A DNA stretch of 64,000 bases from Carboxylicivirga sediminis. GTDB taxonomy: Bacteria; Bacteroidota; Bacteroidia; Bacteroidales; Marinilabiliaceae. This document shows, one piece after another, positions 1 through 64,000 of the stretch; position 1 is the stretch's first letter; the number at the start of each line of letters is the position of its first letter. The notes below the pieces were generated by a model, which was not told where the DNA came from, searched no databases, and saw nothing but the letters and a program-made list of their open reading frames with translations. Where the stretch lies: assembly GCF_018156225.1 (NCBI RefSeq), contig NZ_JAGTAR010000027.1, positions 1-64,000 on the forward strand. Reading direction: 5' to 3'. The position numbers and the translations under genes were made by a program.

Positions 1-88
<88 letters not shown>

Positions 89-99
89 TTTTTTTAGAG

Positions 100-132
100 A
101 AACCTCTTATTCGAATGAATAAGGGGTTTTTT
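100..132 (+). terminator. Terminator of the rRNA operon
   Basis: An inverted repeat, aacctcttattc pairing with gaataaggggtt with one mismatch-tolerant G-T position, is followed by a run of T. It lies directly after the 5S rRNA and before capA. Confidence 0.8.
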
Positions 133-167
133 GCGTTTAATACTTATTTTTATCGAAAAAACTGATT

Positions 168-1319
168 ATGCGCTTGTATCTATTCATTTTACTACTGCTC
201 CCTCAATTATCCTCAGCTCAGGAGCGCTCTACTCTATCACTTGTGTTTATGGGAGATGTAATGGGGCACGATTCACAAATAAAAAGCGCACGCATTGGAA
301 ACGGCGATCAGTTTGACTATAACAGTTGTTTCAGGTATATAAAAGATGATATTAAGATTGCCGACATCGCTATTGCTAATCTAGAAGTTACACTTGCTGG
401 TCCTCCGCATAAAGGTTACCCGGCTTTTTCATCGCCAGATACCTTAGTAGATGCCTTACAGGAAGCCGGCATTGATGCATTGGTGATGGCCAATAATCAT
501 TGCGTGGATCGGCGAAAGAAGGGCTTAAATCGCACGTGTGATATTTTGGATCAAAAGGGTATGCCGCGCACAGGTGTATTTAAGGACTCGCTTGACAGGG
601 TAAAACACACTCCAATGATCATTGAAAAGAATGGATTTCGAATTGCATTTTTGAATTATACATATGGTACAAACGGCATTCATGTTCAACCTCCAAATAT
701 CGTCAATCATATCGACACAGCCATAATTGCAAAAGATATTCAGGTAGCCATGGCCATGCATGTAGATGAAACGATTGTATGTATGCACTGGGGCTGGGAA
801 TACCAGACGAAACCAAATCCTGAACAAAAGCGTTTGGCAAATTGGCTCAAATCGAAAGGCATAAATATCATTATTGGGTCGCACCCACACGTGCTGCAAC
901 CCATGGAGTTAACAGTGCACAATGAAAGACAGAGTCTTGTGGCCTATAGTATGGGTAATTTTATTTCTAATCAACGGCCGGCTCCTCGCGATGGATCGGC
1001 TTTATTGTTTGTTGAATTAGAAAAGAAGGATGGTATTACAAAAGTTATTAATGCCGAGTATCAGTTAACGTGGGTTTATACACCAATAATTGGCGATAAG
1101 AAGCATTTCTATGTAATGCCGGCAGTTCGGTACAAGAATGCTAAATGGATGCAGGAAACAGCACGAAAACGTATGAATGAATATGTGACAGAAGCGAGAG
1201 AGATATTGAAGTACAATAAGGCTGTTGATGAAAAGAAGTTTAATCAACCGTTAAGCAGGCTTAATGGCTTTCAAATGGATGTTCCGGATGTACATCCTGG
1301 TGGATTGGTAAGTTTATAA
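168..1319 (+). CDS. CapA-family metallophosphatase-like exported protein
   Basis: This 383-residue protein belongs to the CapA/PgsA (YwtB) family, which has a calcineurin-like metallophosphatase fold. It is named after poly-gamma-glutamate capsule synthesis, but most members have no proven substrate. Residues 1-18 form a signal peptide ending SSAQ. The family motifs are in order: GDVMGHD (29-35), NLEVTL (71-76), NNHCVD (109-114), HWGWEY (207-212), GSHPHVLQP (237-245) and YSMGNF. No capB or capC homologue is nearby, so a capsule role is not supported by context. It follows the rRNA operon terminator as a single gene. Confidence 0.85.
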   Translation: MRLYLFILLLLPQLSSAQERSTLSLVFMGDVMGHDSQIKSARIGNGDQFDYNSCFRYIKDDIKIADIAIANLEVTLAGPPHKGYPAFSSPDTLVDALQEAGIDALVMANNHCVDRRKKGLNRTCDILDQKGMPRTGVFKDSLDRVKHTPMIIEKNGFRIAFLNYTYGTNGIHVQPPNIVNHIDTAIIAKDIQVAMAMHVDETIVCMHWGWEYQTKPNPEQKRLANWLKSKGINIIIGSHPHVLQPMELTVHNERQSLVAYSMGNFISNQRPAPRDGSALLFVELEKKDGITKVINAEYQLTWVYTPIIGDKKHFYVMPAVRYKNAKWMQETARKRMNEYVTEAREILKYNKAVDEKKFNQPLSRLNGFQMDVPDVHPGGLVSL

Positions 1320-1351
1320 AATTAAAAAAATGGTGGTTGTTACATATTTTC

Positions 1352-1359
1352 TAAATTTG
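1352..1359 (+). promoter_or_regulatory. Candidate -7 element upstream of cmk
   Basis: TAAATTTG matches the Bacteroidota -7 consensus TAnnTTTG and lies 17 bases before the cmk start. No convincing TTTG/TTG -33 box is seen at the usual 19-21 base distance, so the call is weak. Confidence 0.35.
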
Positions 1360-1376
1360 CATCCAACTAAAATAAA

Positions 1377-2075
1377 ATGATGCACAATAAACAATCAATA
1401 ATTGCAATCGATGGTCATTCGTCGTGCGGGAAAAGTACAGTAGCGAAAGATTTAGCCAAAGAACTTGGGTACGTATATATTGATACAGGTGCCATGTATC
1501 GTTCTGTAACACTTTTTGCCATGCAAAATGGCTTAATTCAGAATGGTAATACCGATGAAGCCACATTAAAAGAACGTCTTGGCGAAATCAACATTTCTTT
1601 TAAATATCAACCGGAAGAAAAGAAGAATGAAGCTTTTTTAAATGGCGTTAGTGTGGAAGATGAAATTCGTAGTCTGGAAGTAAGCAACAACGTGAGTGCT
1701 ATCAGTGCAATTGGTTTTGTCAGGAAAAAGCTGGTGGAGTTGCAGCAGGAAATGGGTAAGGAAGGTGGCATCGTTATGGATGGCCGGGATATCGGAACGG
1801 TTGTTTTCCCAAATGCCGACCTGAAATTGTTTATGACAGCTTCTCCTGAAATCAGAGCTCAGCGACGCTACGATGAATTAACAGCAAAAGGGGATATGGT
1901 AGAATTTGATGCTATCCTTGAGAATGTGAAGCAGCGTGATTACCTCGATAGTACACGCGAAGAAAGTCCGTTAATTCAGGCTGAGGATGCTGTTGTACTG
2001 GATAATAGTCAACTGAATAAAGAAGAACAGCTTGAATGGATCATTAAGGTGCTTAAAGACCGCAATCTGCTTTAG
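1377..2075 (+). CDS. cmk: Cytidylate kinase
   Basis: Cytidylate kinase phosphorylates CMP and dCMP to the diphosphates in cytoplasmic pyrimidine salvage and in recycling of RNA and phospholipid products. The 232-residue length is normal. The P-loop GHSSCGKST is at residues 13-21, the nucleotide-monophosphate site IDTGAMYRS follows at about 35-43, and the DGRDIGT motif is at 135-141. The gene ends three bases before ispH, so the two are surely co-transcribed; this cmk-ispH pairing also occurs in other phyla. Confidence 0.97.
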   Translation: MMHNKQSIIAIDGHSSCGKSTVAKDLAKELGYVYIDTGAMYRSVTLFAMQNGLIQNGNTDEATLKERLGEINISFKYQPEEKKNEAFLNGVSVEDEIRSLEVSNNVSAISAIGFVRKKLVELQQEMGKEGGIVMDGRDIGTVVFPNADLKLFMTASPEIRAQRRYDELTAKGDMVEFDAILENVKQRDYLDSTREESPLIQAEDAVVLDNSQLNKEEQLEWIIKVLKDRNLL

Positions 2076-2078
2076 CTG

Positions 2079-2948
2079 ATGATAACCGTTGATATTGATA
2101 AGTCTTCCGGTTTCTGCTTTGGTGTAAAAAAAGCCATTGAAGCGGCAAGTCAACTACTCAGTGATGGTGAAAGAGTATACTGTGTTGGCGATATTGTGCA
2201 TAACGAGGCTGAATCGACCAGGTTAAATCAACTGGGAATGCGTATCATTGAGCATAATGACTTAGAGCAACTTCAAGATGGAACTGTGCTGTTCAGGGCG
2301 CATGGCGAACCACCTGCCACTTACGATAAAATTAAAGCGTCTGGCTTGAAGCTGCAGGATGCAACCTGTCCGGTGGTGCTTAAGTTACAACAACGAATCA
2401 GACAAGCCTATCTGGAACAAAAGACAGCTGGTGGCCAGATTGTCATTTTTGGTAAACCAGGTCATGCCGAAGTGATAGGCTTAATGGGACAAACTGAAGA
2501 TGAAGCGATAATTATTGAAAGCGAAACGGATATTCACCTCATTGATGCTGAACGGCCCGTTGAAATATTTGCACAAACCACAAAGGACCCCGATAAACTG
2601 GCAAGGCTGGTAAAGCTTATCCAAACCAGATGTCACAATGATGTAAAATGGCACAATACCACTTGTAAGCAGGTAACAGGACGTGTTCCGCGGATAAAGG
2701 AGTTTGCTAAGGCCTATTCAGCGGTGGTTTTTGTTGGTGGAAAGAAGAGTAGTAACGCCCGGGTATTGTTTGATGCCTGTAAACAAGTGAATCCCAATAG
2801 TTTTTTCGTATCCTCAGCTGAAGACGTGAGGACAGAGTGGTTCAATCCAGACACTTCTTCTGTTGGCGTATGTGGAGCTACATCTACCCCCAACTGGCTA
2901 ATGGAACAAGTTGCCAACTATATCAGGACGATTTCGATGCCACGATAA
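2079..2948 (+). CDS. ispH: 4-hydroxy-3-methylbut-2-enyl diphosphate reductase
   Basis: IspH (LytB) catalyses the last step of the non-mevalonate isoprenoid pathway, reducing HMBPP to IPP and DMAPP with a [4Fe-4S] cluster. The three cluster cysteines are visible at about residues 13 (GFCFGV), 97 (ATCPVV) and 196 (TTCKQV), and the conserved histidines fall at about 41, 75 and 129. At 289 residues the length is normal. The third-cysteine context (NTTCKQVTGR) differs from the common NTIC-AT--RQ form but is acceptable. The gene is in an operon with cmk and is followed by a strong terminator. Confidence 0.96.
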   Translation: MITVDIDKSSGFCFGVKKAIEAASQLLSDGERVYCVGDIVHNEAESTRLNQLGMRIIEHNDLEQLQDGTVLFRAHGEPPATYDKIKASGLKLQDATCPVVLKLQQRIRQAYLEQKTAGGQIVIFGKPGHAEVIGLMGQTEDEAIIIESETDIHLIDAERPVEIFAQTTKDPDKLARLVKLIQTRCHNDVKWHNTTCKQVTGRVPRIKEFAKAYSAVVFVGGKKSSNARVLFDACKQVNPNSFFVSSAEDVRTEWFNPDTSSVGVCGATSTPNWLMEQVANYIRTISMPR

Positions 2949-2961
2949 TTAAAGAACTGAT

Positions 2962-2993
2962 AGCCCTTGACCAGATGGAAAGGGCTTTTTTTA
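2962..2993 (+). terminator. Terminator after ispH
   Basis: AGCCCTT and AAGGGCT form a 7-bp stem followed by seven T residues. Confidence 0.85.
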
Positions 2994-3015
2994 TAAACTC
3001 TAAAACCAAATAGAA

Positions 3016-3384
3016 ATGAATTATTTTATTGCAGCATTAAAAAAGTATGCTGATTTCTCAGGAAGGGCAAGAAGAAAAGAGTATTGGATGTTTGTTTTAT
3101 TTTATACACTTTTTGCAATGGTTGCGGGAATTCTTGATGTCATGATCATCAGCACAGCTGGTATTTATTTTACTCCAATACTTACATTGTTTTTATTGGG
3201 AATGATCATCCCAACATTGGCAATTAGTGTGCGCCGCATGCACGATATTGGTAAAAGTGACGCAATGATTCTGATTCCGATGGTGCCATTCATTGGCAGT
3301 ATATGGTACCTTATTCTAACCGTAACAGAAGGTAATGTAGGAGATAATCAGTATGGACCCCATCCAAAAGCAACATCTTTCTGA
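3016..3384 (+). CDS. DUF805 membrane protein
   Basis: This 122-residue inner-membrane protein belongs to DUF805 (YhaH/YhaI-like). The N-terminal signature FSGRARRKEYWMF is at about residues 14-26 and is followed by three or four hydrophobic segments. The conserved RRMHDIGKS stretch sits near residues 73-81 between the later membrane segments. The function of the family is unknown. The gene stands alone between two terminators. Confidence 0.85.
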   Translation: MNYFIAALKKYADFSGRARRKEYWMFVLFYTLFAMVAGILDVMIISTAGIYFTPILTLFLLGMIIPTLAISVRRMHDIGKSDAMILIPMVPFIGSIWYLILTVTEGNVGDNQYGPHPKATSF

Positions 3385-3431
3385 TACTGTGATTATGCTA
3401 TGATATTTACAAGTCATTTGTAATTGGCTTT

Positions 3432-3464
3432 GCCCGGATAGAACTTCTATTCGGGCTTTTTTAT
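3432..3464 (+). terminator. Terminator after the DUF805 gene
   Basis: GCCCGGATAGAA pairs with TTCTATTCGGGC with one mismatch and is followed by a T-run. Confidence 0.85.
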
Positions 3465-3548
3465 TTATAAAAGGTAAAAATTACTCGTTTTGTCATTTAA
3501 CAATGTAATTTGAACACAATTATACCCTTAGGATTAAAAAGCATCTGT

Positions 3549-3556
3549 TATTTTTG
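3549..3556 (+). promoter_or_regulatory. Candidate -7 element of the HlyD/TolC operon
   Basis: TATTTTTG fits TAnnTTTG about 50 bases upstream of the lipoprotein start. The -33 region reads cttagg and is poor, so confidence is low. Confidence 0.35.
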
Positions 3557-3608
3557 TGGCAACCTGAAAGTATTTGGTCTTAGAGGCCGGTTTCAACACT
3601 AGAATCTT

Positions 3609-4823
3609 ATGAATCGATCGATTATTCTGCATAGCCTAAAAGTTGCATCATTTTTTACATTGATAATATGTCTTACTGCTTGTCAGGCTAAATCCGGCAC
3701 TGGCACCTACGAAACCTACGTGGTTGATAAAGGCAATATTGAAACATGGGAGTCAACAGCTGGTTTTGTTGAGCCTGCCAATGAAGTTTTGCTGCTAAGT
3801 CCTACTGCCAGTATCATTACCAGTATTCTTAAAGAACCTGGCCAGGAAGTGAAGGAGGGTGAAACAATATTGGTGCTAAACACCAAAGAGGTGGAAGATA
3901 AAATAGAACAGCTCAATGATAATTTGGCTGTTATGCAGAATAACCTTGAAAAAACCCGATTGGCAGCACGCAGCAATAAAGCAGATCTATCACACAACAT
4001 CGAAACCAAGAAACTGAAAATCTCATCGATTAAAGCCACCTTGGCCGACCAGGAACAGCTGCTTGAAGTTGGGGGAATTTCGCCTGCCAAGTTTGATGAA
4101 ACAAAGCAACAACTGGTTTTAGCCGAGAAAGAATTGCAACTGGTTCAGCAGAAGAGTGCGATTAAATTACAGCAATTGGAGGCCGATGAAAAGGGGCTGT
4201 TGCTGCAAATTGATATTAAACAGAAGGAAATTAAACACCAACAGGAACTCTTAGAAAGCCTACAGGTAAAAGCTCCTTCCGATGGCATTATTTTGGCCAT
4301 ACATGGAAAGAAAGGCGAGAAGATTCAGGGTGATAAATTATTAGTTAGCCTGTCGGATTTAACCTGTTTTAAAATACAGGCTACGATAGATAGTAAATTT
4401 CGCGACATGGTAAAAACTGGTAAGCGCGCATATGTGGTGGTTGATAATACCAGGCTTGAAGGTCGTATTGGCACCATCATGCCTCAGCTGAAAGACGGTA
4501 ACTTAGAGTTCTCGGTGCATCTGACCAATAGCCAGCATCCAAAGCTTATTCCTAATCAAAAAGTAGACATACAAATAGTAAAACGTGCCCGATACGATGT
4601 GCTTCGCATTAAGAAAGGAGCCATGATTAGCAACAAAAAAGTGCAACACGTATATGTTGTTAATGGCGATAGTGCCAATCAAAAAGAGTTGAAACTTGGT
4701 CTGGCAACCGATGAATACATTGAAGTGCAGGAAGGACTGGAAGAGGGTGATGAAGTGGTGATATCCACTGTATCGGCCATTGGAAAAGAGACATCGGTAA
4801 GTTTAGAAAAATTAAAAAAATAG
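3609..4823 (+). CDS. HlyD-family periplasmic adaptor lipoprotein
   Basis: This 404-residue membrane-fusion protein would bridge an inner-membrane transporter and the outer-membrane channel encoded next to it. A lipoprotein signal with lipobox LTAC puts the lipidated cysteine at residue 25. A split biotinyl/lipoyl-like region (about 45-90 and 220-250) brackets a long charged coiled coil of roughly 90-215, followed by beta-barrel and membrane-proximal regions. The gene ends four bases before the TolC-like gene. No MacB, RND or ABC permease is adjacent, which is unusual for this class. Confidence 0.85.
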   Translation: MNRSIILHSLKVASFFTLIICLTACQAKSGTGTYETYVVDKGNIETWESTAGFVEPANEVLLLSPTASIITSILKEPGQEVKEGETILVLNTKEVEDKIEQLNDNLAVMQNNLEKTRLAARSNKADLSHNIETKKLKISSIKATLADQEQLLEVGGISPAKFDETKQQLVLAEKELQLVQQKSAIKLQQLEADEKGLLLQIDIKQKEIKHQQELLESLQVKAPSDGIILAIHGKKGEKIQGDKLLVSLSDLTCFKIQATIDSKFRDMVKTGKRAYVVVDNTRLEGRIGTIMPQLKDGNLEFSVHLTNSQHPKLIPNQKVDIQIVKRARYDVLRIKKGAMISNKKVQHVYVVNGDSANQKELKLGLATDEYIEVQEGLEEGDEVVISTVSAIGKETSVSLEKLKK

Positions 4824-4827
4824 AAGG

Positions 4828-6342
4828 ATGAGACGTGTTGGAATATTAATACTGGCTGTCTTAATCGTATCTAACAGCAGGGCGCAGTCAAATGAGAAGG
4901 ATACATTTAGCTTAACACTACAAAATGTGGTTGATTTAGCCATCAATCAATCATCATCGGTTAAATATGCTCAAAACCGCTATGAAAATTACTATTGGCG
5001 ATGGAAGAACTTTCAGGCACAGTTCAGGCCACAGTTGGTGGTAGAAGGTAATTTGCCCAACTATTATGAGGGCACAGAGCCGGTAAAACAAGGGGATGGT
5101 AGTATTGAATTTAGAGAAGTGGGCCGATTTAATAATAACGTCGCGCTTTCGGTTAATCAATCAATTCCTCAAACAGGCACAAGAATATATGCCAGTAGTT
5201 CGGTTATCCGAAATCAGGATTTACTAAAAGATGAAGTCAGTTTCTCAGGAGACCCTTATAAAATTGGATTTACACAACCGGTTTTTGCCTATAACTGGAT
5301 GAAGTGGGCACTAAAAACAGAGCCAATGGTGTACAATGAGGCTCAGAAAGATTTTGTTGAAACCATTGAAGAAATATCCCGCAATGCCACCTGGCGATTC
5401 TTTAAGTATTTAAGGGTGCAGACCAATTATAAGCTCGCCGAAAATAACCTGGCGAACAGTAAGGACAACTTGCGTATTGCAGAGACAAAGCGTAAACTGG
5501 GAACTATCTCTGAGAATGATTATTCCCGCATTCGGCTGTCGGTGCTAACTGCACAAAAGTCACTGACACAGGCCAGTATGGATTTAAAAAATGCTGACTT
5601 TGAACTAAAGTCCTACATTGGTCTTGACCAACATACACAAATTGAGCTGATTATGCCCCTCAATATGTTTTTATTCCAGGTCGATCCCGAGATGGCCTTA
5701 AGTGAGGCACTCGAAAACCGCAAAGAAACAACCCAATATAAACGACGCCTGGTGGAAGCTGAACGTGAACTGACCAAAGCTAAGCGGGGAAATGGTTTAT
5801 CTGCCACCCTGCATGGTAGTTACGGAACATCAAACATTGCCTACGACTGGCCCGGGGTGTATGATGAACCGGCCAACCAGAAGTATTTGCGATTATCATT
5901 CTCCATTCCAATTCTTGATTGGGGCAAATCATCATCCAATGTTAAATTGGCAGAAAGCAGACGCGACCTGGTGGTATTTGATGTGGAGCGCGATAGAGAA
6001 AATTTTGAGCGAACCGTTGTAGTTCAGGTCGAACAATTTAGCCTGTTGAAGGCACAGTTAGAAATTGCAGAAGAAGCTGATTTGGTGGCTAATAATGGCT
6101 ATATGATTGCGCTTAAGAAGTTCCAGAATGGTGAGATAAGTATTGCAGACCTGAATATTTCGCTGTCGGAGCGGGAGAAGGCTAAGCGTGACTATATAAA
6201 TTCGTTGGAAACCTATTGGGTGGCCTATTACCGTTTACGAGAACTAACCCTCTATGATTTTGAGAAAGGGCAAAAAATCATGTATGATAATCCGCTTCTG
6301 GGAGGATTGCTCAAAAAGGCAAAACCAGTTGATAACATATAA
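4828..6342 (+). CDS. TolC-family outer-membrane efflux protein
   Basis: This 504-residue TolC-like channel has a signal peptide ending NSRAQ at about residue 20. Two repeats rich in alpha-helical coiled coil carry the typical pattern: LTLQNVVDLAINQS near the start of the first, and a second half with LSFSIPILDWGKSS near residues 355-370. It should form the outer-membrane exit duct for the adaptor upstream. The partner inner-membrane pump must be encoded elsewhere. Substrate cannot be told from sequence. Confidence 0.88.
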   Translation: MRRVGILILAVLIVSNSRAQSNEKDTFSLTLQNVVDLAINQSSSVKYAQNRYENYYWRWKNFQAQFRPQLVVEGNLPNYYEGTEPVKQGDGSIEFREVGRFNNNVALSVNQSIPQTGTRIYASSSVIRNQDLLKDEVSFSGDPYKIGFTQPVFAYNWMKWALKTEPMVYNEAQKDFVETIEEISRNATWRFFKYLRVQTNYKLAENNLANSKDNLRIAETKRKLGTISENDYSRIRLSVLTAQKSLTQASMDLKNADFELKSYIGLDQHTQIELIMPLNMFLFQVDPEMALSEALENRKETTQYKRRLVEAERELTKAKRGNGLSATLHGSYGTSNIAYDWPGVYDEPANQKYLRLSFSIPILDWGKSSSNVKLAESRRDLVVFDVERDRENFERTVVVQVEQFSLLKAQLEIAEEADLVANNGYMIALKKFQNGEISIADLNISLSEREKAKRDYINSLETYWVAYYRLRELTLYDFEKGQKIMYDNPLLGGLLKKAKPVDNI

Positions 6343-6353
6343 TAGCGTAGCTC

Positions 6354-6545
6354 ATGGATGGCCGATATAGAACTAACATTAAGCCGGGTGACAATGTAAG
6401 TATTGTCCTCAAACAGCATCAGCGAACAGGTCAGTTGACCGAGGGTGTTGTCAAGGATATATTGACCAAGAGCAGCTTTCATCCGCATGGTATAAAAGTA
6501 CGCTTAGAAGATGGCCAGGTTGGAAGGGTAAAAAAGATAGTATAA
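6354..6545 (+). CDS. ywbE: YwbE-family small protein
   Basis: This 63-residue protein matches the YwbE family (DUF2196) over its whole length: IKPGDNVSIVLKQ, QRTGQLTEGVVKDILT, HPHGIKVRLEDGQVGRVK. The fold is KOW/SH3-like and the function is unknown, possibly nucleic-acid related. It sits 11 bases after the TolC-like gene on the same strand, perhaps by read-through, and converges with the NUDIX gene. Confidence 0.9.
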   Translation: MDGRYRTNIKPGDNVSIVLKQHQRTGQLTEGVVKDILTKSSFHPHGIKVRLEDGQVGRVKKIV

Positions 6546-6550
6546 GTAGG

Positions 6551-6994
6551 TTAAACTTTAACTACCTGGCGTTTCACAAACTCTTCCATCACAGGCAGGT
6601 CAGCATCCGCCCAATTGAGTGATTTAAGTTCTTCAAGTGAGAACCAGCTAACCTTTTCGTGTTCTACCGCTGTAACGGTGCCTTCTTTTATTGAACAAAT
6701 AAACGGAATTAGTTCAATTGTTTTATCCGGGTAGGAGTGAATAGTTGGAGTAAGTGACTCACTAACTGTGATAAGGATATTTAGTTCTTCCTTAATTTCA
6801 CGGATGACACATTCTTCCGCAGTTTCGCCTTTATCAATTTTGCCACCAGGAAATTCCCATTTCCAGCTTTGACTCATTTGCCTGCTGCGTAAAGCAGCCA
6901 GTATTCTGCCATTATCAACAATAATAGCACAAGTTACCTGTATTAACTCATTTGTAGTAGAACTCATTTCGAATAGCAATATGCTAACCTTCAA
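6551..6994 (-). CDS. NUDIX hydrolase, MutT-like
   Basis: This is a (deoxy)nucleoside triphosphate pyrophosphohydrolase of the MutT group, likely an 8-oxo-dGTP or related pool-sanitising enzyme. The NUDIX box is complete: G51-x5-E57-x7-R65-E66-x2-E69-E70-L71. The start could be the listed ATG (147 residues) or an ATG nine codons further in (MSSTTNEL), which better fits the usual 130-140 residue length. Its end faces ywbE only five bases away. Confidence 0.88.
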   Translation of the reverse strand: MKVSILLFEMSSTTNELIQVTCAIIVDNGRILAALRSRQMSQSWKWEFPGGKIDKGETAEECVIREIKEELNILITVSESLTPTIHSYPDKTIELIPFICSIKEGTVTAVEHEKVSWFSLEELKSLNWADADLPVMEEFVKRQVVKV

Positions 6995-7258
6995 TTAATG
7001 AAGATTTGTGTGTTTTGGGTTTAGACGGGCATAAAAGTAATAAAACTCATTAAACCTGCAAGTGCATAGTTAATTAGTCATAAAGATTGATATTGAATAG
7101 CTTTATTGCTCTAAAATGGAAAAGTCGCACCAAATTGCTTATGCATCATTACCTGCTAATAAGTATTCAGAATCGGATAATTAAGATTTGTTAAGTCGCA
7201 TAAAAAGGTAGGAAATGGTAAAAATTAAAAATAAATTTGGACAAATGCAGCCAGGTGA

Positions 7259-8353
7259 ATGGCCGCTCATAATGTAAAAAACATGCTATTACTTTTTGTT
7301 TATCTATTTCTGGCACTGTTCATTTCCTTCCTCTGTTCAATTATGGAAGCAGTGCTGTTATCAACACCCCAGTCTTTTTTATTTGTTAAAAGTGGCGAGG
7401 GTAAATCCTGGGCAGCTTATTTTGCCGGTTTGAAGAGTAACATTGATAAGCCACTCTCAGCTATACTATCGCTTAATACAGTCGCACATACTGTTGGGGC
7501 TGCCGGAGTGGGTGCTCAGGCCATTAAAGTGTTTGGTGAAGCTTCTTTTGGCATTGTTTCGGCTATATTAACCATCCTTATTCTGGTTATTACTGAGATT
7601 ATTCCAAAAACTATCGGGGCCAATTACTGGCGAAATCTGGCCAGGTTCTCAGCAATTGTCATTAAGGCCATGATGTTTGTGACCTATCCTCTGGTGGTGA
7701 TGTCGGCAGTAATAACCCGCGCCCTATCTGGCAATAAGGATGAAAAAACCACCAGTAGAGAAGAGATTGCAGCATTGGCTACCATTGGTGCCGACGAAGG
7801 TATTTTTAATGCCAAAGAGCACAAGATAATCCAAAACCTGCTTAAGCTGAGAAATATAAAGGTGAAGGAAATCATGACGCCACGGATTGTAGTAGCTATT
7901 GCCAATGAGGAGATGCTACTACAGGATTTTCTTAACAACAAGGAATACCTCAATTTTTCGCGTATACCCGTTTATTCAGGACATGATGAGAATATTACTG
8001 GCTATGTTTTCAGACAGGAAGTGTTCGAAAATCTGGCTGAAGATCATCATGATTTAAAGCTTAAAGATATCAGGCGTGATATTGTTATGGTGGCTTATTC
8101 AACTGTGTTGTTTGAAATATGGGAGAAGCTGATGAAGCAAAAAGAACATATCGCGTTGGTGGTGGACGAATACGGTGGTATGGATGGCATTGTAACTATG
8201 GAAGACATTATTGAAACGCTTCTGGGGCTTGAAATTGTTGATGAAAAAGACACAGTAACAGATATGCAGGAATATGCGCGTCAGCGTTGGAAAGCCCGTA
8301 TGGCCAAATACCAGCAGGCGGGGAATCAAAATAAGAGCAATGAGCCCCAATAA
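7259..8353 (+). CDS. CNNM-domain / CBS-pair membrane protein
   Basis: The protein (364 residues) belongs to the haemolysin-C/CorC/CNNM family. An N-terminal CNNM (DUF21) domain with about four membrane segments covers residues 5-165, then a CBS pair at about 195-320, with the typical VDEYGGMDGIVTMEDIIE stretch near 300-317. The C-terminal CorC_HlyC domain found in longer relatives is missing. Family members are linked to Mg2+ or Co2+ export. An internal ATG at 7283 (MLLLFVYLF) is an alternative start. Its last bases overlap the next gene, so translation is coupled. Confidence 0.88.
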   Translation: MAAHNVKNMLLLFVYLFLALFISFLCSIMEAVLLSTPQSFLFVKSGEGKSWAAYFAGLKSNIDKPLSAILSLNTVAHTVGAAGVGAQAIKVFGEASFGIVSAILTILILVITEIIPKTIGANYWRNLARFSAIVIKAMMFVTYPLVVMSAVITRALSGNKDEKTTSREEIAALATIGADEGIFNAKEHKIIQNLLKLRNIKVKEIMTPRIVVAIANEEMLLQDFLNNKEYLNFSRIPVYSGHDENITGYVFRQEVFENLAEDHHDLKLKDIRRDIVMVAYSTVLFEIWEKLMKQKEHIALVVDEYGGMDGIVTMEDIIETLLGLEIVDEKDTVTDMQEYARQRWKARMAKYQQAGNQNKSNEPQ

Positions 8354-8762
8354 TGGCCATTACCTGTTTGTGTATGGCACCCTATTAAATAATTCGGATC
8401 ACCCGATGGCTACCTATTTGAATCAACAGGCAAAGTTTATCACATCGGGCTTTTTAGTGGGCAAATTATACAAAGTGGATGACTATCCCGGAGCTATCGT
8501 TACCCAACAAATTGATGAAAGGGTGTATGGCCAGATCTACAGCCTGCTAAGTGAAGAACAAGTGCTGAATGAGTTGGATAAATATGAGGAGACAGGAGTT
8601 GATTTTTCTGAGCCCTGTGAGTACATTAGAGAGGTAGTCGAGGTATTTGATGACTTTGGAATGGTATTCAACTGTTGGGTGTACCTATATAACTGGCCGG
8701 TTGACGACTTGGTTCATATCCCATCAGGTAATTATCGGGCATATCTTACCCAGACTTCGTAA
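8340..8762 (+). CDS. Gamma-glutamylcyclotransferase-like (AIG2) protein
   Basis: This 140-residue protein has the GGCT/AIG2 fold signature YLFVYGTLL (residues 8-16) and a LDKYEE stretch that supplies the usual catalytic glutamate. These enzymes form 5-oxoproline from gamma-glutamyl peptides or act on related amines; the substrate here is unknown. The start chosen is the ATG at 8340, which overlaps the end of the CNNM gene by 14 bases; a longer open frame upstream lacks similarity to the family. Confidence 0.85.
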   Translation: MSPNNGHYLFVYGTLLNNSDHPMATYLNQQAKFITSGFLVGKLYKVDDYPGAIVTQQIDERVYGQIYSLLSEEQVLNELDKYEETGVDFSEPCEYIREVVEVFDDFGMVFNCWVYLYNWPVDDLVHIPSGNYRAYLTQTS

Positions 8763-8785
8763 ACATCTTGTATTGAATTATTGCG

Positions 8786-9217
8786 ATGACATATACCGAG
8801 TTTGCATTAAGATTGGTAATAGCACTGGGAGCAGGATTTCTCATTGGTTTTGAGCGAAGTTGGCACCATAAGTCAGCTGGTTTAAGAACTATTACGCTGG
8901 TGACGATAGGTTCGGCTTTGTATGTGATGTTATCGGTTAATATTACGCAAACAGAGGGTGATGTTACACGCATTATTGCCCAGGTAGTTTCAGGTATAGG
9001 TTTTCTGGGTGCAGGCATTATATTTAAAGAAGGTGTTAATGTGCATGGCCTGACGACAGCTGCAACAGTCTGGTGTAGCTCAGCCATTGGTTGCCTGGCC
9101 GGAGCAGGCTATCACATCGAAGCTATCATAGCTACGGTGCTGGTTTTAGCCATTAACTCAGTGATGTTATTACTCGATAAACACCTTGAGAACAGAGGAG
9201 AGGGAGAGAAAGAATAG
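8786..9217 (+). CDS. MgtC/SapB-family membrane protein
   Basis: This 143-residue inner-membrane protein has four or five hydrophobic segments and the family signatures GAGFLIGFERSWHHKSAGLRT and SGIGFLGAGIIFKEG. MgtC proteins help growth at low Mg2+ and modulate the F-type ATPase in some species; many homologues are housekeeping membrane proteins. It follows the CNNM and GGCT-like genes on the same strand, so a shared link to divalent cations is possible but not proved. Confidence 0.92.
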   Translation: MTYTEFALRLVIALGAGFLIGFERSWHHKSAGLRTITLVTIGSALYVMLSVNITQTEGDVTRIIAQVVSGIGFLGAGIIFKEGVNVHGLTTAATVWCSSAIGCLAGAGYHIEAIIATVLVLAINSVMLLLDKHLENRGEGEKE

Positions 9218-9245
9218 GGGTATAATCTAAGATAATACCCCTTTG
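9216..9245 (+). terminator. Terminator between mgtC-like and Ntn-hydrolase genes
   Basis: AGGGGTAT pairs with ATACCCCT across a short loop. It lies between convergent genes and may act in both directions. The T-run is short. Confidence 0.6.
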
Positions 9246-9250
9246 ATATT

Positions 9251-10462
9251 TTATTCTGAAAAACCATGGTATGTTTTCCTTACTAAATCATCCAGCCAGG
9301 TATAAACCTCTTTTATTTCTTTGATGGTTGGTGCACTGATATGCCATTGATCCAGTTTCTGCTTTGTTGTTGAAAAAACCGATGCTTCTACTTTCTCGAG
9401 GTGTTGAATAATGCCACTTCCCTCGCTGTTAATTAATTCAGAAACATTGAGGTATTTATAGCCGGCTGAGCGTTCAATGGGATAGCATCGCTTTTTAAGT
9501 TGAAGTGTTAGCTCATTCAATTCGCAGTTGGCTTCACCCTCTGCTGTTAACATGGCAGGTAAGTTATTTCCTCCTTTAACCCAAACTGGTACCGACAGGC
9601 AGGTGCTCGGAAATCCAACCATAGTCCAGATAGTTGATAAATCAGGTGCTTCACCTCTGCTCACTCCCTCTATTAAAATGGCCGATGAGGAGCCATGGCG
9701 TGTGATCATATCTCCTGAATTAACAAAGTGCTGACCTTTGCGAACTGCCGAGTATTGTTGACGATAATCCACATCCAGAACCGCATGCTTGAGACAGCGC
9801 GAAAAATTCTGTAAGATGGTTTGCGTGTTGAGCGCTCCCATTGATTCGGCCTGATAGAAGATATCCTGAGCCGTTTGGTAGCGAATAAAACCATAGCCAA
9901 CATCTTTTTTACCGGTGAAAGAGTAATTGGTGCGAATGATATAGCCGTTTGGTGCCTGGGCAGGATCGTTGGCATCAAATTTTGTATAGTTGTAATTATT
10001 CACTTCATAAAACGCCACGCCCCCTTTGGCATCCAATACGCCAAAATGCGCAGCCAATCCTTTAGGTGCTGGTCTTTCATGAATGAGTGCTTCAAAATCT
10101 TCCAAACTGGCACATTTTTGCAATGCCTCTTTCATAAAGAAGCCTTCCTGATCTTTAAATGAAGTGGTATCATCGAGGTTGACGTTAAAGGATGCACTAT
10201 TCATTATGGCAAATCCGGCCGCATTGGAACCACCCCATACTTGCTCGCCTTTGGCATCAGATGAGTTTATCAAACCGATGTAATCGTATTTTCCATCACT
10301 GAAGTAGCGTAATTTGTTCTCAAATGTTTCGGTGTCACGCAGCTTCCAGATGATTGGTCGCCCATTGGCCGTATATTTACCAGATACAATCGCGGTGGTA
10401 CAGGCCTTAACTGAGGGATGCCCGATGAGCAGAGCCATCAGGGCAATGAGTAGATGTTTCAT
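9251..10462 (-). CDS. Secreted Ntn-hydrolase, linear amide C-N hydrolase type
   Basis: This 403-residue protein resembles the C45 / choloylglycine-hydrolase-like Ntn hydrolases (acyl-CoA:6-APA acyltransferase, penicillin V acylase, carcinine hydrolase). Residues 1-20 form a signal peptide ending VKA, and the next residue is Cys21 in CTTAIVSG, so signal peptidase cleavage would itself expose the N-terminal nucleophile. The block GRPIIWKLRD and the later GLINSSDAKGEQVWGGSN match the family. The substrate is unknown; bile salts, N-acyl amino acids and beta-lactams are all handled by relatives. Confidence 0.8.
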   Translation of the reverse strand: MKHLLIALMALLIGHPSVKACTTAIVSGKYTANGRPIIWKLRDTETFENKLRYFSDGKYDYIGLINSSDAKGEQVWGGSNAAGFAIMNSASFNVNLDDTTSFKDQEGFFMKEALQKCASLEDFEALIHERPAPKGLAAHFGVLDAKGGVAFYEVNNYNYTKFDANDPAQAPNGYIIRTNYSFTGKKDVGYGFIRYQTAQDIFYQAESMGALNTQTILQNFSRCLKHAVLDVDYRQQYSAVRKGQHFVNSGDMITRHGSSSAILIEGVSRGEAPDLSTIWTMVGFPSTCLSVPVWVKGGNNLPAMLTAEGEANCELNELTLQLKKRCYPIERSAGYKYLNVSELINSEGSGIIQHLEKVEASVFSTTKQKLDQWHISAPTIKEIKEVYTWLDDLVRKTYHGFSE

Positions 10463-10541
10463 AGAATCGTTGTTGGATTTAGAAAAGCAAGTAAGCTCTT
10501 TGCAATTAATAAAACAAAGAGCTTTGTCAGTATCAGCTAAA

Positions 10542-11414
10542 TCAACTGATTGTAGTGGCTAATGTGTGTGACATACCCGGTTGAATCACAATTGTATCAT
10601 CAAGGCTGTTGGCTGCTTCTACACACAGCATATGTTGATAATGTTCAGCCAAATCGCCCATTTGCATCGCTAATTCAGCACCCGGATTCCAAACCACTGT
10701 TATGCCACTGCCCGACTTTTTCACACTGATATCGCGCTTGGTATCATGAATAATGGCCGTATCCGATGTGCGATAGCGTCGATCGGTGCGCTGACCAAAA
10801 GCAAGCAATTTATCTGTTTGATGTCCATTTGCATTGGCTACATCATCCTGATAATCGACACTGGATAGCCCTTCGAGCGTAACAGTTTCAATGTCAGAAA
10901 TATTAAAGTAACTGTGTAAGGCTGCGCTTACCTCAAATGGTTTATTGTCAGTATTTCGGGTTGTCAGTTCAACAGTTAGCTCTTGGTCCAGTTTTAGGAG
11001 TAATCTGGCTTCAAACTGATAGGGCCAAAGCCGCATGGTTTCGGCATTGGAGGTAAGGCCCAACTCGATGCTTACTTCTTCATCGCTGGCAGACGTGTTG
11101 GTTACGGCCCAGTTGGAGATGCGTGCGAAGCCATGTGGCGGTAGTGAGCTATCCACCGGATGAGGACCAAACCAGGGCCAGCATATAGGAATACCGCCAC
11201 GGATAGCTTTCCCGTTCTTAAAAATGGCTTTGGGACTTACAAAGAGCACATCCTCTTGTTCATTGGGGATGAAGCTTAGTACATGTGCCCCATATAACGA
11301 TACTTTAGCTGTTGCATGCTTGCTCTGCAGCTCAGCAACAATGGTGTGCTCAAATGGCTGAAAAGCTATTTTACCGACGATGCCAAATTGTGTGTTTAAT
11401 ACTTCCGGATTCAT
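10542..11414 (-). CDS. D-hexose-6-phosphate mutarotase (YeaD-like)
   Basis: This 290-residue protein is an aldose-1-epimerase-fold enzyme of the YeaD group, which interconverts anomers of glucose-6-phosphate. Evidence is the RGGIPICWPWFGPH block (72-85), PHGFARISNW (93-102) and AALHSYFNISD with catalytic His167. I chose the start at 11414 (MNPEVLNTQF); the open frame continues upstream but that part runs into the ahpF terminator and is not conserved-looking. Confidence 0.9.
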   Translation of the reverse strand: MNPEVLNTQFGIVGKIAFQPFEHTIVAELQSKHATAKVSLYGAHVLSFIPNEQEDVLFVSPKAIFKNGKAIRGGIPICWPWFGPHPVDSSLPPHGFARISNWAVTNTSASDEEVSIELGLTSNAETMRLWPYQFEARLLLKLDQELTVELTTRNTDNKPFEVSAALHSYFNISDIETVTLEGLSSVDYQDDVANANGHQTDKLLAFGQRTDRRYRTSDTAIIHDTKRDISVKKSGSGITVVWNPGAELAMQMGDLAEHYQHMLCVEAANSLDDTIVIQPGMSHTLATTIS

Positions 11415-11461
11415 TGTTTGTGTTTTAGATAACAGCAAAAGTATTGATTCTGGATGATAAC

Positions 11462-11496
11462 AAAAAAAGGGCCCACGCATTAAATACGCAGACCCC
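11462..11496 (-). terminator. Terminator after ahpF
   Basis: Read on the minus strand, GGGTCTGCGT pairs with GCGTGGGCCC through several G-T pairs, followed by seven T residues. Confidence 0.8.
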
Positions 11497-11518
11497 TTGG
11501 CTGTATTTCATTTACATA

Positions 11519-13078
11519 TTAATTAGCAGACAAAACACCTTTAATGTTGTCCTCGAAGGCTGACAGTGCCGCTTTGGAACCTTCACCCATGGCAATAACG
11601 ATTTGCTTGTAGGGAACGATAGATACATCGCCTGCCGCATATACACCTTTTACGTTGGTACGGCAATGTGCGTCAATCTCAATTTCACCCATGCGGTTGG
11701 TAGGTACCATGTCAGCGAATACTTTACTGTTCGCCTGCAGACCAATCTGCACAAATACTCCATCGGTTTGTATGGCTTCCTCTTGTTCTGTTGCTCTGTG
11801 TTTAAATGTTAATCCATTAACCTGACTACCATCGCCATCCACACTTAGTGTTTGGGCATTTGTAATAATCTTCACGTTGGAAAGTTGTTTTAGCTTATCC
11901 TGCAACACCTGATCGCCTTTCAGGCTATCCATAAACTCCAGAACTGTTACCTCTGAGGCAATTGAAGAAAGGTCAATAGCAGCTTCCAAACCGGAGTTGC
12001 CACCACCTACGACTACTACTTTTTTACCTTTGTAAAACGGCCCATCGCAATGAGTACAAAATGCCACTCCATTTCCAATGTAATCACTTTCACCAGGCAC
12101 ACCCAGTTTACGCCAGCTAGCGCCGGTGGCAATTATCAAGGCTGGAGTTATAAGTGTTTCTCCAAGTGAAGTGGTTAAATGTTTTTTACCATCGATCAGT
12201 TCTGTTTTTTCAACTAATCTGTTCTCCAAAATATCAATCGAATAATCATTTAAGTGGCTCATCAGATTGGCTGATAGCTCGGCACCAGTTGTTTTGGGCA
12301 CTGATATCATGTTCTCAATAGAAACGGTTTCAGTAACCTGGCCGCCTACCTTTTCAGCCACCAATGCTACAGAAAAACCTTTACGGGCAGAGTAAATGGC
12401 TGCTGAAACGCCGGCCGGCCCGCCACCAACTACCACTACATCGTATGTCTTCGATTCTGATGCTGCTGGTTTGAATGTGCTACCTAGCTGCTTTTCAATC
12501 TTGGTCAGCAATTCACCTAATGATGATCGCCCAACATGCAGCTGCTGGCCATTGGCGTAAACGGAAGGTACTGCCTGTATATTTAATGCTTCAACCTCTT
12601 CCTTGTTTATGGCCCCGTCTATTATTTCATGGCTTATATTCGGATTCAGAAATGCCATGATGTTAAGCGCCTGTACAACATCGGGACAGTTGGTGCAACT
12701 AAGCGAAATATAGCTTTTCAGCTCAACCTTCTGATTAATGCCTTTGATGCGCTTTGTAAGCATCTCGTCGGGCAGGTTTTTACCAATACCATCCAGGTTA
12801 AGAATTGCCAATAGTAAGGTTGTAAATTCATGACCGGTTGGTACTGTACGAAAAGTTACATTGCTTGGTTCGCCATTTTTAAGAATGGTAAAGCTAAGGT
12901 TTGGCCCAACAGTAACCTCTGTCGTAATATTATTGGAACAAGCTGCAACGTCTTCAAGCAAGCCTGTCAATTCGTTTGTGTTAGGGTGCTTATCGGCTAC
13001 TGCCACCTGAAATGTAAACTGACTTTTCAGGTTGGAGAATACTTGGGTTACCTGGTCTTTTATAGCTTGTTCTAACAT
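11519..13078 (-). CDS. ahpF: Alkyl hydroperoxide reductase subunit F
   Basis: AhpF passes electrons from NAD(P)H through FAD to AhpC. The 519 residues are normal length. The N-terminal tandem thioredoxin-like domain carries the redox pair C128-TN-C131; the FAD motif GGGPAG is at 218-223; the second redox pair C341-TH-C344 is in the thioredoxin-reductase part; the NAD(P)H motif [12 protein letters not shown] follows. It lies 89 bases downstream of ahpC on the same strand with no separate promoter seen, so it should share the OxyR-type control of ahpC. Confidence 0.97.
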
Positions 13079-13120
13079 GTTTGTCTGTTTTAAAAGTTGG
13101 GATTGAGAGTGAAGAGAGGT

Positions 13121-13152
13121 AGTCAGAAGACCTCAAGGATGGCCTTCTGACT
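13121..13152. terminator. Hairpin between ahpC and ahpF
   Basis: AGTCAGAAG and CTTCTGACT form a perfect 9-bp stem, longer if a bulge is allowed. The T-run is on the plus-strand side, so for the ahpC-ahpF transcript, read leftwards, it is a hairpin without a T tract. It may act as a processing or attenuation site that lowers ahpF relative to ahpC, which is an inference. Confidence 0.55.
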
Positions 13153-13167
13153 TTTAGTGCCTGGTTA

Positions 13168-13731
13168 TTAAATTTTACCTACAAGGTCAATGTTTGGCTT
13201 TAGAGTTTCGTTACCTTCTTTCCACTTAGCCGGACACACTTCTGATGGGTGTTCAGCAACAAATTGCAAGGCTTTTAATTTGCGTAATAGCTCATCGGCA
13301 TTTCTGCCAACATTACCAGCTACCACTTCGTACGATACGATTTCACCCTGTGGATTCACAATAAATGTTCCGCGTTCTGCCAGACCAACTTCTTCAATCA
13401 TCACTTCAAATCCGCGTGATAAAACACCTGTTGGATCGGCTAACATGGGGTATTTGATTTTTTTGATGGTATCAGAAGTATCGTGCCATGCTTTGTGTAC
13501 AAAGTGTGTATCGGTCGATACAGAATAGATTTCGGCACCGGTTGCTTTGAACTCATCATATGAGTTGGCTAAATCTTCCAGCTCGGTTGGGCATACAAAT
13601 GTAAAATCTGCTGGGTAGAAGAAAAATACGGACCACTTGCCTAATACATCTTCTTTTTTAACTGCTTTGAAATCATCGTTTACGTATGCTTGTACTTCAA
13701 AATCTACAATCTGTTTTCCAATCTGTGACAT
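13168..13731 (-). CDS. ahpC: Alkyl hydroperoxide reductase subunit C (peroxiredoxin)
   Basis: AhpC is a typical 2-Cys peroxiredoxin that reduces H2O2 and organic peroxides. The peroxidatic Cys47 is in the block FTFVCPTE and the resolving Cys166 in SEVCPAKW near the C-terminus. At 187 residues it is full length. It is the first gene of ahpCF and is preceded by a strong promoter with an OxyR-like operator at 13784-13851. Confidence 0.98.
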   Translation of the reverse strand: MSQIGKQIVDFEVQAYVNDDFKAVKKEDVLGKWSVFFFYPADFTFVCPTELEDLANSYDEFKATGAEIYSVSTDTHFVHKAWHDTSDTIKKIKYPMLADPTGVLSRGFEVMIEEVGLAERGTFIVNPQGEIVSYEVVAGNVGRNADELLRKLKALQFVAEHPSEVCPAKWKEGNETLKPNIDLVGKI

Positions 13732-13783
13732 AGTTATAATGTTTAAATGTTAATATATTTCGTTGTTTAAATTTTTACAGAAG

Positions 13784-13815
13784 CAAAACTACATACTGAA
13801 GCAATATCAATCAAA
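13784..13815 (-). promoter_or_regulatory. ahpC promoter
   Basis: On the minus strand TTTG (13815-13812), exactly 20 bases, then TAGTTTTG (13791-13784) give a full match to the Bacteroidota consensus TTTG-N19-21-TAnnTTTG. It lies about 50 bases upstream of the ahpC start codon. Confidence 0.85.
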
Positions 13816-13851
13816 TAGATAGTAATTATACTAATGATAGACAAAGACTAT
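13815..13851. promoter_or_regulatory. OxyR-type operator upstream of ahpC
   Basis: The stretch reads ATAG-N7-TTAT-N7-ATAG-N7-CTAT (13815-18, 13826-29, 13837-40, 13848-51). This matches 15 of 16 core bases of the four-part OxyR consensus ATAG-N7-CTAT-N7-ATAG-N7-CTAT, with all spacings exact. It directly abuts the -33 box, the position expected for an activator. OxyR itself is not encoded in this window. Confidence 0.8.
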
Positions 13852-14127
13852 AACAACAGAATATGAGGTAGTTGTAATGTATGTACATGATTGTTGGATA
13901 TGAGAAAAAATATATCGGAATACTTAACGATCAAATAATGTGTTGTTTGTGTATAATGTATATATCCTTAGCTACCTTGCCTGAATTAGTGTGAATAGGG
14001 CTTACTAAGAGCTTATACACAAATCATTTTTACTTATCTTTAATCCCTGTGGATTGATAATTATTCGCAATGGTGCTGTTGATAGAGGAGATGATAGAAT
14101 TATTTATTGCTAACCGATAGATTTTAT
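13852..14127. other. Intergenic remainder between ahpC and the GH3-like gene
   Basis: Beyond the ahpC promoter and operator this A+T-rich stretch shows no open frame of note, no RNA gene and no repeat that I can support. It must hold the promoter of the GH3-like gene; the closest match to a -7 box is TATCTTTA near 14035, which deviates at the last base. Confidence 0.5.
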
Positions 14128-15639
14128 ATGCCCATACTGAGTTCAATTATATCACTGGTTAATGCCCGAAGATTATCTCAAATAGATCACTTTAAGAAAA
14201 ACCCTGAGGAAGTGCAGCAAGCAGAGTTGCGTCGTTTGCTTGATTCAGCAAAGCATACGACCATAGGGAAAGAGTTTGAGTTTAAAAGTATAGCAGGCTA
14301 TAGTACTTTTGCAGAGCGTGTACCTGTTCAGGACTATGAAGGTTTACGTCCTTATGTTGAGCGATTAAGAGAAGGGGAGAGTAATTTACTCTGGCCTGGT
14401 GATATTAGATGGTTTGCCAAGAGCTCTGGTACCACCTCTACCAAAAGCAAATTTATACCAGTGACCAAAGAGACACTGGAAGATTGCCATTTTAGGGGAG
14501 GTAAAGATGTGCTGGCATTGTACCTGCAGAATAATCCTGATTCAGATATGTTTAGTGGTAAATGCCTGACCTTGGGTGGTAGTCATCAGATCAATAACTT
14601 CAGTAATGAAAGTTATTACGGCGATTTATCAGCTATCTTGATTGAGAACCTGCCTTTCTGGACACATTTTGCCCGGACACCCGAACAATCCATTGCACTA
14701 ATGGATGAATGGGAGGCCAAGCTGGAGAAAATTACCGAGACAACCATTAAAGATAATGTAACCTCGCTGGCGGGTGTACCCAGTTGGTTTCTGGTGCTGA
14801 TTAAGCATTTGCTCAAGCAAACCGGAAAATCCAATTTATTGGAAATATGGCCAAATCTGGAATTGTTTATGCATGGGGGCATCAACTTTACACCTTATCG
14901 TAAGCAATATAAAGAGTTGATACCGACGGATAAGATGAATTACATGGAGACCTACAATGCTTCAGAAGGATTCTTTGGTATTCAGGATGATCTGAATGAT
15001 CCGGGTATGCTGCTGATGCTTGATTATGGGGTGTTTTACGAGTTTATTCCCTTAAATCAGATTACCAGTCCACATCCGGATGCCAGAACCATTGAAAATG
15101 TGGAAATGGGCGTTGATTATGCCATGGTGATTACAACCAATAGTGGATTATGGCGTTATATGATTGGCGATACGGTGCGATTTACTTCCTTACGCCCCCA
15201 TAAAATCATCATCACCGGAAGAACCAAGCATTACATTAATGCATTTGGTGAAGAACTGATGATTGAGAATGCCGAGCGGGCCCTTGATAAAGCTTGTGCA
15301 GCCACCAATGCGGTTATTAAAGAGTATACGGCTGCGCCCGTTTTTATGGGTGAAGAAACAAAAGGTGCACACGAATGGCTGATTGAATTTGATACCATGC
15401 CTGTATCGCTTGAAAACTTTACCGAACTGCTTGATAAAACCTTGCAGGAAGTGAATAGCGACTATGAGGCGAAGCGTTACAAAAACATCACGCTTGAGGG
15501 ACCAAAAGTGACGGTGGCCAGACACCATTTGTTTATGGATTGGCTAAAGAGTAAGAATAAACTGGGCGGACAGAATAAAATACCTCGCCTGGCTAATAAC
15601 AGGGAATATATTGACGAATTACTGAAGTTAAACCATTAG
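14128..15639 (+). CDS. GH3-family acyl-acid-amido synthetase-like protein
   Basis: This 503-residue protein belongs to the GH3 auxin-responsive family of the ANL adenylating superfamily. Plant members join amino acids to jasmonate or auxin; the bacterial members have no settled substrate. Seen motifs are the P-loop-like FAKSSGTTSTKSKF near residues 97-110, YNASEGFFG near 280, and ITGRTKHYINAFGEELM near 365-381. The frame opens with a TTG at 14107, but the ATG at 14128 (MPILSSII) fits homologues. It is followed 12 bases later by a deoxynucleoside kinase. Confidence 0.85.
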   Translation: MPILSSIISLVNARRLSQIDHFKKNPEEVQQAELRRLLDSAKHTTIGKEFEFKSIAGYSTFAERVPVQDYEGLRPYVERLREGESNLLWPGDIRWFAKSSGTTSTKSKFIPVTKETLEDCHFRGGKDVLALYLQNNPDSDMFSGKCLTLGGSHQINNFSNESYYGDLSAILIENLPFWTHFARTPEQSIALMDEWEAKLEKITETTIKDNVTSLAGVPSWFLVLIKHLLKQTGKSNLLEIWPNLELFMHGGINFTPYRKQYKELIPTDKMNYMETYNASEGFFGIQDDLNDPGMLLMLDYGVFYEFIPLNQITSPHPDARTIENVEMGVDYAMVITTNSGLWRYMIGDTVRFTSLRPHKIIITGRTKHYINAFGEELMIENAERALDKACAATNAVIKEYTAAPVFMGEETKGAHEWLIEFDTMPVSLENFTELLDKTLQEVNSDYEAKRYKNITLEGPKVTVARHHLFMDWLKSKNKLGGQNKIPRLANNREYIDELLKLNH

Positions 15640-15651
15640 AAACGAAAAGAT

Positions 15652-16266
15652 ATGCACATTGCGGTAGCAGGGAATATTGGATCAGGTAAAACATCGTTAA
15701 CCGAATTGCTCGCTCACCATTTTGGATGGGAAGCGCATTTTGAAGATGTGGATGAAAATCCTTATTTGCCAGATTTTTATGAAGATATGAAGCGCTGGTC
15801 CTTCAATTTGCAAATCTACTTTCTAAAGAGCCGTTTTTCATCGGTACAGGAAATTCGGAATACAGGAAGAACCGTTATTCAGGATAGAACCATTTATGAA
15901 GATGCCTACATCTTTGCGCCCAACCTGTTTGATATGGGTTTGATGAGCCGTCGCGATTTTGAAAACTATGAATCGTTATTTGAGTTAATGAGTAGTTTGG
16001 TGCAACCGCCAGATTTACTGATTTACCTGCGTGCTTCAATTCCTACTTTGGTCAACCAGATTCAATTACGCGGACGGAATTACGAGAACAATATACGTCT
16101 CGAATACCTCAAGCGACTCAACGAACGTTACGAAGCATGGATTGAAAAATACAATAAAGGCAAACTACTTATTATTGATGCTAACGAAATAGACTTTATC
16201 AAAAACAAAGCTGATTTGAGCATGATCATAGATAAGGTAAATGCCCAGTTACATGGCTTGTTTTAA
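15652..16266 (+). CDS. Deoxynucleoside kinase
   Basis: This 204-residue kinase is of the dNK/dGK/dCK type and phosphorylates deoxynucleosides in DNA precursor salvage. The P-loop GNIGSGKTS is at residues 7-15, the catalytic block QDRTIYEDAYIFA follows at about 80-92, and the lid motif RGRNYENNI lies at about 140-148. It appears co-transcribed with the GH3-like gene. Its stop overlaps the end of the convergent barrel gene by four bases. Confidence 0.92.
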   Translation: MHIAVAGNIGSGKTSLTELLAHHFGWEAHFEDVDENPYLPDFYEDMKRWSFNLQIYFLKSRFSSVQEIRNTGRTVIQDRTIYEDAYIFAPNLFDMGLMSRRDFENYESLFELMSSLVQPPDLLIYLRASIPTLVNQIQLRGRNYENNIRLEYLKRLNERYEAWIEKYNKGKLLIIDANEIDFIKNKADLSMIIDKVNAQLHGLF

Positions 16267-16910
16267 AGGCCGAATAATAAACCAATATTGATACTTATTT
16301 GGTTTTGCTTCTCATGCGGATTCTCTGTGTAATCCGGTTCAGCATCCGGATAATAAATGGCTTGCATGTTAGTGATGATATCCATTTGCACATGGATATC
16401 CAGCATAGTTTTTTTCGATAATTCAACCAGAAGACCAAGTTGTGGTGCTACACCTGGCTTCCATACTTTAGCAGTGTATTTCACCGACTGGTTAGTAAGT
16501 CCATTCGAGGCAAAATCAATGGTATTCATCATGTAGTAAGCGCCAAATGATAAACCTATGTAAGGCCGCACTTCATCGTGACTAAAATAATAGGTTCCAT
16601 TGGCCAGCAAACGAATGGTTTGGTACGAAGCGCTTACTTCCCCATATTGCTGCACATTCCAAAAGTCGCTACCATCCTGAAGCTGATAGCCTAAATCACA
16701 ACCCAATGAAAGACGTTCGTTGTAGAACCATTTGCCCATAATGGCAGCCTGCCATCCATTTTCAGCAACATCCTTAAAGCCCAACTCATCCGATGAGCGT
16801 CCAATATTTGTAGGAAATGAATAGCCTATTTTACCACCGAGAAAATAATCCTGAGCCACAGTATGACTGATGAATAAAACAAAAAGTAACAGAATTGCTG
16901 ATAATCGCAT
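16263..16910 (-). CDS. Outer-membrane beta-barrel protein, unknown
   Basis: The 215 residues begin with a signal peptide ending HTVAQ (about residue 19). The rest has alternating hydrophobic strands with aromatic ends and conserved-looking turns (GGKIGYSFP, LGCDLGYQL, RPYIGLSFGAYYM, INIGLLFGL), which fits an 8-stranded small barrel of the OmpW/PorT-like superfamily. No specific family is recognised. Confidence 0.7.
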   Translation of the reverse strand: MRLSAILLLFVLFISHTVAQDYFLGGKIGYSFPTNIGRSSDELGFKDVAENGWQAAIMGKWFYNERLSLGCDLGYQLQDGSDFWNVQQYGEVSASYQTIRLLANGTYYFSHDEVRPYIGLSFGAYYMMNTIDFASNGLTNQSVKYTAKVWKPGVAPQLGLLVELSKKTMLDIHVQMDIITNMQAIYYPDAEPDYTENPHEKQNQISINIGLLFGL

Positions 16911-17025
16911 AACGTCGTTTGAAGCATTAGCTGTGAAAATAAAAAATGTTTATTAGTTTTAGTCAATATTATAACTAAAAACCTGAGGGATCCACTAATT
17001 GAATCCCGAATTAAATCTTTAACCT

Positions 17026-17394
17026 ATGTCAGTTTTAGGAAATATCATCTGGCTGCTGTTTGGAGGCCTGTTAACAGCTATTGAATATTTTGTGTCTAGT
17101 CTTATATTGATGCTCACCATTATAGGTATCCCTTTCGGATTACAAACCATGAAGTTGGGTATTCTGGCACTCTGGCCATTTGGCAGTCAGGTAGTAGATA
17201 AGCCACAAGCCAGTGGTTGTTTAAATACGCTAATGAATGTCATCTGGATTTTCATTGGAGGCATCTGGATCTCTATATCTCACCTGATTTTTGGAATTCT
17301 CTTAGCTATCACCATTATTGGTATTCCATTTGCGCGCCAGCATTTTAAACTGGCCCATATTGCACTGGTGCCGTTTGGTAAAGAGGTGAGGTAA
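17026..17394 (+). CDS. yccF: YccF-family inner-membrane protein
   Basis: This 122-residue membrane protein has two repeated YccF domains, each with a hydrophobic hairpin and the signatures LLFGGLLTAIEY and GIPFGLQTMKLGILALWPFG in the first and GIPFARQHFKLAHIALVPFG in the second. The function of the family is unknown. It is followed closely by the ankyrin lipoprotein gene. Confidence 0.88.
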   Translation: MSVLGNIIWLLFGGLLTAIEYFVSSLILMLTIIGIPFGLQTMKLGILALWPFGSQVVDKPQASGCLNTLMNVIWIFIGGIWISISHLIFGILLAITIIGIPFARQHFKLAHIALVPFGKEVR

Positions 17395-17486
17395 ACATTA
17401 TATAACTAGAGACTACATTGGTATGGCATGCAATAGGCATTGTGTGCTGGATTATTGCGCTTCAGAGGTTGATGCTATTGAAGATT

Positions 17487-19304
17487 ATGAAATACTTTAT
17501 AAAGAAAAGTTTATTACTGGGCTGTTTTGGTTTGAGCTTATTTGCTTGTAAGGTTTTTAAGATGGAACAGGTGCCTGAGAGTTTTGCCTATATATATCAA
17601 AGTGAGCAGGAAAAACCATTGTATGCAGGTCAGACGGAGATAGAAGTGGACCCAGAAGCTTTTTCTATACGGTTTGTGTGTGGCAGATTTGATGAAGTTG
17701 AGCAGCAGTTTTATAATATGCGCATAGCGGCTTTTTTAAGCGAAAGCCAAATGCCCAACATATATCCAGGCATACCTGCAGATTCGCTGCCATGTTTTGG
17801 GGCTGGTACCGGAATGGCTCCGTCTCAAAACGAAAAGTATGAAGTGCTAAACATTAACTCCAATGCACATCATTATCTTTTTTATCAGGATGAAACCAGT
17901 AACAGAGTTAAGCTTCTTTCAGAGAAGGATGAGCAGCTAATGCTCGAATTTGAAGTGGATTCATTAGGCTTTTGGGGGCATAATGAGGAAATGTCGCAAG
18001 CTCGTTTGAGCGAGTTTTATTTATTGCTTTATAAAGATGCGAACCTCAATAGGCGAATTGACGAAGGAGAGTGGAGTAAGGTAACCATTCGTTTAAAGGG
18101 TAATTACCGGGAGTGGAGTCAGCCATTCTGGAATCAGCAGGATAGTTTGGGACAAACGCCACTACACCATTTGTTTTTATTAAATCAATGGGCTGATTGT
18201 GGTGATAGGCAACGACTCTCTATCCTTGAGCAGGCCTGTATGTTGCCTGAAGTCAATCTGAATTTGCAGGATGCATATGGTAATACAGCTTTGCACTATG
18301 CGGTTGGGAACTACTATATGCATGATGTGGAAGCAGGCAGACGCTGTAATAAAGGGCATGATTTAAGACTTATTCAAGCGTTGCTTCATCACGATGGATG
18401 CGATGTGAACCGTACCAATTACTACTATTGCAATAATCCGTTACAAGAGTATTTGATGGCTTATGAAACCGGTGTTAATCGCATCAGTCAACGAGGTGTT
18501 GAGCTGATTAAACTTTTTCTGCAACGAGAGGGATTAAACCTCAATCATCAAAACAACGTGCTTTTTACGGCTTATGACTACGCCGAACGTAAGAATTGGC
18601 TGGATGATGTCAATGATGAGCTTATTGAGCAGCTTAAAGCGGATAAGGCTTTTCATAAGGGGGCAACGTATGAGTTGTGGATGATGCTTAATCAGGTTGA
18701 TTTTAATGTAACGGAATTGGATACTGCATTTTTTACTGAAAATATAAAGCTCTGCCTTGATTACAATGCCAATCCTAATGGACGGCAAGATGCATCAACA
18801 CCATTGGCGGCACTTTGCGATACCCGTCACAGGCCCTATGGCTATGATGAAAATGAAATTGCTTCTAACATGCGATTACGAGCTGTGTTAATCAATCAGC
18901 TCATAAATGCAACCGGATGTGATGTTAATGGCCATGATGGAGAGGGCTTAACGGCTTTGCACCATGCTGTAAGAAATGATAATGCAGAGTTGGTAGAAGC
19001 GCTCGTTGAGAATAGCGATACAGACCTGAATGTTCAAAATGCTTTGGGTAATACCCCTTTGATGGATGCTTTGCAAAATCTGCGTTTTCGATTAAATGAT
19101 GCAGAGCAAGCAAAAGATTGTATTAGGTGTCTGACTAATGAACTTGAACGGACTAATTTGCATTTAGTCAACTATGAAGGTCATACTTTAAGTGATTTGC
19201 TGAAAAGGCAGATTGGTGATAAAGCCAAAATTAGCTCTACCTTATATCCAGGACTGCATCAACTCTTAGTTGATTTAAATGAGAAAGTTGAACGATTGTT
19301 ATAA
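17487..19304 (+). CDS. Ankyrin-repeat lipoprotein
   Basis: This 605-residue protein has a lipoprotein signal with lipobox LFAC and lipidated Cys21, then an N-terminal region of about 200 residues without a recognised domain. Ankyrin repeats follow, the clearest being GQTPLHHLFLLN, GNTALHYAVGN and near the C-terminus GLTALHHAVRNDNAELVEAL and GNTPLMDAL. It is probably a periplasmic or outer-membrane protein-interaction scaffold. The start at 17487 is chosen because the lipoprotein signal begins there, although the frame is open further upstream. Confidence 0.8.
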   Translation: MKYFIKKSLLLGCFGLSLFACKVFKMEQVPESFAYIYQSEQEKPLYAGQTEIEVDPEAFSIRFVCGRFDEVEQQFYNMRIAAFLSESQMPNIYPGIPADSLPCFGAGTGMAPSQNEKYEVLNINSNAHHYLFYQDETSNRVKLLSEKDEQLMLEFEVDSLGFWGHNEEMSQARLSEFYLLLYKDANLNRRIDEGEWSKVTIRLKGNYREWSQPFWNQQDSLGQTPLHHLFLLNQWADCGDRQRLSILEQACMLPEVNLNLQDAYGNTALHYAVGNYYMHDVEAGRRCNKGHDLRLIQALLHHDGCDVNRTNYYYCNNPLQEYLMAYETGVNRISQRGVELIKLFLQREGLNLNHQNNVLFTAYDYAERKNWLDDVNDELIEQLKADKAFHKGATYELWMMLNQVDFNVTELDTAFFTENIKLCLDYNANPNGRQDASTPLAALCDTRHRPYGYDENEIASNMRLRAVLINQLINATGCDVNGHDGEGLTALHHAVRNDNAELVEALVENSDTDLNVQNALGNTPLMDALQNLRFRLNDAEQAKDCIRCLTNELERTNLHLVNYEGHTLSDLLKRQIGDKAKISSTLYPGLHQLLVDLNEKVERLL

Positions 19305-19308
19305 TCAA

Positions 19309-19338
19309 AAAAAAGGGCGCTCAACGAGTGCCCTTTTT
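19309..19338. terminator. Bidirectional terminator between ankyrin gene and kbl
   Basis: AAAAGGGCGCTC pairs with GAGTGCCCTTTT around a 3-base loop, with A-rich and T-rich flanks on opposite sides, so it can stop both converging transcripts. Confidence 0.85.
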
Positions 19339-19365
19339 AATATTGTATAGCTGTAGCAACAGAAT

Positions 19366-20556
19366 TTACTCTATAACCTTCAGTTCTTTACCAATCTTAA
19401 TGAAAGCAGCAATGGCTTTGTCCAGATGATGTTGTTCGTGAGCGGCTGACAACTGAATGCGTATGCGAGCCTGTCCTTTTGGTACAACAGGGTAGTAGAA
19501 GCCAATGACATAAATGCCTTCTTCTAACAGACGCGCAGCAAATTCTTGCGACAATTTTGCATCGTAAAGCATCAATGCTACAATAGCTGATTCGGTTGGC
19601 TTGATGTCAAAACCGGCCTCAACAATCTTAGTTTTGAAGTATTCAGCATTTGAAATCACTTTGTCGCGTAATTCTGTTGATTCAGTCAGCATATCAAAAA
19701 TCTCTAACGCTGCACCAATGATTGATGGAGCCAATGAGTTAGAGAATAAATACGGACGAGAGCGCTGACGCAGCATGTCGATAATTTCTTTCTTACCGGT
19801 TGTGTATCCGCCTAAAGCACCACCTAATGCTTTACCAAGTGTACCGGTAATGATGTCAACACGATCCATGCAGTTATGGTATTCATGAGTTCCACGACCT
19901 GTTTTGCCGATGAAACCTGATGAGTGACTGTCATCAACCATCACTAAGGCATCGTATTTGTCGGCTAAATCACAAATCTGATTCAATTTGGCGATATCAC
20001 CATCCATTGAGAATACCCCGTCGGTAACAATGATGCGGAAGCGTTGCGCCTGCGCGGCTTTCAACTGCTCTTCCAAATCAGCCATATCGGCATGCTTGTA
20101 ACGGTAACGGGCTGCTTTACACAAACGCACTCCATCAATGATAGACGCGTGGTTCAGTTCGTCTGATATAATAGCATCTTCAGCTGTAAATAATGGCTCA
20201 AATACACCACCATTAGCATCAAAGCAGGCTGCATATAGAATGGTGTCTTCCATGCCAAAGAATTCAGCAATTTTTGCTTCCAGCTGCTTGTGGATATCTT
20301 GTGTGCCACAAATAAAGCGTACCGATGACATACCATAACCGTGTGTGTCTAATGCTTTCTGAGCAGCTTTTACAACACGCGGATGTGAAGATAAGCCAAG
20401 GTAGTTGTTGGCACAAAAGTTAAGTACCGGCTCACCGCCCTGAACATTAATCTCGGCACCCTGAGGGGTAGTAATAATGCGTTCGTTCTTATACAGACCA
20501 GATTCCTTGATGACTTCAATTTCCTTGGTCAGAAAATCCTGAAATTTACCGTACAT
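19366..20556 (-). CDS. kbl: Glycine C-acetyltransferase (2-amino-3-ketobutyrate CoA ligase)
   Basis: This 396-residue PLP enzyme splits 2-amino-3-ketobutyrate with CoA into glycine and acetyl-CoA in threonine breakdown. It is an alpha-oxoamine synthase: the PLP lysine is K242 in [10 protein letters not shown], with DDSHSSGF at about 208-215 and SDELNHAS near 131-138. Close relatives include serine palmitoyltransferase and KBL-like enzymes, but the strong overall match to Kbl favours this name. Threonine dehydrogenase (tdh) is not in the window. Confidence 0.93.
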
Positions 20557-20594
20557 GACTATCGTTTTTCGTGTGATTAATCGATTTTAATTTT

Positions 20595-20626
20595 CAAAAG
20601 TACGGGCATTGAAACTAAAGAACAAT
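20595..20626 (-). promoter_or_regulatory. kbl promoter
   Basis: On the minus strand ATTG, 20 bases and TACTTTTG match the Bacteroidota promoter (TTG -33, TAnnTTTG -7) about 40 bases upstream of the kbl start. Confidence 0.7.
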
Positions 20627-20653
20627 GACTAAAAGCACTTTTTTACTTACGAA

Positions 20654-21634
20654 TTAATTTAATTCGTCTTTTATAAGCTTTTGAATGTTAGTCCACGTAC
20701 TTTCATTCATTTTCGGTCCGATTACCTCAATAACATGTCCCGAAAGGATAGAACCGATTCTACCACATTTTTCCAAAGGCAATTCCTGGATAAGACCGAA
20801 TAAGAAACCAGAGGCATATAAGTCACCAGCCCCGGTTGTGTCAATGCTTTTAGCGGGAATAATACCTACTTTAACTATTTCGTTGGAGCGTTTAATCATT
20901 GAGCCTTCTTTGCCAAGCTTAAGAATGGCTACCTGTGTGCCTTGTGCCAATTGCAGAAGTGCCTCTTCACCTTCTTTACCTGTATAGGCTTTGGCTTCCT
21001 CTTCGTTGGCAAATACAATATCCACATAGTTATGGATTAAGTTAGTCAGAAACTCCAGATTATCCTCAACTACATTGAAACTTGCCAAATCGATGCTGGT
21101 AATTAAGCCATTGGCTTTGGCCAGTTGGTAAGCCTTTTCAATCAGTGCTTTGTTCTGCACCAGGTAGCCTTCTACATGAAAGTATTTATAGCCTTTGAAC
21201 AGTTCCTCGGCCAAATCATCCTGCGATAATTCAACTGCAGCACCCAGGTAGGTGGCAAAGGTGCGTTCCGAATCAGGACTAATCAGTGCATTGGCGTGTC
21301 CGCTTTGTGTATCTGATTCCAGCAGGTGAGGGGTAATGTTATGGGCTGTCATGTCGGCTTTAAAAACTTGCCCCAACTCATCTTTACCTATCTTGCCAAT
21401 GAAGCCGGTTTTAACACCCAGGCTGGCCAGGCCATGAATAGTATTAGCAGCAGAACCGCCGCTAGCCAAATCTTTTTTAATATGAGAAGTTGCTTCCTTC
21501 ACTTTTAGGGCTGCAGCTTCATCTACTAACTGCATACTTCCTTTTGGTAAATTCAATTCATCTAATAATTGGTCGTTTTCCAGTATTGCCAGCACATCTA
21601 CCAACGCATTTCCTAATCCTAATACACTGCTCAT
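20654..21634 (-). CDS. PfkB-family carbohydrate/adenosine kinase
   Basis: This 326-residue ribokinase-like protein resembles adenosine kinases of Bacteroidota, but sugar kinases are close relatives. The N-terminal LGLGNALVDVLA, the di-glycine motif GGSAANT (59-65) and the C-terminal anion-hole motif DTTGAGDLYASGF with the catalytic Asp are all present. The start at 21634 is chosen since upstream in-frame sequence runs through the likely promoter (CAAAGATA at 21683-21690 is TATCTTTG on the minus strand). Confidence 0.87.
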   Translation of the reverse strand: MSSVLGLGNALVDVLAILENDQLLDELNLPKGSMQLVDEAAALKVKEATSHIKKDLASGGSAANTIHGLASLGVKTGFIGKIGKDELGQVFKADMTAHNITPHLLESDTQSGHANALISPDSERTFATYLGAAVELSQDDLAEELFKGYKYFHVEGYLVQNKALIEKAYQLAKANGLITSIDLASFNVVEDNLEFLTNLIHNYVDIVFANEEEAKAYTGKEGEEALLQLAQGTQVAILKLGKEGSMIKRSNEIVKVGIIPAKSIDTTGAGDLYASGFLFGLIQELPLEKCGRIGSILSGHVIEVIGPKMNESTWTNIQKLIKDELN

Positions 21635-21782
21635 CCTTAATCGTTTAATATTTCCGGGTAAATTTATTCTAAAAATTTTCGACAAAGATATTGCATATTT
21701 TGAAGATTCCTTATAGTTTTGCAACGCATTTGACGAAAATGCCTCCTCAACAATGGGGTTCAAGACATCTTGAAATTCAAAT

Positions 21783-21856
21783 TCCCTAGTAGCTCAGTTG
21801 GTTAGAGCGGCGGACTGTTAATCCGTAGGTCGTAGGTTCAAGTCCTACCTGGGGAG
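21783..21856 (+). tRNA. tRNA-Asn (GTT)
   Basis: The 74-base sequence folds as a tRNA: acceptor TCCCTAG with CTGGGGA, D-arm AGCTCAGTTGGTTAGAG, anticodon stem GCGGA/TCCGT with loop CTGTTAA (anticodon GTT at 21817-21819), and T-arm GGTTCAAGTCC. The CCA end is not encoded. Confidence 0.97.
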
Positions 21857-21896
21857 CTTTAAAAAGCTTAAACGAAAGCTTTGATTGAAAATATTT

Positions 21897-21970
21897 TCCC
21901 TAGTAGCTCAGTTGGTTAGAGCGGCGGACTGTTAATCCGTAGGTCGTAGGTTCAAGTCCTACCTGGGGAG
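21897..21970 (+). tRNA. tRNA-Asn (GTT), second identical copy
   Basis: This copy is identical to the tRNA-Asn 40 bases upstream over all 74 bases, so the two form a tandem pair, probably one transcript ended by the hairpin at 21974. Confidence 0.97.
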
Positions 21971-21973
21971 CTG

Positions 21974-22003
21974 AAAAGCCATCTCAATAGAGGTGGCTTT
22001 TTT
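21974..22003 (+). terminator. Terminator of the tRNA-Asn pair
   Basis: AAAAGCCATCTC pairs with GAGGTGGCTTTT (one G-T pair) and six T follow. Confidence 0.85.
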
Positions 22004-22046
22004 GTATATGTTTATTTTGGTTGTAATTAACTGAAGTTGTCTTAAT

Positions 22047-23951
22047 CTATGGCATTTCTGGCAAAGGAAAAACATTGCATTCACGAGCTTTTTCAATAGC
22101 ATGCTTTGGATGTATTAGTTTTATGCCCTCTTCAGATGTTGAAGATGTAGATGTAATAATATCAATCACTTCTGGGGGACTTAATTTAGGATTGATGCTG
22201 AGCATTTTTGCTGCCAGATTTGTTACTTGGGGTGAAGCCATTGAGGTTCCTGAAAATGCAATTACATCTCCGCCAGGCACTACACTTTCCACTTCATATC
22301 CATTGGCATATACATCAACGCTTTTACCTTCTGTGGTAAATGAGGTTTTTTTTCCGGCTTTATCCACAGCACCAACAGTAATAAGGTTGGGGTAGTTTAA
22401 GCTGGACGGAAAATCTGCAGCGAAGTCAACATCATTGTTGCTGTTACCAGCGGCACAGATAAAAAGTATGTCTGGATTTGAGGCTACAGCTTCTGTAAAC
22501 GCCTTTCTTTGGATTTCAAATAACTTCTGACCATAGGTTTTTCGCTCTTCATCGCTTTTTCCATACCCATGCATTTCAAGTGGAGCAATAAACTCCTGAT
22601 TGAGATCAATGCCCCAACTCATATTTACCACTCTTACATTGTTTGTTTTGAAATACTGGATTGTCTCAGTATACATTTTCGCCCAATTCAATGTTTTTTC
22701 GTCGTTTGGCAATTCTGGCATTAGCTTATGGTCAAAGGTTAATCGGGCAGAAAGTACTTTTGCCTTAGGATTGCCTTCAATGGCAATACCCGCTACATGT
22801 GTCCCATGTGCATAATTGGAATATAGTATGAGTTGTTCGAAGTAGGCCTCAAACTCTTCCGGAGGCACCAATGCGAATTCCTTTTTTAATGCAGTTGCTT
22901 CATCAGAAGATATATTGGCAAATATATCCATCAATCCTTTTAATGAGGCTTTTGCATCTTCTTTATTTTTCGCCTTATTGCCTTGTGAGTGCAGTAATGA
23001 AGTTGTTTTTAATCCCTCAAGGTTAAAGGCCACACCATGTATGTCGTCAACAAAACCATTGTTGTCGTTATCAATATTGTCTGGCTTTTCGTTGATGTTG
23101 GTCCAACGCTTTGACTCGGGCATAGCATCCATATCTACGCCTGTGTCCCATATGCCAATAGTTACATGCTTATTATCCGGATGATTATCCATGGAGACAT
23201 TCCTGTCCGTCCAAATGTCAACCATCACCTCTTTGGTTCCGTACTTCTCCAGATTGCTGACATAGTTTGTGTATATAATATCTTTATATGGGAAGAAATA
23301 AGTAATATCGGCGTATGTGCCAACTAAAGCAAAGGCGATTTCCTGAGGTACATTGCCCTTGTTTTTATCAAGTGCAGTTTGTACGGTTCCTTTTAGAGGG
23401 GATATAGCAATATTCTTACTCCATATCTCAAGAATGCCTTTGAATTCTTCAACGTCTTCTTGTACTATGGAAAAGTCAACGTTAAGAAAAAAATCATCCA
23501 GATATAAGTTAATTGCTTTTTCACAGGCTTCAAGATTTTTCGCATCACATTTAAGCATCGCATTGGCAATAGATTCCATGCTTTTAGCTCTGATTAGTTT
23601 TGCAGATGCTTTGTCGGAATACTTTCTTTCTTTTTCGATGCATTCAATGACGGTTTTGTAATCATTTTCAATAAAAGCAATATCTCTCAACTTGGCATAA
23701 ATATCACGTTTGCTGGCATTGTCATTGATTTCGTATGTTGCCAGGACGTTAAGCAAATCTGTTTTAATCTGCTGAGCTAGATGAAGTACTTTTTGCTCAT
23801 CCTGAATAAATGCAAGGGCATCATCAACTACAAGCTCGTAAGAGTGTTTGGGGAGGTCTTCGGCCTTATTAATAACAATTTTTTCTTGTGCCGTTAATCT
23901 TACAGGACCGATGTGGAATAGTATCAGCACCAATAATACAACTGTTTTCAT
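22047..23951 (-). CDS. Secreted subtilisin-like serine protease (S8)
   Basis: This protein of about 634 residues has a signal peptide ending VRLTAQ (about residue 22), a helical N-terminal region of some 220 residues without a recognised domain, and an S8 catalytic domain. The triad is Asp269 (GIWDTGVD), His382 (AHGTHVAG) and Ser570 (SGTSMASP), with the oxyanion Asn503 (CAAGNS). A 110-residue insert between Asp and His contains a Ca-binding-like DNDNNGFVDD stretch. No C-terminal sorting domain is seen. The start at 23951 matches the signal peptide; upstream in-frame codons overlap the promoter. Confidence 0.9.
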   Translation of the reverse strand: MKTVVLLVLILFHIGPVRLTAQEKIVINKAEDLPKHSYELVVDDALAFIQDEQKVLHLAQQIKTDLLNVLATYEINDNASKRDIYAKLRDIAFIENDYKTVIECIEKERKYSDKASAKLIRAKSMESIANAMLKCDAKNLEACEKAINLYLDDFFLNVDFSIVQEDVEEFKGILEIWSKNIAISPLKGTVQTALDKNKGNVPQEIAFALVGTYADITYFFPYKDIIYTNYVSNLEKYGTKEVMVDIWTDRNVSMDNHPDNKHVTIGIWDTGVDMDAMPESKRWTNINEKPDNIDNDNNGFVDDIHGVAFNLEGLKTTSLLHSQGNKAKNKEDAKASLKGLMDIFANISSDEATALKKEFALVPPEEFEAYFEQLILYSNYAHGTHVAGIAIEGNPKAKVLSARLTFDHKLMPELPNDEKTLNWAKMYTETIQYFKTNNVRVVNMSWGIDLNQEFIAPLEMHGYGKSDEERKTYGQKLFEIQRKAFTEAVASNPDILFICAAGNSNNDVDFAADFPSSLNYPNLITVGAVDKAGKKTSFTTEGKSVDVYANGYEVESVVPGGDVIAFSGTSMASPQVTNLAAKMLSINPKLSPPEVIDIITSTSSTSEEGIKLIHPKHAIEKARECNVFPLPEMP

Positions 23952-24005
23952 GACAATAATTTTTAGTGATTCCAGGGTGTTTAAAATCGAAGAAAAAAGA
24001 AAATA

Positions 24006-24037
24006 CAAAATTACATCAAGGCTTGTGACCTGTCAAT
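24006..24037 (-). promoter_or_regulatory. Promoter of the subtilase gene
   Basis: On the minus strand ATTG, exactly 20 bases and TAATTTTG match the Bacteroidota promoter consensus about 55 bases upstream of the start at 23951. Confidence 0.7.
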
Positions 24038-24076
24038 GTGAATGGTAAGGATTACTTGGCAGAAAATAACAGGCAA

Positions 24077-24104
24077 TAAAAAAGCCACCCGAAAGAGGTG
24101 GCTT
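24077..24104 (-). terminator. Terminator after the WG-repeat barrel gene
   Basis: On the minus strand AAGCCACC pairs with GGTGGCTT and is followed by six T. It closes the two-gene barrel operon just before the subtilase promoter. Confidence 0.8.
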
Positions 24105-24123
24105 CAAATGCTTTGTTGATAAA

Positions 24124-25671
24124 TTAAATGTCGAGGTAGATTGATAACCCTACCGAAACCGGATACAGTTCTGGCCCCTTGTTTTCTTCAAATAATGTAG
24201 AGAAATAATAGGTGCCATATAGATTGATGGCCCTGTAGCCGATGCGCACCATGCCACCATACCTGAACTTCTGCAGATTGTAGGCGCCTTTTTTCTTTTG
24301 TTTGTGTGGGTCCTCGCTGTCATCATAGACAATGCGATTGTACGAGTTGATGCGCATGCCACCAATACCACCAGCTGAAATATAGAAAGGCTGACGACGG
24401 TGGTTGGTCGGTATTTGAAACTCCATTAGTAATGGCACGTTCAGGTGTGTCGTTACCAGTTTGTTTTTATCCAGTGGACGAGCCGCATCCTCAAAGCTGA
24501 TGTTGCCATTGGCATCTTTGGTCAGGATAATGGGATTCGAAAAGTGATAGTTGTTCCATTCTATTCCCAGACCAGTTACAAGACCAATATTACCCCTTCG
24601 ATCCAGACCAATGCTCCATTGCAGGGCATTAATGGCAAAACTGTTGGAACGGCCACTGTTGAGTTCCATAAATGAATCGTCGGCTGGCAGATTGGTGCTG
24701 CCACTATAGGTGACATAATTGTTAAAGCCAAACTCAACACCTGTGTAATGGCCTTTAAATCGGCGATGGTATTCCCGGTATTTATCCCTGTTTCTTCCAC
24801 CTATTTCGATATAAGTATTTTTGCCTTTTTCATTGATAACAATGTCGCTGCCTAAAACTTTAATGTGTGTTTTATTGCCATCCTCGTCTTCAACGATGAT
24901 TTCTTTTTCATTCCGTTCAGTCACAGATGATTGTGAATTGCTTCGACTATAGTCATTCTCAGGAGCCGGTAAATCAAGCGGATGTCCCATTTCATCAATC
25001 CAAATCATTTGACCATCGAGCAGGGCTTTGGCCTTGCCATCTTCATAGGCCCATATGTGCGTATAGATGGGCGGGATTATTTCATTGCCGGTGGTATCAA
25101 TATAACCCACCTTGCCATTTTTCAGCACACGTGCCTTGCCATCTTCAAAGGCCCATATCTGCTGGTATTCGCAAGGAATTATTTCATTTCCGAGGCTATC
25201 GATATAGCCCACTTTACCATTTTTGAGTACGCGTGCTTTGCCATTTTCAAAAGCCCATATCTGCTGGTATTGGCACGGAATGATTTGTTCGCCTTGCTTA
25301 TTAAAGTAACCCAGCTTGCCTTGTTTTAGTACTTTAGCCAATTCGTCGCTAAAAGGCCATACCTGATCGTATTCGGCTGGGATAATTATCTCTCCGCTGA
25401 TATGGTAAACGCCGGCTTTACCTGATTTTAGCACTCTGAAAAAGCCATCATCATCCAGGTTCCAAACCTGATTGTACTCGCAAGGCACAATAATCTGACC
25501 GCCTGCCTTGATGATGCCCACCTTTCCGTTTTTCATCACCCGATAAATACCGGATTCGATCTCCCAGTGACGCTCGTAAATGGAGGCGACCTCAGGTGTG
25601 ATGGTTTGGGCACTCAGACTAAGAGATGTCAATAGTAGCGTTAACAGTATGGCAGCAAATTGCTTCAGCAT
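24124..25671 (-). CDS. WG-repeat protein fused to an outer-membrane barrel
   Basis: The 515 residues comprise a signal peptide ending SLSAQ (about 22), six WG-type repeats of 35-36 residues (about 44-232; each with a G-K-x-G core and an I-I/V-P-x-x-Y-x-x-[VI]-W stretch), a charged linker with EDEDGNK (about 255-300), and a C-terminal beta-barrel (about 310-515) similar along its length to the neighbouring gene. Repeats four and five share the 15-residue run GKARVLKNGKVGYID, a recent internal duplication. The N-terminal repeats should lie in the periplasm. Function unknown. Confidence 0.75.
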   Translation of the reverse strand: MLKQFAAILLTLLLTSLSLSAQTITPEVASIYERHWEIESGIYRVMKNGKVGIIKAGGQIIVPCEYNQVWNLDDDGFFRVLKSGKAGVYHISGEIIIPAEYDQVWPFSDELAKVLKQGKLGYFNKQGEQIIPCQYQQIWAFENGKARVLKNGKVGYIDSLGNEIIPCEYQQIWAFEDGKARVLKNGKVGYIDTTGNEIIPPIYTHIWAYEDGKAKALLDGQMIWIDEMGHPLDLPAPENDYSRSNSQSSVTERNEKEIIVEDEDGNKTHIKVLGSDIVINEKGKNTYIEIGGRNRDKYREYHRRFKGHYTGVEFGFNNYVTYSGSTNLPADDSFMELNSGRSNSFAINALQWSIGLDRRGNIGLVTGLGIEWNNYHFSNPIILTKDANGNISFEDAARPLDKNKLVTTHLNVPLLMEFQIPTNHRRQPFYISAGGIGGMRINSYNRIVYDDSEDPHKQKKKGAYNLQKFRYGGMVRIGYRAINLYGTYYFSTLFEENKGPELYPVSVGLSIYLDI

Positions 25672-25684
25672 AGTACAGCTTGTT

Positions 25685-26599
25685 TTAGAATTGAACTAAT
25701 GATAAACCAATGGTAAATGGGTATAATTCGGGTCCACGATTTTCGGTGTAGAAGGTAGAGAAATTGTAGCTTGCATATAGGTTAATGAAGCGATAGCCCA
25801 CTCTTACCATAGCACCATATTGAAAGGGTGTCAGGTTAATGTCGTCTTTCCCTTTGTCTTTCGTACGGTTGCCATTTTCTTTATATACCAGCTTGGTATG
25901 ACCTCCAATTTTAAAACCGCAGTAGGGGCCTGCCGAGATATAGAATCGATGAAACGGTTCGGACGATGGAAACTGGTATTCGAAGAGCAGAGGAATATTA
26001 ATAAATGATGTCGTTATCTTATTCTTTTCAACACTTCGTTCAGCTGGTACAGGTACACCTATTGTTTGACCGGTTTCAGTATCGCGTTCAAACGTATAAG
26101 GTTGGTCGGTGCGGTAGTTGTAGAACGTCCAGCCGGCGCCTAGTACCATGCCAAAATTGTTTTTGTGGCGCTGAAGACCAATGTTATACTGGAGGAAATT
26201 AATACTGAAGGTCACCGATTTAGAGCCATTTAAATCCATAAACAAGGCATCTGAGGGAAGATCTGTTGAGAAATCGGATGTCATGTAGCCATTGAAGCCG
26301 ATATCACATCCTGCCCAATGGCCCTTAAATTTTTCGCGTGGTACACGCACCATGCGAATACGTGAGCGATTATAGTCCTCAATAACTTCAAAGCGACGAC
26401 TACCAATGGTTATTTTAGTGATGGTGTCGTTGAATTCATCGACTTCCACTTTAACACCTGGCGCTTTTACAATGCTCTTGCCATTTTTTTCTTCTACACT
26501 GACAACACTTTTGCTTTTTTCTTTTTCCTGGGCATTGGTATTGCCAAGAACAGCTAGGGTAAAGGCTGCCAGCAATACTATTTTGAGTGCTTTCTTCAT
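25685..26599 (-). CDS. Outer-membrane beta-barrel protein, paralogue of the WG fusion
   Basis: This 304-residue protein has a signal peptide ending TNAQ (about 24), a short charged region with a small beta-rich stretch (VEVDEFNDTITKITIG), and a PorT-like barrel. It matches the C-terminal half of the next gene through shared blocks such as FKGHW-G-x-GFN-Y, FYISAG and RGPELYP/KGPELYP near the end. It lies 13 bases upstream of that gene, so the two form one operon born from a tandem duplication. Function unknown. Confidence 0.75.
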   Translation of the reverse strand: MKKALKIVLLAAFTLAVLGNTNAQEKEKSKSVVSVEEKNGKSIVKAPGVKVEVDEFNDTITKITIGSRRFEVIEDYNRSRIRMVRVPREKFKGHWAGCDIGFNGYMTSDFSTDLPSDALFMDLNGSKSVTFSINFLQYNIGLQRHKNNFGMVLGAGWTFYNYRTDQPYTFERDTETGQTIGVPVPAERSVEKNKITTSFINIPLLFEYQFPSSEPFHRFYISAGPYCGFKIGGHTKLVYKENGNRTKDKGKDDINLTPFQYGAMVRVGYRFINLYASYNFSTFYTENRGPELYPFTIGLSLVQF

Positions 26600-26624
26600 A
26601 GTTATTTGTGTTTAATTCATTAAT

Positions 26625-26632
26625 CAAAAGTA
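26625..26632 (-). promoter_or_regulatory. Candidate -7 element of the barrel operon
   Basis: TACTTTTG on the minus strand fits TAnnTTTG 26 bases upstream of the start at 26599. No good -33 box is seen. Confidence 0.4.
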
Positions 26633-26736
26633 GGACGACAGTTGCGGTTTATTTGTTACAGCGATATTGTTGACTTGCGATAGCTAAAGTGATAAAACAT
26701 TAGTATATTGTATTTTATACCTCTAAATAAATTCTT

Positions 26737-27288
26737 ATGCACGTCGCTATATTCATCGGAAGTCCGCGCTATAATGGTAATACCTCTACCATGGCATCCA
26801 TCTTATCCACCTCATTGATTGAAAAAGGAGCTGAGTGTCGCAGCTTTCATTTGTACAAGCATAAAATAGAGCCCTGTCTCGATTGCAGGCTTTGTAAGCT
26901 GGACGACATGACCTGCGCCCAATTAGATGATATGACAGTTCTTTATGAAAACATTGAGTGGGCTGATGTCATAATTTTTGGAACCCCGATTTACTGGTTC
27001 GGGCCTTCGGCACAGACTAAGTTACTCATTGACCGGTTCCGACCTTACTTTGCCAATAAAAAGTTGTATGGCAAGCGGGCCGCACTGTTATTGCCAGCAG
27101 GCTCAGGCATGGGAGATTGTGATGTGACTATTGAGCAATTTCAACGGATATTTAAGGCCTTGGGCATGATTTATATTGATACGGTGGCTATACAGGCCTA
27201 TGATGAAAATGATGTGCGTGATGATGAACAACATCATGATCAACTTCGTGATTTGGTAGATAAAATTATGACCGAAGAAATGGCTTAA
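26737..27288 (+). CDS. Flavodoxin-fold NAD(P)H-dependent reductase
   Basis: This 183-residue protein belongs to the NADPH-dependent FMN reductase / iron-sulfur flavoprotein group. The FMN-phosphate loop GSPRYNGNTS is at residues 8-17. A cysteine cluster CLDCRLCKLDDMTC at about 47-60 resembles the compact Fe-S motif of iron-sulfur flavoproteins but could be redox thiols. The block FGTPIYWFGPSAQTKLLIDR at about 86-105 is typical. Its electron partner is unknown. Confidence 0.82.
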   Translation: MHVAIFIGSPRYNGNTSTMASILSTSLIEKGAECRSFHLYKHKIEPCLDCRLCKLDDMTCAQLDDMTVLYENIEWADVIIFGTPIYWFGPSAQTKLLIDRFRPYFANKKLYGKRAALLLPAGSGMGDCDVTIEQFQRIFKALGMIYIDTVAIQAYDENDVRDDEQHHDQLRDLVDKIMTEEMA

Positions 27289-27321
27289 TAGCTCTTTCAA
27301 CTAAAAAAGTAGTGAAAAGTT

Positions 27322-27367
27322 TTTGCAGTTGAGAATTAAGCCATATATTTGAACTAACAATTTAGTT
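27322..27367 (+). promoter_or_regulatory. blaI promoter with candidate BlaI operator
   Basis: TTTG (27322-27325), 18 bases and TATATTTG (27344-27351) resemble a Bacteroidota promoter. Directly downstream lies the dyad AACTAA-CAAT-TTAGTT (27352-27367), ending eight bases before the blaI start codon. This is a natural place for autorepression by the BlaI-type regulator encoded next, which is an inference. Confidence 0.55.
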
Positions 27368-27374
27368 GAATAGA

Positions 27375-27746
27375 ATGAAGGAATTGACCAAAGCAGAAGA
27401 ACAGGTGATGCAGAAACTATGGGAACTGGGCAAAACCAATGTTAAAAGCATCATAGACCTCATGCCGGAACCCAAGCCGGCATACAATACCGTATCTACC
27501 ATTGTGCGCATTCTCGAGAATAAAGGCTTTGTCGACCATGAAAAGTTGGGCAAAGGATACGTGTATTTTCCAGTTGTGTCTAAAGAGAGTTACAAGAAAG
27601 TGTTTATGAAGCGCTTTATGTCTAATTATTTCCAGGATTCATTTAAAAATATGGTGTCTTTCTTTGCCAAAGAAGACAAGATGGACATAAATGACCTGGA
27701 AGAATTACTGAATGATGTAAAAAAAGATTTGGATAAAGAAGACTAA
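27375..27746 (+). CDS. BlaI/MecI-family transcriptional repressor
   Basis: This 123-residue winged-helix regulator has the family pattern LTKAEEQVMQKLWELGK at residues 3-19 and YNTVSTIVRILENKGFVDHEK in the recognition region. In the known bla and mec systems the partner BlaR1 protease triggers loss of the repressor. The start at 27375 is an ATG; the frame is open from a TTG three codons earlier. The blaR1-like gene follows six bases later. Confidence 0.9.
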   Translation: MKELTKAEEQVMQKLWELGKTNVKSIIDLMPEPKPAYNTVSTIVRILENKGFVDHEKLGKGYVYFPVVSKESYKKVFMKRFMSNYFQDSFKNMVSFFAKEDKMDINDLEELLNDVKKDLDKED

Positions 27747-27752
27747 CACATT

Positions 27753-29213
27753 ATGAACCTAATCGTTAATTACTTATTTGAATCGTCGCTGATTTTGGGC
27801 TTGCTAACAATCTTTTACAGGTTTGTATTGCACTATGAACCAAGGTTTAAATTTAACCGCTTCTACTTGCTGCTATCGCTTATGGCGGCAGCAGTGGTGC
27901 CATTGCTCACATTCAGCTTTTACCGCACAATTACGCCAGAAGGCAATGTGTATGTAGGTAATGTACTGGGAGCCATTACGGTTTATGCCCAAAACACGAA
28001 AGAAGCGGTGGTGCCTGTTGTGGCGCAATCATCAGCTTTTAAATGGTTGTATATGGTTGGTTGCCTCGGTTTGTTGTTGCGCTTGCTTTATGGGTTTGTC
28101 CGATTGGGCGGATTAGCCGGTAAAGTGAAGTTGGTTAGTTTCAATGGATACAAAGTGGCTGACCTGCCCGGTCAGTTTAATCCATTCTCATTCTTTAATG
28201 TGGTGTTTGTGAATCAGTCGCGTTACTCCGAAAAGGAGCTGGAGCAGATTATGATTCATGAGCTGACACATGTTCGGTTAAAGCACAGTTGGGATGTGCT
28301 TTTACTCGAATTACTGCTAATTGTTCAATGGTTCAATCCCTTTGCGTGGTTCCTGCGCAGCATGCTAAAGGAGCTACACGAGTTTCAGGCGGATAAGCAG
28401 GTGCTCGATAAAGGTTATTCAGCTAAAAGTTACAAGGAGTTGTTGTTGTTTCAGGCTACGGGTGCCCGCTTGTTGCCGGTTAATAACTTCAACCAGTCGC
28501 TTACTAAAAAACGATTTACCATGATGAAAAAAGATAATATTCAAAAGTTATTGGGCCTTAAATCAGTGTTTGCCATTGTTACGATGACGATGGTGGCTGT
28601 ACTATTTGCCTGCGAGCTGCGCGATGAGGAGCCTGCCATGACTGAAGAGGCAATAGAAATAAAAGAAGTTGTAGAAAACACCAGTGCACAATTAAAAACA
28701 GTTTCTGGACCGGTTTTCTTTGTGGTGGAGGAGATGCCCGAGTACCCGGGTGGAGAAGAAGCGTTGCGCAACTACATTGCCACTTCGGTTAAATACCCGG
28801 AAATAGCTAAAAAAGCCGGGGTAAGTGGTCGTGTTTATGTGACATTTATTGTTGCCGATGACGGTTCTGTAAGAGATACAAAAATTGCCCGTACAAGTGG
28901 TTTTAGTGTGTTGGATGATGAGGCTCTGCGTGTAGTTTCTGAAATGCCAGAATGGCAACCTGGTAAGCAAAGCGGGAAAGCGGTTAATGTGAGCTTTACG
29001 GTGCCAATTAATTTTGCTCTAAACGATGATCAATTTCAACCAGGGACAACTCAAAAGAAAGGTGTTGCTTACGAGGATATGACCGAAGAACAGAAAGCCC
29101 AGGTTATTGAGCAATACAGGAAAAAAGGATGGGAAGTGAGCTTCAACGAAGACGGTTCTCTCAATCTAAAACAGATTGTAACGGAAAAGGGGACCGCAAC
29201 GCCAATCAAGTAA
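27753..29213 (+). CDS. BlaR1-like M56 metalloprotease sensor with C-terminal TonB domain
   Basis: The 486 residues have N-terminal membrane segments (about 5-25, 37-55, 98-115), a cytoplasm-facing M56 protease domain with zinc motif H169-E-L-T-H173, a further hydrophobic segment near 270-288 and a TonB C-terminal domain from about 325 to 425 (EMPEYPGGEEALRNYI, SGRVYVTFIV, MPEWQPGKQ). No penicillin-binding sensor domain is present, so this is the Bacteroidota form in which the output is not a beta-lactam receptor. The signal sensed is unknown. A glutamate/lysine-rich tail follows. Confidence 0.9.
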   Translation: MNLIVNYLFESSLILGLLTIFYRFVLHYEPRFKFNRFYLLLSLMAAAVVPLLTFSFYRTITPEGNVYVGNVLGAITVYAQNTKEAVVPVVAQSSAFKWLYMVGCLGLLLRLLYGFVRLGGLAGKVKLVSFNGYKVADLPGQFNPFSFFNVVFVNQSRYSEKELEQIMIHELTHVRLKHSWDVLLLELLLIVQWFNPFAWFLRSMLKELHEFQADKQVLDKGYSAKSYKELLLFQATGARLLPVNNFNQSLTKKRFTMMKKDNIQKLLGLKSVFAIVTMTMVAVLFACELRDEEPAMTEEAIEIKEVVENTSAQLKTVSGPVFFVVEEMPEYPGGEEALRNYIATSVKYPEIAKKAGVSGRVYVTFIVADDGSVRDTKIARTSGFSVLDDEALRVVSEMPEWQPGKQSGKAVNVSFTVPINFALNDDQFQPGTTQKKGVAYEDMTEEQKAQVIEQYRKKGWEVSFNEDGSLNLKQIVTEKGTATPIK

Positions 29214-29234
29214 CAAACAATTTATAATGTAAAG

Positions 29235-29281
29235 GACGTAATGTGCAGAGACTTCTCAATGTGCATTACGTCTATTTTTTT
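29235..29281 (+). terminator. Terminator after the blaR1-like gene
   Basis: GACGTAATG pairs with CATTACGTC and a long T-run follows. Confidence 0.85.
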
Positions 29282-29303
29282 GTGCTTGGGCATCTGGACG
29301 GTG

Positions 29304-31367
29304 CTATCGAAGTTCAGATGGCTTATCCACCGGTAACTCACAGGTCTTATTTTGGCACTTATAAATTAACGTTGCGCCTTCTTTAAAACGGTCCTGTAGT
29401 ACTGCTAGTTTTGATACTCCGTCAACTGAACCGGCATAAATGCCGCCTGACCGCAACTGCTGCTGTAGCTCTTTTCTGTAGGCTGCTGCCTTACTGCCTG
29501 CAATTACCAGCTCCTGACGTTTATCCTGCAGATAGGCCAGCAATGCCCACTGTGCATAATAGGTGGGGTGTTCTTCCGCTGTTTTAGTCATCCTGGCGAT
29601 CAGCCCTTTGGCAATTGCTTCATACTCCGGCAGGTGAATGAGCTGGTGCAGTCGTATCAGGTTATTGGCCATAGCACCAACTGACGAGGGGATAACATTA
29701 TCCTGCACATCCGTTTTGCGGGCAATCAATTGTTCGCCACTTTTGGCGGTGTAATAGAATACCTGCGCAGTGGCATTGTAAAACTCACCAATGGTATAGT
29801 CCGCCAGTTCTTGGGCTGTATGCAGGTAAGCCTCATTAAAAGTTACTTCGTATAGACTGATAAGCGCATCAAGCATAAAGGCATAATCATCGAGGAAGGC
29901 TGTAATTTTACTGACGCCATTTTTGGTGGTACGCAGCAAGCTGCCATCCGGTTGGTGCACCTGCTCAAGCAAATATTTCATGGCGCTTTCAGCCATTTGC
30001 AGATAGGCCTCTTCTCCAAAAGCCTGGTAGGCTTCACAAAGACTTGTTATCATCAGCGCGTTCCACGAGGTGAGGGCCTTATCATCCAAACCGGGTCGAA
30101 CACGATGCGCTCGGGCTTTAAAGAGTTTCTCCAGGGCGGTGTTAATGCGTATGTTAAAAGCTTTAGGGTCCAGCTGATGCTGGCGGGCATAGGCTTCGCG
30201 GGTTACATCGCCATGCAATATATTGTTACCGTTTTCCCAGTTACCATTTTCGGTAATGTTGAAATAGCGGAAGAAATGCTCATCATCGCCCAGGAGGGTT
30301 TTCAACTCAGAATAATCCCATACATAAAAAAGGCCTTCTTCGCCCTCGCTGTCGGCATCCAGTGCCGAATAGAAGATACCTTCGGGCGATGTGAGTTCGC
30401 GTTTCACAAAGGCAATGCTTTCCAGCACTATTCGTTTATACAATTCATCATGCGAAGCTTTATAGGCCTGGCTATACAGGGCAATCAGCTGCGCATTATC
30501 GTAGAGCATCTTCTCAAAGTGGGGCGCAAACCAGCGCTCGTCCACCGAGTAACGGGCAAAGCCGCCACCAGCCTGGTCGTATATGCCGCCTGATGCCATG
30601 CGATTAAATGTGAGGTGTACAAAAGAAAGCAACTGCTCATCTTTTTCCATTACGGCTGTCTGATGAATCAGCTTTAGTGCTACCGGCATCGGGAATTTTG
30701 GAGCGCCTCCAAAGCCACCATGCTGTTCATCAAAGCGGGTACTGCTTTTTTGCACCGCCTGGTAAATGTTGGGGGTGACATCATGGTTTGCTACAGGTAT
30801 CTCCAGCTGTTGGATGCCTTTGGTCAGGCCTTCGGCTTGTTGTAGCAGCTTGTCTTTGCCATTGGTATTTAGTTCGGCCAGCTGCTGCAATACAGCCATC
30901 CATTGAGCTTTAGGGAAATAGGTGCCACCCCACACCGGACGGCCATCGGGCAGTGCAAAACAGTTTAAAGGCCATCCGCCCCTGCCGGTCAGCATCTGCA
31001 CGGCTTCCATATAAATCTGGTCTACATCAGGCCGTTCTTCTCTATCCACCTTAATACAGATAAAATGCGCATTCATCAATTGGGCGACCTCTTCATCCTC
31101 AAACGATTCATGCTCCATGACGTGGCACCAGTGGCAGGCCGAATAGCCCACACTAATCAGCAGGAGTTTGTCTTCATCTTTGGCCTTCTGTAATGCTTCA
31201 TCGCCCCAGGGGTACCAATTAACCGGATTATGGGCATGCTGTAATAAATAGGGGCTGGTTTCGTGTATTAATTGATTAGTGTGCATAGATGTATTATTTT
31301 GTGGTAACGAACAGCTCCATACTATCACGATGAGATTGAGTACAGATATGGCAGTCCTGTTAGTCAT
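29304..31367 (-). CDS. DUF255 thioredoxin-domain protein, probable lipoprotein
   Basis: This 687-residue protein belongs to the YyaL / spermatogenesis-associated-20-like family: an N-terminal thioredoxin-like DUF255 domain with C78-HW-C81 in [18 protein letters not shown], then a long alpha/alpha-toroid (six-hairpin glycosidase-like) region. The first 27 residues look like a lipoprotein signal with Cys19 (VWSC). If that is false, the ATG at 31286 ([16 protein letters not shown]) is the usual cytoplasmic start. The biochemical role of the family is unsettled. Confidence 0.85.
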
Positions 31368-31499
31368 TTAAGAACAACAGATGGCCGTATCCGAAGTTCA
31401 CTCGCTTTAGAGGATATCGCTTGGCTGTTGGGGCAATAAGTTTGTAATAAATAAGTTAGTATAATGAAGTGCAGTCTGGTGCTGCTTATCGACCAATCT

Positions 31500-32129
31500 A
31501 TGATTTCACGATACACGATATTGCTACTCATCCTGATGGTATTGGCCGGGTGCACCGGCATCGATACCGATAAACTGTCGGATGACCTGGAGTACCGGCC
31601 CAACCTGTCGGTACCGCTCGGCAAATTGACGGCGCAGTACGATGAGGTGTATGAGTTGCCGGTTGACTTGCCTGATCCCATTGACTCGGAACCGGTGAGT
31701 TGGGAGGAGAGGGAAATAATGTATTTCGATTTGGAAGCCTCCATCTCGGAGCGAAAATACATCCTGTCGATGCTCCTGCAGTTTGATATAGTCAATCGCT
31801 ACCCCGCAGCCATGGCCGTGGAGCTATACCTGGTTGATGCATTGGGGGAGATAATAACGCTTACTACATCACCCATTGAACTGGAAGCGGCACAGATTGA
31901 TGAAAGTGGCGCCATTGTGCAGCCGGCCAGTACTGATCCATATCCTTATCAGCTGCCGTTAAGCGACGAACAGATTGATGCTTTGCTGGACGCCCGGGCA
32001 TTGATTGCTGAAGGAGTGGTGAAAGACATCCTGCTCAGCAACGCCATAGTCAACAGTTTTTCATCGTATCAGCTGGATGCTGCCATAGGCGTGCAGGCAC
32101 AGGTGGATTTTAGTATTAACAATAACTAA
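31500..32129 (+). CDS. Hypothetical lipoprotein preceding DUF5723 gene
   Basis: I do not recognise a family for this 209-residue protein. It starts at 31500 with a lipoprotein signal (lipobox VLAGC, Cys18). The mature part is acidic and beta-rich, with many Asp and Glu residues and no cysteines. Its stop codon touches the start codon of the next gene, so translation is coupled and the two products probably work together at the outer membrane. Base composition here is richer in G+C than in the neighbours. Confidence 0.65.
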   Translation: MISRYTILLLILMVLAGCTGIDTDKLSDDLEYRPNLSVPLGKLTAQYDEVYELPVDLPDPIDSEPVSWEEREIMYFDLEASISERKYILSMLLQFDIVNRYPAAMAVELYLVDALGEIITLTTSPIELEAAQIDESGAIVQPASTDPYPYQLPLSDEQIDALLDARALIAEGVVKDILLSNAIVNSFSSYQLDAAIGVQAQVDFSINNN

Positions 32130-33581
32130 ATGAAGCAGCTGTCCTACTATATTGTTATTCTTGGGCTGCTGGCTTTTGTTCATGTGGCTAAGGCACAACA
32201 AAACCTCACCCTGTTTCTGATGCACGATGTGCCGCAGGCCAACTTTGTGAACCCGGCCGTTACCTACCAATGCGATTGGATCGTAGGGGTGCCGGCTTTA
32301 GCATCGCTGCACAGTAATTACAACAACAGTGCGTTTACCGTCAATGATGCCCTGCGCTACGATGCTGCTACTGACTCCAGCTATGTGAATTTTGATAAGG
32401 TAGTGAATCAGCTCGATAACACCGAGATAGTGGCATCCACTGCGCATTACACCCCTTTGTATGCCGGCTTCTGGTTAAAGAATAACTGGATAACCTTTTC
32501 GGTAACTGAGAAGGTGACGGCTTTTAATACCATGCCCAGGGAGGCAGCCGAACTGCTGTGGTATGGCAATACGCGTTTTGTGGGGCGCGAAGCTTCGTTG
32601 GATGGCCTTCGTATGAGTGGCTATCACTACCGCGACTATGCGCTGGGTATTGCCCGAAAGGTATCAGAGCGATTACAGTTGGGTATGCATGCCCGATTAC
32701 TATTTGGCAAAGGAAGTATGTATACACCCAAAACGGTGGGCGGACTAGCGACCAATGCCACCAATTTTAATCTGTTGATTGATTTGGATACCAAAGTGCA
32801 TACCTCATTTCCGATAGAGGTGGAGCTGGATGATGAAGGATATGTTAACAGCATTGACCTGCAGGATGATATTGACTGGCGACAGTACATGATGAATGCC
32901 AAAAACCTGGGGATAGGGTTCGACTTTGGTTTTATCTATGAGCTGGATGAGCGCACAACCCTATCGGGCAGCCTGCTAAACCTGGGTGTGATAGGCTGGA
33001 AAACTGATGTAAATAGTTTTGTGTCTGACGGCACTTTTGAGTTTACCGGTACCGATTCATCTACCGATTTTAACAACGGCAATTATGCGCAAGAACTGGG
33101 CGACAGCCTGCGCCATCAGTTCTTACCCGTACCTGATAATAATACCTTTACCACCCGCCTGACGCCTGAAATGTACCTGGGTGCCACCCGCAACTTCACC
33201 AACCACCTGAATGCCGGTGCGGTATTCTACAGCCGGATATATCGTAACCGCATCATGCCGGCATTTACCTTGTCGGCCAACACCTATAACTACAAAATGC
33301 TGAATGGCTCCTTGTCATACACAGCTATCAATGGCGACTATATGAATATTGGGGCCGGACTGGGGCTTAAGCTGGGTGTTTTCCACTTGCATGCGGTGAG
33401 CGATAACCTGCTTGGCTTTTTAAAGCTTGAGAACCAACGCAACCTCAATCTGCGTTTTGGGCTGAGCATTGTACCCCGCTGCGATGAACCACGCAATGAG
33501 GTGCAAAAAAGCAAAAAGGGCATCAGCGCCCTGCCATGCTACCAGGATCCGTATGCGAAAGGCCGCCGGAATAGGCGCTAG
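32130..33581 (+). CDS. DUF5723-family outer-membrane protein
   Basis: This 483-residue protein has a signal peptide ending VAKAQ (about 22), followed by the typical N-terminal LFLMHDVPQANFVNPA stretch of DUF5723/PorV-like barrels of Bacteroidota, then repeated amphipathic strands to the end. The C-terminal RRNRR tail is short and basic. The function of the family is not known. It is coupled to the lipoprotein gene directly upstream. Confidence 0.75.
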   Translation: MKQLSYYIVILGLLAFVHVAKAQQNLTLFLMHDVPQANFVNPAVTYQCDWIVGVPALASLHSNYNNSAFTVNDALRYDAATDSSYVNFDKVVNQLDNTEIVASTAHYTPLYAGFWLKNNWITFSVTEKVTAFNTMPREAAELLWYGNTRFVGREASLDGLRMSGYHYRDYALGIARKVSERLQLGMHARLLFGKGSMYTPKTVGGLATNATNFNLLIDLDTKVHTSFPIEVELDDEGYVNSIDLQDDIDWRQYMMNAKNLGIGFDFGFIYELDERTTLSGSLLNLGVIGWKTDVNSFVSDGTFEFTGTDSSTDFNNGNYAQELGDSLRHQFLPVPDNNTFTTRLTPEMYLGATRNFTNHLNAGAVFYSRIYRNRIMPAFTLSANTYNYKMLNGSLSYTAINGDYMNIGAGLGLKLGVFHLHAVSDNLLGFLKLENQRNLNLRFGLSIVPRCDEPRNEVQKSKKGISALPCYQDPYAKGRRNRR

Positions 33582-33739
33582 TGGTTGGCTTTAAGTTTAT
33601 CTGTACTTTTTACACAAAGTTGATAATCTTCTTTTTTCTAAAAGGCAATCCCCCTAATTATTAATTTATTATGCGAATCAATAGTTAAAAATTGCTTAAT
33701 ATACACTTTCAACCCATATCAGGGTTGTTTTCTCACCAT

Positions 33740-34023
33740 ATTGATAACCCCGCGCTTCGCACGGGGCTATTATTGTTAATGTCCTACGGACATTTTTTCT
33801 GAAAGTCGCAACGACTTGCTAAGCATCTGTGAGATGCTTAGCAAGTTTTCTTTCATACCTGTTGGTGTTTCCCTGTATCATGAAAGTTTTTATCACGAAG
33901 GGATTTAATATTAATAACAGAACCCCGGAGTGGGTTCAACTATTGATTCGCATGTATTTTAACCTCCATAAACCGTCCTCCCCAAGGTGGAAATGCCTTA
34001 GGTCATTGAATAGTGCGCTAAGG
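33740..34023. repeat. Cluster of short palindromes (REP-like element)
   Basis: Six inverted repeats lie within 285 bases without a convincing gene: CCCCGCGC..GCACGGGG (33748-33766), AATGTCC-TAC-GGACATT (33778-33794), AAGTCG-CAA-CGACTT (33803-33817), CTTGCTAAGCATCT-GTG-AGATGCTTAGCAAG (33815-33845, perfect 14-bp stem), GAACCC..GGGTTC (33920-33937) and CCTTAG..CTAAGG (33996-34023). The fourth is followed by ttttcttt and could also terminate transcription. Similar strings of palindromes are found between genes in many Bacteroidota; no transposase is present. Confidence 0.6.
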
Positions 34024-34131
34024 TGAATGGGTACAGATTTTTTAAAACACAAGTTATATCTCTTTACAAAGCACCATCATGACTTTTCCTCACTACGTTT
34101 ATGCTTTTTTGTAAGCAGGTTTTTGAATTTT

Positions 34132-34141
34132 CCTCATGAGG
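34132..34141. repeat. Perfect 10-bp palindrome
   Basis: CCTCATGAGG is self-complementary and lies just upstream of the HU-like gene promoter region. Role unknown. Confidence 0.4.
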
Positions 34142-34145
34142 TTTC

Positions 34146-34211
34146 TTGACTTTAACCCGGGTTAAAACTAATTTGTACTATGGTAAAAAAGTAATATGAC
34201 CCGGGTTAAAA
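34146..34211 (+). promoter_or_regulatory. HU-like gene promoter with two CCCGGGTTAAA operators
   Basis: TTG (34146-34148), 20 bases and TAATTTG (34169-34175, one base short of TAnnTTTG) form a plausible promoter. The spacer holds the perfect 16-bp palindrome TTTAACCCGGGTTAAA (34151-34166). A second copy, ACCCGGGTTAAAA, lies at 34199-34211, 44 bases further on. This paired layout suggests repression by a dimeric regulator, possibly with looping; the regulator is not identified. Confidence 0.55.
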
Positions 34212-34274
34212 TCAAAAAGTATAAGAAGACAAAACAATAACTGTCCTTATAAAAATTCATAAACCTACTGAGAC

Positions 34275-34661
34275 ATGACGATTAATTACAAGAAGGTAAA
34301 GCAAATTGTTAAGGATAAGAACGGGAATGAGAAAGAGGTGTATTATGCGCGCTCGTGCCAGCGACGTAAAATTGATTTGTATGATTTAGCAGAGCGCCTT
34401 GCCAGCTATAGCATATTATCACCGGTGGATATACACAGTGTTTTAATTGGGTTAGCCGATGTCATTCCTGAGTATTTGATGGATAACAAGTCGGTGGACT
34501 TGGGCGATTTGGGCATCATCAGTCTGCACCTGAGCAGCCACAGCGAAGAAACCGAAGAGGCAGTGACCTGGCGTTCCATAAAGGATCTGAAGGTGCAGTT
34601 CAGAGCTGGTGTGCGTTTTAAAAAGAAGCTAAAGCACGCCAGTTTTAAGTTGGTGAAATAA
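34275..34661 (+). CDS. HU-related DNA-binding protein
   Basis: This 128-residue protein belongs to the HU-related group of Bacteroidota (histone-like, HU-CCDC81/HU_rel type). It has the pattern of an HU domain: helices at about 35-60 (DLYDLAERLASYSILS), then VDIHSVLIGLADVIPEYLMDNKSVDLGDLGIISLHL, and a basic beta arm VQFRAGVRFKKKLK. An N-terminal extension MTINYKKVKQIVKDKNG is typical for the group. It should bind DNA non-specifically. The promoter upstream carries palindromic operators. Confidence 0.85.
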   Translation: MTINYKKVKQIVKDKNGNEKEVYYARSCQRRKIDLYDLAERLASYSILSPVDIHSVLIGLADVIPEYLMDNKSVDLGDLGIISLHLSSHSEETEEAVTWRSIKDLKVQFRAGVRFKKKLKHASFKLVK

Positions 34662-34674
34662 TTTTGATACAAAA

Positions 34675-34724
34675 AAGGCTCGCATCTTATTGAGATAATC
34701 TAACTCAAGATGCGGGCCTTATAA
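34675..34724 (+). terminator. Terminator hairpin, copy 1 of a repeated hairpin
   Basis: AAGGCTCGCATCTT (34675-34688) pairs with AAGATGCGGGCCTT (34707-34720) and ends the HU-like gene. Almost the same hairpin recurs at 35350-35395. Confidence 0.8.
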
Positions 34725-34763
34725 CAAAAGGCCGTATGCATATTCAGAAAAGCAGATAAAGCT

Positions 34764-35327
34764 ATGAGATATTTATTGTGGATTCTTCTGTTAATACCTT
34801 CGTATTGCCTGGCGCAGAATGTGGCTGAAAGAAAGGGAACATTAAAGGCAGGCATAGGATTAGGGTATAACGAAGGGTATCAAGAATCAGGGCTGGGGCT
34901 GGTTTACACAATTGGCTGGCAAAAGGCGATTGATAGTCAGGAGCGATTACGAATCAATCCCAACATCTTGTTTGGAGGATTTACACCTCTAATGATGACT
35001 GATAAACGCGATCAGTATATACGCTCAGGCAGCTTTGGGTGCCATCTGTATTACGATATGCTGCAAGGTAAGCACCTGTCGTTATTTGCTATGGCGGGAG
35101 CTTATGGCAATTACACCAGGGGATTGCTGGGCGATGGCGAATTTAATACTGGCTCAGAGTACTATCATAAGTTTTATGCTGGTGGTACAGCTTCATTGGG
35201 GATAAGGGTTTATAATCCGTCAAAGCGGATAGGTTATGAAATAAGGCCGCTGACCTTTCAATATGGCAGTAACCAGCATTTTATGGGCTATGTAATGGTC
35301 AGCATTGATTTTCAAATCAGGCGATAA
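34764..35327 (+). CDS. Small outer-membrane beta-barrel protein, unknown
   Basis: This 187-residue protein has a signal peptide ending SYCLAQ (about 18) and a mature part with alternating strands (LKAGIGLGYNEGY, LGLVYTIGWQ, LSLFAMAGAYGNYT, TASLGIRVY, YVMVSIDFQI) that fits an 8-stranded barrel. No family is recognised. It sits alone between two nearly identical hairpins, which makes it look like a separate cassette. Confidence 0.7.
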   Translation: MRYLLWILLLIPSYCLAQNVAERKGTLKAGIGLGYNEGYQESGLGLVYTIGWQKAIDSQERLRINPNILFGGFTPLMMTDKRDQYIRSGSFGCHLYYDMLQGKHLSLFAMAGAYGNYTRGLLGDGEFNTGSEYYHKFYAGGTASLGIRVYNPSKRIGYEIRPLTFQYGSNQHFMGYVMVSIDFQIRR

Positions 35328-35349
35328 CTGTTTGTGGTGAAATGCAAAT

Positions 35350-35399
35350 AAGGCTCGCACCTTATTGATTTAATGTACATCAAGATGCGAGCCTTATAT
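35350..35399. terminator. Terminator hairpin, copy 2 of the repeated hairpin
   Basis: AAGGCTCGCACCTT (35350-35363) pairs with AAGATGCGAGCCTT (35382-35395). It resembles the hairpin at 34675 closely in stem and flanks and stands between convergent genes, so it may act on both. Confidence 0.8.
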
Positions 35400-35419
35400 T
35401 TTGGTTATAACAAATCTTC

Positions 35420-36295
35420 TTACTTCAGCAGCTTATCCATTCTGGCTGCATCGTCCTTTTGTTCCAGCCTGAGGTAGGTGTTTTTCAGGTATCTGATATA
35501 GGATTGGTCCTGTGGATTCATCTGGCGCAGCCTGATAAAGGTGTCGCGTGCAATACGAAAATCAGCTGATACCTTTTTAAGGTCGCGACGCAGGTAAGCA
35601 TAGGTAGTGGCATTTTTGTTTTTATTGTACTTAGCCATTTCATACTTATATCTGTCTTCGGCTTTGTTGTAATAATACCTGGCTTTCCATTCCAGGGCCG
35701 CTTCATAATCTGGTTGTTCTTTAATGAGTTCATTGCAGGTTTTAACAGCTCTGCCTGCATTACCGGTTGCTTCCAGCGCTTTAATGTAGGTGAGTTGTGC
35801 TTCCTTCGAAAGTACGGCTTCTCCTTTGCTCTCATAGGCTGCAACAACTGCCTCACTATTTTCGTTGGCAGCATTCAGAAACACCTGACGTTCAGCTTTC
35901 AGCTTCAGCAATTCCGGGGTAGTGATTTTGTCTGCATACGATTGCCACAGGGCTAACTCCTGGTCGGTGCGGCCTTCGCGCTGTAAAAGTTGTGAGTATT
36001 CGGCCACTAATCCAATATTAGAATCATCTTTCAATAGCTGGTCATAAATGGCAGTAGCCTCATCGGCTTTATCTATCTGGGCGCAGCTTTGTGCCTGTTT
36101 AATCAAGAGGTCTTTACTGACCTCTACATTGTTGCTAGCGGCTAATTGGATATATTCAGCATAAAGAGTATATGCTTTGGTGTAGTCTGCCTGGTTAAAA
36201 GCAGCATCCGCTTCTGAGAGAATAGTGGGTAACTTAGCAGTAGGATTGCAAGCCGCTAATATAGCAATGGATAGTATGAATAATACCTTCTTCAT
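35420..36295 (-). CDS. TPR-like lipoprotein
   Basis: This 291-residue protein has a lipoprotein signal with lipobox LAAC (Cys16) and consists of helical repeats resembling TPR units, for example EADAAFNQADYTKAYTLYAEYI and EATAIYDQLLKDDSNIGLVAEYSQLL. It is probably a periplasmic scaffold. The start at 36295 is the ATG at the signal peptide; the long open frame upstream is not part of the gene. Convergent with the small barrel gene. Confidence 0.75.
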   Translation of the reverse strand: MKKVLFILSIAILAACNPTAKLPTILSEADAAFNQADYTKAYTLYAEYIQLAASNNVEVSKDLLIKQAQSCAQIDKADEATAIYDQLLKDDSNIGLVAEYSQLLQREGRTDQELALWQSYADKITTPELLKLKAERQVFLNAANENSEAVVAAYESKGEAVLSKEAQLTYIKALEATGNAGRAVKTCNELIKEQPDYEAALEWKARYYYNKAEDRYKYEMAKYNKNKNATTYAYLRRDLKKVSADFRIARDTFIRLRQMNPQDQSYIRYLKNTYLRLEQKDDAARMDKLLK

Positions 36296-36386
36296 TATAA
36301 ACGTGTTTTGGTGTTTGTGCGACGAAGATACAATCAAAAGCCGTGCCTGACAAATACAGCAACTTGGCAAAGGGCTGAGAAATGCC

Positions 36387-36827
36387 CTAATGCAGCATAA
36401 ATTGATGACCCATTTTTTGCAGGATAAGCCGGGGATGGTGATGGACTGGCTGCAGCAGGGAATCAGGAGGTAGTGGTTGGTGAAGCGATTCAATACTGAC
36501 ATTGGCAATGCCTTGGCGGTAAAAATCTAGCTCGCGGGCAGCACGTTCGCTAACATCAATGATGCGGCCTTTGATAAAAGGGCCCCGGTCGCTGATGGTA
36601 ACCACCACACTTTTCTGATTCTCCAGGTTGGTGACGACCAGCTGTGTGCCAAAGGGCAGGGTGCGATGGGCGGCTGTCATGGCGCTATTGGAAAAGACCT
36701 TGCCGCTGGCTGTTAGCTTTCCTTCGAAATGACTCGCATAGTAGGAGGCTTTGCCGGTTTGGTAGAATGCTTGTGCCTGGCTCCACAGGCTAACCAGCAA
36801 AAGCAGTAACACAAGCAGTGCACGCAT
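36387..36827 (-). CDS. rlpA: RlpA-like double-psi beta-barrel protein
   Basis: This 146-residue secreted protein has a signal peptide ending WSQAQA (about 20) and one DPBB domain of the RlpA family, with G-KASYYASHFEGKLTASG, AAHRTLPFGTQLVVTN and VTISDRGPF-KGRIIDVS. The catalytic-type Asp of SDRGPF and the His of AHRTLPFG are present. RlpA enzymes are lytic transglycosylases acting on denuded peptidoglycan at division sites in some species. No SPOR domain is present. Its start lies one base after the end of the DUF502 gene. Confidence 0.88.
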   Translation of the reverse strand: MRALLVLLLLLVSLWSQAQAFYQTGKASYYASHFEGKLTASGKVFSNSAMTAAHRTLPFGTQLVVTNLENQKSVVVTISDRGPFIKGRIIDVSERAARELDFYRQGIANVSIESLHQPLPPDSLLQPVHHHPRLILQKMGHQFMLH

Positions 36828-36828
36828 C

Positions 36829-37410
36829 TTATTTGACTTTAGCCACACCACCCGATACAATAAATTTCATCACATCGGCCGGATGGGCGTCAATGGGTTT
36901 TACATTCTCACTTGGTACAACATATAGCTCTCCTAAAATACCATAGGAGCTGGGCAGGTAAACAGCAAGTTTGTCTTTAATACCCAGTTCGTTGAGGTCG
37001 GATGCGGTGATAAAGCCAAACCGTTCCATAATGCCTTCTTTATCCAGGGTAACCAGCACAGGGCGCTCAAACTTACGCTCTTTACCCACAAAAGCTGATA
37101 ATAAATCCTTCACCGAGGTGTAAATCACTTTAATCAAAGGAGCTTTCTTCAGGCCGCGTTCAAAGCGATTCTCGATAGGAGCCGTAATCAGTATCTGTCC
37201 AATAAAACCAATGAAGGTGATGCACAGGATGATTACCAGCAAACCCAGACCTGGGAAGTTAAACTGAGCATAGGGTTCGTGCTGAAATACCTCCAGATCA
37301 CGCAGCAGACCATCGAGCCAGATAAAGGCAAATACAATGACATAAAGCGTAACCGCCAACGGTACTACATATAATAAACCCTGGAAAAAGAATTTGGCTA
37401 GTTTTTTCAT
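36829..37410 (-). CDS. DUF502 membrane protein
   Basis: This 193-residue protein has two N-terminal membrane segments (about 8-30 and 52-75) and a cytoplasmic or periplasmic C-terminal domain with the signature FERGLKKAPLIKVIYTSVKDL and RPVLVTLDKEG-MERFGFIT. It is a member of DUF502, of unknown function. It is co-transcribed with rlpA downstream. Confidence 0.87.
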   Translation of the reverse strand: MKKLAKFFFQGLLYVVPLAVTLYVIVFAFIWLDGLLRDLEVFQHEPYAQFNFPGLGLLVIILCITFIGFIGQILITAPIENRFERGLKKAPLIKVIYTSVKDLLSAFVGKERKFERPVLVTLDKEGIMERFGFITASDLNELGIKDKLAVYLPSSYGILGELYVVPSENVKPIDAHPADVMKFIVSGGVAKVK

Positions 37411-37423
37411 TTCTTGAGTGTTT

Positions 37424-37553
37424 AACGCAGAGGCACAGAGCCGCTGAGTTATTAATAATTCATTCTTCTGCTGTCGATTTCTAATAATTTTACCACAAAA
37501 TCAAAAGGCACTGGTGAGAAATATAAACCTCTGCACCTTTGCATCTCTGTGTT
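37424..37553. repeat. Imperfect inverted repeat, degraded GCAGAG-type copy
   Basis: The left arm at 37424-37440 begins aacgcagaggcacagag; the right arm at 37528-37553 is its approximate reverse complement (cctctgcacctttgcatctctgtgtt read forward in pieces). The arms are built from the same reiterated words as the repeat at 37961-38028, on the other side of the YjbR gene. Confidence 0.55.
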
Positions 37554-37566
37554 TATAATCTTTTAT

Positions 37567-37917
37567 CTAAAGATGATACTCTTCTCTCACTTTCTTCGTC
37601 AGACTTTTAACAATCAATTCGTAAGAATGGTCTATAAGTTCCCTAAGCAAGTCATCTTTGATGGAGCCGTCGGCATATACGGTGTTCCAATGCTTTTTGT
37701 TCATGTGGTAGCCCGGTTGAATGGCCGGATATTCTTCGCGCAGTTCAATGGCACGTTCCGGATCGCACTTAAGGTTCATGCTAAACTCCTTGTCCAGGCT
37801 TGTTAGAGCAAACATTTTACCGGCGACCTTAAATACAAGCGTGACTTCATCAAAAGGGAATGTTTCGCTCACAGCCGGTTTGGCCAGGCAGTAGTCTCTG
37901 AATTCTTCAATATTCAT
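37567..37917 (-). CDS. MmcQ/YjbR-family protein
   Basis: This 116-residue protein matches the MmcQ/YjbR family (CyaY-like fold) over its full length: an N-terminal MNIEEFRDYCLAKPAVSETFPF, the middle KVAGKMFALTSLD and a conserved HMNKKHWNTVYADGS block near 72-86. Members are said to bind DNA but their role is unknown. Both flanking gaps carry related inverted repeats. Confidence 0.9.
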   Translation of the reverse strand: MNIEEFRDYCLAKPAVSETFPFDEVTLVFKVAGKMFALTSLDKEFSMNLKCDPERAIELREEYPAIQPGYHMNKKHWNTVYADGSIKDDLLRELIDHSYELIVKSLTKKVREEYHL

Positions 37918-37960
37918 ATGATACTAATTTAGCTTTGGCAATATAACGAATAAGTATTTA

Positions 37961-38028
37961 AACGCAGAGACGCAGAGACGCAGAGGAATAATTTGATTTC
38001 TTTCTTTGCGTCTTCGTGTCTTTGTGTT
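37961..38028. repeat. Long inverted repeat of reiterated acgcagag words
   Basis: The left arm 37961-37985 consists of three tandem units of about eight bases (acgcagag). The right arm 38004-38028 is its reverse complement if G-U pairs are allowed, giving a 25-bp RNA stem with an 18-base loop. Transcribed in either direction it would fold strongly. Confidence 0.75.
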
Positions 38029-38046
38029 GTTATTTTTTTTGCTGGA

Positions 38047-38409
38047 TCACAAACCAGGATGAAAAGCTTCTTCGATATGTTCAATATCCCACTCCTCACC
38101 ATTGGGTATTAGCGTGACTACATCAAAGCGTACTTCATTATCTATGCCAGTTTCATTTATGTAGGCTTCGGTGGCTTCTACAATAAAACGAATCTTACTA
38201 TTGGTAATGGCTTCTTTGGGATTTTCCCAGCCATCTGAGGTTCGTGTTTTCACCTCAATCACCACCAGGTAGTCGTCGTGCATGCCAATCAGGTCCAGCT
38301 CTTTGTGGTTGTATTGCCAGTTGCGCTCCAGTATGTCAAAGCCTTTTTCTTCCAGGTAGTCAGCAGCTATGGCTTCCCCTGTTTTGCCCAGTTCGTTGTG
38401 TTGTGCCAT
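38047..38409 (-). CDS. yraN: YraN-family endonuclease-like protein
   Basis: This 120-residue protein (UPF0102) has a restriction-endonuclease-like fold with the active-site pattern E37-L-D39 and E52-V-K54 (HKELDLIG and VVIEVKTR), and an N-terminal G-x-x-GE--A--YL. Its precise role is unknown; related proteins have been linked to DNA processing. It is three bases from the LD-carboxypeptidase gene on the same strand. Confidence 0.93.
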   Translation of the reverse strand: MAQHNELGKTGEAIAADYLEEKGFDILERNWQYNHKELDLIGMHDDYLVVIEVKTRTSDGWENPKEAITNSKIRFIVEATEAYINETGIDNEVRFDVVTLIPNGEEWDIEHIEEAFHPGL

Positions 38410-38412
38410 CTG

Positions 38413-39315
38413 TTAAAAGCTTAATTGGCAGGAGCAGTTCTGGACGTTCAGATTCACACGCTTACCCAATATCAGGGGCTGGTTGAGGTGATTGTGTCCG
38501 GCTGGAAATCCAAACATTACCGGATAATCGTATTCTTCAACAGCCTCTTTGATGATTTCATAAGCCGTTTGGCCGTATGGGTCATCATTGTCCTTCATAT
38601 CGGTAAAGTCGCCAACAATAATACCGCTTAATTCTTTAAGAAAGCCGCTCAGCTTTAGGTTTTGCATCATGCGGTCGAGGTGGTACAGGTATTCCGACAG
38701 GTCTTCGATAAACAGAATCTTACCATGAGGAGCAGGATCCAAATCAGTGGCACGTAAGGCATATATCAAAGAGAGGTTACCTCCTATCAGTATGCCATTG
38801 GCTTCACCCGTTCTGTTGAGCGGATGTGGTTTAAGCTGGTAATCGGGCAGCTCACCATGCAGCAGCTTAAACAGGTTCTCAACATCTTCCTCATCCTCCG
38901 ATTTATCCGGAAAGTTTTTAGGCATCAGCCCATGGATAGAAGCCACACCTGCTTTGTTCTGCAAGGCGGCATGCAGCACCGTAATGTCACTGTAGCCTAT
39001 CACCCATTTTGGATGCTCAAGATAATGCGTGAAATCAATTTGATCGATAATGCGGATGGTGCCATAACCTCCCCGTGCGCAGAATATGGCATCGATATCA
39101 GTACTGTTCAGCATGTGCTGCAAGTCGGCTTTACGGTGTTCGTCGTTGCCGGCATACTGGTAAAAGGAATTATAAGCATGCTCGCCAATAACCACTTTAT
39201 AGCCCCGTTTGTGCAGGCACTTTTCGGCATAACGAATGATCTCTGCATCTACCTTACCGGCTGGTGCGACGATGCCAATGGTTGAACCTTTTTCGAGTGA
39301 CTTAGGGAATATCAT
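38413..39315 (-). CDS. ldcA: LD-carboxypeptidase (S66 family)
   Basis: Muramoyl-tetrapeptide carboxypeptidase removes the terminal D-Ala from tetrapeptides in murein recycling. The 300 residues carry the nucleophile Ser109 in VIGYSDIT, Glu204 in LFIEDLSEYL and His274 in GFPAGHNH, plus the GGYG turn at 82-85. No signal peptide is present, so it is cytoplasmic. It is divergent from metG across a gap with an inverted repeat. Confidence 0.92.
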   Translation of the reverse strand: MIFPKSLEKGSTIGIVAPAGKVDAEIIRYAEKCLHKRGYKVVIGEHAYNSFYQYAGNDEHRKADLQHMLNSTDIDAIFCARGGYGTIRIIDQIDFTHYLEHPKWVIGYSDITVLHAALQNKAGVASIHGLMPKNFPDKSEDEEDVENLFKLLHGELPDYQLKPHPLNRTGEANGILIGGNLSLIYALRATDLDPAPHGKILFIEDLSEYLYHLDRMMQNLKLSGFLKELSGIIVGDFTDMKDNDDPYGQTAYEIIKEAVEEYDYPVMFGFPAGHNHLNQPLILGKRVNLNVQNCSCQLSF

Positions 39316-39318
39316 AAC

Positions 39319-39418
39319 AGAAGTATCAAGATTTAAGATAAAAGTATCAAGATAATCTCTAAAACGAAAATAGTCTTGTGTCTTGATACTTAAATCTTAT
39401 GTCTTTTATCTTACTTCT
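39319..39418. repeat. Imperfect inverted repeat without a gene
   Basis: The left arm (39319-39352) contains AAGTATCAAG twice, AAGATTTAAG and AAGATAAAAG. The right arm (39374-39418) contains the reverse complements CTTGATACTT (39382), CTTAAATCTT (39389), CTTTTATCTT (39403) and TACTTCT (39412). The arms are mosaics of the same short words in a different order. It lies between ldcA and metG, upstream of the metG promoter. Confidence 0.7.
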
Positions 39419-39436
39419 ATAATAAATTACTTTGCA

Positions 39437-39444
39437 TATCTTTG
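39437..39444 (+). promoter_or_regulatory. Candidate -7 element of metG
   Basis: TATCTTTG fits TAnnTTTG, about 62 bases before the metG start. The -33 box is poor. Confidence 0.45.
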
Positions 39445-39505
39445 CGCCATTAAATTCAACCGTAGAATAGCAGGTTGTAAGCAACCATAAAATAATTCAA
39501 GCAGA

Positions 39506-41548
39506 ATGAAGCAAGCTGGAGATTTCAAAAGAACATTGGTAACCACTGCGTTACCTTATGCCAATGGGCCCGTTCATATTGGTCACTTAGCGGGTGTGTA
39601 TGTGCCGGCTGATATTTACGTGCGTTACCTGCGCCTTAAAAAGGAGGATGTGGTGTTGATTGGTGGCTCTGATGAGCATGGTGTACCCATTACTTTAAAG
39701 GCCAAAAACGAAGGTATTACGCCGCAGGATGTGGTGGATAAGTTTCATGGCATCATCAAAGATTCTTTTGAGAAATTCGGTATTTCATTCGATGTGTATT
39801 CACGCACTACCAGCAAAACGCATTATGAAACGGCTTCAGAATTCTTCCGCACGCTTTACGATAAAGGAGAGTTTATTGAGAAAGAATCGGAGCAGTACTA
39901 CGACGAAGAAGCTAAACAGTTCTTGGCCGACCGTTACATTACAGGTACTTGTCCGCATTGTAAGAGCGAAGGCGCCTATGGTGACCAGTGCGAGAGCTGT
40001 GGTACATCATTAAACGCCACTGACCTGATTGATCCGCGATCAGTTGTGTCAGGTAGCAAGCCGGTCATCAAAACTACCAAGCACTGGTATTTACCTTTAG
40101 ATAAACACGAACCATTTTTGAAAGAGTGGATTTTGGATGGCCATAAAGAGTGGAAGTCAAATGTTTATGGACAGTGCAAATCGTGGATTGACCTAGGTTT
40201 GCAGCCACGTGCCGTAAGTCGCGATTTGGATTGGGGAGTGCCTGTGCCTGTTGAAGGCGCTGATGGCAAAGTGCTTTACGTTTGGTTCGATGCGCCTATC
40301 GGTTACATTTCAGCCACCAAAGAACTAACGCCTGAATGGGAAAAGTATTGGAAAGATGAGGATACACGCATGCTTCATTTTATTGGTAAAGATAATATCG
40401 TGTTTCACTGTATTGTGTTTCCATCGATGTTGAAAGCAGAAGGCAGCTACATTCTACCTGAGAACGTACCGGCCAATGAATTCCTGAATCTGGAAGGTGA
40501 TAAGATTTCGACTTCTCGTAACTGGGCCGTTTGGTTGCACGAATACCTGGTTGATTTTAAAGATAAGCAGGACGTGTTGCGCTATACGCTCACAGCCAAT
40601 GCGCCTGAAACAAAGGATAACGATTTTACCTGGAAAGATTTTCAGGCACGTAATAACAACGAGTTGGTTGCCATATTGGGTAACTTTGTCAACCGTGCCA
40701 TAGTATTGACACATAAATATTATGATGGGGTTGTGCCTGCGCAATGCGAACTGACTGACTATGATAAGGAAACCTTGAACGAGATTCCTGTGCTGGTTAA
40801 AAAGGTAGAAGATGCGCTGGATAACTTCAAATTCCGTGAAGCTGTTAAGGAAGCGATTAACTTAGCCCGCCTAGGTAACAAATACTTGGCTGATACTGAG
40901 CCTTGGAAACTGATTAAGACAGATGCAGAGCGCGTGAAGACGATTATGAATATTGCTTTACAAATTACTGCCAATGTGTCTATTCTGATAGAACCATTCC
41001 TGCCATTTACTGCTCAAAAGATGCAAAGCATGCTGAACCTGGGTGGTTTAACCTGGGTGGACTGTGGTAAGATTGATTTCCTTTCGGCAGGTCACCAGGT
41101 GAATAAACCGGAGTTGTTGTTCGAAAAGATTGAAGACGAAACCATTCAGATACAGCTGGATAAGCTGCAACAAACAAAAGAAGCTAATGAAGCGGCTAAT
41201 AAGACAGCGGCTCCAGCCAAAGAGAATATTGAGTTTGATGACTTTGTGAAGATGGATATCCGTGTAGGAACCATTTTAGAAGCTGAGAAAGTGGCCAAAA
41301 CGAAAAAGCTACTTCAATTAAAAGTTGATACCGGCATTGATCAACGCACTGTTGTATCTGGTATTGCAGAGTTCTTTAAACCCGAAGACATCATTGGTAA
41401 GCAGGTGAGTATCCTTGTCAATTTAGCACCACGCAGTATTCGTGGTATTGAGTCGCAAGGTATGATATTGATGGCCGAAGATGCAAATGGCAAATTGGAG
41501 TTTGTATCACCAGCCAATGCTGTTAAGCCTGGTTCGGAGGTAAGATAG
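39506..41548 (+). CDS. metG: Methionyl-tRNA synthetase
   Basis: This 680-residue class I synthetase charges tRNA-Met. It shows HIGH at residues 24-27, a zinc knuckle with Cys149, Cys152, Cys162 and Cys165, and KISTS (the KMSKS counterpart) at 333-337. A C-terminal EMAP-II-like tRNA-binding domain (about 575-680, [20 protein letters not shown]) completes the long bacterial form. A linker rich in Ala and Lys joins the two parts. Confidence 0.98.
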
Positions 41549-41572
41549 AGACGATCTAAAATACTATAAATG

Positions 41573-41604
41573 AAAAGGTCCTGAATATTCAGGACCTTTT
41601 TTTG
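41573..41604 (+). terminator. Terminator after metG
   Basis: AAAAGGTCCTGA and TCAGGACCTTTT form an almost loopless perfect palindrome followed by T residues. Confidence 0.9.
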
Positions 41605-41698
41605 TTTAATTTTTTGATAAAAAAACAGTTATTATTGAAACTATTATTTTGTTATTTCGAATAAGTAGTCTGTATATTAATCTATTATAATCTAAACA

Positions 41699-42442
41699 AT
41701 GAAAAAACTTGCACTATTTTGCATGCTGGCAATTAGCATGACCATGTTAGCTCAAGAGGCTCAAGAAGTTCAGACGACACAAGATGAACAAAAAGGACCT
41801 TTACTATTATCCCCATCATTTACATTTTCACATAAGAAGCTTGCTTATGTAACTCTTGAAGATGGAACTGAAATTAAAGGTAACATTCAGGATATTGATC
41901 GTGAAAAAGGATTGATAGAATTTGTAAAAATTAAAGATGGGCTGGGCAAAAAACATAAGCTTAAGCCAGCAGCAATTAAGCATATGTATTTACCTCCAAG
42001 TGGACTTGATAAGGTAACTAATGCTGTTGATGTTTTGTATGACGCAAAGAAATGGAATGATCAAAGAATTGACCAGGACTTGATTAACCAGGGATATGTG
42101 TATTTCGAGCAGGCTGACGTGAAAATCAAAAAGAAAACAGAAAAGCTCTTGGTTCAGCTTTTAAATCCAACCTTCTCATTAAAAGTTAAGGTATATCATG
42201 ATCCTAAGGCTAAGGAGACAACCTCATTGGGAGTTGGCGGAATTAATGTTGTTGGGGGAATTGCTAAGTCGTATTATATAATGAAACAAAGTGATATAGC
42301 AGCCTATAAACTTACAAAAAAGGATTATCAGAAGCAGTTTGAGGCTTTTTGGTCTGATTGCAAAGTGTTGGTTGAAGAATATGGCGATAGTCCTAAGTGG
42401 CGTGACCTAACAGAGCACATACATATGTACAACGAACTATAA
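41699..42442 (+). CDS. Hypothetical secreted protein
   Basis: I do not recognise this 247-residue protein. A signal peptide ends at MTMLAQ (about 19). A Gln/Glu-rich stretch follows, then a compact beta-rich segment LAYVTLEDGTEIKGNIQDIDREKGLIEFVKIKD that looks like an SH3/Sm-like or DUF-type module, and a helical Lys-rich C-terminus. It is a single gene with its own terminator. Confidence 0.6.
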   Translation: MKKLALFCMLAISMTMLAQEAQEVQTTQDEQKGPLLLSPSFTFSHKKLAYVTLEDGTEIKGNIQDIDREKGLIEFVKIKDGLGKKHKLKPAAIKHMYLPPSGLDKVTNAVDVLYDAKKWNDQRIDQDLINQGYVYFEQADVKIKKKTEKLLVQLLNPTFSLKVKVYHDPKAKETTSLGVGGINVVGGIAKSYYIMKQSDIAAYKLTKKDYQKQFEAFWSDCKVLVEEYGDSPKWRDLTEHIHMYNEL

Positions 42443-42463
42443 TTGACTCTAAAATTTTATAAC

Positions 42464-42496
42464 GACTGTCCTTCGTAAAGTGGGACAGTCTTTTTT
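42464..42496 (+). terminator. Terminator after the hypothetical secreted gene
   Basis: GACTGTCC pairs with GGGACAGTC (one G-T) and is followed by six T. Confidence 0.85.
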
Positions 42497-42592
42497 GGCA
42501 ACAACCGTAAAGTAATTTTCGAATTGGATAATGCGGCCAATTTCCTTTATTACTTTGATGAAAACAATGTAAATGTGTTCAACCTGAACTAA
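42479..42592 (+). pseudogene. Possible C-terminal remnant of a lost gene
   Basis: The frame from 42479 to the TAA at 42590-42592 has no start codon of its own but reads as protein-like sequence: SGTVFFGNNRKVIFELDN then AANFLYYFDENNVNVFNLN. It overlaps the preceding terminator on its 5' side and has its own terminator at 42614. This fits the 3' end of a gene whose front part was deleted. The peptide is too short to name. Confidence 0.35.
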
Positions 42593-42613
42593 TCGAATAC
42601 AAAAAACTAACCT

Positions 42614-42646
42614 AAAGCCTTAAGAGTCATCTTAAGGCTTTTTTTC
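42614..42646 (+). terminator. Terminator downstream of the gene remnant
   Basis: AAAGCCTTAAG pairs with CTTAAGGCTTT around a 6-base loop and is followed by a T-run. No complete gene lies between it and the terminator at 42464. Confidence 0.85.
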
Positions 42647-42725
42647 ATTTCCTTTCCGCACTTTTTACCGTAAATTGCAGCCAAATTTTAGTTGAAGCAA
42701 CTAAACTAATCGACCTGGATTTTAT

Positions 42726-43175
42726 ATGTATTTAAAGTATATTCTAACGGGCATTGCCTTGTTAATTGGTGGCCTTTTGGCTGTTCAAGGCAGTATCAAT
42801 TCGCAATTGGGAGGTTTATTGAGGAATCCGTTACAGGCGGCTTTCGTTAATTTCTTCGTAGGAACAATTATTTTGCTGGCCATTAATGTATTTGCTAAAA
42901 CCGAACTGCCGGCAAAAGAAACTCTTAAAGCCATCCCGTTATACTTGTTTATTGGCGGTGTGATGGGTGCCGTTTATGTGAGTTCAGCCATTATTCTTAT
43001 CCCTAAAATTGGTGTGGCAACCATGTTGGGTGCGTCCATTGGTGGTCAAATGATTGTAGCCTCTATAATTGACCATTATGGTTTTTTCAACATTACGGTA
43101 CATGCCATCTCACCCGGACGAATTGCCGGAATTATTCTTTTAATTATCGGCGTGTTTTTAATTCAGCGGTTTTAG
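42726..43175 (+). CDS. DMT-type transporter, YdcZ (DUF606) family
   Basis: This 149-residue membrane protein has five hydrophobic segments and the DUF606 signatures GGLLAVQGSINSQLGGLLRNPLQAAFVNF and GGVMGAVYVSSAIILIPKIGVAT. It is a half-size member of the drug/metabolite transporter superfamily and may dimerise. The substrate is unknown. It is a single gene. Confidence 0.88.
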   Translation: MYLKYILTGIALLIGGLLAVQGSINSQLGGLLRNPLQAAFVNFFVGTIILLAINVFAKTELPAKETLKAIPLYLFIGGVMGAVYVSSAIILIPKIGVATMLGASIGGQMIVASIIDHYGFFNITVHAISPGRIAGIILLIIGVFLIQRF

Positions 43176-43336
43176 AATTAAAGAAATTTAGCGTTAATAA
43201 CTGACTGATTAAGTATAAGTTGGAGCGATATGAGACCTATCGAAAGTATGAAGATACTTGCATATGTTATTGATAATCATGCTCTATAACACCATTAAAA
43301 ACAGTTAAAAATTAGTTCTAATATCAACAAAAGGTT

Positions 43337-43344
43337 TATTTTTG
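43337..43344 (+). promoter_or_regulatory. Candidate -7 element of mutA
   Basis: TATTTTTG matches TAnnTTTG 30 bases upstream of the mutA start. A TTAG at 43312-43315 stands 21 bases before it as a weak -33 box. Confidence 0.5.
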
Positions 43345-43373
43345 CGCCTTGGAAAAAAACAAACAGTTACATT

Positions 43374-45245
43374 ATGGCAGATAAAACAAAACAACTGTTA
43401 TTTAGTGATTTTCCACCAGTTTCTACTCAAGAGTGGATGGATAAAATCACGGCAGATCTTAAAGGAGCAGACTTTGAGAAAAAGCTGGTATGGAGAACCA
43501 ACGAAGGGTTCAACGTACAGCCTTTCTATCGTTCTGAAGACCTTGAATCAATTAACTACCTGGAAAGCCAACCTGGCGAGTTCCCTTATGTAAGAGGTAA
43601 TAACGCGAAAACCAACAAATGGTTTGTTCGTCAGGACATTTTGGTGAAAGATGTGAAAGCAGCTAACGAAAAAGCGTTGACTGTTTTAACTAAAGGTGTT
43701 GACAGTATTGGTTTCGTAATTGAAGACAAAGCGCTTATTACAGAAGCTAACGTTGAGGCTTTATTGAAAAACATCATTTCTGACGATGTGGAAATTAACT
43801 TCAACGCTTGCTGCGGCAACAAGGAGTTAATCGAGGCAGTTGTAGCAGTTCTTGACAAGATGAACCGCAACCAGGCTGAAGTTAAAGGTTCAATTAACTT
43901 CGACCCGATTGGTGATTTAACCATCAATGGAAAAGCTTGTTGCGATATCGAGAAAGCATTAGACCGTGTGAAAGAAGTGGCTGAGGTAGCTAAAAACTTC
44001 CCACAGTTCAAAACGCTTGCAGTAAATGCTCGTCACTTTAACAACGCAGGTGCTTCTATCGTGCAGGAGTTGGCGTTCGGTTTGGCTATGGGTAACGAGT
44101 ACCTGTCGCAGCTAACTGAGCGTGGACTTTCTATCAATGAAGCAGCAGCTAACATGAAGTTCAACTTCGGTATCAGCGGTAACTACTTCATGGAAATTGC
44201 TAAGCTACGTGCAGGTCGTCTGTTATGGGCTAAGATTGTTGAAGCTTACAAGCCAACTGGTGTTGAAGTATGCAAAATGCATGTACACAGCGAAACTTCT
44301 GAGTGGAACAAGACTATCTTCGATCCAAACGTAAACATGCTTCGTACGCAAACTGAGGCTATGTCGGCTTCTATTGGTGGAACACAGTCATTAACTGTTA
44401 TTCCATTCGACGCACTTTACAAAGAAACTACTGAGTTATCTGAGCGCGTAGCACGTAACCAGCAGTTACTGTTGAAAGAAGAATCTCACTTCGAGAAGAT
44501 TGTTGACCCGTCAGCGGGTTCATATTATATCGAAAACCTAACTAACAGCATCGCTGAGCAAGCGTGGGCTTTGTTTGTTGAGGTTGAAGAAAAAGGTGGT
44601 TACCTGGCAGCTATGAAAGAAGGCTTTATTCAAGGTCTTGTAAAAGAAACAGCTGACAAACGTCGTAAGGCAGTAGCTACTCGTCGCGAAAATCTATTGG
44701 GTACTAACCAGTTCCCTAATACAGGCGAAATCATCTCTGGTAACATTGATGCCAGCAAATTAGTTAAGTCATGCGCTTGTTGCGAAACAGGAAACGATGT
44801 TGAGCCAATCTCATTGTTCCGCGGTGCACAAGACTTTGAAGAGTTGCGTTTAGCTACAGAAAAAGCAGCTAAGCGTCCAAAAGTATTTATGTTGACTTAC
44901 GGTAACTTAGCTATGCGCTTAGCTCGCTCACAGTTCTCTGGTAACTTCTTTGGATGTGCCGGATACGAAATTCAGGATAACCTTGGTTTCAAAACTGTTG
45001 AAGAGGGTGTTGAAGCAGCCAAAGCAGCTAATGCCGACATCGTTGTACTTTGTAGCTCTGATGATGAGTACACAGAAGCAGCTCCTAAAGCTTTCGAATT
45101 ACTAGGTGATACACCATTGGTAATTGCTGGTGCTCCTGCATGTGCTGATGAACTAAAAGCCAAAGGCATCACAAACTTTATCAATGTTCGTTCTAACGTG
45201 TTGGAGACATTGCAAGGGTTTAACGAGATGGTTCTAGAGAAATAG
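43374..45245 (+). CDS. mutA: Methylmalonyl-CoA mutase small subunit
   Basis: This 623-residue protein is the non-catalytic partner of MutB in the B12-dependent interconversion of succinyl-CoA and (R)-methylmalonyl-CoA, used in propionate formation. It has the N-terminal TIM-barrel part (about 1-450; FGISGNYFMEIAKLRAGRLLW) and a degenerate B12-binding-like C-terminal domain that lacks the DxHxxG motif, as in known small subunits. Codon use is of the highly expressed type. The four-helix-bundle gene stands between it and mutB. Confidence 0.96.
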   Translation: MADKTKQLLFSDFPPVSTQEWMDKITADLKGADFEKKLVWRTNEGFNVQPFYRSEDLESINYLESQPGEFPYVRGNNAKTNKWFVRQDILVKDVKAANEKALTVLTKGVDSIGFVIEDKALITEANVEALLKNIISDDVEINFNACCGNKELIEAVVAVLDKMNRNQAEVKGSINFDPIGDLTINGKACCDIEKALDRVKEVAEVAKNFPQFKTLAVNARHFNNAGASIVQELAFGLAMGNEYLSQLTERGLSINEAAANMKFNFGISGNYFMEIAKLRAGRLLWAKIVEAYKPTGVEVCKMHVHSETSEWNKTIFDPNVNMLRTQTEAMSASIGGTQSLTVIPFDALYKETTELSERVARNQQLLLKEESHFEKIVDPSAGSYYIENLTNSIAEQAWALFVEVEEKGGYLAAMKEGFIQGLVKETADKRRKAVATRRENLLGTNQFPNTGEIISGNIDASKLVKSCACCETGNDVEPISLFRGAQDFEELRLATEKAAKRPKVFMLTYGNLAMRLARSQFSGNFFGCAGYEIQDNLGFKTVEEGVEAAKAANADIVVLCSSDDEYTEAAPKAFELLGDTPLVIAGAPACADELKAKGITNFINVRSNVLETLQGFNEMVLEK

Positions 45246-45251
45246 ACTTTG

Positions 45252-45698
45252 AGACTATAGACTTTTAGACAAAAGACTTATTGAGAGTATAATTGTAATG
45301 AATAGGAAGCATAACTTTAAGGAATTGCAGATTTGGAAGAAGGGTAGGGCTCTTGTAAAGGAGATCTATCAGCTTACCTCTGAATATCCTCAATCCGAAA
45401 TATACGGATTGGTTAGTCAAATGAGACGTGCTTCTGTGTCAATCCCTTCAAATATTGCAGAAGGTTCAGGCAGAAAAACGAGTAAGGAATTTAGTCGTTT
45501 TCTTGAAATTGCGTACAGTTCATCATTGGAGCTGGAAACACAATTATATGTTTCATGTGATCTTTCGTTTATCTCAGAATCTAAATTAGATGAATATCTA
45601 TTTAAAATTGATGAAGTTCAAAAGATGATTTCTTCATTTGACAGTAAAATTCTGGCAGATAGTATCTAATCGTCTATTGTCTAAACATCTAACAATCT
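45252..45698 (+). mobile_element. Inverted-repeat-bordered unit carrying a four-helix-bundle gene
   Basis: The unit sits between mutA and mutB. The left arm includes TTTAGACAAAAGAC (45264-45277) and the right arm GTCTATTGTCTAAA (45672-45685), which match inverted at 13 of 14 bases; weaker matching extends outward to 45252 and 45698. Inside is a single gene of the four-helix-bundle (S23/IVP) family, a family known as inserts in 23S rRNA intervening sequences. No transposase or target-site duplication was identified, so mobility is an inference. Confidence 0.6.
45298..45669 (+). CDS. Four-helix-bundle protein (23S rRNA intervening-sequence type)
   Basis: This 123-residue protein matches the S23/IVP four-helix-bundle family from end to end: MNRKHNFKELQIWKKGRALV, then VSQMRRASVSIPSNIAEGSGR (split here as MRRASVSIPSNIAEG), EFSRFLEIAYSSSLELETQL and a final amphipathic helix. 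Relatives sit in 23S rRNA intervening sequences or free in genomes, and Avd of diversity-generating retroelements has the same fold and binds nucleic acid. The gene's role is unknown. It has its own ATG and lies in an inverted-repeat unit. Confidence 0.92.
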   Translation: MNRKHNFKELQIWKKGRALVKEIYQLTSEYPQSEIYGLVSQMRRASVSIPSNIAEGSGRKTSKEFSRFLEIAYSSSLELETQLYVSCDLSFISESKLDEYLFKIDEVQKMISSFDSKILADSI

Positions 45699-45705
45699 AA
45701 AAATT

Positions 45706-47862
45706 ATGCGACCAAAATTTAATAACATAGATATCAAAAACAAGCCTTGCGGAACGACTGATGCTAAGGCTTGGGAACAAAAGCACGGGGTGAAAAAAGA
45801 CTGGGTGACACCAGAGCAAATCCCTGTGAAACCAGTTTATGGTAAGGACGATTTAGAGGGCATGGAGCATTTGAACTATGCGGCCGGTTTACCTCCATAT
45901 TTACGCGGACCTTACTCAATGATGTACGCGATGCGTCCTTGGACAGTTCGTCAGTATGCAGGTTTCTCTACTGCAGAGGAGTCAAACGCATTCTACCGTC
46001 GTAACCTGGCTGCTGGTCAGAAAGGTTTATCGGTAGCATTTGACTTGGCTACACACCGTGGCTACGACTCGGATCACGAGCGTGTAGTAGGTGACGTAGG
46101 TAAAGCAGGTGTGGCTATCGATTCTATCCTTGATATGAACGTATTGTTCGATGGTATTCCATTGGATAAAATGTCTGTATCGATGACTATGAACGGTGCT
46201 GTATTGCCGGTAATGGCTTTCTACATCGTAGCTGGTTTAGAGCAAGGCGTTAAGTTGGAAGAGATGGCTGGTACTATCCAGAACGACATTTTGAAGGAAT
46301 TCATGGTGCGTAACACCTACATCTACCCACCACAATTCTCGATGAAGGTGATTGCCGACATCTTTGAATTTACTTCACAGAAGATGCCTAAGTTTAACTC
46401 AATCTCTATTTCGGGTTACCACATGCAAGAAGCAGGTGCTACCGCTGATATTGAGTTAGCATATACTTTGGCTGATGGTTTAGAGTACTTACGTGCCGGT
46501 GTTGATGCTGGTTTGGATATCGATGCATTTGCGCCTCGTTTATCATTCTTCTGGGCCATTGGTATGAACCACTTCATGGAGATTGCCAAGATGCGTGCAG
46601 CTCGTATGTTGTGGGCTAAAATCGTGAAGCAGTTCAATCCTAAAAATCCTAAGTCCTTAGCGTTACGTACGCACTCACAAACTTCAGGATGGTCATTAAC
46701 TGAGCAGGATCCTTTCAACAACGTTGGTCGTACTTGTATTGAGGCGATGGGTGCTGCCCTTGGTCACACACAGTCGTTACACACTAACGCATTGGATGAG
46801 GCAATTGCATTACCAACCGATTTCTCTGCACGTATTGCTCGTAATACGCAGATTTTCATCCAGGATGAAACTCAAATCTGTAAGGCTATCGACCCATGGG
46901 CAGGTTCTTACTATGTAGAGTCATTGACTAATGAGTTGGTTGACAAAGCCTGGGCACACATCCAGGAAATTGAGTCATTAGGTGGTATGGCTAAAGCAAT
47001 TGAGTCAGGTATTCCTAAAATGCGTATCGAAGAGGCTGCTGCTCGTACACAGGCTAAAATCGATGCAAAGACTCAGACAATCGTGGGTACTAACAAGTAC
47101 CGTTTGGAGAAAGAAGACCCAATCGATATTTTGGATATCGATAACGCTGAAGTTCGTAAGTCACAGATTGAGCGCTTAGCTAAGCTACGTGCTAACCGTA
47201 ACGAAGAAGAAGTACAGGCTGCTTTGGCTGCTATCACTAAAGCGGTTGAAACTGGCGAAGGTAACTTGTTGGCCTTAGCTGTTGATGCAGCTCAGAAGCG
47301 TGCTTCGTTAGGTGAGATTTCTGATGCTTGCGAAAAAATCGTAGGTAGATATAACGCAGTAATCAGATCAATTTCAGGAGTGTACAGCGCAGAAGCAGCA
47401 GACGATAAAGAGTTTGCAAAAGCACAGTCATTAGCAAAACAATTTGCTGAGAAAGAAGGTCGTCAGCCACGTATCATGATCGCTAAAATGGGTCAGGATG
47501 GTCACGACCGCGGAGCTAAAGTAGTAGCAACCGGTTATGCTGATATCGGTTTCGACGTGGATATGGGACCATTGTTCCAGACGCCAGCCGAAGCGGCTAA
47601 GCAAGCTGTTGAAAACGACGTTCACGTGGTGGGTGTGTCTTCATTGGCTGCTGGTCACAAGACCTTAGTTCCTCAAATTATTGAAGAGCTTAAGAAATTG
47701 GGTCGTGAGGATATCTTAGTAATCTGTGGAGGTGTTATTCCAGCTCAGGATTACCAATTCCTTTACGATGCAGGTGCTGTGGCTATCTTCGGTCCTGGTA
47801 CTTCAGTTGCTAAAGCAGGTTCAGACATCTTGAACATGCTGATTGAGCAGCATGCTGAGTAA
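45706..47862 (+). CDS. mutB: Methylmalonyl-CoA mutase large subunit
   Basis: This 718-residue catalytic subunit has an N-terminal TIM barrel with substrate blocks ([42 protein letters not shown]) and a C-terminal B12-binding domain with DGHDRG, in which His600 is the lower cobalt ligand, followed by the GxxxxxGP-type [10 protein letters not shown] region. It completes the mutAB enzyme. No epimerase or MeaB-like chaperone gene is in the window. Confidence 0.98.
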
Positions 47863-47905
47863 TTAGAAATATTGCACGGTGCTTTGCATTGTGTTGCAAA
47901 TATTA

Positions 47906-47936
47906 AAAAGCCACCTCGTTTTGGGGTGGCTTTTCT
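47906..47936 (+). terminator. Terminator after mutB
   Basis: AAAAGCCACC pairs with GGTGGCTTTT and a T-rich tail follows. Confidence 0.85.
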
Positions 47937-48048
47937 TGTATTTATTGCCAGGTTATCTTTAATTATTTTGTCTCTTTCAGATGCTTTTAAACAATTGAAC
48001 CATAGTATTTACCTATACTTTAATGTTGATTTTTCTTCCCTTTCGTAA

Positions 48049-48150
48049 CTATTCCGGTAGATGCCAGTAAAACAGCCTATAACCTGAAAGAGTTAGTTGG
48101 AATAGGGGAGCTTTTATCCTTAGGGAAAGGATAGATGTTAAGCCGGCTAG
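48049..48150 (+). promoter_or_regulatory. Possible structured leader of the LRR gene
   Basis: In the 307-base gap before the LRR gene, CTATTCC (48049-48055) pairs with GGAATAG (48099-48105), TATCCTT (48115-48121) with AAGGATA (48127-48133), and AGCCGGCT at 48141-48148 is a palindrome. I know no riboswitch family with this pattern. The rest of the gap shows nothing further. Confidence 0.3.
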
Positions 48151-48169
48151 CTCTTTAAAAATCGTATAA

Positions 48170-49612
48170 ATGAAAAAAATAGCGTTGGGAATGATGCTGG
48201 GACTATTCTGTCTTTCAGCTACGGCACAGAGGATTGATGAATTTAAAGCCGAAACATCTTATTTAACATATCCACGAATTCCGGTAAAAGATATCGACTG
48301 GAACCAGATTAAGGCTGAAGTGGCTCACTCAGACATCTCATTGGGTGACAAAACCGTGCACAAAGGGGCCAATCTTTGTAAGGCCAAAGGGGCGAGCATT
48401 AAAGATGCCAAAGTCATTGAGAATTATTACTACGAGGTAAAGCACCAAACGCCATCAGGTATTTTGCGTATCACTGACAATACCGGTATGGTGTTGTTAA
48501 GCAAAAAAACTTCGGAAGCTGGTAATTCAAGCACCATGTTTGGTAAAGACGATTGTTATTTTCTGGAAGCCATACTGGTAGATGTTTGGAAAAAGCAGGC
48601 AGATACTTACAAAGAAATAGTGGCAGAGGATGAGTTTGCTAATGTGCAGGCCAAGGCGCAGGATTTTGTTGATAAGGCCGTGATGTTTCGCTATGTTGAT
48701 GAAGAAGTAGAGGTATTCTATCCTAAAACCAGTAAAGAGCATAATTACGATGCCTTACAAGCGGTAGCCCAAGAGGCTGCAGAGGCTTATAGGCTGATAA
48801 ATGCCGATTATCAGCATGCAGAGGCGAAAGCTAAACTGGAGACGGCCATTGCTGCCTGGGAAAAGGAATTGGAGCAGACGAATCTGAATGATCGTAAATC
48901 ACGCATCAATAAAAAAGTGGCGGCTACTTTACGGGCCAATATGGCTTTGGCTTATGCCTATCTTCAACAGTATAACGATGCCATTGTGCAGGTTAATAAG
49001 GCACTGAATATGTATTCGGGCATGTCCAGTAATCGCACCATGAAATGGGAAGTACTGCGCGATCGTTGCAATGAGCAAAATGGATACTACCTTTTAAATA
49101 AAGATACTGAAGTGGATTTGTCAGCACGTCAGGTGGAAGTGACCAACCGCGGAATGGCTGCTTATGAAGAATTTAAAAACGACTATAGTGCCTATGCGTC
49201 AAAGCAGCAAATGAACGAATACGCTGCAGCTAAAGATGCGCACGATAAAGCGGTTGAGTCGGGAGAATTAAACCCATATGAGTCCATGGTAACTCATACA
49301 TCAACTCAGGGCTATATGCTGATGTATATGTCATTTAACAAGCTGGGCGAGTTTCCGGTAGAGGTGTGCGATCTGACCCAGTTGAACCAAATTTACTTTA
49401 AGAACCAGGACATTGAGAGTATCCCGGTTGAAATTGGCCAGTTGGTTAATCTGAAGCGTTTGGATCTGTCAAAGAATCGTATTCAGCTTATCCCCGATGA
49501 AATTGGTGCCTGTAAGGAATTGAAGACAATTATTCTGAAAGGTAATCCACTTCCTCAAAGTGAGTTGGATAAATTGGCGAAGCTATTGCCTGACTGTAAA
49601 GTGAAAATGTAA
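48170..49612 (+). CDS. Secreted leucine-rich-repeat protein
   Basis: This 480-residue protein has a signal peptide ending SATAQ (about 20). A middle part (about 190-300) is helical and TPR-like (AAEAYRLINADYQHAEAKAKLETAIAAWEKEL in pieces, ANMALAYAYLQQYNDAIVQVNKAL). The C-terminal 90 residues hold three leucine-rich repeats (LTQLNQIYFKNQDIESIPVEIGQL, LVNLKRLDLSKNRIQLIPDEIGAC, KELKTIILKGNPL). It is probably periplasmic or cell-surface and mediates protein contacts. Confidence 0.78.
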   Translation: MKKIALGMMLGLFCLSATAQRIDEFKAETSYLTYPRIPVKDIDWNQIKAEVAHSDISLGDKTVHKGANLCKAKGASIKDAKVIENYYYEVKHQTPSGILRITDNTGMVLLSKKTSEAGNSSTMFGKDDCYFLEAILVDVWKKQADTYKEIVAEDEFANVQAKAQDFVDKAVMFRYVDEEVEVFYPKTSKEHNYDALQAVAQEAAEAYRLINADYQHAEAKAKLETAIAAWEKELEQTNLNDRKSRINKKVAATLRANMALAYAYLQQYNDAIVQVNKALNMYSGMSSNRTMKWEVLRDRCNEQNGYYLLNKDTEVDLSARQVEVTNRGMAAYEEFKNDYSAYASKQQMNEYAAAKDAHDKAVESGELNPYESMVTHTSTQGYMLMYMSFNKLGEFPVEVCDLTQLNQIYFKNQDIESIPVEIGQLVNLKRLDLSKNRIQLIPDEIGACKELKTIILKGNPLPQSELDKLAKLLPDCKVKM

Positions 49613-49633
49613 TTCAATCAATACGTCATTCTG

Positions 49634-49664
49634 AAGCCATCTCATTTTAGGGGTGGCTTTTTAT
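49634..49664 (+). terminator. Terminator after the LRR gene
   Basis: AAGCCATCTC pairs with GGGTGGCTT (with G-T pairing) and is followed by T residues. Confidence 0.75.
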
Positions 49665-49777
49665 TTCTAGCTTATATAAAGGAGAACAAATGATTATATA
49701 ATCAGTCGTTTTCTGTTGTAAGCCAATAGAAAACGCATTGGCTCACTCAATATATGATTGTCCTTAATAGTTTTTTA

Positions 49778-50323
49778 TTAAAAATACACCTGAACACCCA
49801 CCGAGATTAGGTGGTAACTGTTGCTAAACAGCTTGGTGTCGATATCGGCTTCGAGCATAAAGGTCATGTTCTCTTTAATCCATATTTCCAGGTTGATAGG
49901 AATCCATACCGGCATGCGGGTGGTGTTGGCAAATACAATATCGGCATCCAGGCCGGTGGACAGGCGCGCCCCTTTGCCCACATTAAACGATAGCAAACCC
50001 GTTAGGTCGAGTGCCACATCATTGAAGGAATGGATACCGGCTGCAAATGAAAAGTTTTTACTTTTACTAAACTGCAGGTCCATACCAACAAAGTTGCTGT
50101 TGCCCAATACGCCCAGCTTCATGCCTAAATCAATGCCCTGTGCAATACCAAAACCGCCGTTCATAAACAGCATCAGCTGATCGTTGCCATTAGTTACCAA
50201 CAGGGTGGGCATCATGCCAAAGTTCCCTTTGCCTTTACCCACCATTTGTGGCGATCCAAACACCTGTGCGTTAGCGACCCATGCCGTGCCAAAAAGCAGA
50301 GCTATTAATATTAGTTTCTTCAT
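49778..50323 (-). CDS. Hypothetical outer-membrane barrel protein
   Basis: This 181-residue protein has a signal peptide ending WVANAQ (about 19) and a strand-rich mature part with turns such as GKGKGNFGMMPTLLV, LFMNGGFGIAQGIDLGMKLGV and a C-terminal aromatic VGVQVYF, which is the typical end of an outer-membrane barrel. No family is recognised. The start at 50323 is the ATG at the signal peptide, not the further one at 50350. Confidence 0.65.
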   Translation of the reverse strand: MKKLILIALLFGTAWVANAQVFGSPQMVGKGKGNFGMMPTLLVTNGNDQLMLFMNGGFGIAQGIDLGMKLGVLGNSNFVGMDLQFSKSKNFSFAAGIHSFNDVALDLTGLLSFNVGKGARLSTGLDADIVFANTTRMPVWIPINLEIWIKENMTFMLEADIDTKLFSNSYHLISVGVQVYF

Positions 50324-50584
50324 CCGTCCAAAAATGTATAATAGCTGCAAAGGTAATGGATGGTTGTCTACCCTATACCTAATAATCCTTAACTTTTATC
50401 AAATGGCAAAGTAGCTTCTGGTCGTTAGTACAGCTTTTCTTCATTTTGTCGTCCGGAACTGTAACCTTGGCTTCTTTTTTGCTTGGCAAAGCCTTCAATC
50501 TGTTTATTTCAGAAGGGAAAATTGTGTTAGAGTAATTGGTGCAGGGGCAAGGCAATGCTTATTTGTGCCAAGAAAGGAAGAGTT

Positions 50585-51802
50585 ATGACCATCAGTAAAG
50601 ATTCAAAATATTTTATACCAGCCATCACCATTTTGCTTGCTATGCTAACGGCTATGTCGCCGCTGGCTATCGACACCTACCTGTCGTCCATGCCCATTAT
50701 GGCCGAATATTTTGGGGTAACCATTAACCTGGTTGAGATAACTTTAACGGTCTATTTCCTGGGATTTGCTATGGGTAATTTCTTTGGCGGACCCTTGTCC
50801 GATGCCTTTGGCCGGAAAACCCTGGCCATGACGGGTATCACACTCTACATCTTGTCGGCACTCAGCATTCCTTTTTGTCGCACCATAGAGCAGGTGTGGG
50901 TGTTAAGGGCTGTTCAGGCTTTTGGTGGCGGCTTTTCGTCGGTAACGGCCATGGTGTTTGTACGCGACTGGTTTAAAGGAGCCAAGGTAGCCCGACTGGC
51001 CACCATGGTGGGTATGGTCATGATGTTTGCACCATTGGTGTCGCCCATCATTGGCACCGCATTGGGGCAACTAATTGGGTGGCAGTCTATTTTCTGGTTC
51101 TTAGCAGCCTATGGTGTGGTATTGTGGGTATTGTTTTATGCCTTTATGCCTGAGTCGAGGGAAGCGCACCTGATTACCCGACGTATTACCCCCGGGCAAT
51201 TTTTCAGCAAATACAAGCTATTCTTTCAGTCGAGGCCGGCTGTGCTACTGCTATTGGCTACTGCCTTTTCTATGAGTGGCATGTTTGTATTCATCACCAG
51301 TTCATCGTTTATCTACCTCGAATATTTCGGCATGAAACCCGAGGTGTTTCCGATTTTATTTGCCGCCAATGTATTGCTCAACGTGGTACTGTCCTTACTT
51401 AATAACCGATTGCTTAAAAAATACTCACCCCAGCTGCTTCTAAAAACAGGTTTGTTGGCCGGATTGGTGGCGGCTACGCTTATATTTATTTACACCGTTG
51501 ATGGCGAGGCACATTTTATTCCGGTATTTGCCGGCGTAGTGTTTTATATTGGCAGCCTGGGCATGGTGTTTGGTAATGCCACCGCTACTATTCTGAACCT
51601 CCTGCCAAAAATTAGTGGAGCGGCCAATGCCATGATTGGTGTTACCCGCTTTATTGCCAGCTTTCTGATTGGTTCGCTAACCGCCGTGTTTTATACGGGC
51701 AACCTGCTGCCACTGGGTATCAGTATGTTTGTGTGCGCGCTATTGGCCAATGGCTTCTATTGGTTATATAAAAGGAGTGAACGTGACCTAATATGCCGGT
51801 AA
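50585..51802 (+). CDS. Bcr/CflA-family multidrug MFS transporter
   Basis: This 405-residue, 12-segment inner-membrane protein belongs to the drug:H+ antiporter-1 group of the major facilitator superfamily. It has SPLAIDTYLSSMPIMAEYF near the start and GPLSDAFGRKT between segments two and three. An aaggaag ribosome-binding-like site before the ATG at 50585 decides the start over the ATG at 50555. Substrate cannot be told. The gene is richer in G+C than its neighbours. Confidence 0.9.
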   Translation: MTISKDSKYFIPAITILLAMLTAMSPLAIDTYLSSMPIMAEYFGVTINLVEITLTVYFLGFAMGNFFGGPLSDAFGRKTLAMTGITLYILSALSIPFCRTIEQVWVLRAVQAFGGGFSSVTAMVFVRDWFKGAKVARLATMVGMVMMFAPLVSPIIGTALGQLIGWQSIFWFLAAYGVVLWVLFYAFMPESREAHLITRRITPGQFFSKYKLFFQSRPAVLLLLATAFSMSGMFVFITSSSFIYLEYFGMKPEVFPILFAANVLLNVVLSLLNNRLLKKYSPQLLLKTGLLAGLVAATLIFIYTVDGEAHFIPVFAGVVFYIGSLGMVFGNATATILNLLPKISGAANAMIGVTRFIASFLIGSLTAVFYTGNLLPLGISMFVCALLANGFYWLYKRSERDLICR

Positions 51803-52294
51803 AGTAATTTAGGCATATGTATTTACGGTCAGGTACTTAGCAATAAAACATATAGATGTATGAAGACTTATGCTTAATTCAATCTAAATTACAATTATAT
51901 CCAGAATATTTTCTCTAATACCCATTGTGCCAATCAAATAGACTTATTTCTTGAGCTTCGAATCTGATTGTTTACCCAATTCATTTTCAGAATATTATAA
52001 TTATTGACTATATTTCATTTGACTTTTAATTACACCTAATACCGTTGCTCGAATGAAAAGAGTTGCTTTGCTGGACCGTACCTTTTTAGGTGCAGTACTT
52101 CTGGCTCTGTTTGATTGTGTGTACAACCTATTTCAGACAGGCATCAAAGAATTAAACAGGGCGAGGTCCGGCCTGTTAACTGCCTCTTACCTGCTTTCCT
52201 CTGTTTTTGTTGGCATTTTCGCTAATAGCCCAATGGCCATTTTGCTTCTACCCAGATGGTGTACCACTGCATTACCATTACAATCCAAACATAC
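51803..52294. other. Intergenic stretch without a supported gene
   Basis: The first half (51803-52020) is very A+T-rich and has no open frame of note. The second half contains an open frame (52053-52298) which I judge to be spurious. No promoter with both boxes, no repeat and no RNA gene was found here. Confidence 0.5.
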
Positions 52295-53176
52295 ATGAAG
52301 AATCTACTTACTCTTGCCTTTACAATTCTTATTGGGCTTGCCTCAATGGCCCAGGAAGTTGTTCCAGAAAACACTATTGAGAAAGACTTACCGGTAAGCG
52401 AACCATTTTTAAGCGGTCTACTGGTCGATAACCAAACCACCTTTATACCTGTCAAAAAAACTTTCGAATTTATGATCCAACATAAGTTTGGAAATATGGA
52501 TAATGGCATAAAGGATGTTTTCGGTATATATGCGCCGGGTGCTTTCATCAGAACCGGAGTCAACTATGTACCACTTAAGAATATGCAGGTTGGTTATGGT
52601 TTGCATTTAGTGAGAATGTACAGCGATTTTTCGCTGAAATATACTTTACTGGAGCAAACCCGTAAAAACAGGATTCCGGTGGCTGTAGGCTTTTATGGCA
52701 ATATGGCTATTGATGGCCGCGAAAAGGAGGTGTTTGGTACAGGTTATACCTTCTCTGATCGCTTATCTTATTTTGCCCAACTTATTGTTGGTCGTAAATT
52801 TGGTGAGGTGGCCAGTATTCAGGCCAATACCAGTTTCTCGCATTTTAATGCTACAGAGCTGGGCATGGATCATGACAAAATAGCTGTTGGATTGAATGGC
52901 CGCATAACCGTTAACTATAAGCATGCCATATTATTTCAGTGCGATGTGCCACTGGAACTGAATTCAATTACCGAGCACCGTGAGTTTACCAATACACCTT
53001 ATGCAAATATTGGCCTGGGTTGGGAAATAAGAACCAGTGCACACGTATTTCAGCTGTATATTTCATCGTCAGACGGATTTTTGCCACAGCACAATATGCT
53101 GTTTAATCGCAACGATTTCAGGGAGGGCCAAATCAGGTTTGGATTTACCATTACACGTTTATACAACTTCTTTTAA
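52295..53176 (+). CDS. DUF5777-family outer-membrane barrel protein
   Basis: This 293-residue protein has a signal peptide ending ASMAQ (about 20). The mature part has the DUF5777 signatures PVKKTFEFMIQHKFGNMDNGIKDVFGIYAPG, and FYGNMAIDGREKEVFG, with barrel strands to the C-terminal RLYNFF. In Bacteroidota these genes are often near c-type cytochromes and YceI-like proteins; here a cytochrome c follows 21 bases later. The start at 52295 is the one at the signal peptide. Confidence 0.82.
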   Translation: MKNLLTLAFTILIGLASMAQEVVPENTIEKDLPVSEPFLSGLLVDNQTTFIPVKKTFEFMIQHKFGNMDNGIKDVFGIYAPGAFIRTGVNYVPLKNMQVGYGLHLVRMYSDFSLKYTLLEQTRKNRIPVAVGFYGNMAIDGREKEVFGTGYTFSDRLSYFAQLIVGRKFGEVASIQANTSFSHFNATELGMDHDKIAVGLNGRITVNYKHAILFQCDVPLELNSITEHREFTNTPYANIGLGWEIRTSAHVFQLYISSSDGFLPQHNMLFNRNDFREGQIRFGFTITRLYNFF

Positions 53177-53197
53177 TACTAAATAAACATAACTACT

Positions 53198-53617
53198 ATG
53201 AAAAAACATCTGTTTAAACTCGCGATTATAGCGCTTTTGGCTATCATCCACATGTCGTTTACGACTAAAACAAGCAATCAGGAGCACACTAAGAAAGAAG
53301 TGCCTGCCGAATATCAAAACAAAGAAAATCCATACAAGAATGATGCATCCTTGAAAATGATTGGTCTTCGCAATTTTAATCGTCATTGTGTTTCATGCCA
53401 TGGCAAAAAAGGCAAAGGTGATGGCGTAATGGCTAAGAATATGAAAACGCTTCCGGGCGACTTGTCGGCTAAATACATGGAAGAATATACCGATGGAGAA
53501 CTCTATTATTTGTCATTTGTGGGCATTGCCGACCGGCCAGACTTTATGAAACTGATTCCGGAGGAAGAAGCCAAATGGGCCGTTGTAAACTATGTGAGAG
53601 CACTTCAGGACCAATAA
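53198..53617 (+). CDS. Monohaem class I cytochrome c
   Basis: This 139-residue protein has an N-terminal signal or anchor (about 1-20) and one haem-c motif C64-VS-C67-H68. The distal ligand is probably Met in DFMKLIP. Glycine-rich GKKGKGDG after the haem motif is typical of small electron-transfer or sulfur-type cytochromes. It should act in the periplasm. It appears co-transcribed with the DUF5777 barrel gene. Confidence 0.9.
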   Translation: MKKHLFKLAIIALLAIIHMSFTTKTSNQEHTKKEVPAEYQNKENPYKNDASLKMIGLRNFNRHCVSCHGKKGKGDGVMAKNMKTLPGDLSAKYMEEYTDGELYYLSFVGIADRPDFMKLIPEEEAKWAVVNYVRALQDQ

Positions 53618-53797
53618 GCAGACAATTGGGCAAGCAAAGCTCGTTTGCTTCATGAATGCAGTATCTAATGAGGGAACTACCGCAGAAGGCAGGAAGCTTT
53701 GCTAATAGCTGCATGCAGCTAATGAAAATTACTTAATCGGGATAAGCAATTTTTATAAAACCTAAATGATTAATTAAACACTTTTAACCACAAGCCC

Positions 53798-55267
53798 ATG
53801 TCATTAAAAAGAAAATTACTTTTACTTGTTATACTACCGGTTCTATCCTGCGGTGTTATTGCCTTGCTGGTATCATCCATGCGCATTTATTCACAAGGAA
53901 TTGATGACCTGGAAAACAAGAGCAATTCCATACTTGATTTATATACTATGCATTTCTTACGATACCACACAGATGGGAGTATGTCGGAAGATAATGCCGG
54001 TGAAACAGAAGACCTATTGGAAGGCTCCTATGAATTCAGGATTGTTTCACAGGAGGCCTTAAATAAGAATCATCAGGCAACAGCGGAAGAAGTTACATAT
54101 GAAAACACATTGAAGGAAAACAATCTTCAGTCGCTTAAGGTATTTGATGACCAAACCAGTGAACTGCGAATTATACGGCCAGTGTATTACAGTGATGAAC
54201 TCAACTGCGCATTTTGTCATAATCAGGGGCAGAGTCAAACAGCTTTGCATGCTGGCGATATCAGAGGCCTGTTTATTGTGTCTACCAGCACCGAACCGGT
54301 TTATAAGAGTGTCAAGTCATCGGTATTACAGATTTCGGCTTTTACGCTCTGCATTATAGTGATTGCCATTTTCATTAGTTTTATCATTATCCGGCGTATT
54401 AATAATTCATTTAAAGGCATTCTGCAAACCAGTAAACGCATAGCCAATGGCGACCTGACAGTGGATATTGATGCACAAAGCAATGATGAACTTGGTGAAA
54501 TAGGCAAGAGTCTTCACCAGATGATTGAGAGTATACGCAAAATAGTCACTTCAATCACCACAGGTGCCAACAACATTGCTGTGGCTAGTGAAGAGTTGAG
54601 TATTAGTTCAACCAGGGTGTCGGAGGCGGCCACTCAGCAGGCCAGCTCGCTGGAGGAAGTTTCGGCCTCCATGGAAGAAATGCTTGCTTCCATTCAGCAA
54701 AACACAGCCAATTCTGATCAGACACGCACAAAGGCAGCCAAAGCTGCCCAATCTATGGTCAACGTTAGTAACTCAACCGATAAGAGCCTGAATGCCATAC
54801 AGAGTATTTCCTCTAAAATTGGTATTATCAATGATATAGCTAACCAAACCAACATTCTGGCGCTGAATGCAGCTGTGGAATCGGCTCGTGCGGGGTCTGC
54901 AGGTCGAGGCTTTGCAGTAGTGGCCAACGAGGTTAAAAACCTGGCCGAGCTAAGCAAAAGTGCAGCTGAAGAGATTGTGAAGCTATCAGGCTCAAGCGTC
55001 GAAGTTTCGGAGGAAGCAGTACGCCTGGTCTCAGAAACCATACCCGAGATTGAGCGGACGGCTGAGCTGATGCACGAGGTTTACACGGCAAGCAATGAAC
55101 AAAATGTAGGCTCTGAGCAGATTAATGCAGTATTGTCGGAGCTTAACCGTTCAACGCAAGTAAACGCTGAAACAGCCGAAGAATTAACCAGTAATGCTGA
55201 AGAGCTGAAGATGCAGGCACAAGAGTTTAAGCAGTTGGTGGCATTCTTTAAGTTGGCTAAGCAATAG
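53798..55267 (+). CDS. Methyl-accepting chemotaxis protein with a haem-c sensor
   Basis: This 489-residue receptor has a membrane segment (about 8-27), a periplasmic domain (about 28-178), a second segment (180-198), a HAMP domain (199-250) and an MCP signalling domain (about 270-489; hairpin tip [18 protein letters not shown]). The periplasmic domain contains C137-AF-C140-H141, a canonical haem-c attachment motif, which suggests a Tll0287-like haem sensor of redox state, NO, CO or O2. A c-type cytochrome gene lies 180 bases upstream. Confidence 0.9.
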
Positions 55268-55309
55268 GGCTAATATGCCATAACATACTATCGCATAAGA
55301 TATTTATAA

Positions 55310-55337
55310 GGCCACCCTAAAGCGGGTGGCTTTTTTA
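55310..55337 (+). terminator. Terminator after the chemoreceptor gene
   Basis: GCCACC pairs with GGTGGC across a 9-base interval and six T follow. Confidence 0.8.
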
Positions 55338-55525
55338 TTTGATGGCAGTTGGATATGTATATGATAGGCGAGTATTTTTTGATGGCTGTTCATCAACACA
55401 CACGCTCATAGATTATGCTTTGAGATAAAGTAGTTTTTTGTTTGTGAATAGAATATATCACTCAAAAACCTGTGTAAATAATGCTAGCATATTAATTAAC
55501 TATTAAGATTAAAAAAATGTCAACC

Positions 55526-55562
55526 GACCATTTGGTCTAATGTAAAGAATTACATTACTTTG
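55526..55562 (+). promoter_or_regulatory. Promoter and dyads of the nuclease/TonB receptor operon
   Basis: TTTG (55531-55534), exactly 20 bases and TTACTTTG (55555-55562, one mismatch to TAnnTTTG) form a promoter about 140 bases before the first gene. The -33 box is inside the inverted repeat GACCA-TT-TGGTC (55526-55537), and the spacer carries TGTAA-AGAA-TTACA (55541-55554). Two regulator sites on the promoter are therefore likely. The 300-odd bases around it contain nothing else that I can support. Confidence 0.6.
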
Positions 55563-55704
55563 TTACCGACGAAGGGAAAGCTACTTATAAGTGTTTTTGC
55601 TTAGAATAACCTGACCCAAACAGTGGTTTATTCAAGTGCTTGAGCATTTTTTATGTAGATTATGAGATAAAGAATAGTGAACCTACATCTATAATTTAAA
55701 CGCA

Positions 55705-57156
55705 ATGAATAAACCAGTCTATTGGATTTCATGTGCACTCTTTATTCTTAGTTGCTTCGCCTGTGATAAGGACGAGGTAAATAATAAAGAATCAATCAAT
55801 GAAGTCTATTTAAATCTTGACCTTAAAAGTATTAGTGCGTCTGTGTTAGATAATCATCTGATGCAAATCAGCGACGCTGAGGGTGCTGTTGTAAGCGAAT
55901 TTACCGATTTGCAAAACCTGCCTGGTCAAATAGAACTACCAGGTGGCGATTATACTGCTGAAGTGCTCTCGGAAATAACAACTCCCGCATTTGATCAGCC
56001 TTTATATGGCGGTACACAAAACTTCACGGTGACAGATCAAAATACAACATCATTAAGCCTAACACTTACACAATCAAACTTTGGGGTAAAGGTGGTTTAT
56101 GCCGATGATTTTAAAACTGTCAACACTAATTATTCGACAGTCATTAGTAATGAACATGGCTCCTTAAGTTACAGTGATTCAGAAACCCGTTTTGGTTATT
56201 TTGTAGAAGGGCCAATTTCTGTGGTTCTTACCTATACCGATGCTGATGGGATTATCCAAACGGAAGAAAATGTACTGGAAGCAAGTAATCCGTCCATTGC
56301 AGCAGGTACCGCATTGACAATAAAATTTCAGACAAGTGAAGATGCTACCTATACCGGTTATTATGCACAGGCCTCAAATAAAACAGGTCTTGAGTTAAAG
56401 GCTACTTTAGGTGATATCATTTCTGCAGGATATAACGAACGTTCATATGCTGACTTGTGGGAGATCTACAAGGTCTCGGATATAAGAACCGATGGAACTA
56501 TCTGGGATATGTATTCTGATAATCCAACCGGCCCCGAAACATATGTTTACTACCCAGGAGGAGATCAGTGCGGTAACTATTCTGGCGAAGGTGATTGTTA
56601 CAACCGTGAGCACTCGGTGCCTAAAAGCTGGTTTAATGATGCCGCACCAATGTACACCGACATGGTTCACCTGGTGCCTACCGATGGATATGTCAATAGT
56701 AAGCGAAGCAATTATCCTTTTGGAGAAGTAGGCAGTGTTACCTGGACATCGGATAACGGCTGTGTTGTGGGTTCTGCTCGTAACGGTTTGGGATATTCAG
56801 GAACTGTATTTGAACCCATCGATGAGTATAAAGGTGATTTTGCCCGCATCTACTTTTATTTTGTAACGCGTTATGATGATAGAGTGGCCGGATGGAATAG
56901 TGTAATGTTTAGCTCTGATGCTTATGGGTTGGACCAATGGGCTATTACTATGCTTTTGGACTGGAGTGCGAATGATCCGGTGAGTGATAAGGAAAGAGAG
57001 CGAAATGAGCACATTCAGGACTTTCAAAACAACCGTAATCCATATGTCGATCATCCGGAGTTTATAGATAAAATATGGGGACAGTTGAAGTCAAGCCAAA
57101 AACTTAAAAGTGGGGTCGCAGTTCAAGCGGCTGAATTAACCTTATCAGTTAACTAA
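55705..57156 (+). CDS. Surface-type lipoprotein endonuclease I with DUF4493 domain
   Basis: This 483-residue protein has a lipoprotein signal (SCFAC, Cys20) followed by DKDE, a charge pattern like lipoprotein export signals of Bacteroidota. A DUF4493-like domain (about 30-220; TTPAFDQPLYGG) resembles the start of the gene at 61801. The C-terminal part (about 230-455) is an endonuclease I (EndA/NucM, His-Me finger) with NREHSVPKSWF (His303) and DMVHLVPTDGYVNSKRSNYPFG (His322). It should cut DNA or RNA at the cell surface or in the periplasm. Confidence 0.85.
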   Translation: MNKPVYWISCALFILSCFACDKDEVNNKESINEVYLNLDLKSISASVLDNHLMQISDAEGAVVSEFTDLQNLPGQIELPGGDYTAEVLSEITTPAFDQPLYGGTQNFTVTDQNTTSLSLTLTQSNFGVKVVYADDFKTVNTNYSTVISNEHGSLSYSDSETRFGYFVEGPISVVLTYTDADGIIQTEENVLEASNPSIAAGTALTIKFQTSEDATYTGYYAQASNKTGLELKATLGDIISAGYNERSYADLWEIYKVSDIRTDGTIWDMYSDNPTGPETYVYYPGGDQCGNYSGEGDCYNREHSVPKSWFNDAAPMYTDMVHLVPTDGYVNSKRSNYPFGEVGSVTWTSDNGCVVGSARNGLGYSGTVFEPIDEYKGDFARIYFYFVTRYDDRVAGWNSVMFSSDAYGLDQWAITMLLDWSANDPVSDKERERNEHIQDFQNNRNPYVDHPEFIDKIWGQLKSSQKLKSGVAVQAAELTLSVN

Positions 57157-57181
57157 ATCAGAGAAAAAAATCAATCAACTT

Positions 57182-59908
57182 ATGAAGCTACTTTCATTAA
57201 TAGCTCTATGTTGTATCAGCTTTTCGTTAGCAGCGCAAAATGGTGGTTTAAAAGGAGTCATCATTAACGCTGAAACCGGAAATACTGTACAAGGAGCTAC
57301 AATCACTCTACAACAAAGTAATGTTTCATGCACGAGTGATCAGAATGGTGCCTTTGAAATAAAAGGAACAGCTGGTGCAGAAACCTTAATTGTTTCTTCT
57401 TCAACTATACAAACCTTAAACCTTGAAGTTCAGATTCCTTCTTCCAGCATATTTGATCTGGGCAAGATAAAAGTTGAACCAGCTGCTACTTATGTCAATG
57501 CTTTCTTTATTGGCGAAGATGAGATTAATATTGAGGATGATAACGACCAGGTCATTTCTGGCCTTTTGGTCTCATCTGATGATGTATACCTCAGTAATGT
57601 AGGTTTCACATTTAGTCCGATGCGTTTTCGTGTAAGAGGATACGATCAGGAATACACCTCAACATTTATCAATGGGGTTAATTTTAACAGTGCCGAGCGT
57701 GGACGCTTCTTTTACGGAAGTGTTGGTGGCCTGAATGATGTGGTTAAAAACAAAGATGTAGTTAATGGGCTTGAAATGGGTTCATTCAGCTTTGGTAATA
57801 TTGGTGGTGCAACAAACATTAATATGAAGGCACGCAACTATGCACGGGGCGGACGTATTAGTGCCAGTTACACCAATCGGTCATACAATTATAGGGTAAT
57901 CGGCACCTATTCAACCGGATTGATGGATAATGGATGGGCATTTACAGTTTCTGGCTCGCGTCGTTATGCGAAAGAAGGTTACATTGATGGAACATTCTAT
58001 GATGCCTGGTCTTATATGTTGGCTGTTGATAAAGTGCTGAATGACAGGCATAGTATTTCATTCACAACTTTTGGTGCTCCCAGCCAGCGAGGTAGTTCAA
58101 GTGCTTCGTTTCAGGAAGTATATGATATTACCGGCGACAACCTGTACAACCCCAACTGGGGTTATCAGAACGGTAAGAAACGCAATGCACGCGAGACAAA
58201 GTCTTATGAACCAGTAGCTATTTTATCGCATGAGTGGAATATTGGTGAGCAAAGCAAACTGACAACCGGTGTGGCAGCACGTTACAGTATGTATAAGAAA
58301 ACAGCACTAAACTGGTACAAAGCAGAAGATCCTCGTCCTGATTATTATCGTTACCTGCCAAGTTATCAGGAAAATCCTGAAATAGTGGCGATGTACGATA
58401 GCCTTTGGAGAAATGATGTAACGATGCGTCAGATTAACTGGGATAGGATGTATGAAGTCAACAGGTTGAACAACAATGAAAATGATAGGTATGGAACTGA
58501 CAAAGGTGCCAGCTATATGGTTGAAGGCAGAAATAATGATTATATGGAGTTTACCTTCAACTCAACATTTTCAACCGCTATCAATGAACGTTTTAAGCTG
58601 GTTGGTGGCGTTGAGACTCGCCGAACCATTGGGATGCACTACAAAACCGTTGAGGACCTTTTAGGTGGTTCACACTGGTTGGACATTGACCAATTCGCAG
58701 AACGTGATTTTAGTGGTGATTCATACAAATTGCAGAACGACCTGAATAACCCTAATCGTAAAGTGACAGAGGACGATACCTTTGGTTACGATTATGAGAT
58801 GCATGTCACTTCGGCCAATGTCTGGTTTCGCAATGACCATAGCTTCTCAAACTGGGATGTGTATTATGGAGCAAAACTAACCTATACTGGCTTTTACCGC
58901 GAAGGAAATATGCGTAACGGCCGTGCTCCCCTTAATTCATACGGTAAAGGGAAAGAACATCGGTTTGGTGATATTGCCGTTAAAGCTGGTGGTAAATACA
59001 AGCTAAGCGGACGCCATATTCTGGCATTTAATGCAGCTTATGAAACACGAGCTCCGGTGCCTTACAATGCCTACTTGTCTCCCCGCATTAAAGATAATCA
59101 GGTACCAGGTATGGAAAACGGTATTATTCAATCAGGTGATATTGGTTATATCATGAATTTGCCACGATTTAAAGGCCGTGTGACAGGGTATTATACATTG
59201 CTTGATAACCAGATTGAGATTGATAATTATTATCACGACGCCTTTCGCACTTTTATGAATGTGGCCATGACAGGGATTCAAAAAGAATATCGTGGTGTTG
59301 AATTTGGTGCAGAAGCAAAGGTGACGGACCAGATCACATTAACTGCTATAGGTAATGTGGGTGATTATCGTTACACTAATCGTCCTGAAGCAACATTTAG
59401 TTTTGATAACGGAAGCCAACCAGATATCACTGAAACGATTTACTTAAAGAACTTTCATGTGGCAGGTACACCTAGCATTGCGGGAAGTTTAGGTCTGGAT
59501 TATTTCCATCCAAAAATGTGGTTCTTTAACATCAATGGCAACTTCTACGATAAAACCTATCTGGATGTGTCACCAACCAGAAGAACCGAAGCTGCTGTTC
59601 AGTTCCCAACGGATGGCCTGACAGATGAAGAAATTGATGCTAAACTGAGAGAGATTACAGAACAGGAAGAGCTGGGAAGTAAATTCACATTAGACCTTTC
59701 TTTAGGAAAACTTATCTATTTTGAGAATAATAACAGTCTAAGCATTAATGTAATGGTTCAGAATGTGCTGAACAATACTGATATGCGAACAGGTGGTTTT
59801 GAGCAGGGGCGCTTCGATTTTGAAGAGTATAATGTCAATAAATTTCCGCCACGTTATTATTATGCGCAAGGTTTGAACTTCTTTGTAAACCTGGGCTACC
59901 GTTTTTAA
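57182..59908 (+). CDS. TonB-dependent outer-membrane receptor
   Basis: This 908-residue protein has a signal peptide ending LAAQ (about 19), an N-terminal carboxypeptidase-regulatory-like domain (about 23-105; GLKGVIINAETGNTVQGATI), a plug (about 120-235; RFRVRGYDQEYTSTFINGVNFN) and a 22-strand barrel ending in the aromatic FVNLGYRF. No SusD partner is adjacent. Its position between a nuclease and lipoproteins suggests that it imports nucleic-acid fragments or a product of their breakdown. Confidence 0.92.
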   Translation: MKLLSLIALCCISFSLAAQNGGLKGVIINAETGNTVQGATITLQQSNVSCTSDQNGAFEIKGTAGAETLIVSSSTIQTLNLEVQIPSSSIFDLGKIKVEPAATYVNAFFIGEDEINIEDDNDQVISGLLVSSDDVYLSNVGFTFSPMRFRVRGYDQEYTSTFINGVNFNSAERGRFFYGSVGGLNDVVKNKDVVNGLEMGSFSFGNIGGATNINMKARNYARGGRISASYTNRSYNYRVIGTYSTGLMDNGWAFTVSGSRRYAKEGYIDGTFYDAWSYMLAVDKVLNDRHSISFTTFGAPSQRGSSSASFQEVYDITGDNLYNPNWGYQNGKKRNARETKSYEPVAILSHEWNIGEQSKLTTGVAARYSMYKKTALNWYKAEDPRPDYYRYLPSYQENPEIVAMYDSLWRNDVTMRQINWDRMYEVNRLNNNENDRYGTDKGASYMVEGRNNDYMEFTFNSTFSTAINERFKLVGGVETRRTIGMHYKTVEDLLGGSHWLDIDQFAERDFSGDSYKLQNDLNNPNRKVTEDDTFGYDYEMHVTSANVWFRNDHSFSNWDVYYGAKLTYTGFYREGNMRNGRAPLNSYGKGKEHRFGDIAVKAGGKYKLSGRHILAFNAAYETRAPVPYNAYLSPRIKDNQVPGMENGIIQSGDIGYIMNLPRFKGRVTGYYTLLDNQIEIDNYYHDAFRTFMNVAMTGIQKEYRGVEFGAEAKVTDQITLTAIGNVGDYRYTNRPEATFSFDNGSQPDITETIYLKNFHVAGTPSIAGSLGLDYFHPKMWFFNINGNFYDKTYLDVSPTRRTEAAVQFPTDGLTDEEIDAKLREITEQEELGSKFTLDLSLGKLIYFENNNSLSINVMVQNVLNNTDMRTGGFEQGRFDFEEYNVNKFPPRYYYAQGLNFFVNLGYRF

Positions 59909-59942
59909 ATATATCCAAATCAGAACAAGAAAATACAAACAT

Positions 59943-61769
59943 ATGAAACTTAGAAATTATAGCTTATTCGTATTAGCACTGATGCTGGCAGTGTTTACAG
60001 GGTGTGATGAAAGGGATTATGATGTGCCTCCAATTACAGCTCCGGAATATAATGGGCAAGCAACTCATACAATAAAACAATTTAAAGAGCAATTTACAGG
60101 CGACTATCAGGAAATAGACTTTCATGTGGTGATAAGTGGTATTGTAACCGCCAACGATGAGTCGGGTAACCTGTATAAAAAGATGATTATACAGGATGAT
60201 GAACAAGCCATTGAATTATCTATCGACAAAAACAGTATTTATAACACCTTTCGTGTTGGGCAAAAAGTGTTTGTTGAATGTGAAGGTTTATATACTGGTA
60301 AATATGGCGATAAGCAATTGATTGGTTATAAATACCAGAGCAATGGTGAATGGGCCGTTGGCCGTATGCCGGCCGAACTATTTGATTTGCATGTGTTCAG
60401 ACACGACTTTCCTGGCGACAAGCCACTACCTCAGGTGGTGAAGATTGCCGATCTGGACAATTCCATGAAAGATAAATTGGTGACATTTGAGAATGTTAAG
60501 TTCTCAGAAGGTGGGCAGGTTACTTTCGCCGAGCAATCTCAAGGTTCAACATCTCGTGACATTGTTGATGCGGATGGCAAACAAATAATTGCCTATACCA
60601 GTTCCTACGCCAATTTTGCCAACGAAACCTTGCCAGCTGGTTGGGGTAGTTTAACGGGTATCATGTCAAATTTTCGTGGAACCTGGCAGTTGGTTATTCG
60701 TGATACACTGGATATCGGCACTTTTGTGGATGGACCGGATACACCGGTTACCACTGTTGATGAAGATTTTGAAAGTGCTGAAGATTATGATGTGGCAGCT
60801 ATTAATGGTTGGTCGGTTGTTAAGGTGTTGGGCGACCGCAACTGGCAGATAAGAACTTTCTCAGAAAATAATTATGCACAGGCAACAGCGCATAAAGGCA
60901 GTGCTGACGATTATGAATATTGGTTGATTTCACCCCTTATCGATTTTGATAATGCCACTAACAAAACGATGTCCTTTGAAACCGCCAAAGCCAATTGGAA
61001 GAGTACCTCATCATTGGAGGTATATGTGTTAGATAGCAAGGATATTGCCAATGCTAATGTGGAAAAACTAAACGTAACTTTAGCTGGCGAAAGTGATACT
61101 GATAATGCGTTCATTCCTTCAGGCGATGTAGATTTATCAGCCCAAACAGGGCAGAAATACATAGGGTTTAAATATGTAGCCAAGGGTGGAGAAAGCAACT
61201 CAACCACTTTCCGCATCGATAACTTCAAATTTGGTGTAGAGTCAACACCGGTTGAAGACCCTGATCCGGTCACAACCATTAGTGAAGACTTTGAAAGCGG
61301 AACCAATTATGGTTCGGCAGCCATTAACAACTGGACAGTAGCCAAAGTAACAGGCGATCGCGACTGGATAATTCGCGCCTATAACAATAATAATTATGCA
61401 CAAGCCTCAGCACACAATGGTGAATCTGAGGATTACGAATACTGGCTAATTACGCCAGCTATTGATATGGATAATGCCACTAATAAAATCATGTCGTTTG
61501 AATCGGCGCAAGCCTATTGGAAAAGCACGTCTTCATTGGAGGTTTTTGTGATGGATAGTACTGATCCTGCATCGGCCAATGTTGAGAAATTGGATGTAAC
61601 GCTTGCTCAGGAATCCGACACGGAGTTTGCGTATATACCAACTGGCGATGTGGATTTATCGGCCCAAACGGGTATTAAATACATTGGCTTTAAGTACGTG
61701 GCCAAGGGAGGTTCCCAAAACTCTACCACTTTCCAGATTGACAATTTTAAGTTTGGAGTAACCGAATAA
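59943..61769 (+). CDS. DUF5689 lipoprotein with two choice-of-anchor-J modules
   Basis: This 608-residue lipoprotein (Cys21, lipobox FTGC, then DERD) has a DUF5689 OB-fold domain (about 42-260; DFHVVISGIVTANDESGNLYK), which is common in Bacteroidota beside secreted nucleases and resembles nucleic-acid or ligand-binding OB folds. Two tandem modules of about 170 residues (272-440 and 444-608; EDFES---INGW, EYWLISP-IDxDNATNK, YIGFKYVAKGG) follow, of the choice-of-anchor-J/MAM-like fold. Likely surface-exposed and binding. Confidence 0.82.
   Translation: MKLRNYSLFVLALMLAVFTGCDERDYDVPPITAPEYNGQATHTIKQFKEQFTGDYQEIDFHVVISGIVTANDESGNLYKKMIIQDDEQAIELSIDKNSIYNTFRVGQKVFVECEGLYTGKYGDKQLIGYKYQSNGEWAVGRMPAELFDLHVFRHDFPGDKPLPQVVKIADLDNSMKDKLVTFENVKFSEGGQVTFAEQSQGSTSRDIVDADGKQIIAYTSSYANFANETLPAGWGSLTGIMSNFRGTWQLVIRDTLDIGTFVDGPDTPVTTVDEDFESAEDYDVAAINGWSVVKVLGDRNWQIRTFSENNYAQATAHKGSADDYEYWLISPLIDFDNATNKTMSFETAKANWKSTSSLEVYVLDSKDIANANVEKLNVTLAGESDTDNAFIPSGDVDLSAQTGQKYIGFKYVAKGGESNSTTFRIDNFKFGVESTPVEDPDPVTTISEDFESGTNYGSAAINNWTVAKVTGDRDWIIRAYNNNNYAQASAHNGESEDYEYWLITPAIDMDNATNKIMSFESAQAYWKSTSSLEVFVMDSTDPASANVEKLDVTLAQESDTEFAYIPTGDVDLSAQTGIKYIGFKYVAKGGSQNSTTFQIDNFKFGVTE
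60757..61769 (+). repeat. Tandem duplication of the choice-of-anchor-J module
   Basis: Two segments of about 515 bases (from 60757 and 61273) encode very similar modules and agree over long stretches of DNA, for example gataatgccactaa and aaatacat-gg-tt-aa-ta-gt. A third, more diverged copy lies in the next gene (62547-63020). Confidence 0.75.
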
Positions 61770-61800
61770 CTAAAAATACTTTAACTAACAATTAGACCTA

Positions 61801-63522
61801 ATGAAAATGAAAACAAAATTGCTCATGATGGCACTGGGCCTGGCGGTGTTATCGAGCTGTTCAAACATCAAGGAAGATGTATCTGAAACAGGAACACTGG
61901 AAATTAAGTGCGGTTATAATTCTGCGGTCACGCTGAAATCAACAGCAGCTGTTGACCCCAATAGTTTTGTGGCGAAAATTATAAATGGACAGGATGCTGT
62001 AGTGAAGGAATACAATCCCGTATCAAGCGCTCCAGACCAAATTGAGCTGATGGCAGGGTCTTACACTGTTGAAGCCTATTCAGAAGAATTCACTACACCA
62101 GCATTTGATAAACCTGTGTATGGAGGTAGTGTATTGGTAGATGTGGTACCAGGTCAGAACAGAGCAGCCGCCATTAATTGTACGCAAACCAATGCCGGTG
62201 TTAAGTTCTTATGGACAGATGAATTTAAAGCCTCTTTTTCGGAGTATGCAGCAAAGGTAACAATAGCTGATGCATCATTGGATTATCCAAAAACAGAAAC
62301 CAGAACAGGTTATTTTGCACCAGGTGATGTAACAATTGATATTACCATTGGAACTGCGCCAAATGCTGCAACATTCTCAAAGACCATTACACTTAATGCA
62401 CGTGAATTAGTAACAATTAAACCAGTCGCATCGGATGCAGGTTCGGGCACTTTAACTGTAACAATTACTGTTGATACTGATGTGACAGAGCGTGAAGAGG
62501 TATTTGTGATTGGTACTGGTGGGGGAACAACTGCACCAGTAGGTGAGTTGACTGAGGATTGGTCTACTGGTACTGATTTGGGTAGTGCAGCCATAAATGG
62601 TTGGACTGTGGTTAACAGTGATAATGCGGCTGATCGTGCCTGGGTAACCAAAGTTTATAATTCTGAAATATACGCTCAGATGTCCGGCTATCAGGGTTCA
62701 GCAGGTGAATATGAATCATGGTTAATATCACCGGCGATTGATGTAACAGCTGCAACCTATAAAAACTTGAAGTTTGAAACTGCCAAAGCATATTGGGGTG
62801 CTTCAACTACATTGGAGGTGTTTATAATGGATGGAGCAGATCCAAGTACAGCTAATAAGGAGGTATTAACAGCAACTTTGGCTCAAGAATCAGACGCAAA
62901 TCATGCCTGGATACCTTCCGGTACAATTGATCTGTCAAGCTATTCAGGTACACGATATATTGCTTTTAAATATGTGGGTGCGGCTACCACTTTCCGAATG
63001 GATAATTTCCATTTTGGATTTAACCCAAATGATTCGGGTGACACAGGTGGCGATACAGGCGGTTCAACAGGATCAGAAATCTTAGTAGAAGATTTTGCTG
63101 ATGTTACTGGTCCAGCTGATAATCCAACATCTAAGTGGACTGGAAATACAAATTTTCCAATTGTGAATGATAAAGTTTATGCATCTGATGGTATGATTAA
63201 ATTGGGGTCGAGTAGTGATTTAGGTTCAATTGAAAGTAAGACTCTTGATTTATCAGTAAATGGGGGTGCTTTTACAGTTTCATTCAAAGTAAAAGGTTGG
63301 ACGAACGATTATGACAATAAGGTGGTCATTGTTGCTGCTGGTGAGGAAAAAACAATTGATTTTACTAATACTGGCGGGCTAGTTGAAGTTTCTGCAAGTT
63401 TTACAGGCGGTACAGCCAACACTACAATTGTCATTAAAAATGCTTTAAAGACGGATCCTGGATATGAAGGTAAGCCTATGCGTATTTTTGTTGATGATGT
63501 TAAAGTAACAGAGACTAAGTAA
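61801..63522 (+). CDS. DUF4493 / choice-of-anchor-J lipoprotein
   Basis: This 573-residue lipoprotein (Cys20, lipobox LSSC) starts with a DUF4493 domain (about 28-230; TTPAFDKPVYGG) related to that of the nuclease at 55705. A choice-of-anchor-J module (about 248-405) follows, then a Gly/Asp/Thr-rich linker (about 413-428) and a jelly-roll-like C-terminal domain (about 430-573). Two modules are thus shared with neighbours, as if the operon were assembled by shuffling. Function is likely ligand or polymer binding at the surface. Confidence 0.78.
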   Translation: MKMKTKLLMMALGLAVLSSCSNIKEDVSETGTLEIKCGYNSAVTLKSTAAVDPNSFVAKIINGQDAVVKEYNPVSSAPDQIELMAGSYTVEAYSEEFTTPAFDKPVYGGSVLVDVVPGQNRAAAINCTQTNAGVKFLWTDEFKASFSEYAAKVTIADASLDYPKTETRTGYFAPGDVTIDITIGTAPNAATFSKTITLNARELVTIKPVASDAGSGTLTVTITVDTDVTEREEVFVIGTGGGTTAPVGELTEDWSTGTDLGSAAINGWTVVNSDNAADRAWVTKVYNSEIYAQMSGYQGSAGEYESWLISPAIDVTAATYKNLKFETAKAYWGASTTLEVFIMDGADPSTANKEVLTATLAQESDANHAWIPSGTIDLSSYSGTRYIAFKYVGAATTFRMDNFHFGFNPNDSGDTGGDTGGSTGSEILVEDFADVTGPADNPTSKWTGNTNFPIVNDKVYASDGMIKLGSSSDLGSIESKTLDLSVNGGAFTVSFKVKGWTNDYDNKVVIVAAGEEKTIDFTNTGGLVEVSASFTGGTANTTIVIKNALKTDPGYEGKPMRIFVDDVKVTETK

Positions 63523-63540
63523 TAATACTATATTTCAGCT

Positions 63541-63576
63541 GAGGCAGCCTGGTTAGTGAGGTTGCCTCTTCTTTTA
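63541..63576 (+). terminator. Hairpin between the lipoprotein and nuclease genes
   Basis: GAGGCAGCCT pairs with AGGTTGCCTC (one G-T) and a T-rich tail follows. It stands inside the run of co-directional genes, so it may only partly stop transcription. Confidence 0.65.
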
Positions 63577-63592
63577 TAAATGATAACTAATT

Positions 63593-64000
63593 ATGATGTT
63601 CAGGTATCTTCTTTTAATATTTCTGTTAGCTGTATTGGGAACAAATGCCCAAGACAAGAAATATACTGTTTATGGTATGGCGTTTTACAACGTTGAGAAC
63701 TTATTTGATACGGTTAATTCTGATGATACCAATGATGAGGAATTTACACCGGATGGCAGCTATCATTGGAATGAAATGAAGTACGAGAATAAGCTGAAAA
63801 ATATTTCCACTGTCCTCAATCAATTGGGGGGCAAGTATTGCCCGCAGGGGCCGGCTGTTGTGGGTTTGGCTGAGGTGGAGAACCGAAAAGTGCTGGAAGA
63901 CTTGGTGGCCTATGGCAACATTGCTGATAAAAATTACCAGATAGTACATGAGGAGTCACCCGATTACCGAGGTATAGATGTGGCTTTAATATATAATCCT
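63593..64000 (+). CDS. Endonuclease/exonuclease/phosphatase-family protein (partial)
   Basis: The gene runs off the right edge; 136 codons are visible. It starts MMFRYLLLIFLLAVLGTNAQ, a signal peptide, and continues with the EEP signatures AFYNVENLFDTV (metal-binding Asn and the usual N-VENLFD), and VVGLAEVENRKVLEDL with the catalytic Glu. The tail DYRGIDVALIYNP fits the family. Secreted members are nucleases or phosphodiesterases. It lies downstream of a nuclease and a TonB receptor, in keeping with use of external nucleic acid. Confidence 0.88.
   Translation, partial: MMFRYLLLIFLLAVLGTNAQDKKYTVYGMAFYNVENLFDTVNSDDTNDEEFTPDGSYHWNEMKYENKLKNISTVLNQLGGKYCPQGPAVVGLAEVENRKVLEDLVAYGNIADKNYQIVHEESPDYRGIDVALIYNP

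Follow-up and report, generated by a model that had tools for sequence, protein, structure and literature searches.

What does a TonB-dependent-receptor-like outer-membrane protein carry when its operon also encodes three nucleases, and to what use is the cargo put? The question is raised by the end of a 64,000-nucleotide stretch of Carboxylicivirga sediminis DNA (the window, meaning the whole stretch analysed) and by the continuation of its contig. It touches a wider problem: how DNA crosses the outer membrane in Bacteroidota is unsettled, and the Riemerella anatipestifer model, in the parts of PMC8459023 that set it out, names a pair of proteins for the crossing, not a strand-degrading step. 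The locus comprises:

55523-55562, + strand: promoter footprint with TTTG at 55531-55534 and TACTTTG at 55556-55562, kept in three genomes of the genus, the window's included.
55523-55539: palindromic operator-like site ACCGACCATTTGGTCTA, overlapping the TTTG (-33) box of the promoter.
55705-57156, + strand: gene 1, lipoprotein-like, DUF4493 (residues 52-216) and endonuclease I (residues 227-452), from Pfam, PDB matches and motifs.
57182-59908, + strand: gene 2, TonB-dependent-receptor-like outer-membrane protein of family A, 908 aa, from identity, tree and an N-terminal CarbopepD_reg_2 domain.
59943-61769, + strand: gene 3, lipoprotein-like, DUF5689 (60060-60716) and two choice-of-anchor-J-like domains, from Pfam, our own profiles and identity.
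61801-63522, + strand: gene 4, lipoprotein-like, DUF4493 and a choice-of-anchor-J domain, from Pfam and from NCBIfam NF038128 above cut-off.
63541-63568, + strand: terminator- or attenuator-like hairpin that separates gene 4 from gene 5 and carries a T-rich tail, from a pattern scan.
63593-64000 in the window and to 64612 on the contig, + strand: gene 5, secreted EEP nuclease, 339 aa, from PF19580 and motifs.
64617-65756 on the contig, past the window end: gene 6, lipoprotein-like, BACON and Endonuclease_NS, 379 aa, from PF01223 and motifs.

The preliminary description of this DNA had proposed five genes on one strand with short gaps, and had assigned them to the endonuclease I, DUF5689, DUF4493 and EEP families around a TonB-dependent receptor. 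Both proposals hold: genes 1 to 5 follow one another on the + strand as described, separated by 25, 34, 31 and 70 bases, and each of the four families is found by Pfam above its cut-off. Gene 1 is a fusion of DUF4493 (E 2.7e-20) to Endonuclease_1 (E 7.3e-83), so that DUF4493 occurs twice in the operon, in genes 1 and 4 (E 5.9e-35 in the latter); gene 2 carries CarbopepD_reg_2 (E 1.7e-10) and gene 3 DUF5689 (E 1.3e-65). The piece of gene 5 cut off by the window end matches Exo_endo_phos_3 (E 8.6e-43), and the full-length protein on the contig matches PF19580 (E 1.6e-116). Read on the contig, gene 6 begins 4 bases after gene 5, assuming its ATG start, and combines a BACON domain with Endonuclease_NS (PF01223, E 7.7e-40). 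By our reading of the sequences, genes 1, 3, 4 and 6 have lipoprotein-like signal peptides with mostly acidic residues after the Cys, and that of gene 5 is of the ordinary type; the products would accordingly be candidates for export to the cell surface. No viral signal appeared in a viral scan of the contig.

Upstream of gene 1, a conserved block ACCGACCRTTTGGTCTA followed by ATTACTTTG is common to three genomes of the genus, including the window's own, in agreement with a promoter placed earlier near 55526. We take TACTTTG to be the Bacteroidota-type promoter form, one base short of TAnnTTTG; allowing up to 3 mismatches, the motif of the footprint occurs once in the window, against 0.21 occurrences expected by chance, and the palindrome ACCGACCATTTGGTCTA resembles an operator of the TetR/NemR type. 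In the pattern scan taken by itself, promoter-like and terminator-like sites were no commoner than in shuffled sequence. The hairpin at 63541, which had been held to weaken the case for a single transcript, is real: a stem and T-rich tail stand at this position in all five genomes compared (the window's and four of the same genus), and because they are kept in place despite base changes, partial termination before genes 5 and 6 is likely. One promoter thus likely yields a four-gene transcript, with transcription continuing in part into the genes for the EEP and non-specific nucleases.

The active sites of the nucleases had been singled out for checking. All three enzymes (genes 1, 5 and 6) exceed the cut-off of their family (PF04231, PF19580 and PF01223, respectively) and keep its near-invariant motif residues, including REH..P and N..RSN in gene 1; we assume these residues to be the catalytic ones. 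A profile search of the PDB matched gene 1 to endonuclease I structures and gene 6 to NucA/EndoG-type structures, and returned no match for the EEP protein of gene 5.

The identity of genes 2 and 3 is illuminated by R. anatipestifer, in which markerless deletion of either RA0C_RS04915 or RA0C_RS04920 abolishes natural transformation; most other clean mutants in the same table kept transformation, and these two fell below detection (PMC8459023). The former is described there as a predicted outer-membrane protein with a carboxypeptidase-regulatory-like domain and the latter as a DUF5689 protein, and the proposal is that DNA binds RA0C_RS04920 and crosses the outer membrane through RA0C_RS04915. 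The conversion of double- to single-stranded DNA, with degradation of a strand, is left unknown in the model as given in that paper, and its sections bearing on the pair hold no discussion of a nuclease neighbour. A published comEC primer led us to the corresponding part of the public CCUG25054 genome, where the order is comEC, a carboxylase-like gene, a divergent EEP gene, the receptor and DUF5689; by gene order and domains this pair fits RA0C_RS04915/RA0C_RS04920. Gene 2 is 30% identical to the Riemerella receptor over its full length, gene 3 is 28% identical to the Riemerella DUF5689 protein, and the EEP nuclease of gene 5 is 35% identical to its Riemerella counterpart. In the open-access collection searched, preprints excluded, DUF5689 is mentioned in PMC8459023 only and DUF4493 not at all.

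A place for gene 2 among TonB-dependent receptors is suggested by comparison more than by domain search: Pfam gave a weak plug match (E 0.4) and no barrel match, and the protein aligns with a second Riemerella protein bearing both Pfam TonB-receptor domains (23% identity, E 3e-43). In a tree rooted on this second Riemerella receptor, family A gathers 99 sequences, with the receptors of the window and of the Riemerella pair placed among them; nine others, as well as the second receptor itself, are set apart from it by a long branch (support 0.74). Against the PDB, only the N-terminal domain of gene 2 and only the anchor-J part of gene 3 were matched, and alignment-free structure prediction was of low confidence (pLDDT 31 for the DUF5689 region and 29 for the receptor). 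We suspect DUF5689 to be an OB-fold, judging by its sequence pattern and a control match in Bacillus subtilis. Gene 3 scores 235 bits against NF052645, below the cut-off of 475.

How far the pair and its nuclease neighbours are conserved was assessed from the best 60 of 87 DUF5689-matching genomes of the window's order, 20 more from a receptor search, and the window itself. These 81 stretches were annotated with iterated profiles, and 71 hold both genes, ten of them from the window's genus; in those dropped, the search of the stretch gave either no DUF5689 gene (L036, L038-L044) or no receptor (L103, L120). The receptor is directly followed by DUF5689 in tandem in 71/71 loci holding both, with a median gap of 21 bases. 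Of the 71 stretches, 48 contain an EEP gene, divergent in 40 cases and at most 500 bases from the receptor in 41; among the 53 loci with complete flanks, 41 have one within 6 kb, and counting endonuclease I and non-specific nuclease as well raises this to 43/53. Among the matches listed, an order genome usually has just 1-3 EEP genes (four have 4, one has 5, and 12/149 have none), so chance would probably not account for this adjacency. The exact five-family set, with all three nuclease families together, was found in only four loci of the 71, each from the window's genus. The five families had been put forward as a unit that might recur in other genomes; its core of receptor, DUF5689 and EEP nuclease does recur, and the full set was seen in the genus only.

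Across the phylum, a receptor search of 392 genomes returned matches at 1e-30 or better in 143, the weaker of which include a second receptor family, and strong matches (E below 1e-200) in 65, all within the window's class. In the best 29 phylum loci after the window, which are the best-scoring and not a random draw and carry flanks of only 1.5 kb, DUF5689 is next door in 28 and an EEP gene adjacent in 23. The homologs of the receptor, and with them the linkage to nucleases, thus extend across the class, wider than the Flavobacteriaceae to which they are confined in the account given in PMC8459023.

Several loci carry features of their own. The second TonB receptor family is found in L038-L044, and in L038, L039 and L140 its receptors (about 830-870 aa) have no adjoining DUF5689; two genes downstream of this receptor, L038 and L039 each encode a protein of ~600 aa that includes an endonuclease I domain. 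One locus (L085:12492-17999) has a second receptor/DUF5689-like pair across the EEP gene, such that one EEP gene sits between two such pairs. By eye, the two genes past DUF5689 in L088, L105, L110 and L122 resemble polyprenyl-phosphate mannosyltransferase and dihydroorotase, and similar gene lengths downstream of DUF5689 recur in other loci, most simply as inherited gene order. RadA was considered for a conserved downstream gene and rejected, as it gave no match.

We favour reading the locus as a TonB-dependent operon for nucleic-acid capture and uptake, with a probability of roughly 0.6. The endonuclease I and non-specific endonuclease lipoproteins, together with the secreted EEP nuclease, would cut extracellular DNA and possibly RNA; the strands would be bound by the DUF5689 lipoprotein, perhaps aided by the one with DUF4493, and handed to the receptor; and the receptor would bring them into the periplasm with energy supplied through TonB. 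The receptor/DUF5689 pair could also, as in Riemerella, supply ComEC with DNA for transformation. Binding of DNA by DUF5689, its passage through the barrel and the part of TonB are predictions. The reading is favoured because three nuclease families with intact motifs share one operon, the tandem is invariant and EEP genes are linked to it; because the Riemerella deletions abolish transformation in a species whose public genome has a divergent EEP gene next to the pair; and because transformation is reduced in tonB mutants of R. anatipestifer (PMC8383284) and the window's genome has both ComEC and DprA. Against it, 10 of the 53 loci with complete flanks have none of the three nuclease families within 6 kb, and the stronger tonB effect is ascribed by the authors of PMC8383284 to iron. 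DNA on its way to ComEC must also stay long, and three degrading nucleases would work against that. PMC8383284 also reports transformation without phosphate to be lower, not higher. The link to nucleic acids asserted in the preliminary description is borne out by the nucleases of this operon and by those beside the pair across the class; its view of a scavenging locus captured one of two live roles and missed the connection to transformation. From gene content alone, the main use in the window's lineage is probably nutrition (phosphorus, nitrogen and carbon), with transformation as a possible second output.

The presence of ComEC and DprA means that the organism could in principle be transformed, but this lends weak support, because both are near universal and control genomes match too: ComEC was found in 19/20 genomes searched and matched in 140/149 order genomes (139 above cut-off), and DprA was found in 13/13 genomes tested (12 above cut-off). 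Of the nine order genomes without a ComEC match, seven keep a DUF5689 match; assembly gaps are possible, yet a second search with a full ComEC protein found none in the same nine genomes and both of two controls, and one of the DUF5689 keepers lacking a ComEC match (G013) reaches 99% completeness in some 30 contigs. The idea that comEC generally accompanies the pair was rejected, as 0/63 order genomes with strong DUF5689 (E below 1e-29) and ComEC matches have both on one contig, a count made by eye and weakened by fragmented assemblies. One genome (G030) has a weaker DUF5689 match on its comEC contig, ~44 kb away. comEC lies near the pair only in R. anatipestifer and, at 11-17 kb, in four genomes of the window's genus (G001, G002, G005 and G007), and the four may share one ancestral arrangement. 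Among the matches listed, two genomes have a further EEP-family gene ~1.2-1.4 kb from a ComEC domain (G051:C92:43569-46756 and G130:C4:103605-106556).

A secretin was not found in 19 other genomes searched, and its absence had been considered as support for a receptor route; this argument was dropped, since the window's own genome has a secretin gene (L172, G000:C89:143000-155000, E 1.7e-37). By eye, that gene adjoins ATPase-, prepilin peptidase- and pseudopilin-like genes in a cluster resembling type II secretion or type IV pilus systems. A pilus-type DNA route is therefore possible in this organism.

Three other explanations share parts of this evidence. EndA/NucA-type nucleases nick or trim incoming DNA in other competent bacteria, and the pair could likewise be a dedicated gate that imports long DNA for ComEC, with the operon's nucleases as its trimming enzymes. 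The requirement for either Riemerella gene and the nearby comEC in Riemerella and four genomes of the window's genus speak for such a gate, and an EEP neighbour would suit the step missing from the published model (PMC8459023). We nevertheless consider it unlikely: DUF5689 persists in seven of the nine genomes without a ComEC match, comEC and DUF5689 never share a contig in the by-eye count over fragmented assemblies, and Flavobacterium johnsoniae, from a genus for which homologs of both proteins are listed (PMC8459023, Table 4), did not transform under R. columbina conditions (PMC7965970). The concentration of three degrading nucleases in one operon also suits feeding better than it suits keeping DNA intact.

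The same concentration of nucleases, and the retention of DUF5689 in seven genomes without a ComEC match, would suit a locus that scavenges for nutrition only and plays no role in transformation in the window's lineage, as first proposed for this DNA. Bacteroidota are reported to degrade DNA and to secrete nucleases (PMC8289736), and two F. johnsoniae endonuclease I genes are listed as increased in a phosphate-depletion table (PMC8115612). By itself this explanation leaves the transformation requirement of the Riemerella pair unaccounted for, and ComEC and DprA, near universal as they are, stand in the window's genome; we hold it to be a serious contender, somewhat improbable in its exclusive form. 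Far less probable is a system of the surface or envelope that handles something other than nucleic acid, with nucleases for biofilm or defence and an indirect defect in Riemerella. It draws on the Riemerella DUF5689 protein, a member of the M949_1556 family, whose gene is named for antigenicity and pathogenicity in literature cited through a review, and this membership hints at other surface effects that also count against the uptake operon; the loci with no nearby nuclease agree with it. It is opposed by the recurrence of three unrelated nuclease families beside the pair and by the fall of both deletions below detection when most other clean mutants remained transformable.

A broader form of the favoured uptake reading can be put forward tentatively, at a likelihood well short of even: that the family A receptor and DUF5689 constitute a general outer-membrane DNA gate of Bacteroidia, in which a TonB-driven barrel would replace the type IV pilus and secretin, the adjacent nuclease would be the missing strand-processing enzyme, and feeding and transformation would use one door. 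The class-wide linkage of pair and nuclease supplies candidate enzymes for the strand-degrading step, and whether DNA is taken up as food or for sex becomes a testable question in the genomes where DUF5689 is kept and ComEC has no match. On the seafloor, extracellular DNA is described as a major source of phosphorus, nitrogen and carbon, and Bacteroidota are counted among the organisms that degrade it (PMC8289736). The words Riemerella, TonB, Bacteroid- and Flavobacter- do not occur in a 2025 review of natural transformation (PMC12236230).

Among known systems, SusCD polysaccharide utilisation loci resemble this operon in uniting a TonB-receptor-like protein, surface lipoproteins and hydrolases, but the hydrolases of the window are nucleases. 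The absence of SusD noted earlier is upheld by Pfam and NCBIfam searches of genes 1-6, and with no SusC-family or glycoside hydrolase match in the six proteins either, assignment to a SusCD locus was rejected. The phosphate-depletion response of Flavobacterium (PMC8115612) likewise combines TonB-type uptake with nucleases of the endonuclease I family, in that case for organic phosphorus; its two nucleases, unlike those here, are described there as orphan genes, and its transporters as SusCD-like or otherwise TonB-dependent. ExeM/NucH-type extracellular nucleases are, like gene 5, secreted and of EEP fold, but gene 5 matches NF033681 weakly (40 bits, below the cut-off of 300) and belongs to PF19580. 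Closest is the Riemerella pair, with a homologous receptor directly followed by a DUF5689 and choice-of-anchor-J protein and an EEP gene beside them; the window differs in having the EEP gene inside the operon, together with endonuclease I, non-specific endonuclease and two DUF4493 genes, at an identity of only ~30% and with its side of the comparison known from genes alone. The best reading is that the pair is a relative of the one already known in Riemerella transformation, and that an operon with three nucleases, probably for nucleic-acid uptake, builds on it.
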